From positions 1 to 35,441 of the forward strand of contig JALOOG010000033.1 of assembly GCA_025454525.1 (NCBI GenBank): 35,441 nt of DNA, given 5' to 3'. Of the stretch, positions 1-35,441 are shown piece by piece. How positions within the stretch are numbered: the stretch's first letter is position 1; each line of letters starts with the position of its first letter. This DNA is from Anaerolineae bacterium (GTDB lineage Bacteria > Chloroflexota > Anaerolineae > Aggregatilineales > Phototrophicaceae). The notes under the pieces were generated by a model. The model was not told where the DNA came from and searched no databases. It saw only the letters and a list, made by a program, of their open reading frames with translations. The translations under genes were made by a program, and so were the position numbers.

Positions 1-492
1 CGGCGCGGGATCTGGTTCACCTTATTAGGTTTTCTCTTGGTGATCATCGCCTTCTTGATCAGCATTCAGGTGATCGCGGTGTTGTACGCGATCATCAATC
101 CCCCTTTGCCCCCCGTGTATACAGGCGCGCAACAATTAGAATATCGCTCACAGGCTTATGGGGTGGATGAATGGGTTTATGGCACGGCCGAAGATGCGTG
201 CCGAGTCTCACGTTTTTTTGCGAACAATGGCGGGAATTGCGCGTTTACACGCGATGTTTGTGATCGCGGGTTTATCGATCCGGCGGAAGTGTTACGGAGC
301 GAAAATGTCGCTCAATGTACCGGAATTGTGCAGTTTTCGATCTTTGCGATGCGTTGGCGTGTCAGTGTGGCCGGCGGTTATCGGGATCGGTTTGCGACCC
401 GTTTTGTCTTAACCCGTGAGGTTTTTTGGTCGGGTGAAGTCCCGCCTTCGATGCGTGATATTTTTGATGAGATCGATCGAACCTCACCTTAG
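1..492 (+). CDS. Hypothetical membrane-anchored protein, 5' end cut off
   Basis: The reading frame is open from base 1, so the start codon lies outside the window; an internal ATG at 37 is available but the hydrophobic stretch begins before it. The visible 163 residues begin with one strongly hydrophobic segment (roughly residues 5-33), followed by a soluble domain of about 125 residues. That domain contains five cysteines, including a C-x3-C pair and an aromatic-rich C-terminus, which would fit an extracytoplasmic fold with disulfides. I recognise no family. The gene ends at TAG and is followed by 60 bases before the next gene on the same strand. An 11-base direct repeat (aaagagacatc) occurs at 508-518 and 542-552 in that gap, the second copy directly before the next start codon. 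Confidence 0.6.
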   Translation, partial: RRGIWFTLLGFLLVIIAFLISIQVIAVLYAIINPPLPPVYTGAQQLEYRSQAYGVDEWVYGTAEDACRVSRFFANNGGNCAFTRDVCDRGFIDPAEVLRSENVAQCTGIVQFSIFAMRWRVSVAGGYRDRFATRFVLTREVFWSGEVPPSMRDIFDEIDRTSP

Positions 493-552
493 CCTGTGAT
501 CTTTGAAAAAGAGACATCTTGACGGTTCAATTTCTATTGGGAAAGAGACATC

Positions 553-1617
553 ATGACCGAATTGGATGTAGCGCGAGGGCGACTCCATAGCCAGCATATC
601 GCACAACCGACGTTTGATACACCGGAAGCCGTCGTGCGTTGGATGGGCGCAATGCAGGCACAAGATTATGGTCAGGCATTGTGGGCAATTGGTGTACGGA
701 TGCCGTCGGTCACGTTGTCCCAGATTGAAGCGGCGATTGCAGATGGCCGCCTGATTCGCACTTGGACGCAACGCGGAACTATTCATTTCGCGCCCCCTGA
801 AGATGCTCACTGGATGATCGATCTCACCGCCAAACGTATGATCGCCCGTGATGCCGGCCGTCTGAAACAGCTTGAACTGGATGCGGACACCTTGCTGCGC
901 GCCGAGAAAATCCTCTGTGTGGCTCTGGAAACGGGTCGCCCTGTCACTCGTAACGCCTTGATGAAACGGTTGGAATTGGAAGGCATCAGCACTAGCGGGC
1001 AGCGTGGTTATCATATCCTCTGGCATCTGGCGCAACACGGACTCATCTGCCTAGGGCCGTTGGACGGCAAACAACAGACTTTTGTGTTGTACGAAAAATG
1101 GGTTAAAAATCCGCGTCAGATCGATCGTAATGATGCTCTGGTCGAACTTGCACGACGCTATTTTACCAGTCATGCTCCTGCCACGGTGCAGGATTTTGTG
1201 TGGTGGACGGGTCTGACCATGACCGATGCAAAAGCCGCTTTGGAAGGTGCGAAACCGCACATGGTTTCGACCTTATATGATGGGAAAACCTACTGGCTAC
1301 CCGCCGATTTTTCGTTCACTTTGGAGTCGGACCTGCATCTGTTAGCGGGTTTTGATGAATACCTACTGGGTTACACGGATCGTAGCGCCGTATTGGATCC
1401 CGTTCACGCGCATAAGGTCGTTCCCGGTGGCAATGGTGTTTTCTTCCCGATGATCGTAGTGGGCGGGCAGATCGTCGGCACATGGAAACGCACGGTGAAA
1501 AAAGATCGAGTCAGCATCACGCACGATTTGTTCACCGCATTTGAGGCCTCAGAGGCGTTCGAGATCGCCGCACAACGCTATGGCGCATTTCTTGAATTGT
1601 CTGTGACAATTGAATAA
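553..1617 (+). CDS. Winged-helix DNA-binding protein, AlkZ-like (HTH_42 family)
   Basis: This 354-residue protein matches the AlkZ/YcaQ-like family of winged-helix proteins, some members of which are DNA glycosylases that excise alkylated or crosslinked bases. Family marks visible here are the N-terminal helix with the Gln-Ala-Gln of 'MQAQDYG' (residues 34-40), corresponding to the catalytic QxQ of AlkZ, and the 'RTWTQRGTIHF' segment near residues 70-80. The C-terminal third contains the usual 'LLAGFDEYLLGY' and 'FFPMIVVGGQIVGTWKR' stretches. Length is typical. The ATG at 553 is preceded by a weak GGAAAGAG ribosome site. It stands alone; no repair operon is visible. Glycosylase activity is inferred from the family and the QxQ residues; many relatives remain uncharacterised. 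Confidence 0.85.
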   Translation: MTELDVARGRLHSQHIAQPTFDTPEAVVRWMGAMQAQDYGQALWAIGVRMPSVTLSQIEAAIADGRLIRTWTQRGTIHFAPPEDAHWMIDLTAKRMIARDAGRLKQLELDADTLLRAEKILCVALETGRPVTRNALMKRLELEGISTSGQRGYHILWHLAQHGLICLGPLDGKQQTFVLYEKWVKNPRQIDRNDALVELARRYFTSHAPATVQDFVWWTGLTMTDAKAALEGAKPHMVSTLYDGKTYWLPADFSFTLESDLHLLAGFDEYLLGYTDRSAVLDPVHAHKVVPGGNGVFFPMIVVGGQIVGTWKRTVKKDRVSITHDLFTAFEASEAFEIAAQRYGAFLELSVTIE

Positions 1618-1687
1618 AAATTGGGGAGTTATTTAGAGGTGTTGCCCCCAAAGGATGCCCACATAGGGCAATTTTACAATCACCTGC

Positions 1688-1716
1688 TTGACAAGTCCCA
1701 AAAAACTGTTTATGCT
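1688..1716 (+). promoter_or_regulatory. Sigma70-type promoter of the sulfur operon leader
   Basis: TTGACA at 1688-1693 and TATGCT at 1711-1716 are separated by exactly 17 bases. The -35 box is a perfect consensus and the -10 matches 4 of 6. Transcription would begin near 1723, just before the left arm of the first leader RNA stem. This places the 5' end about 34 bases before the first leader peptide and about 390 bases before the rhodanese start codon. Confidence 0.75.
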
Positions 1717-1756
1717 TTTGCCATATCTAGGCATTTAACCTTTTGGAGCGTTTCCA

Positions 1757-1831
1757 GTGTCACCGTTTTCGACTCAAACCTGTTGTATGTGTTGTATGGG
1801 CATCCACTACCGCCGGGGTTTGCGTCGCTAG
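1757..1831 (+). CDS. Cys/Met-rich leader peptide (24 residues)
   Basis: A GTG-started frame preceded by GGAG (1745-1748) with an 8-base spacer encodes a 24-residue peptide. It begins MSPFSTQTCCMCCMG and ends in a basic tail with four arginines, then TAG at 1829. The core is an exact tandem repeat of TGTTGTATG (1781-1789 and 1790-1798), giving Cys-Cys-Met twice, with all four cysteines as TGT. It lies between the promoter at 1688 and a rho-independent terminator at 1863, upstream of sulfur-acquisition genes and tRNA-Cys. The expected role is to report Cys-tRNA (and possibly Met-tRNA) supply by ribosome stalling rather than to act as a stable protein. Poly-cysteine leader peptides acting as attenuators are known from mycobacteria. 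Confidence 0.78.
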   Translation: MSPFSTQTCCMCCMGIHYRRGLRR

Positions 1832-1862
1832 GGTTTGCCTAGTGTCAATCTGCTCACAATTT

Positions 1863-1887
1863 GCCCCGGCACCCGCCGGGGCTTTTT
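1863..1887 (+). terminator. Rho-independent terminator (attenuator stem)
   Basis: An all-GC stem pairs 1863-1870 with 1875-1882 around an ACCC tetraloop and is followed by TTTTT (1883-1887) and ATT. It lies 31 bases after the stop codon of the first leader peptide and 226 bases before the rhodanese start, so it would abort the transcript before the sulfur genes unless disrupted. Confidence 0.85.
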
Positions 1888-1909
1888 ATTTGACTTGTCA
1901 ACATCTGTC

Positions 1910-1949
1910 AATGCCTCGGTGGGGATCTCGCCGGGGCATTGTGGTTTTT
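1910..1949 (+). terminator. Second terminator-like hairpin in the sulfur leader
   Basis: AATGCCTCGG (1910-1919) pairs with CCGGGGCATT (1931-1940), ten pairs including one G-U, with an 11-base loop; the sequence then runs GTGG and TTTTT (1945-1949). Its right arm contains the same CGCCGGGG octamer (1929-1936) that occurs at 1811-1818 and 1874-1881. It may be a backup terminator or part of a second control step before the next tiny peptide. Confidence 0.6.
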
Positions 1950-1986
1950 AAGAGGGGTATCAATCTTTGCAAAGGAGATCCGACTT

Positions 1987-2010
1987 ATGGAAAGCTGTTG
2001 TTGTCGCTAA
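1987..2010 (+). CDS. Second poly-cysteine leader peptide, MESCCCR
   Basis: A seven-codon frame reads Met-Glu-Ser-Cys-Cys-Cys-Arg and stops at TAA (2008-2010). It is preceded by a strong ribosome site, AAAGGAGAT (1971-1979), with a 9-base gap to ATG. The three consecutive TGT codons directly before the end resemble cysteine attenuator peptides, in which stalling or slow termination alters expression of a downstream gene. It lies 103 bases upstream of the rhodanese start codon and after both hairpin terminators. It may therefore act on transcripts that escaped the first attenuator, or on translation. No clear terminator follows it, so the mode of action is unknown. Confidence 0.7.
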   Translation: MESCCCR

Positions 2011-2057
2011 AACTGAACTTGACTTGAACTGACGGGATTCATTTTGCCAATTTCACT

Positions 2058-2083
2058 TTAAACATACTGATTAAACATACTGA
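2058..2083 (+). repeat. Perfect 13-bp tandem repeat before the rhodanese gene
   Basis: TTAAACATACTGA occurs twice head to tail (2058-2070 and 2071-2083). It is followed by an inverted repeat GACC-N5-GGTC at 2082-2094. The pair ends 30 bases before the rhodanese start codon, so it could be an operator, an RNA-binding site or a chance duplication in the leader. Confidence 0.6.
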
Positions 2084-2113
2084 CCTATCTGGTCTATCAG
2101 GAGCATAATACAG

Positions 2114-3052
2114 ATGAACGTTCGTTGGTTAGCCCCCCTAGTCGTTTTATTGATCGGACTTCTTGCCATTACAGGCATTTTCGCACAAGAGACAGCCCCG
2201 ACTGAAGAAGTCCTTGTGACCGCCGATTGGTTAGAACAAAACCTTGAAAACCCCCAAGTCCGCGTGATCGAAGTGAGTGTGATCCCCGGCGTTTATGAGC
2301 GCGGTCATATCCCCGGTGCGCTCAATTTTGTCTGGCACACCGATTTTGTCGATACGCTACAACGTAACATCGTCTCGCAAGAACGTTTCCAAGAATTGAT
2401 CCGCGCTGCCGGAATCAACGATGATACCACCGTGATCTTGTATGGTGATAATAACAATTGGTTTGCCGCTTGGGGCGTGTGGATCTTCAATGTCTACGGG
2501 ATCACCGATGTGAAGTTATTAGACGGCGGCCGCGTGAAATGGGAAGCGGATGGCCGCCCACTTTCGACGAATGCCACAACCTATGAGCCGGGCAATGTCA
2601 CTTTGAGCGCGGCCAATGATGCGTTACGTGCTTTGTTGCCAGAAGTGTTAGCGGTCGTAGAAGGTGAAACCCCCGGCGTATTGGTCGATATTCGTGGCCC
2701 CGCTGAATACAACGGTGAGATCTTCGCTCCGGAAGGCGTACAGGAGTTATCGGTGCGGGCGGGTCATATCCCCGGCGCGGTCAATGTCCCTTGGGGACAG
2801 AATGTGCGTGAGGACGGTACGTTTAAATCGGTGGAAGAATTGCGCGAACTCTATGCTGGCTTAGGCGTTGACGGCACTACGCCGATCGTGACCTATTGCC
2901 GGATCGGTGAACGCGCCGCGTTAACTTGGTTTGTGTTACACAAGTTACTCGGTTATGACGTGGCGCTCTACGATGGCTCATGGACAGAATGGGGGAATAC
3001 AGTCGGTGTCCCGATTGTGAATCCCGCCGGCACGGTTTGGGGTGGACAATAA
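2114..3052 (+). CDS. Exported rhodanese-family sulfurtransferase (two domains)
   Basis: The 312-residue protein starts with a signal peptide (basic start, hydrophobic residues 6-22, likely cleavage after AQ near residue 25), so it should act outside the cytoplasmic membrane. Two rhodanese domains follow. The N-terminal one (about 35-150) has lost its catalytic cysteine (sequence VILYGDNNNW). The C-terminal one (about 175-305) keeps it as Cys262 in the loop YCRIGERA. This inactive-plus-active arrangement is typical of thiosulfate and 3-mercaptopyruvate sulfurtransferases, which move sulfane sulfur to an acceptor. AGGAG at 2099-2103 serves the ATG. Only 3 bases separate it from the transporter gene downstream, so the two are cotranscribed. 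The likely job is processing thiosulfate or related sulfur compounds before or during uptake; the substrate is not determined by sequence. Confidence 0.9.
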   Translation: MNVRWLAPLVVLLIGLLAITGIFAQETAPTEEVLVTADWLEQNLENPQVRVIEVSVIPGVYERGHIPGALNFVWHTDFVDTLQRNIVSQERFQELIRAAGINDDTTVILYGDNNNWFAAWGVWIFNVYGITDVKLLDGGRVKWEADGRPLSTNATTYEPGNVTLSAANDALRALLPEVLAVVEGETPGVLVDIRGPAEYNGEIFAPEGVQELSVRAGHIPGAVNVPWGQNVREDGTFKSVEELRELYAGLGVDGTTPIVTYCRIGERAALTWFVLHKLLGYDVALYDGSWTEWGNTVGVPIVNPAGTVWGGQ

Positions 3053-3055
3053 CCG

Positions 3056-4270
3056 ATGTCTGAAATCATGGTTGGGGGGGACTCGCATCGCGGGTCTACC
3101 CCCCGCTTCGGAACGCAAGCGATTTTACCCGCGTTAGGCTTTGCGGTCTTGATCGGCCTGATTTTAGGCGCGTATCGTCTCCATGCGGATCAAGGCGCAT
3201 CTGCATCACTTTCTCTATTGTTAGGGGGAGCGTTGGGGGTGGTCTTTCAGCGGGGGCGCTTTTGTTTTTTCTGCATTTTGCGCGATTTTATCGAACACCG
3301 GAATAGCACCGGCCTATTCGCCATTTTAGCGGCCTTGGCTGTGGGAGGTGTGGGTTACGCGATCGTATTTGGGGCGTTTTTGCCGAATACCACCACCGGA
3401 CGCTTAGCCCCTGATGCTCATATTGGGCCGGTGAGTTGGGTTTTATTTGCCGCGGGAATTGCGTTCGGGATCGGCATGGCCTTGTCCGGTGCGTGCATTA
3501 GCGGTCATCTCTATCGCTTGGGTGAAGGTTATAGCCGCGCTCCGTTTGCCTTGTTCGGATCGTTGATCGGTTTTGGCTTGGGTTTTATGACCTGGCAAAG
3601 TGTCTATGTCAGCACGATCAATCAAGCGCCGATCGTGTGGTTGCCGTCCACGCTGGGTTATGGGGGTGCGTTGGCCTTACATCTCGCGGTTTTGAGCGGG
3701 ATCGCGCTGTTTTTGTTGCGGGATCTTCCGGTGTCACCTGCGCGCCCAGAAGGGCGGATCACCTTCACCGGACTTTGGGATCGCTTGATTCATCAGCGAT
3801 GGAATCCGTTGGTGACCGGGGCGTTAGTCGGCGGGATCGGTACGATCGCTTATTTTCGTGTTGAGCCGTTGGGTGTCACCTCACAATTAGGCAGTGTGGC
3901 GCGTACCGTGTTAAATGACGCGGGTTTATTGGCCGATCGGTTAAATGGCCTAGACGGATTCGCCGGATGTGCGACGCAAGTCGTTAAAACGATCACCGAA
4001 AACGGATGGTTGATCGGCGGCATTGTGATCGGATCGTTGGCTGTGGTGTTATTGGCCAAGCGGTTTCGTTGGTCTGCTTTGACCTTCAAAGGTGCGATCA
4101 CGGCATGGATCGGCGGGATCTTGATGGGATGGGGCGCGATGTTAGCGTTAGGTTGCACCGTTGGCACATTACTTTCGGGAATTTCGGCTTTTGCCTTATC
4201 AGGGTGGGTATTTGCCGCCGCAGTATTGATCGGCGTTTGGTTGGGGATCAAGCTGAAACTTGTCCAATAA
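3056..4270 (+). CDS. TsuA/YeeE-type thiosulfate (sulfur compound) transporter
   Basis: This 404-residue, highly hydrophobic protein belongs to the YeeE/YedE family, whose characterised member TsuA imports thiosulfate through a relay of conserved cysteines. The family cysteines are visible at 70 and 73 (GRFCFFC), 147 (LSGACISGH), 305 (FAGCATQ) and 367 (LALGCTVGTLLSG). The two halves each carry a G-x-C signature, as expected for the duplicated fold. Length is slightly above the usual 330-380 because of a hydrophilic N-terminal extension with a run of glycines. It follows the rhodanese gene by 3 bases, and a tRNA-Cys gene begins 6 bases after its stop codon. The transporter and sulfurtransferase together point to uptake of thiosulfate as a sulfur source for cysteine synthesis. 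Confidence 0.9.
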   Translation: MSEIMVGGDSHRGSTPRFGTQAILPALGFAVLIGLILGAYRLHADQGASASLSLLLGGALGVVFQRGRFCFFCILRDFIEHRNSTGLFAILAALAVGGVGYAIVFGAFLPNTTTGRLAPDAHIGPVSWVLFAAGIAFGIGMALSGACISGHLYRLGEGYSRAPFALFGSLIGFGLGFMTWQSVYVSTINQAPIVWLPSTLGYGGALALHLAVLSGIALFLLRDLPVSPARPEGRITFTGLWDRLIHQRWNPLVTGALVGGIGTIAYFRVEPLGVTSQLGSVARTVLNDAGLLADRLNGLDGFAGCATQVVKTITENGWLIGGIVIGSLAVVLLAKRFRWSALTFKGAITAWIGGILMGWGAMLALGCTVGTLLSGISAFALSGWVFAAAVLIGVWLGIKLKLVQ

Positions 4271-4276
4271 ATTGTG

Positions 4277-4349
4277 GGTGGTGTGGCGAAATGGTCAACG
4301 CGGCGGTCTGCAAAATCGCTATTCGTGGGTTCGATTCCCACCGCCACCT
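4277..4349 (+). tRNA. tRNA-Cys (anticodon GCA), first copy
   Basis: A full cloverleaf is readable. The acceptor pairs GGTGGTG (4277-4283) with CGCCACC (4342-4348), including one G-U. The D-arm is GCG/CGC with a 10-base loop containing GG. The anticodon stem is GCGGT/ATCGC around loop CTGCAAA, giving anticodon GCA. There is a 5-base variable loop and a T-arm GTGGG/CCCAC with TTCGATT. The discriminator base is T (4349), the known identity element for cysteinyl-tRNA synthetase. CCA is not encoded. It begins 6 bases after the transporter stop codon, with no promoter of its own visible, and is followed by a run of six T. It therefore appears to be the last gene of the sulfur operon. Confidence 0.93.
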
Positions 4350-4452
4350 TTTTTATAGATCAATCACGGAAAAATCGTAACAAATGGCCCGTTTTTTTCG
4401 ATCATTTGTGCTATCATTCATCCAATACAACCAAGATGATGAGGGGCGATCT

Positions 4453-4518
4453 ATGATCGAATGGATAGGACGGGATTTTTTAAGCGCGACTGTGAGAACC
4501 TTAAGATCAAGCTTATGA
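4453..4518 (+). CDS. Possible 21-residue upstream peptide in the ileS leader
   Basis: An ATG frame with GAGGGG at 4441-4446 and a 6-base spacer encodes 21 residues beginning MIEWIGRDFLSATVR, ending at TGA. It contains two isoleucines (ATC and the rarer ATA) close to the start. It falls just downstream of the candidate extended -10 promoter. It may be a leader peptide or a chance frame; there is no independent support. Confidence 0.3.
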   Translation: MIEWIGRDFLSATVRTLRSSL

Positions 4519-4722
4519 TGCGGCCGCTAAAAAAATATTTTTCCTTTCACCGCCGCCTGCCGCCGTTTGGAGCGGTTGCCCTGCTCCGATCTCAATAGGG
4601 TAGTTGAGGTGTGGGTCCTCCATTAAGATCATCGTTTCCTTTCGCTTTCTCACTACCAGATTTTGTAAATCTGGGTCATAATTTAGAGATCATCCAAAAC
4701 CAATACTTGAGGAGGTGTCACC

Positions 4723-4779
4723 GTGCCAGTGAGAGGGTTATGGCTCACAGCGCGGGTCATTTGGCATTTGATACAGTAG
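4723..4779 (+). CDS. Leader peptide of ileS, 18 residues
   Basis: A GTG start follows a near-perfect ribosome site (GAGGAGGTG at 4709-4717, AGGAGG ending 7 bases before GTG). The product is MPVRGLWLTARVIWHLIQ, then TAG. The two isoleucine codons are ATT and ATA, both in the last third. A hairpin (4724-4766) lies inside the frame, so translation would melt it. The stop codon is 76 bases before the ileS start. The strong ribosome site on such a short frame suggests a regulatory uORF sensing Ile-tRNA, but no terminator or clear alternative structure completes the scheme. Confidence 0.55.
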   Translation: MPVRGLWLTARVIWHLIQ

Positions 4780-4855
4780 GCGCTAATCGATTTTCGTCCG
4801 ATTTGTGTGATTCGCCCTTGTATCAGATGACTCATTATCTCGTGTGGAGACAATA

Positions 4856-7800
4856 ATGTTTGAAGCAGTCAATTCAAAGGTAGACATCCCGAAGCTTGAG
4901 CAAGAAGTGATCGACTTCTGGCGGCGTAATAAGATCTTTGAGCGTTCGGTTTCTCAACGTGAAGGCGCGCCGTATTATGTAACTTACGAAGGCCCACCTA
5001 CGGTGAATGGTCAACCGGGTGTGCATCATGTGTTAGCGCGTGCATTTAAAGATATGTTCCCGCGTTACAAAACCATGCGCGGTTACTATTGTTTGCGTAA
5101 AGGCGGTTGGGACACGCACGGCCTACCCGTAGAGATCGCGTTAGAGAAAGAACTCGGTTTACGCGATAAAAACGAGATCGAAAGCTATGGCATCGCGGAA
5201 TTTAACGATAAGGCGCGGGCCAGCGTTTTACGCAATATTACCGCGTGGGAAAAATTTACGGAACGTATGGCCTATTGGGTCGATCTGGATCAGGCCTATG
5301 TCACCTTTACCAACGATTATATCGAAAGCGTGTGGTGGATTCTCACGCAATTCTGGAATAAAGACTTGATCTACAAAGGCTACAAGGTGATCCCGTTTTG
5401 TACCCGTTGTGGCACACCGTTGAGCAGCCATGAGGTATCCCTTGGCTATGATGAAGTCTCTGATCCCAGTGTGTTTGTGCGTTTTCCATTGCGTGATAAA
5501 CCCGGAGTCTACTTCTTGGTCTGGACGACGACTCCTTGGACATTGCCCGGAAACGTCGCTTTAGCCGTCGGGAGTGATGTCGATTATGTGCAGGTTGAAG
5601 GCCCGATGCCCAATGGCGAAGGCACGGAACAACTGATCTTGGCCGAGTCGCTCTTACAAAAGGTCTTGGAACACCCCGAAAACTATCAAGTGGTCAAGCG
5701 TTACAAGGGGAAAGACCTTGCCGGGATGCACTATCACCCGCTTTATACCTTCTTACCGGTGGAGCAGGAATACGCCTATGTGGTTACGGGGGATTTTGTG
5801 ACCACGGAAGACGGAACGGGTATCGTTCACATCGCACCCGCTTTCGGCGCGGATGACCTTGAAGTCGGTAAACAATATAACCTTCCGGTGTTACGCACGG
5901 TTCACGCCAACGGCAAGTTTATCGATGCTGTTACCAAGTTCCGCGGCATGTGGTTTAAAGAGGCCGATCCGGAGATCATCCTAGATCTAAAAGAACGCGG
6001 TTTGATGTTTAAATCGCGCAAGTACGTTCACAATTACCCACATTGTTGGCGTGACGGCACGCCCTTGATGTACTTTGCCCGCGATTCGTGGTTTATCAAC
6101 ACCACCAAGTATCGCCAAAAGATGATCGATCTAAATCAGACGATCAACTGGGTGCCGGGTCATGTGCGCGATGGCCGCTTTGGCAATTGGTTAGATGAAC
6201 TTAAAGATTGGGCTTTGGGCCGTGAACGCTATTGGGGGATTCCGCTCCCGATCTGGGTGGATGATCAAACAGGTGAGGCGATCAGCATCGGTAGCGTGAA
6301 AGAATTGAGCCAATACGCGGGACGTGATCTCTCTGAATTAGACTTGCATCGCCCGCATGTGGATCAGATCACCTTCCCGAATCCGAAAGGCACGGGTGGC
6401 ACGATGCGCCGTGTGTCGGAGGTGATCGATGTCTGGTTTGATAGCGGGTCAATGCCGTTGGCCCAATGGGGCTATCCGGCGGGCAATCAAGAGCTGTTCG
6501 AGTCACAATATCCCGCTGATTACATCTGTGAAGCGGTCGATCAAACACGCGGGTGGTTCTATACCTTACATTCGATCAGTAGCATGTTGTTTGAGCAGGT
6601 CTCGTTTAAAAATGTGATCTGCTTGGGTCATATCTTGGATGCCAATGGCGAAAAGATGTCCAAGAGTAAGGGCAATGTGGTTGATCCGTGGGATGTGATG
6701 AATCTGCACGGCACGGATGCGATGCGTTGGTATCTCTACACATCCGCGCAACCGGGCGACTCGCGCCGCTTCTCAATGGATCTGGTCGGTGAGGTGGTCA
6801 ATAAGTTCTGGTCTACCTTGTGGAACACGTTCTATTTCTTTGTCACCTATGCCAACATCAGCAAATGGACACCGGAACTTGCCGCACCTCCGGTTGAAAA
6901 GCGCGATCCGTTGGATCAATGGGTGTTAGCGGAGTTACATCAACTGGTACAAGAAGTCACCGAAGCTTATGACAACTACGATGTGCCGAATGCAACGCGC
7001 CCGATCCAAGCGTTCATTGAGGAGTTGAGTAACTGGTATGTGCGTTTGAGCCGTCGTCGGTTCTGGTCAGAATTGAATGAAGAAAGCCTAAGCGCCTTTG
7101 CCACGCTTTACGAGTGTTTGGTGACGGTCTCAAAATTGCTTGCACCGGCCACGCCGTTGATCAGTGATCGCCTCTATCGCACTTTGGTGTCAAAACGTGA
7201 TGCGAATGTGCCGGAAAGCGTGCATCTCACGGATTGGCCGACTGCGAATCCGCTTTTGATCAACCAAGCGGCCTTAGATGAGATGCGCGTGGTAATGCGT
7301 TTGGTGAGTTTAGGGCGTTTAGCACGGGAAGAATCTAAGATCAATGTACGTCAACCGCTTTCGACCGCGCAATTTGTCACCCGTGAACGGAGTGAGGCGC
7401 AAGCGGTACGTAAGCTAGAGGATTTGATCAAGTCCGAGTTAAACGTAAAATTGGTAGAAGTCTTAGACGGCGCAGATGAGGTCGTCACCTATCGCCTTAA
7501 CCCGATCCCCAAGTTTTTAGGGAAGAAATTCGGCGGTGATTTTGCACAAGTCCAAAAAGCGCTCCGAGAAGGGGAAGCGGCTCAAGTGCGTGAATGGGCT
7601 TTGGCTTTACGACGCGGCGAAAACATCCAGGTGACACTCAACGGCAAGACCTTTGAGGCGACTCCGGATGAAGTTGAGGTGCTACAAGATGCGGCCGAAG
7701 GGTTCGCGGTGATCAGTGAGAGTGGTTATCTGGCCGCCTTAGACACTAAGCTAAACGAAGAATTGATCCTTGAAGGTTTGGCGCGTGAGGTGGTGCGTCG

Positions 7801-8050
7801 GATTCAATCGACCCGTAAGGACGCGGACTTTAACATTGAAGACCGGATTCAGGTGGTCTATCGTGCCAGTGAACGCCTTGCTAAGGCGATCACCGGATAT
7901 GCTGGTTACATCCAAGAGGAGACTCTCGCAGTCAGCCTTGAGGTGGGAGAAGTGGAAGATGGCTTTTTCCGGGTGGAATTTACGACGGAAAAAGAGATGG
8001 AAAAGCTGAAAGGTGAATCGTTGACCTTAGGCGTAAAGCGCCATGTCTAA
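4856..8050 (+). CDS. ileS: Isoleucine--tRNA ligase, type 2, with GXHH motif
   Basis: This 1064-residue enzyme charges tRNA-Ile with isoleucine in the cytoplasm. It is longer than the roughly 940-residue type 1 enzymes and matches type 2 (eukaryote-like) IleRS. The catalytic signature near the N-terminus reads PGVHHV: Gly55-Val-His57-His58 (5018-5029), the swapped GXHH form instead of HXGH. KMSKS is intact at residues 600-604. The editing domain (about 180-400) has WTTTPWTLPGN and GTGIVHIAPAFGADD. The C-terminal part contains the type 2 segment PKFLGKKFG. ATG 4856 is chosen because GGAG (4846-4849) precedes it by 6 bases and MFEAVNSKVDIPKLE matches the usual family start; a GTG 12 bases upstream would consume that ribosome site. 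A strong terminator follows. Confidence 0.97.
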   Translation: MFEAVNSKVDIPKLEQEVIDFWRRNKIFERSVSQREGAPYYVTYEGPPTVNGQPGVHHVLARAFKDMFPRYKTMRGYYCLRKGGWDTHGLPVEIALEKELGLRDKNEIESYGIAEFNDKARASVLRNITAWEKFTERMAYWVDLDQAYVTFTNDYIESVWWILTQFWNKDLIYKGYKVIPFCTRCGTPLSSHEVSLGYDEVSDPSVFVRFPLRDKPGVYFLVWTTTPWTLPGNVALAVGSDVDYVQVEGPMPNGEGTEQLILAESLLQKVLEHPENYQVVKRYKGKDLAGMHYHPLYTFLPVEQEYAYVVTGDFVTTEDGTGIVHIAPAFGADDLEVGKQYNLPVLRTVHANGKFIDAVTKFRGMWFKEADPEIILDLKERGLMFKSRKYVHNYPHCWRDGTPLMYFARDSWFINTTKYRQKMIDLNQTINWVPGHVRDGRFGNWLDELKDWALGRERYWGIPLPIWVDDQTGEAISIGSVKELSQYAGRDLSELDLHRPHVDQITFPNPKGTGGTMRRVSEVIDVWFDSGSMPLAQWGYPAGNQELFESQYPADYICEAVDQTRGWFYTLHSISSMLFEQVSFKNVICLGHILDANGEKMSKSKGNVVDPWDVMNLHGTDAMRWYLYTSAQPGDSRRFSMDLVGEVVNKFWSTLWNTFYFFVTYANISKWTPELAAPPVEKRDPLDQWVLAELHQLVQEVTEAYDNYDVPNATRPIQAFIEELSNWYVRLSRRRFWSELNEESLSAFATLYECLVTVSKLLAPATPLISDRLYRTLVSKRDANVPESVHLTDWPTANPLLINQAALDEMRVVMRLVSLGRLAREESKINVRQPLSTAQFVTRERSEAQAVRKLEDLIKSELNVKLVEVLDGADEVVTYRLNPIPKFLGKKFGGDFAQVQKALREGEAAQVREWALALRRGENIQVTLNGKTFEATPDEVEVLQDAAEGFAVISESGYLAALDTKLNEELILEGLAREVVRRIQSTRKDADFNIEDRIQVVYRASERLAKAITGYAGYIQEETLAVSLEVGEVEDGFFRVEFTTEKEMEKLKGESLTLGVKRHV

Positions 8051-8078
8051 GCCTTTGATTTAGCCAAAATCACTAAAT

Positions 8079-8112
8079 TTTAAAACAAGGCCGATCTTGG
8101 CCTTGTTTTAAA
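8079..8112 (+). terminator. Rho-independent terminator of ileS
   Basis: A perfect 14-bp inverted repeat, TTTAAAACAAGGCC and GGCCTTGTTTTAAA, flanks the loop GATCTT, with T-rich ends on both strands. It begins 28 bases after the ileS stop codon. The rest of the 189-base gap before the next gene shows no further structure. Confidence 0.9.
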
Positions 8113-8239
8113 CACCACCCATAGTCGTCTTGATTAGACGATCTATACAAATCGCCCCTAACGCATTTGGTGAAAATCATCAAAACATCCCTCGCATGAA
8201 TCGTTTAGAATCAAGGCATGGACAAAGGGTGGTAATGGG

Positions 8240-9880
8240 ATGTCTGATAACGCAGTTTCTTTACAAGCGGTTTTACAATTTGCTCTGCCGATTGAGACCA
8301 CATTGATCGCCGGATCACTCGACAGCCTGATCACTTGGTCGGTGACGGTGCGTGCGCGGCCACCCGCCTTCCCAGATATTTACGGGGGGGAGTTGGCCTT
8401 TGTCTCGATGGAAGTGTTACGTAGTTACGACACACGCATCACTTTACATGAAGTGGTCGAAAACCTCGCTCAAGCGGGAGTCAGTTCAGTGGCGATCGCG
8501 ATCCGCGAGGAGATTCCCTCTGTGGTGATCAGTTTAGCGAATGATCGTCAAATGGCATTGTTACGTCTCCCAGAGGGCGCTAATTTACCAACGTTAGAGC
8601 GGGCCGTAAATAAATTGATTGTGAATCAGGCCGCGCAATTGACACAGCGTGCGATGGACATTCAACGCCAATTGACGCGCTTGGCAGCAGAAAATCGCGA
8701 TCTTAACAGTTTGTTACAGGTGATCGCGGGTGCAACGGCCAAGCCGATTGTGGTGCATGATGACGCGGGGGTGTTGATGGCCCAAGTCTACCCGAATGTG
8801 GCCCGGCGTGGCACGGGTGGACGTAACCTCGTAGCGAGTGTCCCGTATAGCGCGTTTCAAAATTGGCTAAGTCGTGAAGCTCCCACGCAACAAGGCGCGA
8901 TCGTAGCCAGTCCGATCGGACATACCACGGTGTTAAAAGTCGAAAAGCGGGTGGCGGGGTATCTTTCGCTGATCGATCAAACGGCTGAATTGAACGAATT
9001 TGAGCGCTTGGTGTTGACCTATGGTGCGGATGTCTGTGCGATCGAATTGGCGAAAACCCGGGCGATCGCTTCTGCGGTGGAACAAGCGCGTGGTGATTGG
9101 ATTCAGATGTGGTTAAGTGGTAACCCTACCGATGACGATCTCTTGGCGACACGCGCCCAACAATCCGGCTTTGATCCCAATCACCTGTATATTGTCACAG
9201 TGTATCGGGCTACAGCGAAAAACGGTGCAACCTTGCCTTTAGAATCGCTCACGTCTCTGATTAGGGATGATCTGACTCGTCGTCAAATCAACGGCGCGGT
9301 GGGTCAAAATGTCGATGTGATCGTGGTCTTATACCCTTTAGAAAACCCGTTGCAATTAAAGCGTATGGGCGATCTGGTGGATGAGACGCGCTTACAATTG
9401 GCCACACGCACCCCTAGTGGTCTGGTGGCCGCGGGCATCAGCCGTCCCGTACAGGGTTTAGCATCGTTGCGTGAGGCGTATCGCGAGGCAAAAGACGCAA
9501 TGGGCATTTCCGGACAATTAGGCGAACAAGATGCGACCACGTTTTACGGAGATCTTAAACTTTATCAGTTTTTGCTCTCGCTTAAGGAGAAAAACTTAGA
9601 GGTCTTACGGCGCTTTTATGAAGAATCGCTCTATCCCTTAGTCGAACACGATGAGCGTAAACAAGGCGATCTGGTGCGAACGCTCAACGGTTTCTTTGAG
9701 GCGAATGGCAATTTGGCAAAGGCCGCAACGGATTTAGATGTGCATCGCAATACCCTTGTGTATCGATTGGAACGGATCAGTGAGTTAACCGGACTTGACC
9801 TCAACGACGCGGATAATCGTTTGATTTTGCATCTGGCGCTCAAAGTCCAACGGGTGTTGGCAACGTTGCATGGCGGTTAG
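8240..9880 (+). CDS. PucR-family transcriptional regulator
   Basis: The 546-residue protein has the PucR/CdaR layout. The N-terminal ligand-sensing PucR domain (about residues 10-125) contains the family pattern LIAGSLDSLITWSVTV and GELAFVS. A central GAF/GGDEF-like region spans roughly 150-420. The C-terminal helix-turn-helix (about 475-540) has the signature NGNLAKAATDLDVHRNTLVYR. Characterised relatives respond to metabolites such as purine intermediates, sugar acids or amino acids. The ligand cannot be guessed here because no catabolic operon is adjacent; the next gene is a beta-propeller-like protein 70 bases downstream of the ATG-started frame. A weak AGGGTGG precedes ATG 8240. Confidence 0.88.
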   Translation: MSDNAVSLQAVLQFALPIETTLIAGSLDSLITWSVTVRARPPAFPDIYGGELAFVSMEVLRSYDTRITLHEVVENLAQAGVSSVAIAIREEIPSVVISLANDRQMALLRLPEGANLPTLERAVNKLIVNQAAQLTQRAMDIQRQLTRLAAENRDLNSLLQVIAGATAKPIVVHDDAGVLMAQVYPNVARRGTGGRNLVASVPYSAFQNWLSREAPTQQGAIVASPIGHTTVLKVEKRVAGYLSLIDQTAELNEFERLVLTYGADVCAIELAKTRAIASAVEQARGDWIQMWLSGNPTDDDLLATRAQQSGFDPNHLYIVTVYRATAKNGATLPLESLTSLIRDDLTRRQINGAVGQNVDVIVVLYPLENPLQLKRMGDLVDETRLQLATRTPSGLVAAGISRPVQGLASLREAYREAKDAMGISGQLGEQDATTFYGDLKLYQFLLSLKEKNLEVLRRFYEESLYPLVEHDERKQGDLVRTLNGFFEANGNLAKAATDLDVHRNTLVYRLERISELTGLDLNDADNRLILHLALKVQRVLATLHGG

Positions 9881-9950
9881 CGGATTCGCTCCGATGGAAA
9901 AATCACAGTAAACTCCGGTGATCGATCGATCGGTCTGTGTGGCGACTCTC

Positions 9951-10892
9951 ATGGCATGGTGGTTACAACTCACCCAACGTAGTTTGCAACGTTTGGATAT
10001 GTTAATCCTTCCCGATGCGCCGGCCCTGTTAGCGGCTTGGCAACGATCGGATCGGGCGAGTTTTTATCGATTGGATACGGGTAGCCTCATCAGTGAGTCT
10101 GAATGGACGTTTCCAACCGATCCCGATCGCACAAGTGAGGCATGGGCGGCTTTTTTGGCTACACTTAAGGTCCCCAATAGCGCATTTTTACCGATCGTAC
10201 AAACCCCCGCGATCACGATCTACACCACACCGACGGGGCAAACCCGCTTGTTTCAGACCGCCACGAACTTGATCATCAAATCTTTGGATCACCCTGAAGT
10301 CCCTTTAGAGATCAAGTCGAATGCGGCGTTTCGTTTGATCCACTTGACCGATCCACTGTTAGCAGCATTGGATCAAAAGGGAAAATTGCATCTGTATCGA
10401 CAAACCCGACGTATCGGGACGTATGACATCGGGATCAAGCTAAAACCCGATTCCTTAGCGGATCTCGCTGTCACGCCGACCCTGATCTTAGTGAGCGACA
10501 GCACACAGATCGTACAGGTGAGTTTTACAGGCAAGGTGATGCGTCAACTCAAAACACATTATGTGATCGCCCGTATGACAGCTTCACCCAACGGTCGTTA
10601 TCTGATCACCAGTGATTTAGAAACGGGGGTATTGCGGATCTATGACGGTCAAACGCTTCAGGTAAGCTATCAACGGTTTGCGATTGACCTGATAAGCAAA
10701 GCGCCTAAAGTGCAATTGTTAGCGGATATTCCACCCGAAACCATGGCCTTAAGTGCTTTGACGATTGATGATCAAGGGACAGTCGCTTTTGCAATCTCCG
10801 GGGTGATCTGTGTTGCACAATTAGAGGAATTTGATCGCTTACCTTCGGATCAATCAGACAAGTCAGAAAACACACGCTCCGAAACTTCCTAA
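9951..10892 (+). CDS. Beta-propeller-like hypothetical protein
   Basis: A 313-residue soluble protein without signal peptide. Repeated short strands with a WD40/YVTN-like look can be seen, for example AALDQKGKLHLYRQT, TLILVSDSTQIVQVS and SPNGRYLITSDLETGVLRIYDG, which suggest about five to six blades. No catalytic motif is evident. ATG 9951 (MAWWLQLTQRSL) is preferred; a GTG at 9918 in the same frame has no ribosome site and adds 11 unconvincing residues. The 3' end overlaps the convergent zinc-ribbon gene by 4 bases. Function unknown; a scaffold or protein-binding role is only a guess. Confidence 0.65.
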   Translation: MAWWLQLTQRSLQRLDMLILPDAPALLAAWQRSDRASFYRLDTGSLISESEWTFPTDPDRTSEAWAAFLATLKVPNSAFLPIVQTPAITIYTTPTGQTRLFQTATNLIIKSLDHPEVPLEIKSNAAFRLIHLTDPLLAALDQKGKLHLYRQTRRIGTYDIGIKLKPDSLADLAVTPTLILVSDSTQIVQVSFTGKVMRQLKTHYVIARMTASPNGRYLITSDLETGVLRIYDGQTLQVSYQRFAIDLISKAPKVQLLADIPPETMALSALTIDDQGTVAFAISGVICVAQLEEFDRLPSDQSDKSENTRSETS

Positions 10893-11083
10893 AGTTCACT
10901 GCAATCCCACGTAAAGCCACACCGATCGCACCGAACTTTACAGGCTAATCGATAGGTGTCTTGACCACATTGTGGGCAGACACTCGACAAGGTGTAATTT
11001 GGTAATGGGGCGACAATCGGTGGATCGATTTTGAGTGTGGGTGGGGTTTCGGATGAAGTTGAAGGGGTAGGTTTAGGATTCAT
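10889..11083 (-). CDS. Small zinc-ribbon protein behind tRNA-Cys
   Basis: A 64-residue protein with a Pro/Thr/Ser-rich N-terminal half and a C-terminal Cys-rich ribbon: VCPQCGQDTYRLACKV followed by RCDRCGFTWDC. Four cysteines in two C-x2-C knuckles would bind one zinc; two more cysteines flank them. The frame stays open upstream into the tRNA-Cys gene, so the ATG at 11083 is the first start outside the tRNA. No ribosome site is seen. It starts 23 bases after the tRNA 3' end with no terminator between, so it is probably cotranscribed from the promoter at 11195-11223. Its stop overlaps the convergent gene by 4 bases. Function unknown; a nucleic-acid- or protein-binding ribbon is plausible. Confidence 0.7.
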   Translation of the reverse strand: MNPKPTPSTSSETPPTLKIDPPIVAPLPNYTLSSVCPQCGQDTYRLACKVRCDRCGFTWDCSEL

Positions 11084-11106
11084 GGTGTGTATGGTTGAAT
11101 GATGAG

Positions 11107-11178
11107 AGGCGACGGTGGGACTCGAACCCACGGATCAGGCTTTTGCAGAGCCTTGCCTTACCACTTGGCTACGTCGCC
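11107..11178 (-). tRNA. tRNA-Cys (anticodon GCA), second copy
   Basis: Read on the minus strand, the acceptor pairs GGCGACG with CGTCGCC. The D-arm is GCC/GGC with a 9-base loop. The anticodon stem AGGCT/AGCCT flanks loop CTGCAAA, giving anticodon GCA. There is a 5-base variable loop, T-arm GTGGG/CCCAC with TTCGAGT, and discriminator T (complement at 11107). CCA is not encoded. It differs from the copy at 4277 in the acceptor, D and anticodon stems but shares the anticodon loop, T-stem and discriminator. It has its own good promoter and is followed by a zinc-ribbon gene. Confidence 0.93.
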
Positions 11179-11194
11179 ATTTTAGCGTGTATTT

Positions 11195-11223
11195 AGTATA
11201 GGCGGGAATCGACCAAATATCAA
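11195..11223 (-). promoter_or_regulatory. Sigma70-type promoter of the tRNA-Cys/zinc-ribbon unit
   Basis: On the minus strand TTGATA (complement of 11218-11223) and TATACT (complement of 11195-11200) are separated by 17 bases. The predicted start is near 11188, about 10 bases before the mature tRNA. The -35 box overlaps the stop codon of the upstream monooxygenase gene. Confidence 0.8.
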
Positions 11224-12353
11224 GCCCGAACTAAGCGTTTTTGGAGCTGTTCAACCGCGATAGCAGCCTCAATATTAAAATTATACATCGCGCCTTTGCC
11301 CTGATAAAACACCCCGACCAGATATAGACCCGGATAACCCAACACCTCACGGCCGTTCGGATGTGCTTCAAGATCACGCAAGGGCCAACCGTAACTATCC
11401 ACTGGCCCTTGATAACCAAAATAGCGATATAAGACCGGACGATACCCCGTCGCTAAGATGATCGTGTCCACTTCGATCCGTTGATCATCGGGTAGGATCG
11501 CCGCGTGCTGTTCTAAACGGATCGGCGCATCTATACACTTCACGATCCCGCGTTTTACCGCATGGATCAATTCTGGCCCACGAGTAGAGGCGGCACTGCT
11601 TAAACGCGCCTCTGGCACGGACTTGATCCCGATCCGGTCGAGATTCTGAAAACGAATCGACTCGATCATCCGGTCAATGCGATCTCCGATCGGCTTTGGC
11701 ATTCGCTCCGCGATCAACATCCATACGTGTTTGGGTAAACCCAACGGAAAACGCGGCCGCAATAAGATCCCCGTTCGCATTGCTAACAGGGTAGGGATCG
11801 CATTGTGTTTGCCGATCTCAATCGAAATATCGACTCCGCTTGGGCCATTGCCGATCACCATGACCCGTTGACCGATAAAAGGGGTTGGCCCTTTGTAATC
11901 GTTGGCATGGATGATCGTCCCGTCAAAGTGATCCATACCGGAAATTTGAGCTAAATACGGGCGATGAAACCGTCCCGAGGCCGAGATCACCGCTGGATGC
12001 CATGTTGATCCGAGGGTGCTTTCGACGCGCCAACCGCCATTTTCTGGTTGAATCCGTTGGACTTCTACGCCTAATTGAAGGTTGAAGTGATGATCTTGTG
12101 CATACTGTACCAGATAACGATGATACTGTTTTCCGGTGGGAAAGATCCCATAGGTGAGCGGGAATTTGCGTCCGGGTAGATGCGATAAAAAGCGTGTGGT
12201 GTTTAGCTTTAACGAGGGATATAAATTGTGCCAAGTTGAAGCGATCACTTCTGAACAATCGACCACTTGATACGGAATACCCGCTTGCTGGAGAAAGTAA
12301 GCTGATGCAAGTCCCGCCGGCCCTGCGCCGATCACCAATACCGTTTCCGTCAT
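11220..12353 (-). CDS. FAD/NADP-dependent flavin monooxygenase-like protein
   Basis: The 377-residue protein has two dinucleotide-binding motifs: FAD-binding VIGAGPAGLASA at residues 7-18 and NADP-binding VMVIGNGPSGVD in the middle. Between them is FDGTIIHANDYKG, a version of the FxGxxxHxxxY fingerprint of class B flavin monooxygenases. ATGYRP lies near the C-terminus. It resembles CzcO/YUCCA-type proteins. These use NADPH and oxygen to hydroxylate small molecules or oxidise ketones, amines or sulfides; the substrate is unknown. It is divergently transcribed from rpmF. It ends directly at the promoter of the tRNA-Cys unit, and readthrough into that unit on the same strand is possible. Confidence 0.88.
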   Translation of the reverse strand: MTETVLVIGAGPAGLASAYFLQQAGIPYQVVDCSEVIASTWHNLYPSLKLNTTRFLSHLPGRKFPLTYGIFPTGKQYHRYLVQYAQDHHFNLQLGVEVQRIQPENGGWRVESTLGSTWHPAVISASGRFHRPYLAQISGMDHFDGTIIHANDYKGPTPFIGQRVMVIGNGPSGVDISIEIGKHNAIPTLLAMRTGILLRPRFPLGLPKHVWMLIAERMPKPIGDRIDRMIESIRFQNLDRIGIKSVPEARLSSAASTRGPELIHAVKRGIVKCIDAPIRLEQHAAILPDDQRIEVDTIILATGYRPVLYRYFGYQGPVDSYGWPLRDLEAHPNGREVLGYPGLYLVGVFYQGKGAMYNFNIEAAIAVEQLQKRLVRA

Positions 12354-12450
12354 CTGATCCGTCCCTTGTTCCTCTTGATCTTCGTTATACCCGTTTTGGC
12401 TAAAGCCAAGTGGAATTTTTGATGAGTGGACACAAATATCAAGCGCGATA

Positions 12451-12479
12451 TTGATCTTCTCACCTGAGACTCCTATAAT
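12451..12479 (+). promoter_or_regulatory. Sigma70-type promoter of rpmF
   Basis: TTGATC at 12451-12456 and a perfect TATAAT at 12474-12479 are separated by 17 bases. Transcription would begin near 12486, giving a 60-base leader to the rpmF GTG start. Confidence 0.85.
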
Positions 12480-12545
12480 GCGTTGTGCTTCAGCTCGGCT
12501 CTACCGGGCTATTCTGTTTTAGTTTATTTACAAGGAGTCAGCCCT

Positions 12546-12734
12546 GTGGGTCCTCTACCAAAACGTAAAGTCTCTCGCGGTCGTCGGGATCGCCGTCGGA
12601 ATCACGATGTGTTATCCATGAAACATATCGTCGTCTGCCCAAGTTGTGGCGCTTATCATGTCGCCCATCGTGTTTGCCGTGCTTGCGGCTCTTACCAAGG
12701 TGAAACCGTCTACGAAGTAGACACCGACAAGTAA
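12546..12734 (+). CDS. rpmF: 50S ribosomal protein L32
   Basis: The 62-residue product begins MGPLPKRKVSRGRRDRRR, the basic start typical of L32. It carries a four-cysteine zinc site, CPSCGAYHVAHRVCRACG, in the usual position, so it belongs to the Cys-containing (zinc-binding) form. The GTG start at 12546 is chosen because AAGGAG (12532-12537) precedes it by 8 bases and the protein then starts at the family-conserved residue; frames running further upstream add unrelated sequence. It is a single-gene unit between a strong promoter and a strong terminator, without the yceD or plsX neighbours common elsewhere. Confidence 0.96.
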   Translation: MGPLPKRKVSRGRRDRRRNHDVLSMKHIVVCPSCGAYHVAHRVCRACGSYQGETVYEVDTDK

Positions 12735-12759
12735 GATCGTGAGATTCTGTCTTGTATTT

Positions 12760-12798
12760 AAAAACGCCCAGAGCTTGATCGGTGATCTGGGCGTTTTT
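12760..12798. terminator. Bidirectional terminator between rpmF and the UDP-sugar dehydrogenase
   Basis: A perfect 13-bp inverted repeat, AAAAACGCCCAGA (12760-12772) and TCTGGGCGTTTTT (12786-12798), has a 13-base loop. The A and T runs make it active on both strands, and it serves the two convergent genes. Confidence 0.92.
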
Positions 12799-12809
12799 GT
12801 CTCTTGTGT

Positions 12810-14123
12810 TTAGAGCGGTACGATCCGCGCCGCACCTTGTACTTGATGCGTGGCGTTCCGCGTGTCTACCACCAATCGGCTGTGATCGACAATCTCTTGC
12901 CAATTGTAAGTGGTATGATCGGTGATGATCACCACACAATCCGCTTGTTGCAATAATTCGGTGCTATAAGCTGTGCGATGCACTTGAATATCGTCCTCTA
13001 AACGCAAGCTTTCGACATAGGGATCATGATACTGCACACTTGCGCCTTTATGACGGAGTAGACTCATCACATCTAACGCCGGACTTTCGCGTACATCATC
13101 CACATCGCGTTTATAGGCCACGCCGATCACCACGATCTTTGATCCCTTGACCGACTTCGCATCATCGTTGAGCGCATCGGTGACTTTATCCACCACGTAT
13201 AGCGGCATTGAGGTGTTGATCTCACTAGCCAATTCGATAAAGCGGGCATTGTAATTGAGCGTTTTAAGCTTCCAACTCAAATACAAGGGATCGATCGGGA
13301 TACAATGCCCACCTAATCCCGGGCCGGGATAAAATGGCATAAATCCGAACGGTTTGGTGGCCGCGGCGCGGATTACTTCCCAGACATCGATCCCCAACTT
13401 ATCACACATCAACGCCATTTCGTTCACCAGACCGATATTGACGGCTCTAAAGGTGTTCTCTAACAGTTTGACCATTTCCGCTGATGTGGGTGATGATACT
13501 GGTATCACTTGATCCACCGCCGAACGATATAACGCTACGGTGACTTCGGTGCAATCTGGGGTGATTCCGCCGACCACTTTGGGGGTATTGCGGACGGTGT
13601 ATTTTTTGTTGGCTGGATCGATCCGTTCGGGTGAAAAGGCCACAAAGATATTTTGACCCGCGTGAAAACCCGCGTCCGCTAAACGTGGTTGCACGAGTTC
13701 GGTTGTTGTGCCGGGATAGGTGGTGCTTTCTAATACGATCAACATGCCTTCATGGGCAATCGCGGAGATCGCGTTGATCGCTTGCACGACATAGGACATA
13801 TCGGGATCTTTGGTCTTGCGTAAAGGAGTCGGCACGCAAATGCTCACCGCGTCTACTTGGCGGAGATCGTCGTAATCGGTGGTTGCACACAATTTTTGAC
13901 GTTGTACCAAGGGTTTTAGCCGTTCAGTGGGAATATCCGGGATATAACTTTCACCCCGATTTAATTGCGCCACTTTTTGCGGGTTTACGTCGAGTCCGAT
14001 CACCGTAAAACCCGCTTCGGCAAATTCTACCGCCAACGGTAGCCCAACATAGCCCAAACCAATGATCCCGATCTGGGCTTCGCGGTTATCTAAGCGGTTC
14101 AAAAGCGTTTGTTTTAAGGACAT
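12810..14123 (-). CDS. UDP-N-acetylhexosamine 6-dehydrogenase (WbpA/WecC type)
   Basis: This 437-residue nucleotide-sugar dehydrogenase oxidises C6 of a UDP-sugar to the acid with two NAD+. The NAD-binding motif GLGYVGLPLA is at residues 22-31. The catalytic cysteine is Cys274 in GPGLGGHCIPIDP. The C-terminal UDP-binding segment has VAYKRDVDDVRESPALDVM (336-354). The sequence resembles WbpA/TviB/WecC enzymes acting on UDP-GlcNAc or UDP-ManNAc more than UDP-glucose dehydrogenases; the exact substrate is inferred. It follows the polysaccharide operon on the same strand but has its own promoter at 14164-14193, 155 bases after the FolC-like gene. Uronic acid products would feed an acidic surface polysaccharide. 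Confidence 0.9.
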   Translation of the reverse strand: MSLKQTLLNRLDNREAQIGIIGLGYVGLPLAVEFAEAGFTVIGLDVNPQKVAQLNRGESYIPDIPTERLKPLVQRQKLCATTDYDDLRQVDAVSICVPTPLRKTKDPDMSYVVQAINAISAIAHEGMLIVLESTTYPGTTTELVQPRLADAGFHAGQNIFVAFSPERIDPANKKYTVRNTPKVVGGITPDCTEVTVALYRSAVDQVIPVSSPTSAEMVKLLENTFRAVNIGLVNEMALMCDKLGIDVWEVIRAAATKPFGFMPFYPGPGLGGHCIPIDPLYLSWKLKTLNYNARFIELASEINTSMPLYVVDKVTDALNDDAKSVKGSKIVVIGVAYKRDVDDVRESPALDVMSLLRHKGASVQYHDPYVESLRLEDDIQVHRTAYSTELLQQADCVVIITDHTTYNWQEIVDHSRLVVDTRNATHQVQGAARIVPL

Positions 14124-14163
14124 AACTCAGCTTCTTTGATTATCTGTAGGAAATGACCGTCCC

Positions 14164-14193
14164 ATTATAAACGCATGAAAGCGGCCCTATCAA
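14164..14193 (-). promoter_or_regulatory. Sigma70-type promoter of the UDP-sugar dehydrogenase gene
   Basis: On the minus strand TTGATA (complement of 14188-14193) and a perfect TATAAT (complement of 14164-14169) are 18 bases apart. Transcription would begin near 14157, giving a leader of about 33 bases. Confidence 0.75.
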
Positions 14194-14278
14194 GCATCAA
14201 GCGAACGTCTCTGATAAACAGGCAAGAACAGGTCAATGGTTTAGATCTAGGACTTGACTATAACGATAGCTGGTTGAA

Positions 14279-15661
14279 TTAGATCTGCTCATAGATCAAA
14301 TTGTAAAATTCTAGCGCATCGCCGATCGCGGGTTGGGCCACGGCCATCACGACGCTACCGTCAGGGCCGGCTTTTGCCCGCGCTAATTCGATCGCTTGGG
14401 CCACCGTGGGCGCATATTTCAGATCGATATTACGCCCCGCTTGATTTAAAACGACTTGCGCGGTCGATAAAGCGCTCCCTTCATTGGGGAAATTGATCGC
14501 AATATTGCGTTCGCTTCGGGTTAAGATCAGCGCATCGCACACCGAGGCTAACTTGCCATAAACTCCGACTGCATCACGATCGGTCGGCACGGCCGCGATC
14601 CCAATTACTGGATGAGTCAATCGGGGGGCAATACTTTTGAGGTAGACTTGTAATGAGAGGGGATTGATCGCCCCGTCAATAAACACCTTGGGGCGTTCCT
14701 GTAGTTGTTGACAGCGCCCGTACCAGATCGCGGTTTCGAGTCCCCGTCGCACCCCTTGTACATAGTCTGTTGAGGCATGGGGGACACCGCTCAAACGCCC
14801 GTGGATATTACCGGCCCCCCAGACGGCCAACGTCGCATTATCGATCTCATAATGTCCCAAAAAGGGCAGATCGATCTCACCATAGCGTTGTAAGGCCATT
14901 CGCACGCCATGTTCGGTATCTGCGATCCAATAGCCCATATCGGAAGGCATAATCCATTCAAATTGCGCGTTAAGGGCCTCGGCCTCTTTGCGGATCACGT
15001 CTAAGACTTCTGGGGCCTGTGGCAGGCTATAGGCGTAACTTTGCGGTTTGATGATCCCGGCTTTGTGCCATGCAATCCGCTCTAAAGTATCACCTAAGTA
15101 ACGGGTGTGTTCATGCAAGATCGGCGTGAATAACGAGAGCATATTCGGCACTAAGGAATTGTCATCAAAGCGCCCGCCGCGTCCGATCTCGATCATGGCG
15201 ATGTTGACCGCTTGCTCATCAAACCAACGTAAGGCCATTGCGAGGAAAATCCCTTGGGGACTTAAATATTGATTCGGGTGTAATTCCGCTTGAATGGCAT
15301 CAATAGATGACGTAAGCGACTCTAAAATTCGCAAAAAATCCTCTAAGGGGATCGCTTGGCCGTTAACCCGCATCCGTTCGCGATAAGTCACCAGATGCGG
15401 ACTGGTCACGGTACCGACGCGATGCCCTAAATGTTTGAGGATATTGGCGGTGATGACCGTTACCGATCCCTTGCCCTTGCTGCCAGTGACGATCGCGTAT
15501 TCGCGCCGCGTTTGTAAGAGGCCTTCCATCTGCAATAAACGCCGGGTGGGATGAATATCGCGGGTATGTTCATCTAACCCGCGATCCCGCCAATTGATCC
15601 CGTTAATGGACCGGAAAATGTAATCAATTGCCTCTTGTTCACTTGCCCATCGGTTGCTCAT
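14279..15661 (-). CDS. FolC-like Mur-ligase family protein
   Basis: The 460-residue protein has the fold and motifs of folylpolyglutamate/dihydrofolate synthases, ATP-dependent ligases that join a carboxylate to glutamate. The P-loop is VTGSKGKGSVT (residues 58-68), followed by LGHRVGTVTSPHLVTYRERMRVNG, very close to FolC. Two signature segments deviate: GTNGKGS is GSKGKGS, and GGRLDATN is GGRFDDNS. The usual DHFS/FPGS assignment is therefore uncertain. It is the last gene of a polysaccharide operon, 13 bases after the DUF554 gene, which is an unusual place for folate metabolism. It could be a true FolC, or a related amide ligase that works on a cell-envelope substrate. Confidence 0.75.
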   Translation of the reverse strand: MSNRWASEQEAIDYIFRSINGINWRDRGLDEHTRDIHPTRRLLQMEGLLQTRREYAIVTGSKGKGSVTVITANILKHLGHRVGTVTSPHLVTYRERMRVNGQAIPLEDFLRILESLTSSIDAIQAELHPNQYLSPQGIFLAMALRWFDEQAVNIAMIEIGRGGRFDDNSLVPNMLSLFTPILHEHTRYLGDTLERIAWHKAGIIKPQSYAYSLPQAPEVLDVIRKEAEALNAQFEWIMPSDMGYWIADTEHGVRMALQRYGEIDLPFLGHYEIDNATLAVWGAGNIHGRLSGVPHASTDYVQGVRRGLETAIWYGRCQQLQERPKVFIDGAINPLSLQVYLKSIAPRLTHPVIGIAAVPTDRDAVGVYGKLASVCDALILTRSERNIAINFPNEGSALSTAQVVLNQAGRNIDLKYAPTVAQAIELARAKAGPDGSVVMAVAQPAIGDALEFYNLIYEQI

Positions 15662-15674
15662 TCTGGTGATCCCT

Positions 15675-16427
15675 TTATAACGGGTAGATGTTGATCCCGA
15701 TCCGATCTAAGAATCCGACCAACAGCGGCGCGATCAACAAGGCCGGAATAAAGTTCGCCATGCGAGGCTTTTTGAGATCCAACAGGAGCAAGGCGAGTCC
15801 CATTAAGATGATCCCGCCCGTAGCGGTCATCTCCGAGATCATGGGTGTGGTCATAAACGTCCCCAGCACGCTGCCCATCAGCGCAAAACCGCCTTGTACT
15901 ACGATCACGGTGATCACGGTGAATAAGACCCCTACGCCGAAAGTGGATGCAAAGGCCATCGCGGCAAATCCGTCTAACACACTTTTCACGGCCAACTGTT
16001 GAAAGCCAATCGGTAAACCCATGCCGTCTTGAATCGAACCGAGGATCGTCAACGGCCCGACACAAAACAGTAGGCTAGAAGTCACAAAACCAGTGATGAA
16101 GCGTTGACGCGGACTCATCTGCCCACTATTTTCGGCGGTATCGGTTTCAGATTTTCCTCCGAAACGGCTTTGTAACCCACTGCCGATCCGCTCTAAAAAT
16201 TGATCGATCCGCAAAAGCTCACCGATGATCACGCCGATCACGATGCTGATCAACGGGATGATGATGTTACCGCTGCTACTTGCGTTGCTCACACCGACAA
16301 AAAACGTCACTAACCCTAACCCTGTGATCACCGATTCTTGGATACGGAGGGGTAAACGATTCCCTAGTGAGATCCCGATCAAACTTCCGATGATCACGGT
16401 GATCACATTTAACAGCGTGCCTCCCAT
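15675..16427 (-). CDS. DUF554 family membrane protein
   Basis: A 250-residue integral membrane protein with about six to seven hydrophobic segments and the DUF554 (YdfK-like) start MGGTLLNVITVIIGSLIGI. Glycine-rich helices such as LSISIVIG-type and FFVGVSNASSSG stretches suggest a channel or transporter. The biochemical function of the family is not established. It lies 4 bases after rmlB and 13 bases before the FolC-like gene in the polysaccharide operon, so cotranscription is almost certain. A functional link to the sugar genes is not shown. Confidence 0.85.
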   Translation of the reverse strand: MGGTLLNVITVIIGSLIGISLGNRLPLRIQESVITGLGLVTFFVGVSNASSSGNIIIPLISIVIGVIIGELLRIDQFLERIGSGLQSRFGGKSETDTAENSGQMSPRQRFITGFVTSSLLFCVGPLTILGSIQDGMGLPIGFQQLAVKSVLDGFAAMAFASTFGVGVLFTVITVIVVQGGFALMGSVLGTFMTTPMISEMTATGGIILMGLALLLLDLKKPRMANFIPALLIAPLLVGFLDRIGINIYPL

Positions 16428-16431
16428 AGGC

Positions 16432-17472
16432 TTAACTGTTCCCGTCGCGTTGATCGGCGGCGGCTAAACGGGCGGCGTATTGTTGTTTGTAAAATTCCAT
16501 AAATTCACCCGTTTTGATCTTGCGCCACCACCATTCATTTTCTCGATACCAAGCAACCGTTTTTTGCAACGCATCTTCAAAGGTAAATTGACGTTGCCAA
16601 CCTAACGCACGCAATTTAGCGCAATCCATCGCGTAACGCCGATCATGACCTTCCCGATCAGGGACGTGTTTGATTAACGAGTAGGGTTTGCCCAAGTGAT
16701 CGAGCATGTGATGAATCACATCGATGTTGTGTTGTTGATTTTCGCCCGCAATGTTGTACGCTTCACCCGATTGTCCGTGATGCAAAGCGACATCGATCCC
16801 GGTGACATGATCTTCAACATACAACCAATCGCGCACTTGTCTGCCATCCCCGTACAGCGGTAATGGCCGATCATCGATCGCTTCGGTGATAAAGAAGGGC
16901 AAGAGCTTTTCTGGGTATTGATACGGGCCAAAGGTGTTACTGCCACGGGTGATCACGGTGTTCATGCCATGCGTCACATGATAAGCCCGCACCATCAATT
17001 CGCCGCTCGCTTTGCTGGCAGCGTAGGGGCTATTGGGTAAAAATGGATCGGATTCCACCGATAAGCCCTCGTGAATATCCCCGTAGACCTCATCGGTAGA
17101 CACCTGTACAAAGCGCTCGATCCCGTGTTTTTTGCCTTCATCTAAGAGGATATACACACCGACAAAATCGGTATGAATAAACGCATCAGGCGTAAGGATG
17201 CTCCGATCCACATGGCTTTCGGCCGCGAAATTGACGATCGTATCGATCTGATATTTTTCTAAAACCGCCTTGAGCGTTTCGCGGTTGGCAATATCCCCGC
17301 GTTCAAAGCGATAATTTTCTTCATCATCGATCGGCAAGAGGTTGTCAAGGTTGCCCGCGTAGGTCAATTTATCGTAGACGATGATCTGATAATGCCGATA
17401 CTTCTCCACCATATACCGGGCAAAAGCGCTCCCGATAAAACCGGCCGCACCGGTGACAAGGATGTTTTTCAT
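16432..17472 (-). CDS. rfbB: dTDP-glucose 4,6-dehydratase
   Basis: The 346-residue short-chain dehydrogenase/reductase-type enzyme converts dTDP-glucose to dTDP-4-keto-6-deoxyglucose, the second step toward dTDP-rhamnose and other deoxysugars. NAD-binding GAAGFIG is at residues 8-14. The catalytic Thr126-Asp127-Glu128 triplet is in STDEVYGD. Tyr150 and Lys154 form the YxxxK pair in SPYAASKASGE. RGSNTFGPYQYPEKLLP is the typical substrate-binding stretch. The start overlaps the stop of the preceding HAD gene (ATGA). RmlA is two genes upstream; rmlC and rmlD are not in the window, so the final sugar is unknown. Confidence 0.95.
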   Translation of the reverse strand: MKNILVTGAAGFIGSAFARYMVEKYRHYQIIVYDKLTYAGNLDNLLPIDDEENYRFERGDIANRETLKAVLEKYQIDTIVNFAAESHVDRSILTPDAFIHTDFVGVYILLDEGKKHGIERFVQVSTDEVYGDIHEGLSVESDPFLPNSPYAASKASGELMVRAYHVTHGMNTVITRGSNTFGPYQYPEKLLPFFITEAIDDRPLPLYGDGRQVRDWLYVEDHVTGIDVALHHGQSGEAYNIAGENQQHNIDVIHHMLDHLGKPYSLIKHVPDREGHDRRYAMDCAKLRALGWQRQFTFEDALQKTVAWYRENEWWWRKIKTGEFMEFYKQQYAARLAAADQRDGNS

Positions 17473-18437
17473 TCGCTTTTACTCTCCGTTACAGGCGTGG
17501 TCGGAGTTTCGGTTGCTTCGGACTCTGACTTGGATTCAGGATTCGGGGTCGCTTCGGTTTCTGCTTTCGCCTCTGGTTTTTCTTCAGTGATCAACGGGAG
17601 CGGAGTCGGCGTTGGGATGATCTCATCGGCTTTTTTCAGAACAAAGCGCTCTACCGCTTCGGCCACGCCGTCCTCATCATTGCTGGCCACGACGTAATTC
17701 GCCACGCTTTTAAGCTTGTCGATCGCATTGCCGACCGCTACCCCGATCCCAGCCATTTGGATCATCTCAAGGTCATTTTCGGCATCTCCGATCGCGAGGA
17801 CTTCTTCCGGTTTGATGTCCAATTCACGCAAGAGAGTTTTTAAGGCTGCGCCTTTAGACGCATTTGGCGGCAAAATCTCTAGCATATCTGGTAAGGCTTG
17901 CACCAAGCGAGCTTCTTTACTATCAAGTTGTTTGCTCAATTGCCAACGTAACGCTGTGATCTTACGTGGATCGCCTAATTTGATGATCAAGAGCTTGTTG
18001 ATTGTGGTGGTGCCGATCAAATTATGGAGCGATCCCACAATTTCCGGTTCTGGTTCATGATACTTGGTATGGAGGTCTTGGGTGGCGGGGTTTTTGCGCG
18101 CCGCTAAGATCCGTGTGCCGCTATAAGCGACCACCTCAAACCCGCGATCTTCAGCAAAGGTGATCACACGCCGCAATACCTTCACATCCAATTGTTGTTG
18201 ATGTTTCACGCTGTTATCCGGGTAATGCACCGAGATCCCCTGTAGATAGATCCCCGGCGTGGTCAAGTTAAGCCGTTGGATGATGTCATTCCCAGAATGG
18301 CGGGTTTTTCCAGTGGCAAGCACCACCTTCACCCCTTGATTGATCGCTGCCTTCAATGCTTGTTCGGTGCGTTCGGTCATCTGATGCGCGCTGGTCAACA
18401 ACGTGCCGTCTAAATCGGTTACGATGAGTTTAATCAT
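17469..18437 (-). CDS. Cof-type HAD-superfamily phosphatase with disordered tail
   Basis: The first 270 residues form a Cof/YbhA-like HAD hydrolase. Motif I is DLDGTLL (8-14) with the two catalytic aspartates, motif II is LATGKT (about 40-45), and motif III/IV is IGDAENDLEMIQMAGIGVAVGNA. Such enzymes dephosphorylate sugar phosphates or similar metabolites. The last 48 residues are low complexity, rich in Pro, Thr, Glu, Ser and Lys (PTPTPLPL, TEATPNPESKSESEAT), and are not part of the usual family. The tail may be a flexible linker or interaction segment. The gene overlaps rmlB by 4 bases and starts 20 bases after rmlA, inside the polysaccharide operon. Confidence 0.88.
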   Translation of the reverse strand: MIKLIVTDLDGTLLTSAHQMTERTEQALKAAINQGVKVVLATGKTRHSGNDIIQRLNLTTPGIYLQGISVHYPDNSVKHQQQLDVKVLRRVITFAEDRGFEVVAYSGTRILAARKNPATQDLHTKYHEPEPEIVGSLHNLIGTTTINKLLIIKLGDPRKITALRWQLSKQLDSKEARLVQALPDMLEILPPNASKGAALKTLLRELDIKPEEVLAIGDAENDLEMIQMAGIGVAVGNAIDKLKSVANYVVASNDEDGVAEAVERFVLKKADEIIPTPTPLPLITEEKPEAKAETEATPNPESKSESEATETPTTPVTESKSE

Positions 18438-18457
18438 AGTGGTTTAGTTATCCGTTT

Positions 18458-19528
18458 CTATACGATCCACACGTTACTGTAATCGCCTAAATTCATTTTT
18501 AGCGCTTTGGGTTTCCCTTCGGCGCAAGTTACTTTCGCATTTCGTCCGATCAAGCTGTCTTGGAGACGTTGGGGTAGATGGGTGATCGTGCTGTGTTCTA
18601 AGACGATACTCCGTTCGATCTCACAATTTTCGATCGTCACATGATGATAGAGGCTGGTGAAGGGCCCGACATAACTATCGATAATCGTCGTGTCCTCACC
18701 GATGATCGTCGGGCCACGAATCACACTATTGAGAATCTTCGCGCCGCGTTCGATCGTCACCCGTGCGTCGATCTCAGAATTTTCGATGATCGCATCGGGC
18801 GCAACCGTCGGTTTGATCTCTTCCAATACATGGCTATTGGCCTCTAACATATCGATCGGTTTGCCGGTATCGATCCACCAACCTTCATGAATATGCGGAT
18901 ACACCTGATAGCGATGTTCGATCAGCCATTGGATCGCGTCGGTGATCTCTAATTCACCGCGTTTTGAGGGTTGGATCGTGTTAACCGCCTCAAAAATGTG
19001 ATGATCAAACATATAGATCCCCACCAAGGCCAGATCACTGGGTGGATGTTGCGGCTTTTCGATCAATTGTTTGATGCTGCCGTCGGCGTTCAGTTCAGCT
19101 ACCCCAAAAGCGCGGGGATCTTTGACGCGCTTTAAGACGATCTGACTGTTCCAATCGTTGTTAGCAAAATCACTGATCAAACTGCTGATGCCGCCTTGGA
19201 TCACGTTATCGCCCAAGAACATCACAAAACGATCTTCGCCTAAGAAGTCTTGTGCGATCTTGACAGCGTGCGCTAAGCCTAAGGCTTCAGGTTGTTCAAT
19301 GTAACTGACCTGCACGCCCCAGCGATCGCCATTGCCGATCAATTCGCGGATCTCTGGCCCGGTTTGACCGATCACAATCCCGATCTCAGTGACACCGCCG
19401 TCACGGATCGCTTCGATCACCCGTACCAAAACGGGTTTATTGGCCACTGGGATCAATTGTTTAGCGCGGGTATAGGTCAACGGATACAACCGTGTCCCTT
19501 TGCCGCCGCTTAGGATTAGGCCCTTCAT
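18458..19528 (-). CDS. rmlA: Glucose-1-phosphate thymidylyltransferase, long form
   Basis: The 356-residue enzyme couples dTTP and glucose-1-phosphate to dTDP-glucose. The nucleotide-binding signature LSGGKGTRLYPLTYTRAKQLIPVANKP (residues 6-32) contains Arg13 and Lys23. The catalytic region shows MFLGDNVIQGG and LIEKPQHPPSDLALVGIYMFD. The C-terminal 110 residues form a left-handed beta-helix of hexapeptide-like repeats, which marks the long RmlA/StrD type. The start overlaps the methyltransferase stop (ATGA). With rmlB it supplies a deoxysugar precursor to the surface polysaccharide. A UTP-glucose specificity cannot be excluded from sequence alone. Confidence 0.92.
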   Translation of the reverse strand: MKGLILSGGKGTRLYPLTYTRAKQLIPVANKPVLVRVIEAIRDGGVTEIGIVIGQTGPEIRELIGNGDRWGVQVSYIEQPEALGLAHAVKIAQDFLGEDRFVMFLGDNVIQGGISSLISDFANNDWNSQIVLKRVKDPRAFGVAELNADGSIKQLIEKPQHPPSDLALVGIYMFDHHIFEAVNTIQPSKRGELEITDAIQWLIEHRYQVYPHIHEGWWIDTGKPIDMLEANSHVLEEIKPTVAPDAIIENSEIDARVTIERGAKILNSVIRGPTIIGEDTTIIDSYVGPFTSLYHHVTIENCEIERSIVLEHSTITHLPQRLQDSLIGRNAKVTCAEGKPKALKMNLGDYSNVWIV

Positions 19529-20253
19529 CTGTTTGTCCCCTCCAGTTGATACAACCCCACTAAATGGACTTTGCCCTGTGGAAACACCGTGTTTAACACC
19601 CCTTCAACCCCGATCGTTAAGTAGAACAGCACCTCGTTAAACGCGGTATAGGTGGGATCGCTCACATACTCAAACCGCCGTTGCTGAAACCCCAACGGTT
19701 GCAGATAACCGTTGATCGCCCGTTGGGTATTGGCCCGGTAAAACGTCGGGAAGATAAAATCCTCACCCCGCCCATATAAACGATCTACCACCGGCGTACT
19801 CACCCGATTCGGAATCAAACGCCGAGCCATAATCAGGTAATTATAAGCGTTCGGAGTGATAAACAGAAAATATCCATTCGGCCGTAACACGCGGCGAATT
19901 TCGGCAAAGGTCTGTTGTGGGTGTTCAAGGTGTTCTAACACCCATGAACACAGAATCAGGTTAAAGGTTTGATCGGGGAAGGGGAGTCGCCGCAGATCGC
20001 CGTCTACGATGCGCTGTAAGCCGATCGTCTCACGGATCGGTTGTACATAACGATCGATCCCGATCACTAAAGCCGCGGTTATTTGATAATCTTGGCTTAA
20101 GCCCCCTTCGCCGCATCCCGCGTCTAATAGGCGCGTCTGCTCATTCACCAGTTGATCGCTGATCTCTTTGTAAATCTCCAAAGCCGGACGATAGCCGGCC
20201 CGGAGCTGTTTATAGCGTTGTCGATAACGCTCTTGACGATCCAGTTTGAGCAT
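19525..20253 (-). CDS. Class I SAM-dependent methyltransferase
   Basis: The 242-residue protein has the Methyltransf_11 pattern: motif I LLDAGCGEGG (residues 42-51), an acidic residue at the end of strand 2 (GIDRY), and CSWVLEHLEHPQQTFAEIRRVLRPNGYFLFITPN in the middle. The substrate is unknown. Position in the operon, between the BY-kinase-like gene (4-base gap) and rmlA (4-base overlap), suggests methylation of a sugar or of a lipid-linked polysaccharide. Confidence 0.9.
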   Translation of the reverse strand: MLKLDRQERYRQRYKQLRAGYRPALEIYKEISDQLVNEQTRLLDAGCGEGGLSQDYQITAALVIGIDRYVQPIRETIGLQRIVDGDLRRLPFPDQTFNLILCSWVLEHLEHPQQTFAEIRRVLRPNGYFLFITPNAYNYLIMARRLIPNRVSTPVVDRLYGRGEDFIFPTFYRANTQRAINGYLQPLGFQQRRFEYVSDPTYTAFNEVLFYLTIGVEGVLNTVFPQGKVHLVGLYQLEGTNR

Positions 20254-20256
20254 AAT

Positions 20257-20901
20257 TTAGTAGTTGATCACGTTTTCGCGGGGTGCGTTCAACAAAACTG
20301 TTCCCAATACCGTCACTTTGAGGCGGCTCAATGCTTCTTGCGCGCGGATCGCTTGTTCTTTGCGGGTGTGGCCGGCCCGGATCACCAACACCGTGCCATC
20401 CACTTTTAACCCTAATAACGACGCATCCGACGCAACTAACACGGGAGGCGCTTCAAACAGGACGTATTGCGCCCGCGCTTTTAACACGCCGATGATCTCA
20501 CTCATGCGCGGGTTGCTGATGACATCGGTTGGGATCGATGGGGGTGCGCCTGCGGGCAAAAGACTTAAATTATCGACGGTGGTCGGCACAAGGGGCGGAC
20601 TCGCTAAGAGTGCGTTCTCTTGCATCATCGTGCTGAGTCCGCGTTGACCGTCTACGCCCCAGATCTGATGTTGGGTGGGTTGACGGAGATCCGCGTCTAC
20701 TAGGATGGTGCGATGGCCAGATTGGGCCAAGGTCACCGCTAGATTGGCGATCGCGGCGCTTTTACCGTCTGGTGAGGCGGCCGAAGTCATCAAGATCGTG
20801 TGTAATTTGTCGTTAAAGGTGAGATTCGTCCGCAAGGTACGAAAGGCTTCAGCGGCGGCGGAACGCGGTTCGGTGAGGGTGATCAAGTTCACAGTTGCCA
20901 T
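20257..20901 (-). CDS. BY-kinase-like ATPase (CpsD/CapB family), atypical
   Basis: This 214-residue protein resembles the cytoplasmic tyrosine autokinases that control capsule chain length together with a Wzz-type membrane partner. Walker A is SAASPDGKSAA (Lys47, Ser48) and Walker A' is ILVDADLRQP (Asp69, Asp71). Two features are unusual. The Walker B aspartate is replaced by glutamate (FEAPP, Glu150). The usual C-terminal tyrosine cluster is reduced to a single final Tyr. The second half still has the standard DGTVLVIRAGHTRKEQ region. It starts 13 bases after the Wzz-like gene, its obvious partner. Kinase activity is therefore uncertain; it may be a regulatory ATPase. Confidence 0.85.
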   Translation of the reverse strand: MATVNLITLTEPRSAAAEAFRTLRTNLTFNDKLHTILMTSAASPDGKSAAIANLAVTLAQSGHRTILVDADLRQPTQHQIWGVDGQRGLSTMMQENALLASPPLVPTTVDNLSLLPAGAPPSIPTDVISNPRMSEIIGVLKARAQYVLFEAPPVLVASDASLLGLKVDGTVLVIRAGHTRKEQAIRAQEALSRLKVTVLGTVLLNAPRENVINY

Positions 20902-20914
20902 TGAGTCATCTTCC

Positions 20915-21571
20915 TTAATCTAGATCAGCCGGAACAGCGGCCAACACATCTAATCGGAGCGTGGTTGCGATGTCATCACGCCGCCGGAAAACGCCACTTT
21001 CTAAAAATTCCAAGACAAACACCAACACACCGCCCACTAACACCCCTAACACCGCCCCCGCGATGGCCGCCAACGTGGGACGCGGGGCATATAAACCGGC
21101 CCGGGCGACATCTGGCGTGACGACATCGATCCGATCTTCACGCCGTCCGCGCTGATTGCGCTCATTTTGATAGTTTCGCACAAAGTCGGCGTAAGCATTG
21201 GCGATCAGATTGGCTTGATTGGGATCGGTATCGTTGACATCAATGCGAATGGTTAAGCGGAGCGTGTCCGGTTCAATGCTCACTCGTTCGCGCAATGCGT
21301 CGGGTAGGATGTCTAAATTCAGGGCTTCAATCACCGTTTGTGCGGTGTTAGAGCCTTGCAGAATTTGAGCATACGAGGACATGATGCGGATGATCGACTC
21401 ACTCAAGCCAAGATCCGCCCGCGAAGGTTGTAATACCACTAATTGCGTAGAGCGATACACTACCGTTTGACGTTGAGCGATCCAATAGGCGCTGCCTGCC
21501 GCCACTAACGCTAGTAATACGATGATCCAACCGCGCCGGATCAGCACTCGCAAATAATCGACGAGACTCAT
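20915..21571 (-). CDS. Wzz-type chain-length determinant / capsule membrane adaptor
   Basis: The 218-residue protein has the Wzz topology: an N-terminal cytoplasmic stub, TM1 (about 15-32), an extracytoplasmic region of some 130 residues, and TM2 (about 166-189). A cytoplasmic tail (RRRDDIATTLRLDVLAAVP) is of the type that contacts the partner ATPase. It is the first gene of the minus-strand polysaccharide operon. The external region is short compared with classical Wzz and Wzc proteins, as is usual for the split Wzz/BY-kinase pairs of Gram-positive-like systems. Confidence 0.88.
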   Translation of the reverse strand: MSLVDYLRVLIRRGWIIVLLALVAAGSAYWIAQRQTVVYRSTQLVVLQPSRADLGLSESIIRIMSSYAQILQGSNTAQTVIEALNLDILPDALRERVSIEPDTLRLTIRIDVNDTDPNQANLIANAYADFVRNYQNERNQRGRREDRIDVVTPDVARAGLYAPRPTLAAIAGAVLGVLVGGVLVFVLEFLESGVFRRRDDIATTLRLDVLAAVPADLD

Positions 21572-21666
21572 CTTGAAATCATCTCTCTCTCGTGATCAAA
21601 AAACCGTGCCATTGTACAAGATCATGCGGTTTCGGGTAGGGCAAACATTCGTCTTGTTTTCGAGCG

Positions 21667-21675
21667 ATTGTACCA
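21667..21675 (-). promoter_or_regulatory. Candidate extended -10 promoter of the polysaccharide operon
   Basis: On the minus strand TGG followed by TACAAT (complement of 21667-21675) forms an extended -10, about 95 bases before the first operon gene. A second TACAAT is at the complement of 21611-21616. Neither has a good -35, so the assignment is tentative. Confidence 0.35.
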
Positions 21676-21758
21676 TTTGTCACAAAAACTCCATGACCTT
21701 TGACTGATTTAATTGATCGATAATCAAGTTATAAAGGAGTTCGGGAGGCAAAAAAATT

Positions 21759-22277
21759 ATGTTAAAACATCTTTTAGTCCCACTTGACGGCTCTGCATTG
21801 TCGGAAGATGCACTTGCTTATGCCCGCCAGATCGTCGCTCCTGATGGCAAGATCACTTTGGCTACAGCCGTTGAGATGCCGTATATGATGCCAGATACGC
21901 TGTATCCTGTTTATGCCATGTCGTTTGACGCGGCTGGAAACTACGATCGTGAGGGAGTCGAACCTAACCGATTGATCACCTTAGCGGAAAATTACCTGCA
22001 AAACATCGCGGAGGGCTTATTTAACACCGCGCAACTCAAGGTTGAGATCCGCGCGCAAATTGCCGAACCTGCGTCCTTTATTGTGCAGTTGGCACGCGAT
22101 CTGGATGTCGATGCGATCTGCATCTCCACGCATGGGCGTTCTGGATTTTCGCGGTGGTTATTCGGTAGTGTCACCCAAAAAGTATTAACGGCTGCTCCGT
22201 GTGCGGTGTTGGTCATTCCGAGTAAAGAACGACTCGCCAAAAAAGAGCAAGCCACTTCAGAAGTGAATTTTGGCTAA
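21759..22277 (+). CDS. Universal stress protein (UspA family)
   Basis: The 172-residue protein has one Usp domain: MLKHLLVPLDGSALSEDALAYAR at the start and the nucleotide-binding loop ISTHGRSGFSRWLFGSVTQKV near the end. The G-2x-G-9x-G(S/T) ATP signature is present as S123-T-H-G126...G136-S137, so the first glycine is Ser. A short insertion of Met/Tyr/Asp-rich sequence follows strand 2 (about 40-70). Such proteins bind ATP or dimerise under stress; their direct role is usually unclear. GGGAGG (21743-21748) precedes ATG by 10 bases. It is divergent from the polysaccharide operon and ends in a strong terminator. Confidence 0.93.
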   Translation: MLKHLLVPLDGSALSEDALAYARQIVAPDGKITLATAVEMPYMMPDTLYPVYAMSFDAAGNYDREGVEPNRLITLAENYLQNIAEGLFNTAQLKVEIRAQIAEPASFIVQLARDLDVDAICISTHGRSGFSRWLFGSVTQKVLTAAPCAVLVIPSKERLAKKEQATSEVNFG

Positions 22278-22334
22278 GGGGCGTGTTCCGCCATACACGT
22301 CACCTTATAACGAACTCTCCTCCCCCTTTAAACG

Positions 22335-22363
22335 CAATCAGCCTAAATTATTTAGGCTGATTG
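22335..22363. terminator. Bidirectional terminator after the universal stress gene
   Basis: CAATCAGCCTAAA (22335-22347) pairs perfectly with TTTAGGCTGATTG (22351-22363) across a TTA loop, followed by TGTTT. It separates two convergent genes. Confidence 0.85.
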
Positions 22364-22378
22364 TGTTTATCATCCCTG

Positions 22379-24226
22379 TTAGCGCGTTACGGTGATCGTC
22401 GCCCCAAGGTTATTCAGACCTGTGGATGCTTCCCATATGCCCAAATTCGCCATACGGATCGCATATTCCGGACGATTCGGGAGCATCGGATCGGGCAAGG
22501 CTAATAAGACCTGGTAAGTCCCATTGGCTAGATTGCTAAACGTCCCCTCAAGGGTGGTTTCACCCACTTGCCACCAACGCACATCATTCGCCACGACCAT
22601 GCGAACTTCTGCACCTGTATTGACCTCACGCAAGACCAGATACGCCGCACGCGGGTTATACGCATTGGCGAATCCTTCATTGACGATCGTCAATCGGATG
22701 CGTGCCTCTCCGGTGGATAGGCTGGGAACTTCGGCATTGATCAACCGGAAACGATAGCCCATGCGACGGGCGATCGTCTCATAACAGCCTTCGGTCTCCC
22801 AACGCGCCAACACCCCCTGATGATAATCGCGATTCAATGCGCTGTAACGGAGATATGCCATTTGCGGCACGACAATCGAACAACCGATATACGGTTGCGC
22901 GTCTGGCCCATCATTACAAGTTTCGCCGCCTTGTGGGAGATACTGATTGTCTTGGTGATAATAGGCCTTCAATAGGTCAATTTGATCGATCGGATAGGTT
23001 CCCCAATCGGTCTCTGAAGCGGAGAAACAATCGTTATGCGCCCCGATGCGCGCTTGATCGCTCCCAGAAAACGCTTCTGCTATTGTGAGCGCATTTGGAT
23101 ACAATTGACGTTTATGGGGGAGGTAGCGCATCGCGATCATACGATTCGTCGGTAGGGCGTTGAGAAGCGCATCAATGATCGCGATTGAACTGTCGTTTAA
23201 TCCGGTGTTGGGATCAACTAAGACATGGGTTGAACTATGCCATTCGCCCCATGCACCCACGAATCCCGCTTCCATAAACGCGATCACATCCGCATGAGCC
23301 GTGAGAAGCGGTCGCAATTGTTCGATGTGTGCCAAGACTTGACTTAACGGTGCATCTGGATCGGTGTACGGAAATTCACCTCCCATTGGAAAATTATAGG
23401 CAAAACGTGGGATCACCTTGACCCCCGCCGCCCGCGCATTTTCAAACTGAGAGTCGATGTAATCTAAGGTGTCTTGATCGATCGGACGATCGCGAAATTC
23501 ATCGATCAAGAAATACCACCGTACTAGGCTAATTCCTTCATTCCGTAATGCGCTCAACGCTGCAACCGTTTGATCGGTGCGTTGAGTCCCCAACCATAAG
23601 GGCGCATCTTGATCATAAAAGCCGCGTTCCGGATTGGGGAAGTTGCTATCATCCCGCATAAATGAAATTCGTGAGGCTTCTTCCGTCAAACGCACATGAT
23701 CGATCAACAAGCGTCCGCTTGTCCCACGATATTCGATCCGAACCCGAACGCGACTAAAGGCGGTCGGGGTGGTGGCCGTCATGGTAAACGGTACAAAAGC
23801 ATTGGTATTAAGTTGCGTGATCGCACGATCTTCACTGTAGACCGCGATTCCATTTTGAAAAAAGCGGAGGCGTATCAACGCAGCGTCGGCGGGCACATTG
23901 CGGCTATTGAGCCATAAGCTAAGCGTGAAAGTTGAACCCGCTTGCCCTTGCACATTGACCCGTTGTTGCAAAAAGGAGCGTGCGCCATCCCCCGAAAATT
24001 GGAAACCACAGCGGCCATCTTGCGAGAAACTGTTGCGATTGTTGCAGCGCACCCGATCGTTGATCAATCCGCCCGCGGCCCAACCATCCGGCACTTCAGG
24101 ATAAGGATCTTGGTTGATCTCAAAAGAGGGATTCACTAATGGGATCGCGTTGGCTTGTACCGAATACGTTGGATAGGCAGATAGGATCATCATAAACAGG
24201 AGGATCGCTAAAATTCGTTGGGGCAT
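22379..24226 (-). CDS. Secreted DUF4874/DUF4832 protein with N-terminal sugar-binding-like domain
   Basis: The 615-residue product begins with a signal peptide (hydrophobic residues 5-24, likely cut near SVQANA). Residues 27-185 form a beta-sandwich resembling CBM_4_9-type carbohydrate-binding modules (SFEINQDPYPEVPDGWAAGG and the jelly-roll strands that follow). Residues about 190-350 match DUF4874 (NPERGFYDQ, LVRWYFLIDEF), with a TIM-barrel-like look reminiscent of glycoside hydrolases. DUF4832 follows to the C-terminus (about 370-615). WGEWHSS and FMEAGFVGAWGEW contain acidic residues that could be catalytic. The function of the DUF pair is not established; a surface polysaccharide target is plausible. 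It is a single gene between terminators. Confidence 0.82.
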   Translation of the reverse strand: MPQRILAILLFMMILSAYPTYSVQANAIPLVNPSFEINQDPYPEVPDGWAAGGLINDRVRCNNRNSFSQDGRCGFQFSGDGARSFLQQRVNVQGQAGSTFTLSLWLNSRNVPADAALIRLRFFQNGIAVYSEDRAITQLNTNAFVPFTMTATTPTAFSRVRVRIEYRGTSGRLLIDHVRLTEEASRISFMRDDSNFPNPERGFYDQDAPLWLGTQRTDQTVAALSALRNEGISLVRWYFLIDEFRDRPIDQDTLDYIDSQFENARAAGVKVIPRFAYNFPMGGEFPYTDPDAPLSQVLAHIEQLRPLLTAHADVIAFMEAGFVGAWGEWHSSTHVLVDPNTGLNDSSIAIIDALLNALPTNRMIAMRYLPHKRQLYPNALTIAEAFSGSDQARIGAHNDCFSASETDWGTYPIDQIDLLKAYYHQDNQYLPQGGETCNDGPDAQPYIGCSIVVPQMAYLRYSALNRDYHQGVLARWETEGCYETIARRMGYRFRLINAEVPSLSTGEARIRLTIVNEGFANAYNPRAAYLVLREVNTGAEVRMVVANDVRWWQVGETTLEGTFSNLANGTYQVLLALPDPMLPNRPEYAIRMANLGIWEASTGLNNLGATITVTR

Positions 24227-24296
24227 ATTTGACCTCTAATCGATCAATGGTTGATAACCTCAATTTTTGATCAATTACGTGTGCTTAGCAACAACT

Positions 24297-24329
24297 TTAA
24301 ATGCGCCATGTTAGCCACGGCGCATCTAA
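24297..24329 (-). terminator. Hairpin after the DUF2268 gene
   Basis: ATGCGCC (24301-24307) pairs with GGCGCAT (24319-24325), extended by TTTA/TAAA outside one mismatch. It lies 3 bases beyond the stop of the minus-strand gene. The following T-run on that strand is weak, so termination efficiency is uncertain. The rest of the short gap before 24226 shows nothing else. Confidence 0.55.
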
Positions 24330-24331
24330 AC

Positions 24332-25210
24332 TTAGATCCGTTTGATCCCCTCAAAAACGTGCGATTGTTCGATCACCTCACGGGCCGGAACAAAGGTGGT
24401 TTCGACGACACTTTTTCCGGTGCGTTTCATATAAGCTTGTACGACGCGGTAGCCAAGCGCGTATCCGGCGTAAGCTGCAACGCTATTAGACTGATTGCCG
24501 AACAGATCCCCGAACACGAAACCCCGTATTTTGTTAAAATCGGTTTCATCCAAATGTTTTTCAAAGAGGTTAAGTGTTTCATCTAAACGGGACTCATCAA
24601 AGTCGGTGACATAATAGCCCAATGTGTCCTCACCGTAGAGCGATGTCCCAAATGACTCCGCTAGGCCTTCACCGACGATATAATCAGCCAAAGTGGTGAT
24701 CATCGGTGTGCGCCCATGGATCGCCGCTGCTAGATTATGATGAAGTTCATGGGCGGTTGCGGTGGCAATGCGAGGCAACGTGTAATCATTTGCCTCACTG
24801 AGAGTTGTCATGATCCAAGGGGGAATCGCGCCGAATCCGGCGTAACCCTTTCCGGGTGTTCCGTGCGATTGTGTGATCATCAGACCAAAGACAATTTCTG
24901 GAGTGCTGATCTGATCAGCATAGGGTGCAAACGCGGCCCAACCATCATCTAAGGCTTGCGTCGCTTTGTCCCAAACACCAAAGGCGGCCATCGCTTCTAG
25001 CATCGGGGTGATGTCCGTTGCGTTTGTATAGAGTTCTAATGGCATCGCCCATTGACGGAATACAGACACGCTATCTGACCCAAAAAGTTGGGTTAAGCCC
25101 GCAAATGGCGCGATGAGTTCCGTTTGATAAATCTCTTGACAGGTTGCCTCATCGGAGGCGTTTAATAAGCGCCGATAGATCGACTCGGTATCGATACTGT
25201 TGAATTTCAT
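24332..25210 (-). CDS. DUF2268-type zinc metallopeptidase-like protein
   Basis: The 292-residue soluble protein carries HELHH at residues 154-158 (an HExxH zinc site) inside TATAHELHHNLAAAI, followed by a probable third ligand in GEGLAESFG (Glu181 or Glu185). This order matches DUF2268 (YjaZ-like) putative Zn-dependent proteases. No signal peptide is present, so it is likely cytoplasmic. The substrate is unknown. GGAGGG lies just upstream of ATG 25210. It is a single gene, divergent from the small membrane protein at 25374. Confidence 0.85.
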   Translation of the reverse strand: MKFNSIDTESIYRRLLNASDEATCQEIYQTELIAPFAGLTQLFGSDSVSVFRQWAMPLELYTNATDITPMLEAMAAFGVWDKATQALDDGWAAFAPYADQISTPEIVFGLMITQSHGTPGKGYAGFGAIPPWIMTTLSEANDYTLPRIATATAHELHHNLAAAIHGRTPMITTLADYIVGEGLAESFGTSLYGEDTLGYYVTDFDESRLDETLNLFEKHLDETDFNKIRGFVFGDLFGNQSNSVAAYAGYALGYRVVQAYMKRTGKSVVETTFVPAREVIEQSHVFEGIKRI

Positions 25211-25373
25211 GGATGTCCCTCCGTTTGGATTGGATCGTGATTGGTTAGGTCAAATTCGATCCTAAGGGATTACGTAACGTGAGAGTCAAGAAGCAATTTC
25301 AATTAGCACTCCCGTCACCTGCTTATATTGGCTATAATTTTGACCATGATCAAGTCAGTGAATCGAGGATCGT

Positions 25374-25511
25374 ATGGGAAATGGTGGACTCTCACCCCAA
25401 GAGCGCGCTCAAATTCGAGATTTGTTGCGCTTTTTGGGCGCGGTGTTGATCTGTGTGTTGGCCGCCTCCATATTTGCGGCCGTTTTGGTCACGGTTTTCC
25501 AAAATGGTTAA
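25374..25511 (+). CDS. Small single-pass membrane protein, 45 residues
   Basis: The frame starts MGNGGLSPQERAQIRDLLR, then has one hydrophobic helix of about 23 residues (GAVLICVLAASIFAAVLVTV) and ends QNG. GAGG at 25364-25367 precedes ATG by a few bases, and a TATAAT at 25333-25338 offers a -10. The last 8 bases overlap the start of the receiver-like/DUF309 gene (ATGGTTAA), which implies translational coupling. No family is recognised. It may be a small membrane regulator or anchor for the downstream protein. Confidence 0.65.
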   Translation: MGNGGLSPQERAQIRDLLRFLGAVLICVLAASIFAAVLVTVFQNG

Positions 25512-26259
25512 CGTGATCGTGGTCACAGGGACTCCCGATTGGAGCGCATCGCTAATGGATCAAACCGCTTATCGGGTGTTGCATTACACTGAAAAGGCAG
25601 GGTATATCGTCCGTTTAAGTGATGATTTTCCTGCCTTGATCTTGGTGGATAGCCGTGATCCTGATTGGCGCTACTGGACAACCACCCCTAAAACCAGTCC
25701 AGCAACGCGGCGTATTCCGGTGATCGTCGTTCATGATTCATCTGATCCGGCTTTACGTCCACAGGCTTTAAGCGCAGGCGCGGACGAGGTGATCGATTTA
25801 AGTGAAATCATCAATCACCCGCTCACCGTCTATCGGCGTTATGCCCGTCAAGTCGATCCGGCGATCGTGGAGCAGCTTGATTGTGATTGTCAACTCCCGT
25901 TACCTGAATTAGCCCAACAGGGGATCGAACGCTTCAACGCGCAATCCTACTATGAACAACACGATCTGTTAGAGGCGTTGTGGGTCCAAACCGAAGGCCC
26001 GATCCGCGATTTATACCGGGCGATCTTGCAGATCGGGATCGCTTACTATCAAATTTTAGAAGGTAACGAACGCGGGGCCCTGAAAATGCTCTTACGTAGT
26101 ACCCAATGGTTGATGATCTTGCCGGATCACTGTCAAGGGGTGGATGTGGCACAACTCCGATCTGATGCCCTCCGAGTCCGTGCGGAATTAGAGCGGGTGA
26201 ATGATCTAGCGGAGTTCGATCGATCTTTGCTCCGTCCGATTGTCCTGATTCAACGCTAA
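25504..26259 (+). CDS. Receiver-like/DUF309 fusion protein
   Basis: The 251-residue protein has two parts. Residues 1-115 resemble a CheY-type receiver (LILVDSRDPDW, RIPVIVVHDSSDP, ALSAGADEVIDL), but the acidic pocket and the conserved lysine are missing, so it is probably a pseudo-receiver. Residues about 135-205 match DUF309 (GIERFNAQSYYEQHDLLEALW, LQIGIAYYQILEGNERGALKML), with His153 in the usual place. DUF309 is a helical domain of unknown function. The start at 25504 overlaps the small membrane protein; an earlier in-frame ATG at 25453 has no ribosome site and adds Trp/Pro-rich, unlikely sequence. Confidence 0.78.
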   Translation: MVNVIVVTGTPDWSASLMDQTAYRVLHYTEKAGYIVRLSDDFPALILVDSRDPDWRYWTTTPKTSPATRRIPVIVVHDSSDPALRPQALSAGADEVIDLSEIINHPLTVYRRYARQVDPAIVEQLDCDCQLPLPELAQQGIERFNAQSYYEQHDLLEALWVQTEGPIRDLYRAILQIGIAYYQILEGNERGALKMLLRSTQWLMILPDHCQGVDVAQLRSDALRVRAELERVNDLAEFDRSLLRPIVLIQR

Positions 26260-26369
26260 TTCGTTTGAATTGCGCTAGAGTTTCCTAACATTTAGGCGCA
26301 AGGGCTTGCCAACTCACACAAATCAACGATGATCATCTATATCGAATCATCACATCGTCTGGTTATCAC

Positions 26370-27440
26370 ATGACCGCTCCACTTTCTGAAAAACGTCAAA
26401 TTCGCGTGTTACTCGCCGAGGACAGCGCGACGGTTCGCTGGCATTTAAGCGATGTTATCAATAAAACGGCGGGGCTACGGGTGGTGGGTGAAGCGCGTAA
26501 TGGCGAAGAAGTCCTTCACCTAGTGCCACAATTACAGCCGGATGTGATCTCAATGGACATCAATATGCCACGCCTAGACGGATTAGCGGCAACGCGGCGT
26601 TTAATGATCGAACATCCACTTCCGGTCGTGATTGTCAGTGGCTTGGTCGAACATGATGTTGAATTGTCGTTTCAGGCGTTGCAGGCCGGTGCGTTAGCGG
26701 TGGTCGAAAAACCGCCGGATCGCAATAACCCGCTGTTTGCCGAAAAGCAGCGCCAATTGGTCAAGACATTGATCGCGATGGCCGGGGTTAAGGTGATTCG
26801 ACGCGGCCGCACCTCCGAATTACCGTCGTTAGAAATTGACATGGCGCATCCGTTTATCGCGCCGCGTCCGTCTGCACCGGAGATCATCGCGATTGGCGCA
26901 AGTGCTGGTGGGCCAAGTGCCTTATCCACCTTGCTGAAACAACTCCCGCATCATTTACCCGTCCCGATCGCCATTGTGCAGCACATGGCGCATGAGTTTA
27001 TTCCGGGGTTAGCCCGTTGGCTCGAAAAATCAACCGGATGGCAGGTGCGCGTGGTCGCTGATAACACGGTTTTAGAGGCGGGTGTGGTACACTTATCACC
27101 GGGAACAGCGCATTTTGCAGTGACTCGGCGCGGCAAAAAGTTATTTGCCAAGTTGATCGCCGAACAAGGCCACTATCGTCATCAACCCGCGATCGACGTG
27201 CTGTTCAGCTCTGTGGCCGACACCTGTGGCGGGGCCGGAGTCGGAGTCTTGATGACGGGCATGGGGGATGATGGTGCGGAAGGGCTGTTTCACTTGCGCG
27301 AAGCGGGCGGACGGACGATGGCCCAAGATCGTGCGAGTTCAATCGTGTTCGGGATGCCCGCCGCCGCGATCAAACGTGGGGCGGTAGAAGAAGTGATCGC
27401 TTTGAACGCTTTAGCCGAAGTTATTACAAAATTGTTCTAA
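26370..27440 (+). CDS. cheB: CheB-type protein-glutamate methylesterase
   Basis: The 356-residue protein has an N-terminal receiver domain (about 10-130) with acidic pair Glu17-Asp18 and phosphoacceptor Asp63 (SMDINMP). The C-terminal esterase domain (about 170-356) has the triad visible: Ser178 in IGASAGGPS, His205 in VQHMAHEF and Asp301 in TGMGDDGAEG. It removes methyl groups from, or deamidates, chemoreceptor glutamates. No cheR, cheA or receptor lies in the window, so the partner array must be elsewhere. It is the first gene of a signalling run with short gaps or overlaps. No clear ribosome site precedes ATG 26370. Confidence 0.94.
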   Translation: MTAPLSEKRQIRVLLAEDSATVRWHLSDVINKTAGLRVVGEARNGEEVLHLVPQLQPDVISMDINMPRLDGLAATRRLMIEHPLPVVIVSGLVEHDVELSFQALQAGALAVVEKPPDRNNPLFAEKQRQLVKTLIAMAGVKVIRRGRTSELPSLEIDMAHPFIAPRPSAPEIIAIGASAGGPSALSTLLKQLPHHLPVPIAIVQHMAHEFIPGLARWLEKSTGWQVRVVADNTVLEAGVVHLSPGTAHFAVTRRGKKLFAKLIAEQGHYRHQPAIDVLFSSVADTCGGAGVGVLMTGMGDDGAEGLFHLREAGGRTMAQDRASSIVFGMPAAAIKRGAVEEVIALNALAEVITKLF

Positions 27441-27495
27441 TTCGGCTTTTGGGTCAATTTTCGCTAAAATGAGATTAGACATTGGATACAAGTCT

Positions 27496-27870
27496 ATGGC
27501 GCTAGAAGTGCTTTTAGTAGAAGACAGCAAAACCCAAGCAGCCCAGATCAAGGAAACGCTTGAAAGTGTCGGGTTGCGAGTTCGCATCGCTTATGATGGG
27601 CCGGATGGGATTCGTGAGGCGATCGAAAATCCACCGGCGTTAGTGGTGTTGGATGTAAAACTGCCTACGATGGACGGGTTTCAGGTGTGTCGGCGGTTAA
27701 AGCGGAATCCGGCCACTCAAGACATTCCGGTGATTATGTTGACGGAAAAAGCTGGCCCTAAGGCCACCATGTCCGGATTACGTGCCGGGGCGGATGATTA
27801 CATCCCGAAAGATATTTTTGCGTCGGAGCATTTGATCAATACCTTGCAAGAGTTAGGTATTTTGGAATAG
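27496..27870 (+). CDS. CheY-like single-domain response regulator
   Basis: A 124-residue receiver: EVLLVEDSKTQ at the start (acidic pocket Glu-Asp), phosphoacceptor in VVLDVKLPTMDGFQV, VIMLTEK for the switch Thr, and ADDYIPKD for the conserved Lys. All key residues are present. It resembles the PilH/CheY-like regulators found next to CheW proteins. ATG 27496 gives a standard receiver start; a second ATG at 27469 would add nine residues without a better ribosome site. The next gene starts 2 bases after the stop. Confidence 0.9.
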   Translation: MALEVLLVEDSKTQAAQIKETLESVGLRVRIAYDGPDGIREAIENPPALVVLDVKLPTMDGFQVCRRLKRNPATQDIPVIMLTEKAGPKATMSGLRAGADDYIPKDIFASEHLINTLQELGILE

Positions 27871-27872
27871 AT

Positions 27873-28310
27873 ATGTCAAACCTAGTTGGCCCCTATAAGA
27901 TGCGCCCGCCGATTTTATCGGTAAAAGTCGAAGACAGCATGGACATCATGATCGTGCGCGATACAGCGCGCCGCGCCGCGGGTCTCTTGGGTTTTACACC
28001 AGCCAATCGCGCTCAACTTTCCACGGCCGCCGCCACTTTGGCTGAATTGGTCTTAAAAACAGGTGAAGCGCACACGATCCACTTAAACGGGGTGGTCAGC
28101 GGCACGAAAGACGGTTTGCAAATTTCTTCGCAAGCACCCTGGTTAGCCGGGGTTTCGGCGAATAATGTCTTACTGGCGCTCAAAACTAAACTCGGCGCAT
28201 TGGTGGATGAGATTATCCTAGACGGCACACCACCAACCATTGTGATGATCATGTGGTTAAGCGATGCACGTCATCGGCTGTTAGACGATGTAGGGGACGA
28301 TGAGTCATAG
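27873..28310 (+). CDS. RsbT-like protein with degenerate GHKL ATPase motif
   Basis: The 145-residue protein aligns by pattern with RsbT-type anti-sigma/switch kinases: DIMIVRDTARRAAGLLGFTPANRAQLSTAAATLAELVL. In RsbT this region ends in an Asn of the N-box (ELARN) that binds Mg-ATP; here the stretch reads TLAELVL, so the Asn is lost. Glycine-rich ATP-lid sequences are also weak. It is probably a binding module, not a kinase. It lies between a CheY-like gene and cheW and overlaps cheW by 11 bases, which suggests a shared complex. Confidence 0.7.
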   Translation: MSNLVGPYKMRPPILSVKVEDSMDIMIVRDTARRAAGLLGFTPANRAQLSTAAATLAELVLKTGEAHTIHLNGVVSGTKDGLQISSQAPWLAGVSANNVLLALKTKLGALVDEIILDGTPPTIVMIMWLSDARHRLLDDVGDDES

Positions 28311-28734
28311 TACCGCGATTTTAACCTTTCGTTTGGGCGATCAAGCTTATGCCTTTACGATCGATCAGGTGGTGGAAGTGGCGGCGATGATGACCTTAAC
28401 GGAATTAGCCAATGTGCCACCGGAGATCCTTGGCTTGATCAATCGTCATGGACAACCGATCCCATTGATCGATTTACGGGTGGTGTTTGCGCGTCCCTCT
28501 GCACCGATCGACTCGGCTACCTTGTTTATCGTGGTGCAAGCACAAGGCAAACTGTTAGCAATGGTGGTGGATGAGGTGGATCAAGTCGAAATGATCGCCC
28601 TAGATCAAGTGCAACCGGGGGCATCTCCTTATGTCAGCGGGATCGTGACCCAAAAAAACCGTTTAATTCAATTAGTAGCGCTCAACGCGGTGATGTCAAA
28701 ACTTGAGGGTAATTATGGCCAACGGACGGCATAA
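28300..28734 (+). CDS. cheW: CheW-like coupling protein
   Basis: The 144-residue protein is a single CheW domain: ILTFRLGDQAYAFTIDQVVEV, then PPEILGLINRHGQPIPLIDLRVVF, LLAMVVDEVDQVEMI and YVSGIVTQKNRLIQLVALNAVM. CheW links chemoreceptors to the CheA kinase. It overlaps the RsbT-like gene by 11 bases and the next gene by 20 bases, so translation is coupled across the run. Confidence 0.93.
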   Translation: MSHSTAILTFRLGDQAYAFTIDQVVEVAAMMTLTELANVPPEILGLINRHGQPIPLIDLRVVFARPSAPIDSATLFIVVQAQGKLLAMVVDEVDQVEMIALDQVQPGASPYVSGIVTQKNRLIQLVALNAVMSKLEGNYGQRTA

Positions 28735-29623
28735 GGAACGAATTCTCGTTGTTGCAAAAGATGAAGAACTCCGTAGCGCACTCGTCGATACCTTAGAGAC
28801 GGTCGGCGGTTATGCGACCAATCAGGCCAGCAGTTTTGAAGAGGCCTTAAGCGAGATTCTGCTCACCAACTTTGATCTGATCGTCACCGAGGCCGAATTG
28901 CCGGATCTTAGCGGGATGGATCTGTTAGCGGTGGTAGGGGGGTTGCGTCCGAATGCGCGGGTGATCGTGATCGATGATGATCTTTCAGCCAAAAGTGCGG
29001 TCGCGGTGTTCCGTTTAGGCGCGGTGGATTACCTCTATAAACCGCTCAATATGACGTTTGTGCTGATGCAGATCGAACGCCAATTAGAGGCCCGTCGCTT
29101 AGAGAAAAATCGTCCTGATGTTGAAGAACAACCAAAATCGGCGGAAAATGTGCGCGATCGGGCTAAGCGTTTAGATCCTCGCACCCGTCCGGCGGCGTTG
29201 GTTTTGGGTCGCCGTCAATTTAAGCGCATCAACGCCGAACTTAATCGGCTGTTGGGGCATGTACGGGCAATCTTTGTGGGATTGGTGGATGTAGACGGTA
29301 ATATGGTCGGTGCGGCCGGCACGTTAGACGATTATGATTTGCAATTGTTGACCAATGCGTTAAGTATCGATCATAGCGCTCAAAATTCATTAGCGGCGAT
29401 CTTATCCGAAACCAAGTTTCATTCCACCTATTTTGAAGGGGATCGCAACGGGGTTTACATTATTGAATTTGGGATTCCTTATATTGTCTCATTAGCGGTG
29501 ATCTGTAGTACCGATGTAAAACCGGGGATGGTCTGGTTATACAGCAAGCGCACCGCTGCGATCATTGATGAAATTCTCAAAACGATCCCGCAACCCAAGA
29601 CGTTACCGCGCTTACAAGAGTAA
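28715..29623 (+). CDS. Pseudo-receiver fused to a Roadblock/LC7 domain
   Basis: The 302-residue protein starts at ATG 28715 (GAGGG immediately upstream). Residues 8-125 form a receiver-like domain, but the acidic pocket is Ala14-Lys15 instead of two acids, and the phosphoacceptor position is Glu59 (IVTEAELPDLSG); the Lys109 is kept (YLYKP). It is probably locked in one state. Residues about 170-300 match Roadblock/LC7: FVGLVDVDGNMVGAAGTLDDYD and YFEGDRNGVYIIEFG, plus VWLYSKR. Roadblock proteins often regulate small GTPases, as MglB does for MglA. No GTPase gene is seen here. It ends 6 bases before the convergent GAF gene. Confidence 0.8.
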   Translation: MANGRHKERILVVAKDEELRSALVDTLETVGGYATNQASSFEEALSEILLTNFDLIVTEAELPDLSGMDLLAVVGGLRPNARVIVIDDDLSAKSAVAVFRLGAVDYLYKPLNMTFVLMQIERQLEARRLEKNRPDVEEQPKSAENVRDRAKRLDPRTRPAALVLGRRQFKRINAELNRLLGHVRAIFVGLVDVDGNMVGAAGTLDDYDLQLLTNALSIDHSAQNSLAAILSETKFHSTYFEGDRNGVYIIEFGIPYIVSLAVICSTDVKPGMVWLYSKRTAAIIDEILKTIPQPKTLPRLQE

Positions 29624-29629
29624 GTGACT

Positions 29630-30076
29630 TTACGACATACGTTCGTAAAGCGCCATGATGTGTTCTTCGCTGGCTTCTTCTTGGCTATTCTTTTGAATCC
29701 CGTGGATCACATCCATTAAGCGGTTGATCACCTCGCGGGCAATGATGCCATTGCGGATATGTTGATCAAGATATACCCCCCCATGTCCTCGCACGGGAAT
29801 ACAGACCACCACGCGCAAATTAGCAAAATTGGTGTTGGTGATCGGCGCTTTGGTCGGATCGCTCACCACGTTATTGGTGATCACATAATGGCCTTCATCT
29901 AACGCATGACGTAGCCACTTTTGAGCAAAGCCGATAAACGACGGATCTTCTAGCGTCGTCTCCTCTAAGTTGATCTTGTCTAAGGTCTCTAAATCATAAT
30001 TGACGGCGAGGGCGCGTTCAGCACCGGTCACCTTATAGGCAACGCGCATCATCTTACTGAGTAACGAGTCATTCAT
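29630..30076 (-). CDS. GAF-domain protein
   Basis: A 148-residue protein whose central part (about 10-125) looks like a GAF domain: MRVAYKVTGAERALAVNYD, then ALDEGHYVITNNVVSD and FANLRVVVCIPVRGHGGVYLDQ. The C-terminal 25 residues are helical and polar. GAF domains bind small ligands or mediate protein contacts. It stands opposite the chemosensory-like genes. Its leader contains a hairpin (complement of 30083-30125) ending 6 bases before the start, and no ribosome site is seen. Confidence 0.78.
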   Translation of the reverse strand: MNDSLLSKMMRVAYKVTGAERALAVNYDLETLDKINLEETTLEDPSFIGFAQKWLRHALDEGHYVITNNVVSDPTKAPITNTNFANLRVVVCIPVRGHGGVYLDQHIRNGIIAREVINRLMDVIHGIQKNSQEEASEEHIMALYERMS

Positions 30077-30327
30077 CTAATCGGCGCGAGAGACCCCGCT
30101 TTAGGCTGGGGGGAGGGATAGCGCCTTGATCCTTTCGTATGGTACGAACTTTTGTATTTCTAAGCCTTTCAGTATTTAACGTCCCTACAGACGCAACCCA
30201 CATCCTTAGAAAAAGAAACAAGATTAGGGAAGTGTGCTGTTATTCTTTAACGCTGCTACATTTAGTCAGCAGTTGGTTTCCGCTTCCCTATTAAGCCCCG
30301 TGCTTTCACGAGAGAGTCATCAACTTT
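30077..30327. other. Structured non-coding region with nested inverted repeats
   Basis: The 251 bases hold no convincing gene but several inverted repeats: GGCGC/GCGCC (30083-30087 with 30121-30125), TTCGTA/TACGAA with a 3-base loop (30134-30148), TTTCTAAG/CTTAGAAA (30157-30164 with 30205-30212) and TAGGGAAG/CTTCCCTA (30225-30232 with 30283-30290). The last encloses CTGCT/AGCAG (30253-30257 with 30268-30272). CGTG/CACG lies at 30299-30310. GATC is rarer than in the surroundings. It may be a small RNA, the 5' leader of the GAF gene or the 3' region of the repeat-protein gene; I do not recognise a known riboswitch or RNA family. Confidence 0.45.
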
Positions 30328-32631
30328 CTACCCACTTAAGTGCGTTGGTCTAGGTTGTTTATCGACCTGCCCGCCTAAGACTGCAACGATTTTATCAATA
30401 CTTTCGTTTCCGCCTAGCGCACGGATCACGGGGAGAAGGCCTCTTAAGCATAACAGTACATCGGCTAAAGGTAAAGTTTTGAGCCGTTGGGCGGTTTCAC
30501 GCCAGAGTTGATAACGTGCGTCTTGATCAAACAATGTTACCCATAAAGGGGCAGCTTCTGCTAGTAATTCGGCCCGTTGAGGTTGATAAGGGATCTCGAA
30601 GATCGTTTTGAGCGCGAAAGACATCAATTCGCCGATCTCTGGCAAGGTGGGTTGATTCGTGATCGGTTCAGGTTCGACCATTAATGGCGCAAGAATCCCG
30701 ATCACGCTGCTCCGATCATAGCCGTCACCGATCGATTGTACGATCGATAAAGCCAATTTTTTCAGATCCCCTTGAGCATTAGCGGGTAAAAATGGTGCGA
30801 TGGAGACCAACGCACTCGCCCGATCATACCCTTCGCTGATTCGCCGGATCAACCCCCACGCTTTTACGATCAAGTCCGGACGTTGTTCCGGGGCGACATT
30901 TTGCGAGAGCGCGATATACGCCGTCACCCGATCATAGGGATCATGCAGATCATCGGCCATGGCTAAGGCGCGTGGGACAAACTCCGCGTCAAGATGACTC
31001 GCGATCATCACCAGAGCGCGGGCGCGTCGATACTCAAACGGCATTTGACTCGCCGTCTCCAGAATGTTGTGCAAGGCCTCTTGTCGTCTTGCCCCGTTTA
31101 AGCGGGGGAGTAAACTCGCTAAGGTGTTGATGCGCTGTTGGGAGTCCCGGATCTGATAAGTGGCATCTAACGCCCGCTCTAAAAGATGAGCGGGTAGATG
31201 ATTGCTCAATAAGCTGATCGCCCGCGCCCGTGCGTTCTCGTTTTCGATCAAACGGGTGGTCTCCAACGCGCTGGTGAAGGCCTGATCTTGGAGGGTGGTG
31301 GGTAGAATATCGGTGAGGCCGATCAAAGCGCGCACCCGTTCATAATGATGCGGCAGATTCGATGCAGCGGCCAACGCATCTAACATGGTCTGATTGCGGG
31401 CGTGATCCGGTACATGGTGCGCCAATACCCCTAAGGCATGAGCGCGGGCATCTTGTTCGCGCATGGTATGGGCCACGGCTAAGCTTGCGATCAGCATATT
31501 TGAGGGCAATCTTGGCGCGAGATCTGCCAATAACATCGCCCGATCACGCTCATTGGTGAGGCTATGCACTGCGGCCAAGGCCTCTCCTTGCAGATCCGGC
31601 GTTAAGTTGGGTGCAAGCGCCACAAAGGCCTTGGCGCGGGTTGAACGCCGTAAGATCCCGATTGCAATTTCAAGCGCTTTTTGTAAAGCGGTCGGATAAC
31701 CTTTGGTCGCATCCGCGTATTCAATATTCGGCGCAAAGATGATCAAAGCTTCGGCGCGTTCTTCCTCATTTACAATGGCGCTAATCGCCTCTAAAGCATG
31801 GAGTCGAGCCTCGTTCGGATCGGGATCGGCTTCCGTGAGCGCTGTCCATGCCTTAGCGCGTTCCGACGGGGTTTTCAGTTTACTCGCGCTGTGTTTGAGC
31901 CGCTCAAATAAGCCAACATGATTCAACAAGATCACTTTGTGCGCTAAAATCGCGATCGTGTTCGCCTGTAACGATTCGTGCGCTAAGGTGTCTAGGTCAT
32001 CTAAGATCCGCTCAATCAACTGGACAGCCGCTTGATCTTGCATGGCTTGCGCTAAGGCCACCAATCCACGAATCCGAGCTTCACCATTGGCGATGCGTGC
32101 GGTGATCTGCACAATTTCGGAACTTTGGGTGAACACGGGTTTGAGACCGCTTTTTAAAAAGGGAAGCTGCACGATGTTTAAGACGATTCGCGCCCGCACA
32201 ACGCGATCTTCCACCTGTTCGATCTCTCGCAAAAGATCAAAGGTCAAATGAAGTTGATGACGGACGGGTAAGTAGCCGATCAAACGGGCTTGTAAGTGTA
32301 GCCGTGCGCTAAGGCTATTGAGTTGCGCCGTTTGTCGGTAGAGATATTGAGCCTGTTCAAGGGTAGGGGGATAGACAAACTCCAGCATCGCATTCAGGCG
32401 CGCTTGGGAGATCGTGAGGGGTTTCGGGCGGTATGCTTCGGTGATCGGCGTAAGCCCCAGCATTTGACTGTAGGCAAGGATGTAATGAATCTGTTCGGCA
32501 AGGACTCCAACGCCTGTGTTTAAGGCCAACCCTAACGCTTGTTCTAATTGTTTTTGTCCCAAAGGTGCGGTACTGGGTTTCGGTTCAGTTGATGGCTGCA
32601 TCATCCATTTGATTTCGTCTTTTATCACCAT
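30328..32631 (-). CDS. Large helical-repeat protein (about 11 or more repeats)
   Basis: The 767-residue protein has no signal peptide. From about residue 140 to 690 it consists of degenerate alpha-helical repeats, each roughly 35-45 residues, built around R-A-x-A-L and L-A-P-x-L. Examples are TRAKAFVALAPNL, DRAMLLADLAPRL, ARAHALGVLAHHV, DRASALVSIAPFL and DRSSVIGILAPLM. They resemble TPR/HEAT-type superhelices of large cytoplasmic scaffold proteins, common in Chloroflexota and Cyanobacteria. No enzymatic domain is visible. The start is uncertain: a second ATG lies 27-30 bases in, and neither has a clear ribosome site. Divergent from the nucleotidyltransferase gene. Confidence 0.78.
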   Translation of the reverse strand: MVIKDEIKWMMQPSTEPKPSTAPLGQKQLEQALGLALNTGVGVLAEQIHYILAYSQMLGLTPITEAYRPKPLTISQARLNAMLEFVYPPTLEQAQYLYRQTAQLNSLSARLHLQARLIGYLPVRHQLHLTFDLLREIEQVEDRVVRARIVLNIVQLPFLKSGLKPVFTQSSEIVQITARIANGEARIRGLVALAQAMQDQAAVQLIERILDDLDTLAHESLQANTIAILAHKVILLNHVGLFERLKHSASKLKTPSERAKAWTALTEADPDPNEARLHALEAISAIVNEEERAEALIIFAPNIEYADATKGYPTALQKALEIAIGILRRSTRAKAFVALAPNLTPDLQGEALAAVHSLTNERDRAMLLADLAPRLPSNMLIASLAVAHTMREQDARAHALGVLAHHVPDHARNQTMLDALAAASNLPHHYERVRALIGLTDILPTTLQDQAFTSALETTRLIENENARARAISLLSNHLPAHLLERALDATYQIRDSQQRINTLASLLPRLNGARRQEALHNILETASQMPFEYRRARALVMIASHLDAEFVPRALAMADDLHDPYDRVTAYIALSQNVAPEQRPDLIVKAWGLIRRISEGYDRASALVSIAPFLPANAQGDLKKLALSIVQSIGDGYDRSSVIGILAPLMVEPEPITNQPTLPEIGELMSFALKTIFEIPYQPQRAELLAEAAPLWVTLFDQDARYQLWRETAQRLKTLPLADVLLCLRGLLPVIRALGGNESIDKIVAVLGGQVDKQPRPTHLSG

Positions 32632-32653
32632 TTATTGTAGGGCTTTTCACAAA

Positions 32654-32679
32654 GCTTGTGCAAGCCTATGTGTTAAAAT
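32654..32679 (+). promoter_or_regulatory. Candidate promoter/operator before the sugar-nucleotide genes
   Basis: An inverted repeat GCTTG-TG-CAAGC (32654-32665) is followed by an extended -10, TGT plus TAAAAT (32671-32679). No good -35 is seen. It would drive 32713 with a leader of about 27 bases. The palindrome could be an operator. Weak evidence. Confidence 0.35.
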
Positions 32680-32712
32680 AGTGTTTGATTATCGATATAA
32701 AACGGAGGATTT

Positions 32713-34005
32713 ATGACTGCGCCGAATCCAGTGTTAATCATTCTCGCGGGAGGGGCCTCATCCCGGATGTGGCCATTGCGTGAAAAATCGCTGTTACGCT
32801 TTGGGCTTGATCCGCTCTTACTCAGTCAATTACAGCAATATCGCATCCTCGGTTTTAACCGGGTCGTGATCGTTGCCAACCTCGAAAACTCGGAATCGAT
32901 CCGCGAATTGGTCTCGACACTCCCGATCCAAGTGACGATCGTCATCCAACCAGAGCCGAAAGGCATGGGTGACGCGCTCCTCTACGCCGAAACCGCCTTA
33001 TTAGATCAACCCGAAACCCCGATTTACATCACACAAGTGCATGATGTGGTAGATGAATCCTTGCATCGTGATATGTTGGCGCATCATCGGCAAAATCCAC
33101 AAGAGACCTATTTAGCTGGAATCGAAATGGCGCAATATTTCCCCGGCGGTTATCTGCAAATCGACTCACAAGGGCGGATTCACAGCATTATCGAAAAACC
33201 CGGCGCAGAGCATCGCCCTAGTAACCTAGTCAACATTGTGGCACACATTCATCCGAATGCCCACCGCTTATTTGAGGCGTTGCGCGCCGAATATGCCTCA
33301 TCGATCGCGTCGGATGACCATTATGAGCGCGCCATGGACAAGCTGATGAAACAGCAGGTGTATCGGGTGGTGCCGTATCGTGGCCATTGGAGCGCCCTCA
33401 AATACCCGTGGCATGTGCTGGATGTGATGGAGTATTACCTGAGCAAGATCGATGGTCAACACATCGCGCCGAATGCCTATGTTGCACCGACGGCGACGGT
33501 CATTGGCAACGTGTTTATCGGCGAAAACGTAAAAATTTTCCCCGGTGCGGCGGTCGTGGGGCCGGCCTTTATTGGCAAAGGCACAATCATCGGCAATAAT
33601 GCCTTAGTGCGTGCGTCAATGGTGTTAAACGAGTGTGAGGTAGGTTTTACCACTGAAGTTGCCCGGAGTTATGTTGCCGATCGCTGTTCGATGCACGCTT
33701 GCCGCGTCTTAGATTCGATCTTTGCCCACGGGGTCAACTTTTCCGCCGGATGCACTACGGCTAATCTTCGCATTGATCGCGAGTCGGTACAGGTCAAGGT
33801 CAAGGGTCAACGCTTGGCAACTGGACGCACTAAACTCGGCGCGATCATCGGACGCGAGGCCTTTTTAGCGGTGGATGTAATGACCATGCCCGGGGTGAAG
33901 GTCGGTGAACGCGCCCGGATTGGGCCGGGAACGCATGTGCATCAGGATGTGCGCGACTCGGCGCGGATATATGTCAAACAAGAGCAGATAGTGATAGAAG
34001 AGTAG
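32713..34005 (+). CDS. Sugar-1-phosphate nucleotidylyltransferase with beta-helix domain
   Basis: The 430-residue protein has an N-terminal NTP-transferase domain (about 5-240) with LAGGASSRMWPLREKSLLRFG, a divergent version of the GGxGxRxxPL...PK motif (Arg18, Lys25). QPEPKGMGDALLYA and QVHDVVDESLHRDML mark the nucleotide and metal sites. The C-terminal part (about 250-425) is a left-handed beta-helix of hexapeptide repeats (IAPNAYVAPTATVIGNVFIG), like GlmU. The nucleotide and sugar are undetermined. It is followed after 8 bases by a phosphomannomutase-like gene, so the pair probably makes an NDP-sugar from a 6-phosphate. GGAGG (32704-32708) lies only 4 bases before ATG. Confidence 0.85.
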   Translation: MTAPNPVLIILAGGASSRMWPLREKSLLRFGLDPLLLSQLQQYRILGFNRVVIVANLENSESIRELVSTLPIQVTIVIQPEPKGMGDALLYAETALLDQPETPIYITQVHDVVDESLHRDMLAHHRQNPQETYLAGIEMAQYFPGGYLQIDSQGRIHSIIEKPGAEHRPSNLVNIVAHIHPNAHRLFEALRAEYASSIASDDHYERAMDKLMKQQVYRVVPYRGHWSALKYPWHVLDVMEYYLSKIDGQHIAPNAYVAPTATVIGNVFIGENVKIFPGAAVVGPAFIGKGTIIGNNALVRASMVLNECEVGFTTEVARSYVADRCSMHACRVLDSIFAHGVNFSAGCTTANLRIDRESVQVKVKGQRLATGRTKLGAIIGREAFLAVDVMTMPGVKVGERARIGPGTHVHQDVRDSARIYVKQEQIVIEE

Positions 34006-34013
34006 GGACTATC

Positions 34014-35399
34014 TTGATCAGCGCAAAGATCTTCAAAAAATACGATATTCGCGGTACGGCCGACGGTAAAACCGCCGAAATTACCGAAGAAACCGCTAAA
34101 TGGATTGGTCTCGGTTTTGGGACGCATCTACAACGCAACGCTCAACAAGGGACAGTGGTGGTCGGACGTGATAATCGGCGTTCTTCATATCTGCTGGCAC
34201 AGGGTTTGATTGAAGGCTTGCGTCAAAGTGGTTGTAAGGTGATCAACCTTGATATGGTGGCGACTCCGGTGGTCTATTGGCAAGCGGTCAAGCGTGGCAA
34301 TATCGGTGGCGTGATGATCACCGGAAGTCATCTTCCGCCACATCTGAACGGATTTAAGTTGTGTATCGGTGGGAAAAGCCTGTTCGGAACCCAGATTCAG
34401 GCCGTGCGAAATTTTATCGAGTCGGGCGATCTCACCTATGGCGATGGAGTCGTGACTTCGGATCTGTCCTCTTATACCAAGTATGTCGATGACTTGGTAT
34501 CCAAAATTCGCATGAAGCGCCCGCTAAAAGTGGTGTTAGATGCAGGCAACGGCACGGCCGGCCTCTTTGCACCCCGTTTGATCAAGGGGTGGGGGCATGA
34601 GGTGATCGCGTGTCTGTATTGTGACCCCGACAGCAATTTCCCAAATCATCCGGCTAATCCCCAAGAAGCGGAAAATATGCGCGATCTGGGTGTGAAAGTG
34701 CGTGAAGTCGGGGCGGATCTTGGCATCGCCTTTGATGGTGATGTCGATCGGATGGGGGTGGTCGATGAAAATGGTAACATGATCGCCGCCGATCGCGTGT
34801 TGGCTTTGTTGGCGCGGGATCTCTTGTCACGTCATCCGCGTGCAACCCTAGTCGCCGATGTGTTGAGCAGTCAAGTGTTATTCGATGAAGTCGAAAAACA
34901 TGGCGGAAAAGCGATCATGTGGGCCAGTGGGCATTCATTGATCAAGGCAAAGATGGCCGAAACGGGCGCGCTCTTAGGGGGCGAAATGAGCGGGCATATC
35001 TTCTTGGGGGAAGATTATTATCATTTTGATGATGGGTTTTTTGCGGCGGGACGGATGTTACAAGTCCTCTCGAATAGCGATCAGACCCTCTCACAATTGG
35101 ATCAGAGCTTACCGCGCCTCTATAGCACACCGGAATATCGCCCGCATTGCCCAGATGAAGACAAGATCAACGTGATCAACAATGTGAAAACGGCGTTACG
35201 CGGCAAAGGCGAGATCACCGATGTCGATGGGGTACGAGTCAAGTTTGAGCGGGGATGGGGTTTGTTACGCGCCAGCAATACTGAACCGGTATTGAGTTTA
35301 CGGTTTGAAGGTGAAACCGAAGCGGATGCGATCGCATATCGCGATCTATTCGCGCAAATTTTAAGCACTTATCCGCAAGTTGAATCGCTGCATCCATAG
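34014..35399 (+). CDS. Phosphomannomutase/phosphoglucomutase family enzyme
   Basis: The 461-residue alpha-D-phosphohexomutase has the four family sites. The phosphoserine loop is MITGSHLPPHLNG (Ser105; the usual TASHNP is altered). Metal binding is FDGDVDRMG (Asp241, 243, 245). Sugar binding is GGEMSGH (323-328). Phosphate binding is RASNTEPVLSLRFEGE near the C-terminus. It interconverts hexose 1- and 6-phosphates. Start is TTG 34014 (AGGGA 6 bases upstream), since ISAKIFKKYDIRG is the expected N-terminus. It is the second gene of an operon with the nucleotidyltransferase, and the next gene starts 7 bases after its stop. Confidence 0.93.
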   Translation: MISAKIFKKYDIRGTADGKTAEITEETAKWIGLGFGTHLQRNAQQGTVVVGRDNRRSSYLLAQGLIEGLRQSGCKVINLDMVATPVVYWQAVKRGNIGGVMITGSHLPPHLNGFKLCIGGKSLFGTQIQAVRNFIESGDLTYGDGVVTSDLSSYTKYVDDLVSKIRMKRPLKVVLDAGNGTAGLFAPRLIKGWGHEVIACLYCDPDSNFPNHPANPQEAENMRDLGVKVREVGADLGIAFDGDVDRMGVVDENGNMIAADRVLALLARDLLSRHPRATLVADVLSSQVLFDEVEKHGGKAIMWASGHSLIKAKMAETGALLGGEMSGHIFLGEDYYHFDDGFFAAGRMLQVLSNSDQTLSQLDQSLPRLYSTPEYRPHCPDEDKINVINNVKTALRGKGEITDVDGVRVKFERGWGLLRASNTEPVLSLRFEGETEADAIAYRDLFAQILSTYPQVESLHP

Positions 35400-35406
35400 G
35401 ATCGTC

Positions 35407-35441
35407 ATGGTCAATCGCTCACTGGTGATGCTCATCCTGCT
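35407..35441 (+). CDS. Start of a further gene, cut by the window end
   Basis: ATG at 35407 opens a frame MVNRSLVMLIL that runs to the end of the window, 7 bases after the phosphomutase stop. The visible residues are basic then hydrophobic, as in a signal peptide or membrane segment. Cotranscription with the preceding pair is likely. Nothing more can be said. Confidence 0.5.
   Translation, partial: MVNRSLVMLIL

Follow-up and report, generated by a model that had tools for sequence, protein, structure and literature searches.

How might a bacterium of the Chloroflexota adjust an operon for sulfur uptake to its supply of cysteine? The window, meaning the whole stretch of 35,441 nucleotides analyzed here, corresponds to contig C14 in a draft genome of 5.2 Mb. 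It carries a two-domain rhodanese gene (PF00581), the gene of a Sulf_transp protein (PF04143) and, directly after it, a tRNA-Cys gene; an AlkZ-like gene lies upstream of this operon and ileS downstream. Close homologues of the transporter were found in MAG records titled Anaerolineae, Chloroflexi and Aggregatilineales, among others. The locus had been described as a thiosulfate-import operon. The transporter passes the Sulf_transp gathering threshold (188.9 vs 27 bits) and resembles YeeE/TsuA structures in a structure comparison, but it remains below the NCBIfam TsuA cut-offs (69.7 vs 645 bits for NF041049 and 74.5 vs 400 bits for NF052577); the family assignment holds, and thiosulfate is a presumed substrate. 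The tRNA-Cys gene behind the operon (4276-4350) had previously gone unmentioned. It is one of two different tRNA-Cys (GCA) genes in the window, the other at 11106-11178, and a tRNA-Cys gene close to the 3' side of the transporter gene was also seen in two of 27 loci scanned (L032 and L034), several of the 27 ending soon past the transporter. The features discussed below are the following.

1688-1716, + strand: promoter, TTGACA (1688-1693), 17 nt, TATGCT (1711-1716)
1757-1831, + strand: leader peptide P1, MSPFSTQTCCMCCMGIHYRRGLRR and stop, with a GTG start
1775-1783, + strand: segment 1 (the earlier S2), which could cover AT without a ribosome; the weakest element
1781-1798, + strand: regulatory codons Cys-Cys-Met-Cys-Cys-Met, an exact 9-bp repeat
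1812-1819, + strand: segment 2, antiterminator strand AT, covarying with the T1 left arm
1863-1887, + strand: terminator T1, left arm 1863-1870 (segment 3), right arm 1875-1882 (segment 4), T-run
1909-1950, + strand: terminator T2, left arm 1909-1923 (segment 5), right arm 1927-1941 (segment 6), T-rich tail
1971-1977, + strand: Shine-Dalgarno sequence AAAGGAG of P2, read directly
1987-2010, + strand: P2, MESCCCR and stop
2114-3052, + strand: two-domain rhodanese (sulfurtransferase), PF00581 in two stretches, best solved relative 1uar
3056-4270, + strand: YeeE/TsuA-like sulfur transporter, PF04143, structure match 6leo
4276-4350, + strand: tRNA-Cys (GCA), immediately 3' of the transporter gene

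We consider it very probable, from the sequences and their comparison, that ribosome-mediated, cysteine-responsive transcription attenuation operates ahead of the rhodanese/transporter operon. With ample Cys-tRNA the ribosome would reach the stop codon, at or near AT, and block AT; T1 would then form and transcription would end, and polymerases slipping past T1 would meet T2. With scarce Cys-tRNA the ribosome would stall on the Cys codons and leave AT free. AT would take the left arm of T1 (T1L), the freed right arm (T1R) would take the left arm of T2 (T2L), and the right arm of T2 (T2R) would be left alone. Neither terminator would form, and rhodanese, transporter and tRNA-Cys would be transcribed. 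The pairings (AT:T1L)(T1R:T2L) would thus mean go and (T1L:T1R)(T2L:T2R) stop. Comparison across genomes supports P1, an AT that covaries with T1L and, in most leaders, a T2 whose left arm covaries with T1R.

Leader peptide, antiterminator and first terminator

The evidence is comparative throughout and the genomes are mostly drafts. Transporter searches gave some match in 47 of 121 genomes, many of them weak, and a follow-up set of 41 loci. From these searches and later model matches we obtained 22 distinct loci of the order (Aggregatilineales) with a readable rhodanese start, from which the distant rhodaneses of L092 (37% identity) and of L125 and L129 (46-47%) were excluded. The rhodaneses of the 22 loci are 62-100% identical and the transporter gene was seen in 20; in L101 and L109 the contig breaks off within the rhodanese gene. 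P1, a terminator and P2 are all present in 20 of the 22 loci. L033 has P2 on a contig that begins after T1, and L042 has the operon without a P1-terminator leader or P2. Upstream of position 3964 in L042, a TTGACA promoter was noted near the rhodanese gene and an MSCLRR ORF farther away. The leader alignment A1 was built without structure. It left out L033 and L042 for these features, L044-L071 (other groups by record title), loci without a rhodanese start (L013, L020-L022, L026, L043, L065), and duplicates (L093 lies within L039, and several of L001-L019 repeat L031-L042); L101 and L109, found later by model R1, are also outside it. The records of L031 and L035 are titled Bacteroidetes and Pleurocapsa minor, titles that are probably wrong since both loci match genomes of the window's family.

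As a background estimate, a Cys-rich short ORF with a terminator occurred in seven of 730 tiled 540-nt stretches of contigs of this kind, three of the seven being the leaders described here, a tiling that splits most of the remaining leaders. Outside the order, a class-wide scan of 396 genomes with stricter filters gave one further real leader, in G452 (L161/L174), with P1, T1, T2, rhodanese and transporter and with no P2. In L059, whose record is titled Balneolales, a Cys-rich ORF (NICMCCCKK) and a terminator lie about 180 nt before a rhodanese/transporter pair, which may reflect convergence or transfer; no such Cys-rich ORF with terminator was seen before the rhodanese genes of L061 and L068.

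The promoter, the GTG-started peptide of 24 codons with its tandem 9-bp repeat, the GC-rich terminator at 1863-1887 and the 7-bp complementarity between AT and the left arm of T1 had all been noted in this sequence, and direct reading confirmed them. The promoter has 10 of 12 matches; of 18 homologous leaders, 16 have TTGACA unchanged and 17 keep the 17-nt spacing. P1 starts at GTG 1757-1759, with GGAG 8 nt upstream, and ends at TAG 1829-1831, and its repeat, TGTTGTATG, is present twice within 1781-1798. A Cys-rich P1 was found in all 18 complete leaders, with 16-34 codons and 3-7 Cys each, so that Cys makes up 87 of 467 codons (18.6%) in these peptides, whose translation is predicted. The Cys codons are 67 TGT and 20 TGC, so it is the residue that is kept and not the codon; TGT is favoured in the long ORFs of the window too (39 vs 16). 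Within the window's family, 12 of 14 leaders have 15-22 nt between AT and the Cys codon that most closely precedes it. The exceptions are L035, with 11 nt, and L040, where a lone Cys codon precedes AT by 1 nt and the main Cys cluster ends 16 nt before it. In the four f7 leaders the last Cys codon is only 5-12 nt before AT.

T1 is a hairpin (1863-1882) followed by a T-run (1883-1887), and GCCGGGG at 1812-1818 is the exact complement of CCCCGGC at 1864-1870. In the window sequence alone this match is unremarkable, as 19.7% of 300 shuffles were as good, and the case therefore rests on comparison across genomes. A match score of 16 is attained just ahead of T1, within the 40 nt that contain AT, by all 18 leaders; of 383 control stretches taken upstream of the peptides, 2 do so. 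When AT strands were swapped among leaders, own T1 arms scored a mean of 21.72 against 18.23 for swapped ones (0/20,000), the own arm ranking first in only 5 of 18 leaders because the GC-rich arms look alike. In A1, 95.1% of AT:T1L cells are paired against 89.4% in shuffled alignments (0/500), and 11 are doubly changed against 3.1 expected (0/500); two of the five covariation measures were no better than shuffles (135/500 and 476/500). The T1L:T1R stem is paired in 100% of cells, with 9 doubly changed against 2.0 (0/500). The shuffle tests leave kinship in place, and relatedness inflates their significance.

Under parsimony, as many as eight compensatory changes may have arisen separately at three of the AT:T1L pairs, the double changes falling in separated branches of the rhodanese + transporter tree, several nodes of which are weakly supported. 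On this tree C-G became U-A in the f7 clade and in L031, and G-C became A-U both in L037, L038 and L039 and in L034, L072 and L077. The left arm of T1 has a C-to-T change in L034 and L072; AT matches it with an A, and the right arm of T1 keeps its G as a wobble, which argues that the AT pairing is maintained independently of the terminator pairing. The AT match of L035 is short, includes a wobble and was misplaced by the alignment. The anticipated conservation of peptide and pairing was thus borne out: 18 of 18 homologous leaders have a P1 rich in Cys and a stretch that matches T1 as AT does, with compensatory changes across them, and covariation backs the mutual exclusivity of antiterminator and T1.

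The remaining parts of the four-segment switch fared less evenly. S2 had been proposed to mask AT in the absence of a stalled ribosome. In 15 of 18 leaders AT pairs with upstream RNA more than it does in shuffles on average, but the window falls below that average (0.71 vs 0.74, with a z of -0.32 for the S2:AT fold), and only in L072, among the 18 leaders, did less than 5% of shuffles reach the pairing observed. The stop codon lies 8-28 nt past the start of AT in 17 of 18 leaders and 4 nt before AT in L041. By a simple rule that takes the footprint of a ribosome at the stop codon as 14 nt upstream of the P site, AT would be entirely masked in 7 of the 18 leaders (the window is one of them), partly in nine, and not at all in two (L035 and L075).

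The second terminator

Beyond T1 there is a second and longer hairpin (1909-1941), followed by TGGTTTTTAA, which the original prediction did not contain. T2 is present in 13 of 18 leaders, 9-40 nt past T1, and also in L101, L092 and L174; the five leaders without it are the four of f7 and L035. In the window, 1913-1923 of T2 is able to pair with 1872-1882 of T1. We examined this pairing in A2, the 16 sequences with T2, including L101, L092 and L174. The covariation score of T1R:T2L was 0.316 against 0.198 in shuffled alignments (0/500), its cells were paired in 86.8% against 79.8% (0/500), and 13 were doubly changed against 6.1 (2/500), with two loop-side pairs unpaired in 11 and 6 sequences. 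The swap test gave 25.27 for own and 21.57 for swapped T1R:T2L partners (0/20,000). This pairing and its covariation suggest that one stalled ribosome could open both terminators, and the leader could thus consist of six alternating segments rather than the four of trp.

Alternatively, T2 would be a plain backup terminator outside the switch, a leaky T2 setting expression and T1R:T2L arising as a by-product of duplicated GC-rich hairpins. We regard this as possible, if somewhat doubtful. The arms of T1 and T2 do look alike, the two terminators may be duplicates of one another, and T1R matches T2L better than it matches T1L in 7 of 13 leaders, equally in one and worse in five. The pairing T2R:T1L also beats swapped pairs and shuffles (score 0.173 vs 0.120, 1/500 in A2), and five of 18 leaders do without T2. 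Against the backup reading, the covariation score of T1R:T2L (0.316) exceeds that of the own stem of T2 (0.225, against 0.158 in shuffles, 0/500), two structures that differ in pair number. Moreover, in the window, L031, L039 and L073, T1R matches T2L at loop-side bases that are unmatched in T1L, and an uncontrolled T2 would be expected to halt most induced transcripts.

Folding bears on both sides of this question. With a ribosome placed on the Cys codons and the RNA ending at T1, the mean probability was 0.25 for AT:T1L and 0.81 for T1; with the RNA ending in the left arm of T2 the values were 0.82 and 0.18. In the ensemble folds of this latter state read-through dominates in 11 of 13 leaders, the exceptions being the window and L040. 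At equilibrium the window fold cut at 1922 retains T1, with AT:T1L at 0.01. For 1808-1925 of the window the centroid consists of AT:T1L and T1R:T2L, small local hairpins aside, whereas the minimum-energy structure of the fold to 1925 keeps T1 and pairs AT with the left arm of T2. Once the right arm of T2 is present the equilibrium reverts in several leaders (means of 0.47 for T1 and 0.57 for T2). Before the right arm of T2 is made, T1R:T2L also attains at least 0.5 in 8 of 13 leaders when the ribosome sits at the stop codon, so the pairing is not exclusive to the stalled state, a point in favour of the backup reading. Because of this pairing at the stop codon and the reversal at equilibrium, the relay, if real, would act by order of synthesis; and since the fate of T1 is set before the left arm of T2 exists, it would explain escape from T2 only.

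The second cysteine peptide and the remaining alternatives

A second short ORF, P2 (ATG GAA AGC TGT TGT TGT CGC TAA, with AAAGGAG ahead), had likewise been overlooked and is present in 21 of the 22 homologous loci of the order. In the 19 leaders measured P2 starts 92-142 nt before the rhodanese gene, after a purine-rich Shine-Dalgarno-like stretch, and has its first Cys at codon 2-6. Its length is 4-37 codons, of which 22.8% are Cys, and it is weak in L036, with one early Cys. Elements with a P2-like Shine-Dalgarno sequence, start and Cys-Cys motif number 40 in 405,100 nt, or 0.006 per 60 nt, the real P2 included. A DNA-pattern search for such elements elsewhere in the order was unproductive; among the matches listed, those at G068:C38, G036:C85, G004:C122, G000:C14 and G003:C350 are known P2, and most were judged by eye to be CTG repeats off-frame.

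P2 lies past all terminators and is therefore unable to act on them, yet it is retained in 21 of 22 loci. It probably serves as one more cysteine checkpoint, downstream of the terminators. Our guess is that ribosomes stalling on P2 protect the growing mRNA against Rho or nucleases. The interval from P2 to the rhodanese gene was also examined for a C-rich stretch of the Rho type, which was rejected (C and G about equal, 199 and 190).

P2 might instead control translation, a ribosome stalled on it opening a fold that hides the rhodanese start site, as has reportedly been considered for mycobacterial polycysteine uORFs. This agrees with the folds of the window, L032, L072 and L078, where the rhodanese Shine-Dalgarno region has the P2 region as its main pairing partner and opens when P2 is masked. 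In the other 15 of 19 leaders, however, there was little pairing or change, a conserved fold tying P2 to the rhodanese start being absent or weak, and both the distance and the length of P2 vary; we therefore think translational control by P2 unlikely. It is very improbable that P1 and P2 are functional small proteins binding metal or persulfide: their high Cys content would suit such a role, but their lengths, start codons and most other residues vary, the conserved parts are the Cys codons and the AT bases, and the NCBIfam match to P1 is at chance level only. Sulfur genes of Firmicutes are under T-box or S-box control, and sensing by a Cys T-box or another known riboswitch can be practically dismissed here, as the Rfam scan of the window gave two tRNAs and no riboswitch or T-box match above the gathering score, and it is the Cys-codon geometry that is kept instead.

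Related leaders in the order and known attenuators

Model R1 matched 82 of 154 genomes of the order (E <= 0.01), real leaders being mixed with plain terminators; many weak matches were by eye ordinary gene-end terminators (for example L122, L131, L144, L149 and L156). In the window's own genome R1 matched strongly at this locus only and did not detect the sulfite-reductase leader to which cysH later led, so its counts are lower bounds. A scripted scan found peptide, terminator and AT in 27 of 48 loci, two of which (L142 and L149) we judged false. Cys-peptide leaders precede genes for sulfite reductase (NF010029, 751 bits), PAPS reductase with APS kinase, a sulfate ABC binding protein (L139), a NIR_SIR-domain protein (L114) and DUF4395 (L126), and in L103 a small gene followed by a YeiH-like one (Pfam match, below the NCBIfam cut-off). 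Leaders with only two Cys codons precede binding proteins of families 3 and 5 in L118 and L121. In G027, whose genome is one contig, cysH is preceded by a Cys-peptide with a terminator. Assignment of the L114 leader to a sirohaem-synthase gene was rejected, because it faces the opposite way, toward the NIR_SIR-domain gene. Cys-rich leaders with terminators were also noted before a carbonic anhydrase-like gene (L150) and an ATP-grasp gene (L136), and in L120 a P1-like ORF with scattered Cys, a T1 and a P2-like MKSCCCSRC ORF precede a 419-aa protein without Pfam match. In the window itself, a Cys ORF with terminator at 25380-25920 spans the start of another gene and was unconvincing.

Sulfite reductase was searched for at the protein level, with matches in 20 of 154 genomes, and the sample was picked by this search. 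Peptide and terminator were found in 18 of 19 readable leaders, and two such modules in nine of the 19, from families f1 and f8, four of them from one genus; in L187 peptide and hairpin were seen by eye and missed by the script. The antiterminator score is at least 15 in both modules of five of the nine (L178, L179, L181, L185 and L190) and weak in both modules of L175 and L176. L185 belongs to the window's genome, where an operon of sulfite reductase, PAPS reductase and a CysG N-terminal-type gene has a leader with two cysteine attenuators in series, their arms (GATAGTTCG/CGAACTATC and CTGAGGTT/AACCTCAG) unlike those of the rhodanese leader. Two modules were also present in 9 of 13 cysH leaders, a sample picked through R1 matches and thus biased; L159 was not counted, its second module being false (the same peptide with two terminators). 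For the 50 modules before sulfite-reductase and cysH genes, one of them judged false, own pairs scored 15.43 and swapped pairs 13.23 (0/20,000). We tentatively propose, as a picture that falls just short of probable, a cysteine-attenuator regulon for sulfur assimilation in this order, in which one stalled ribosome would unlock two terminators through a six-segment relay ladder, serial attenuators would sharpen the response by reading one amino acid twice, and P2 would gate expression again.

The trp operon of E. coli is controlled by a ribosome-mediated transcription attenuator. A peptide with regulatory codons, an antiterminator competing with a terminator, and alternating segments are common to it and to the leader in the window, and also to the actinobacterial attenuators of PMC1262725. 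Here, however, the amino acid is cysteine, AT is located within the end of the peptide's coding sequence or next to it, two terminators form a ladder and the host is a member of the Chloroflexota. The trp-like attenuator with alternating stems that had been proposed is upheld in its conserved P1 and its covarying AT and T1, but the design exceeds trp because the second terminator joins the ladder. Runs of Cys codons likewise precede sulfur genes in the mycobacterial cys operons; for these leaders PMC1262725 found no conserved hairpins fit to act as terminators and suggested Rho, whereas T1 and T2 are present here.

The uORFC-8-2 motif before cysS of Rhodobacterales (PMC8632094) also combines a predicted Cys-codon peptide with an intrinsic terminator. 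It has two conserved Cys codons, one terminator and a tRNA-synthetase gene, in alphaproteobacteria, and the sections consulted mention no ladder or tandem copies. The window leader falls outside its definition, standing before other genes and in other bacteria. A Cys-codon peptide with a terminator is thus, going by those sections, an already predicted kind of element, and the novelty lies in the layouts. The mgtCBR leader of Salmonella (PMC3641672) also holds two short ORFs and two attenuators, but these sense different signals (ATP and proline), a 'singular example' according to the abstract, whereas here both copies carry Cys codons. The rimP leader similarly has tandem terminators and a possible antiterminator, with no Cys leader peptide mentioned in the accessible part of PMC2965389. 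In the open-access PMC literature we found no description of cysteine attenuation in Chloroflexota, of serial cysteine attenuators or of a six-segment ladder.

These observations extend peptide-based attenuation of transcription to the Chloroflexota, and to a regulon that spans the uptake and assimilation of sulfur. Both layouts, the paired terminators that share one antiterminator and the serial attenuators that read one amino acid twice, would counter the leakiness of a single attenuator, and how bacteria make attenuation steep becomes a directly testable question.
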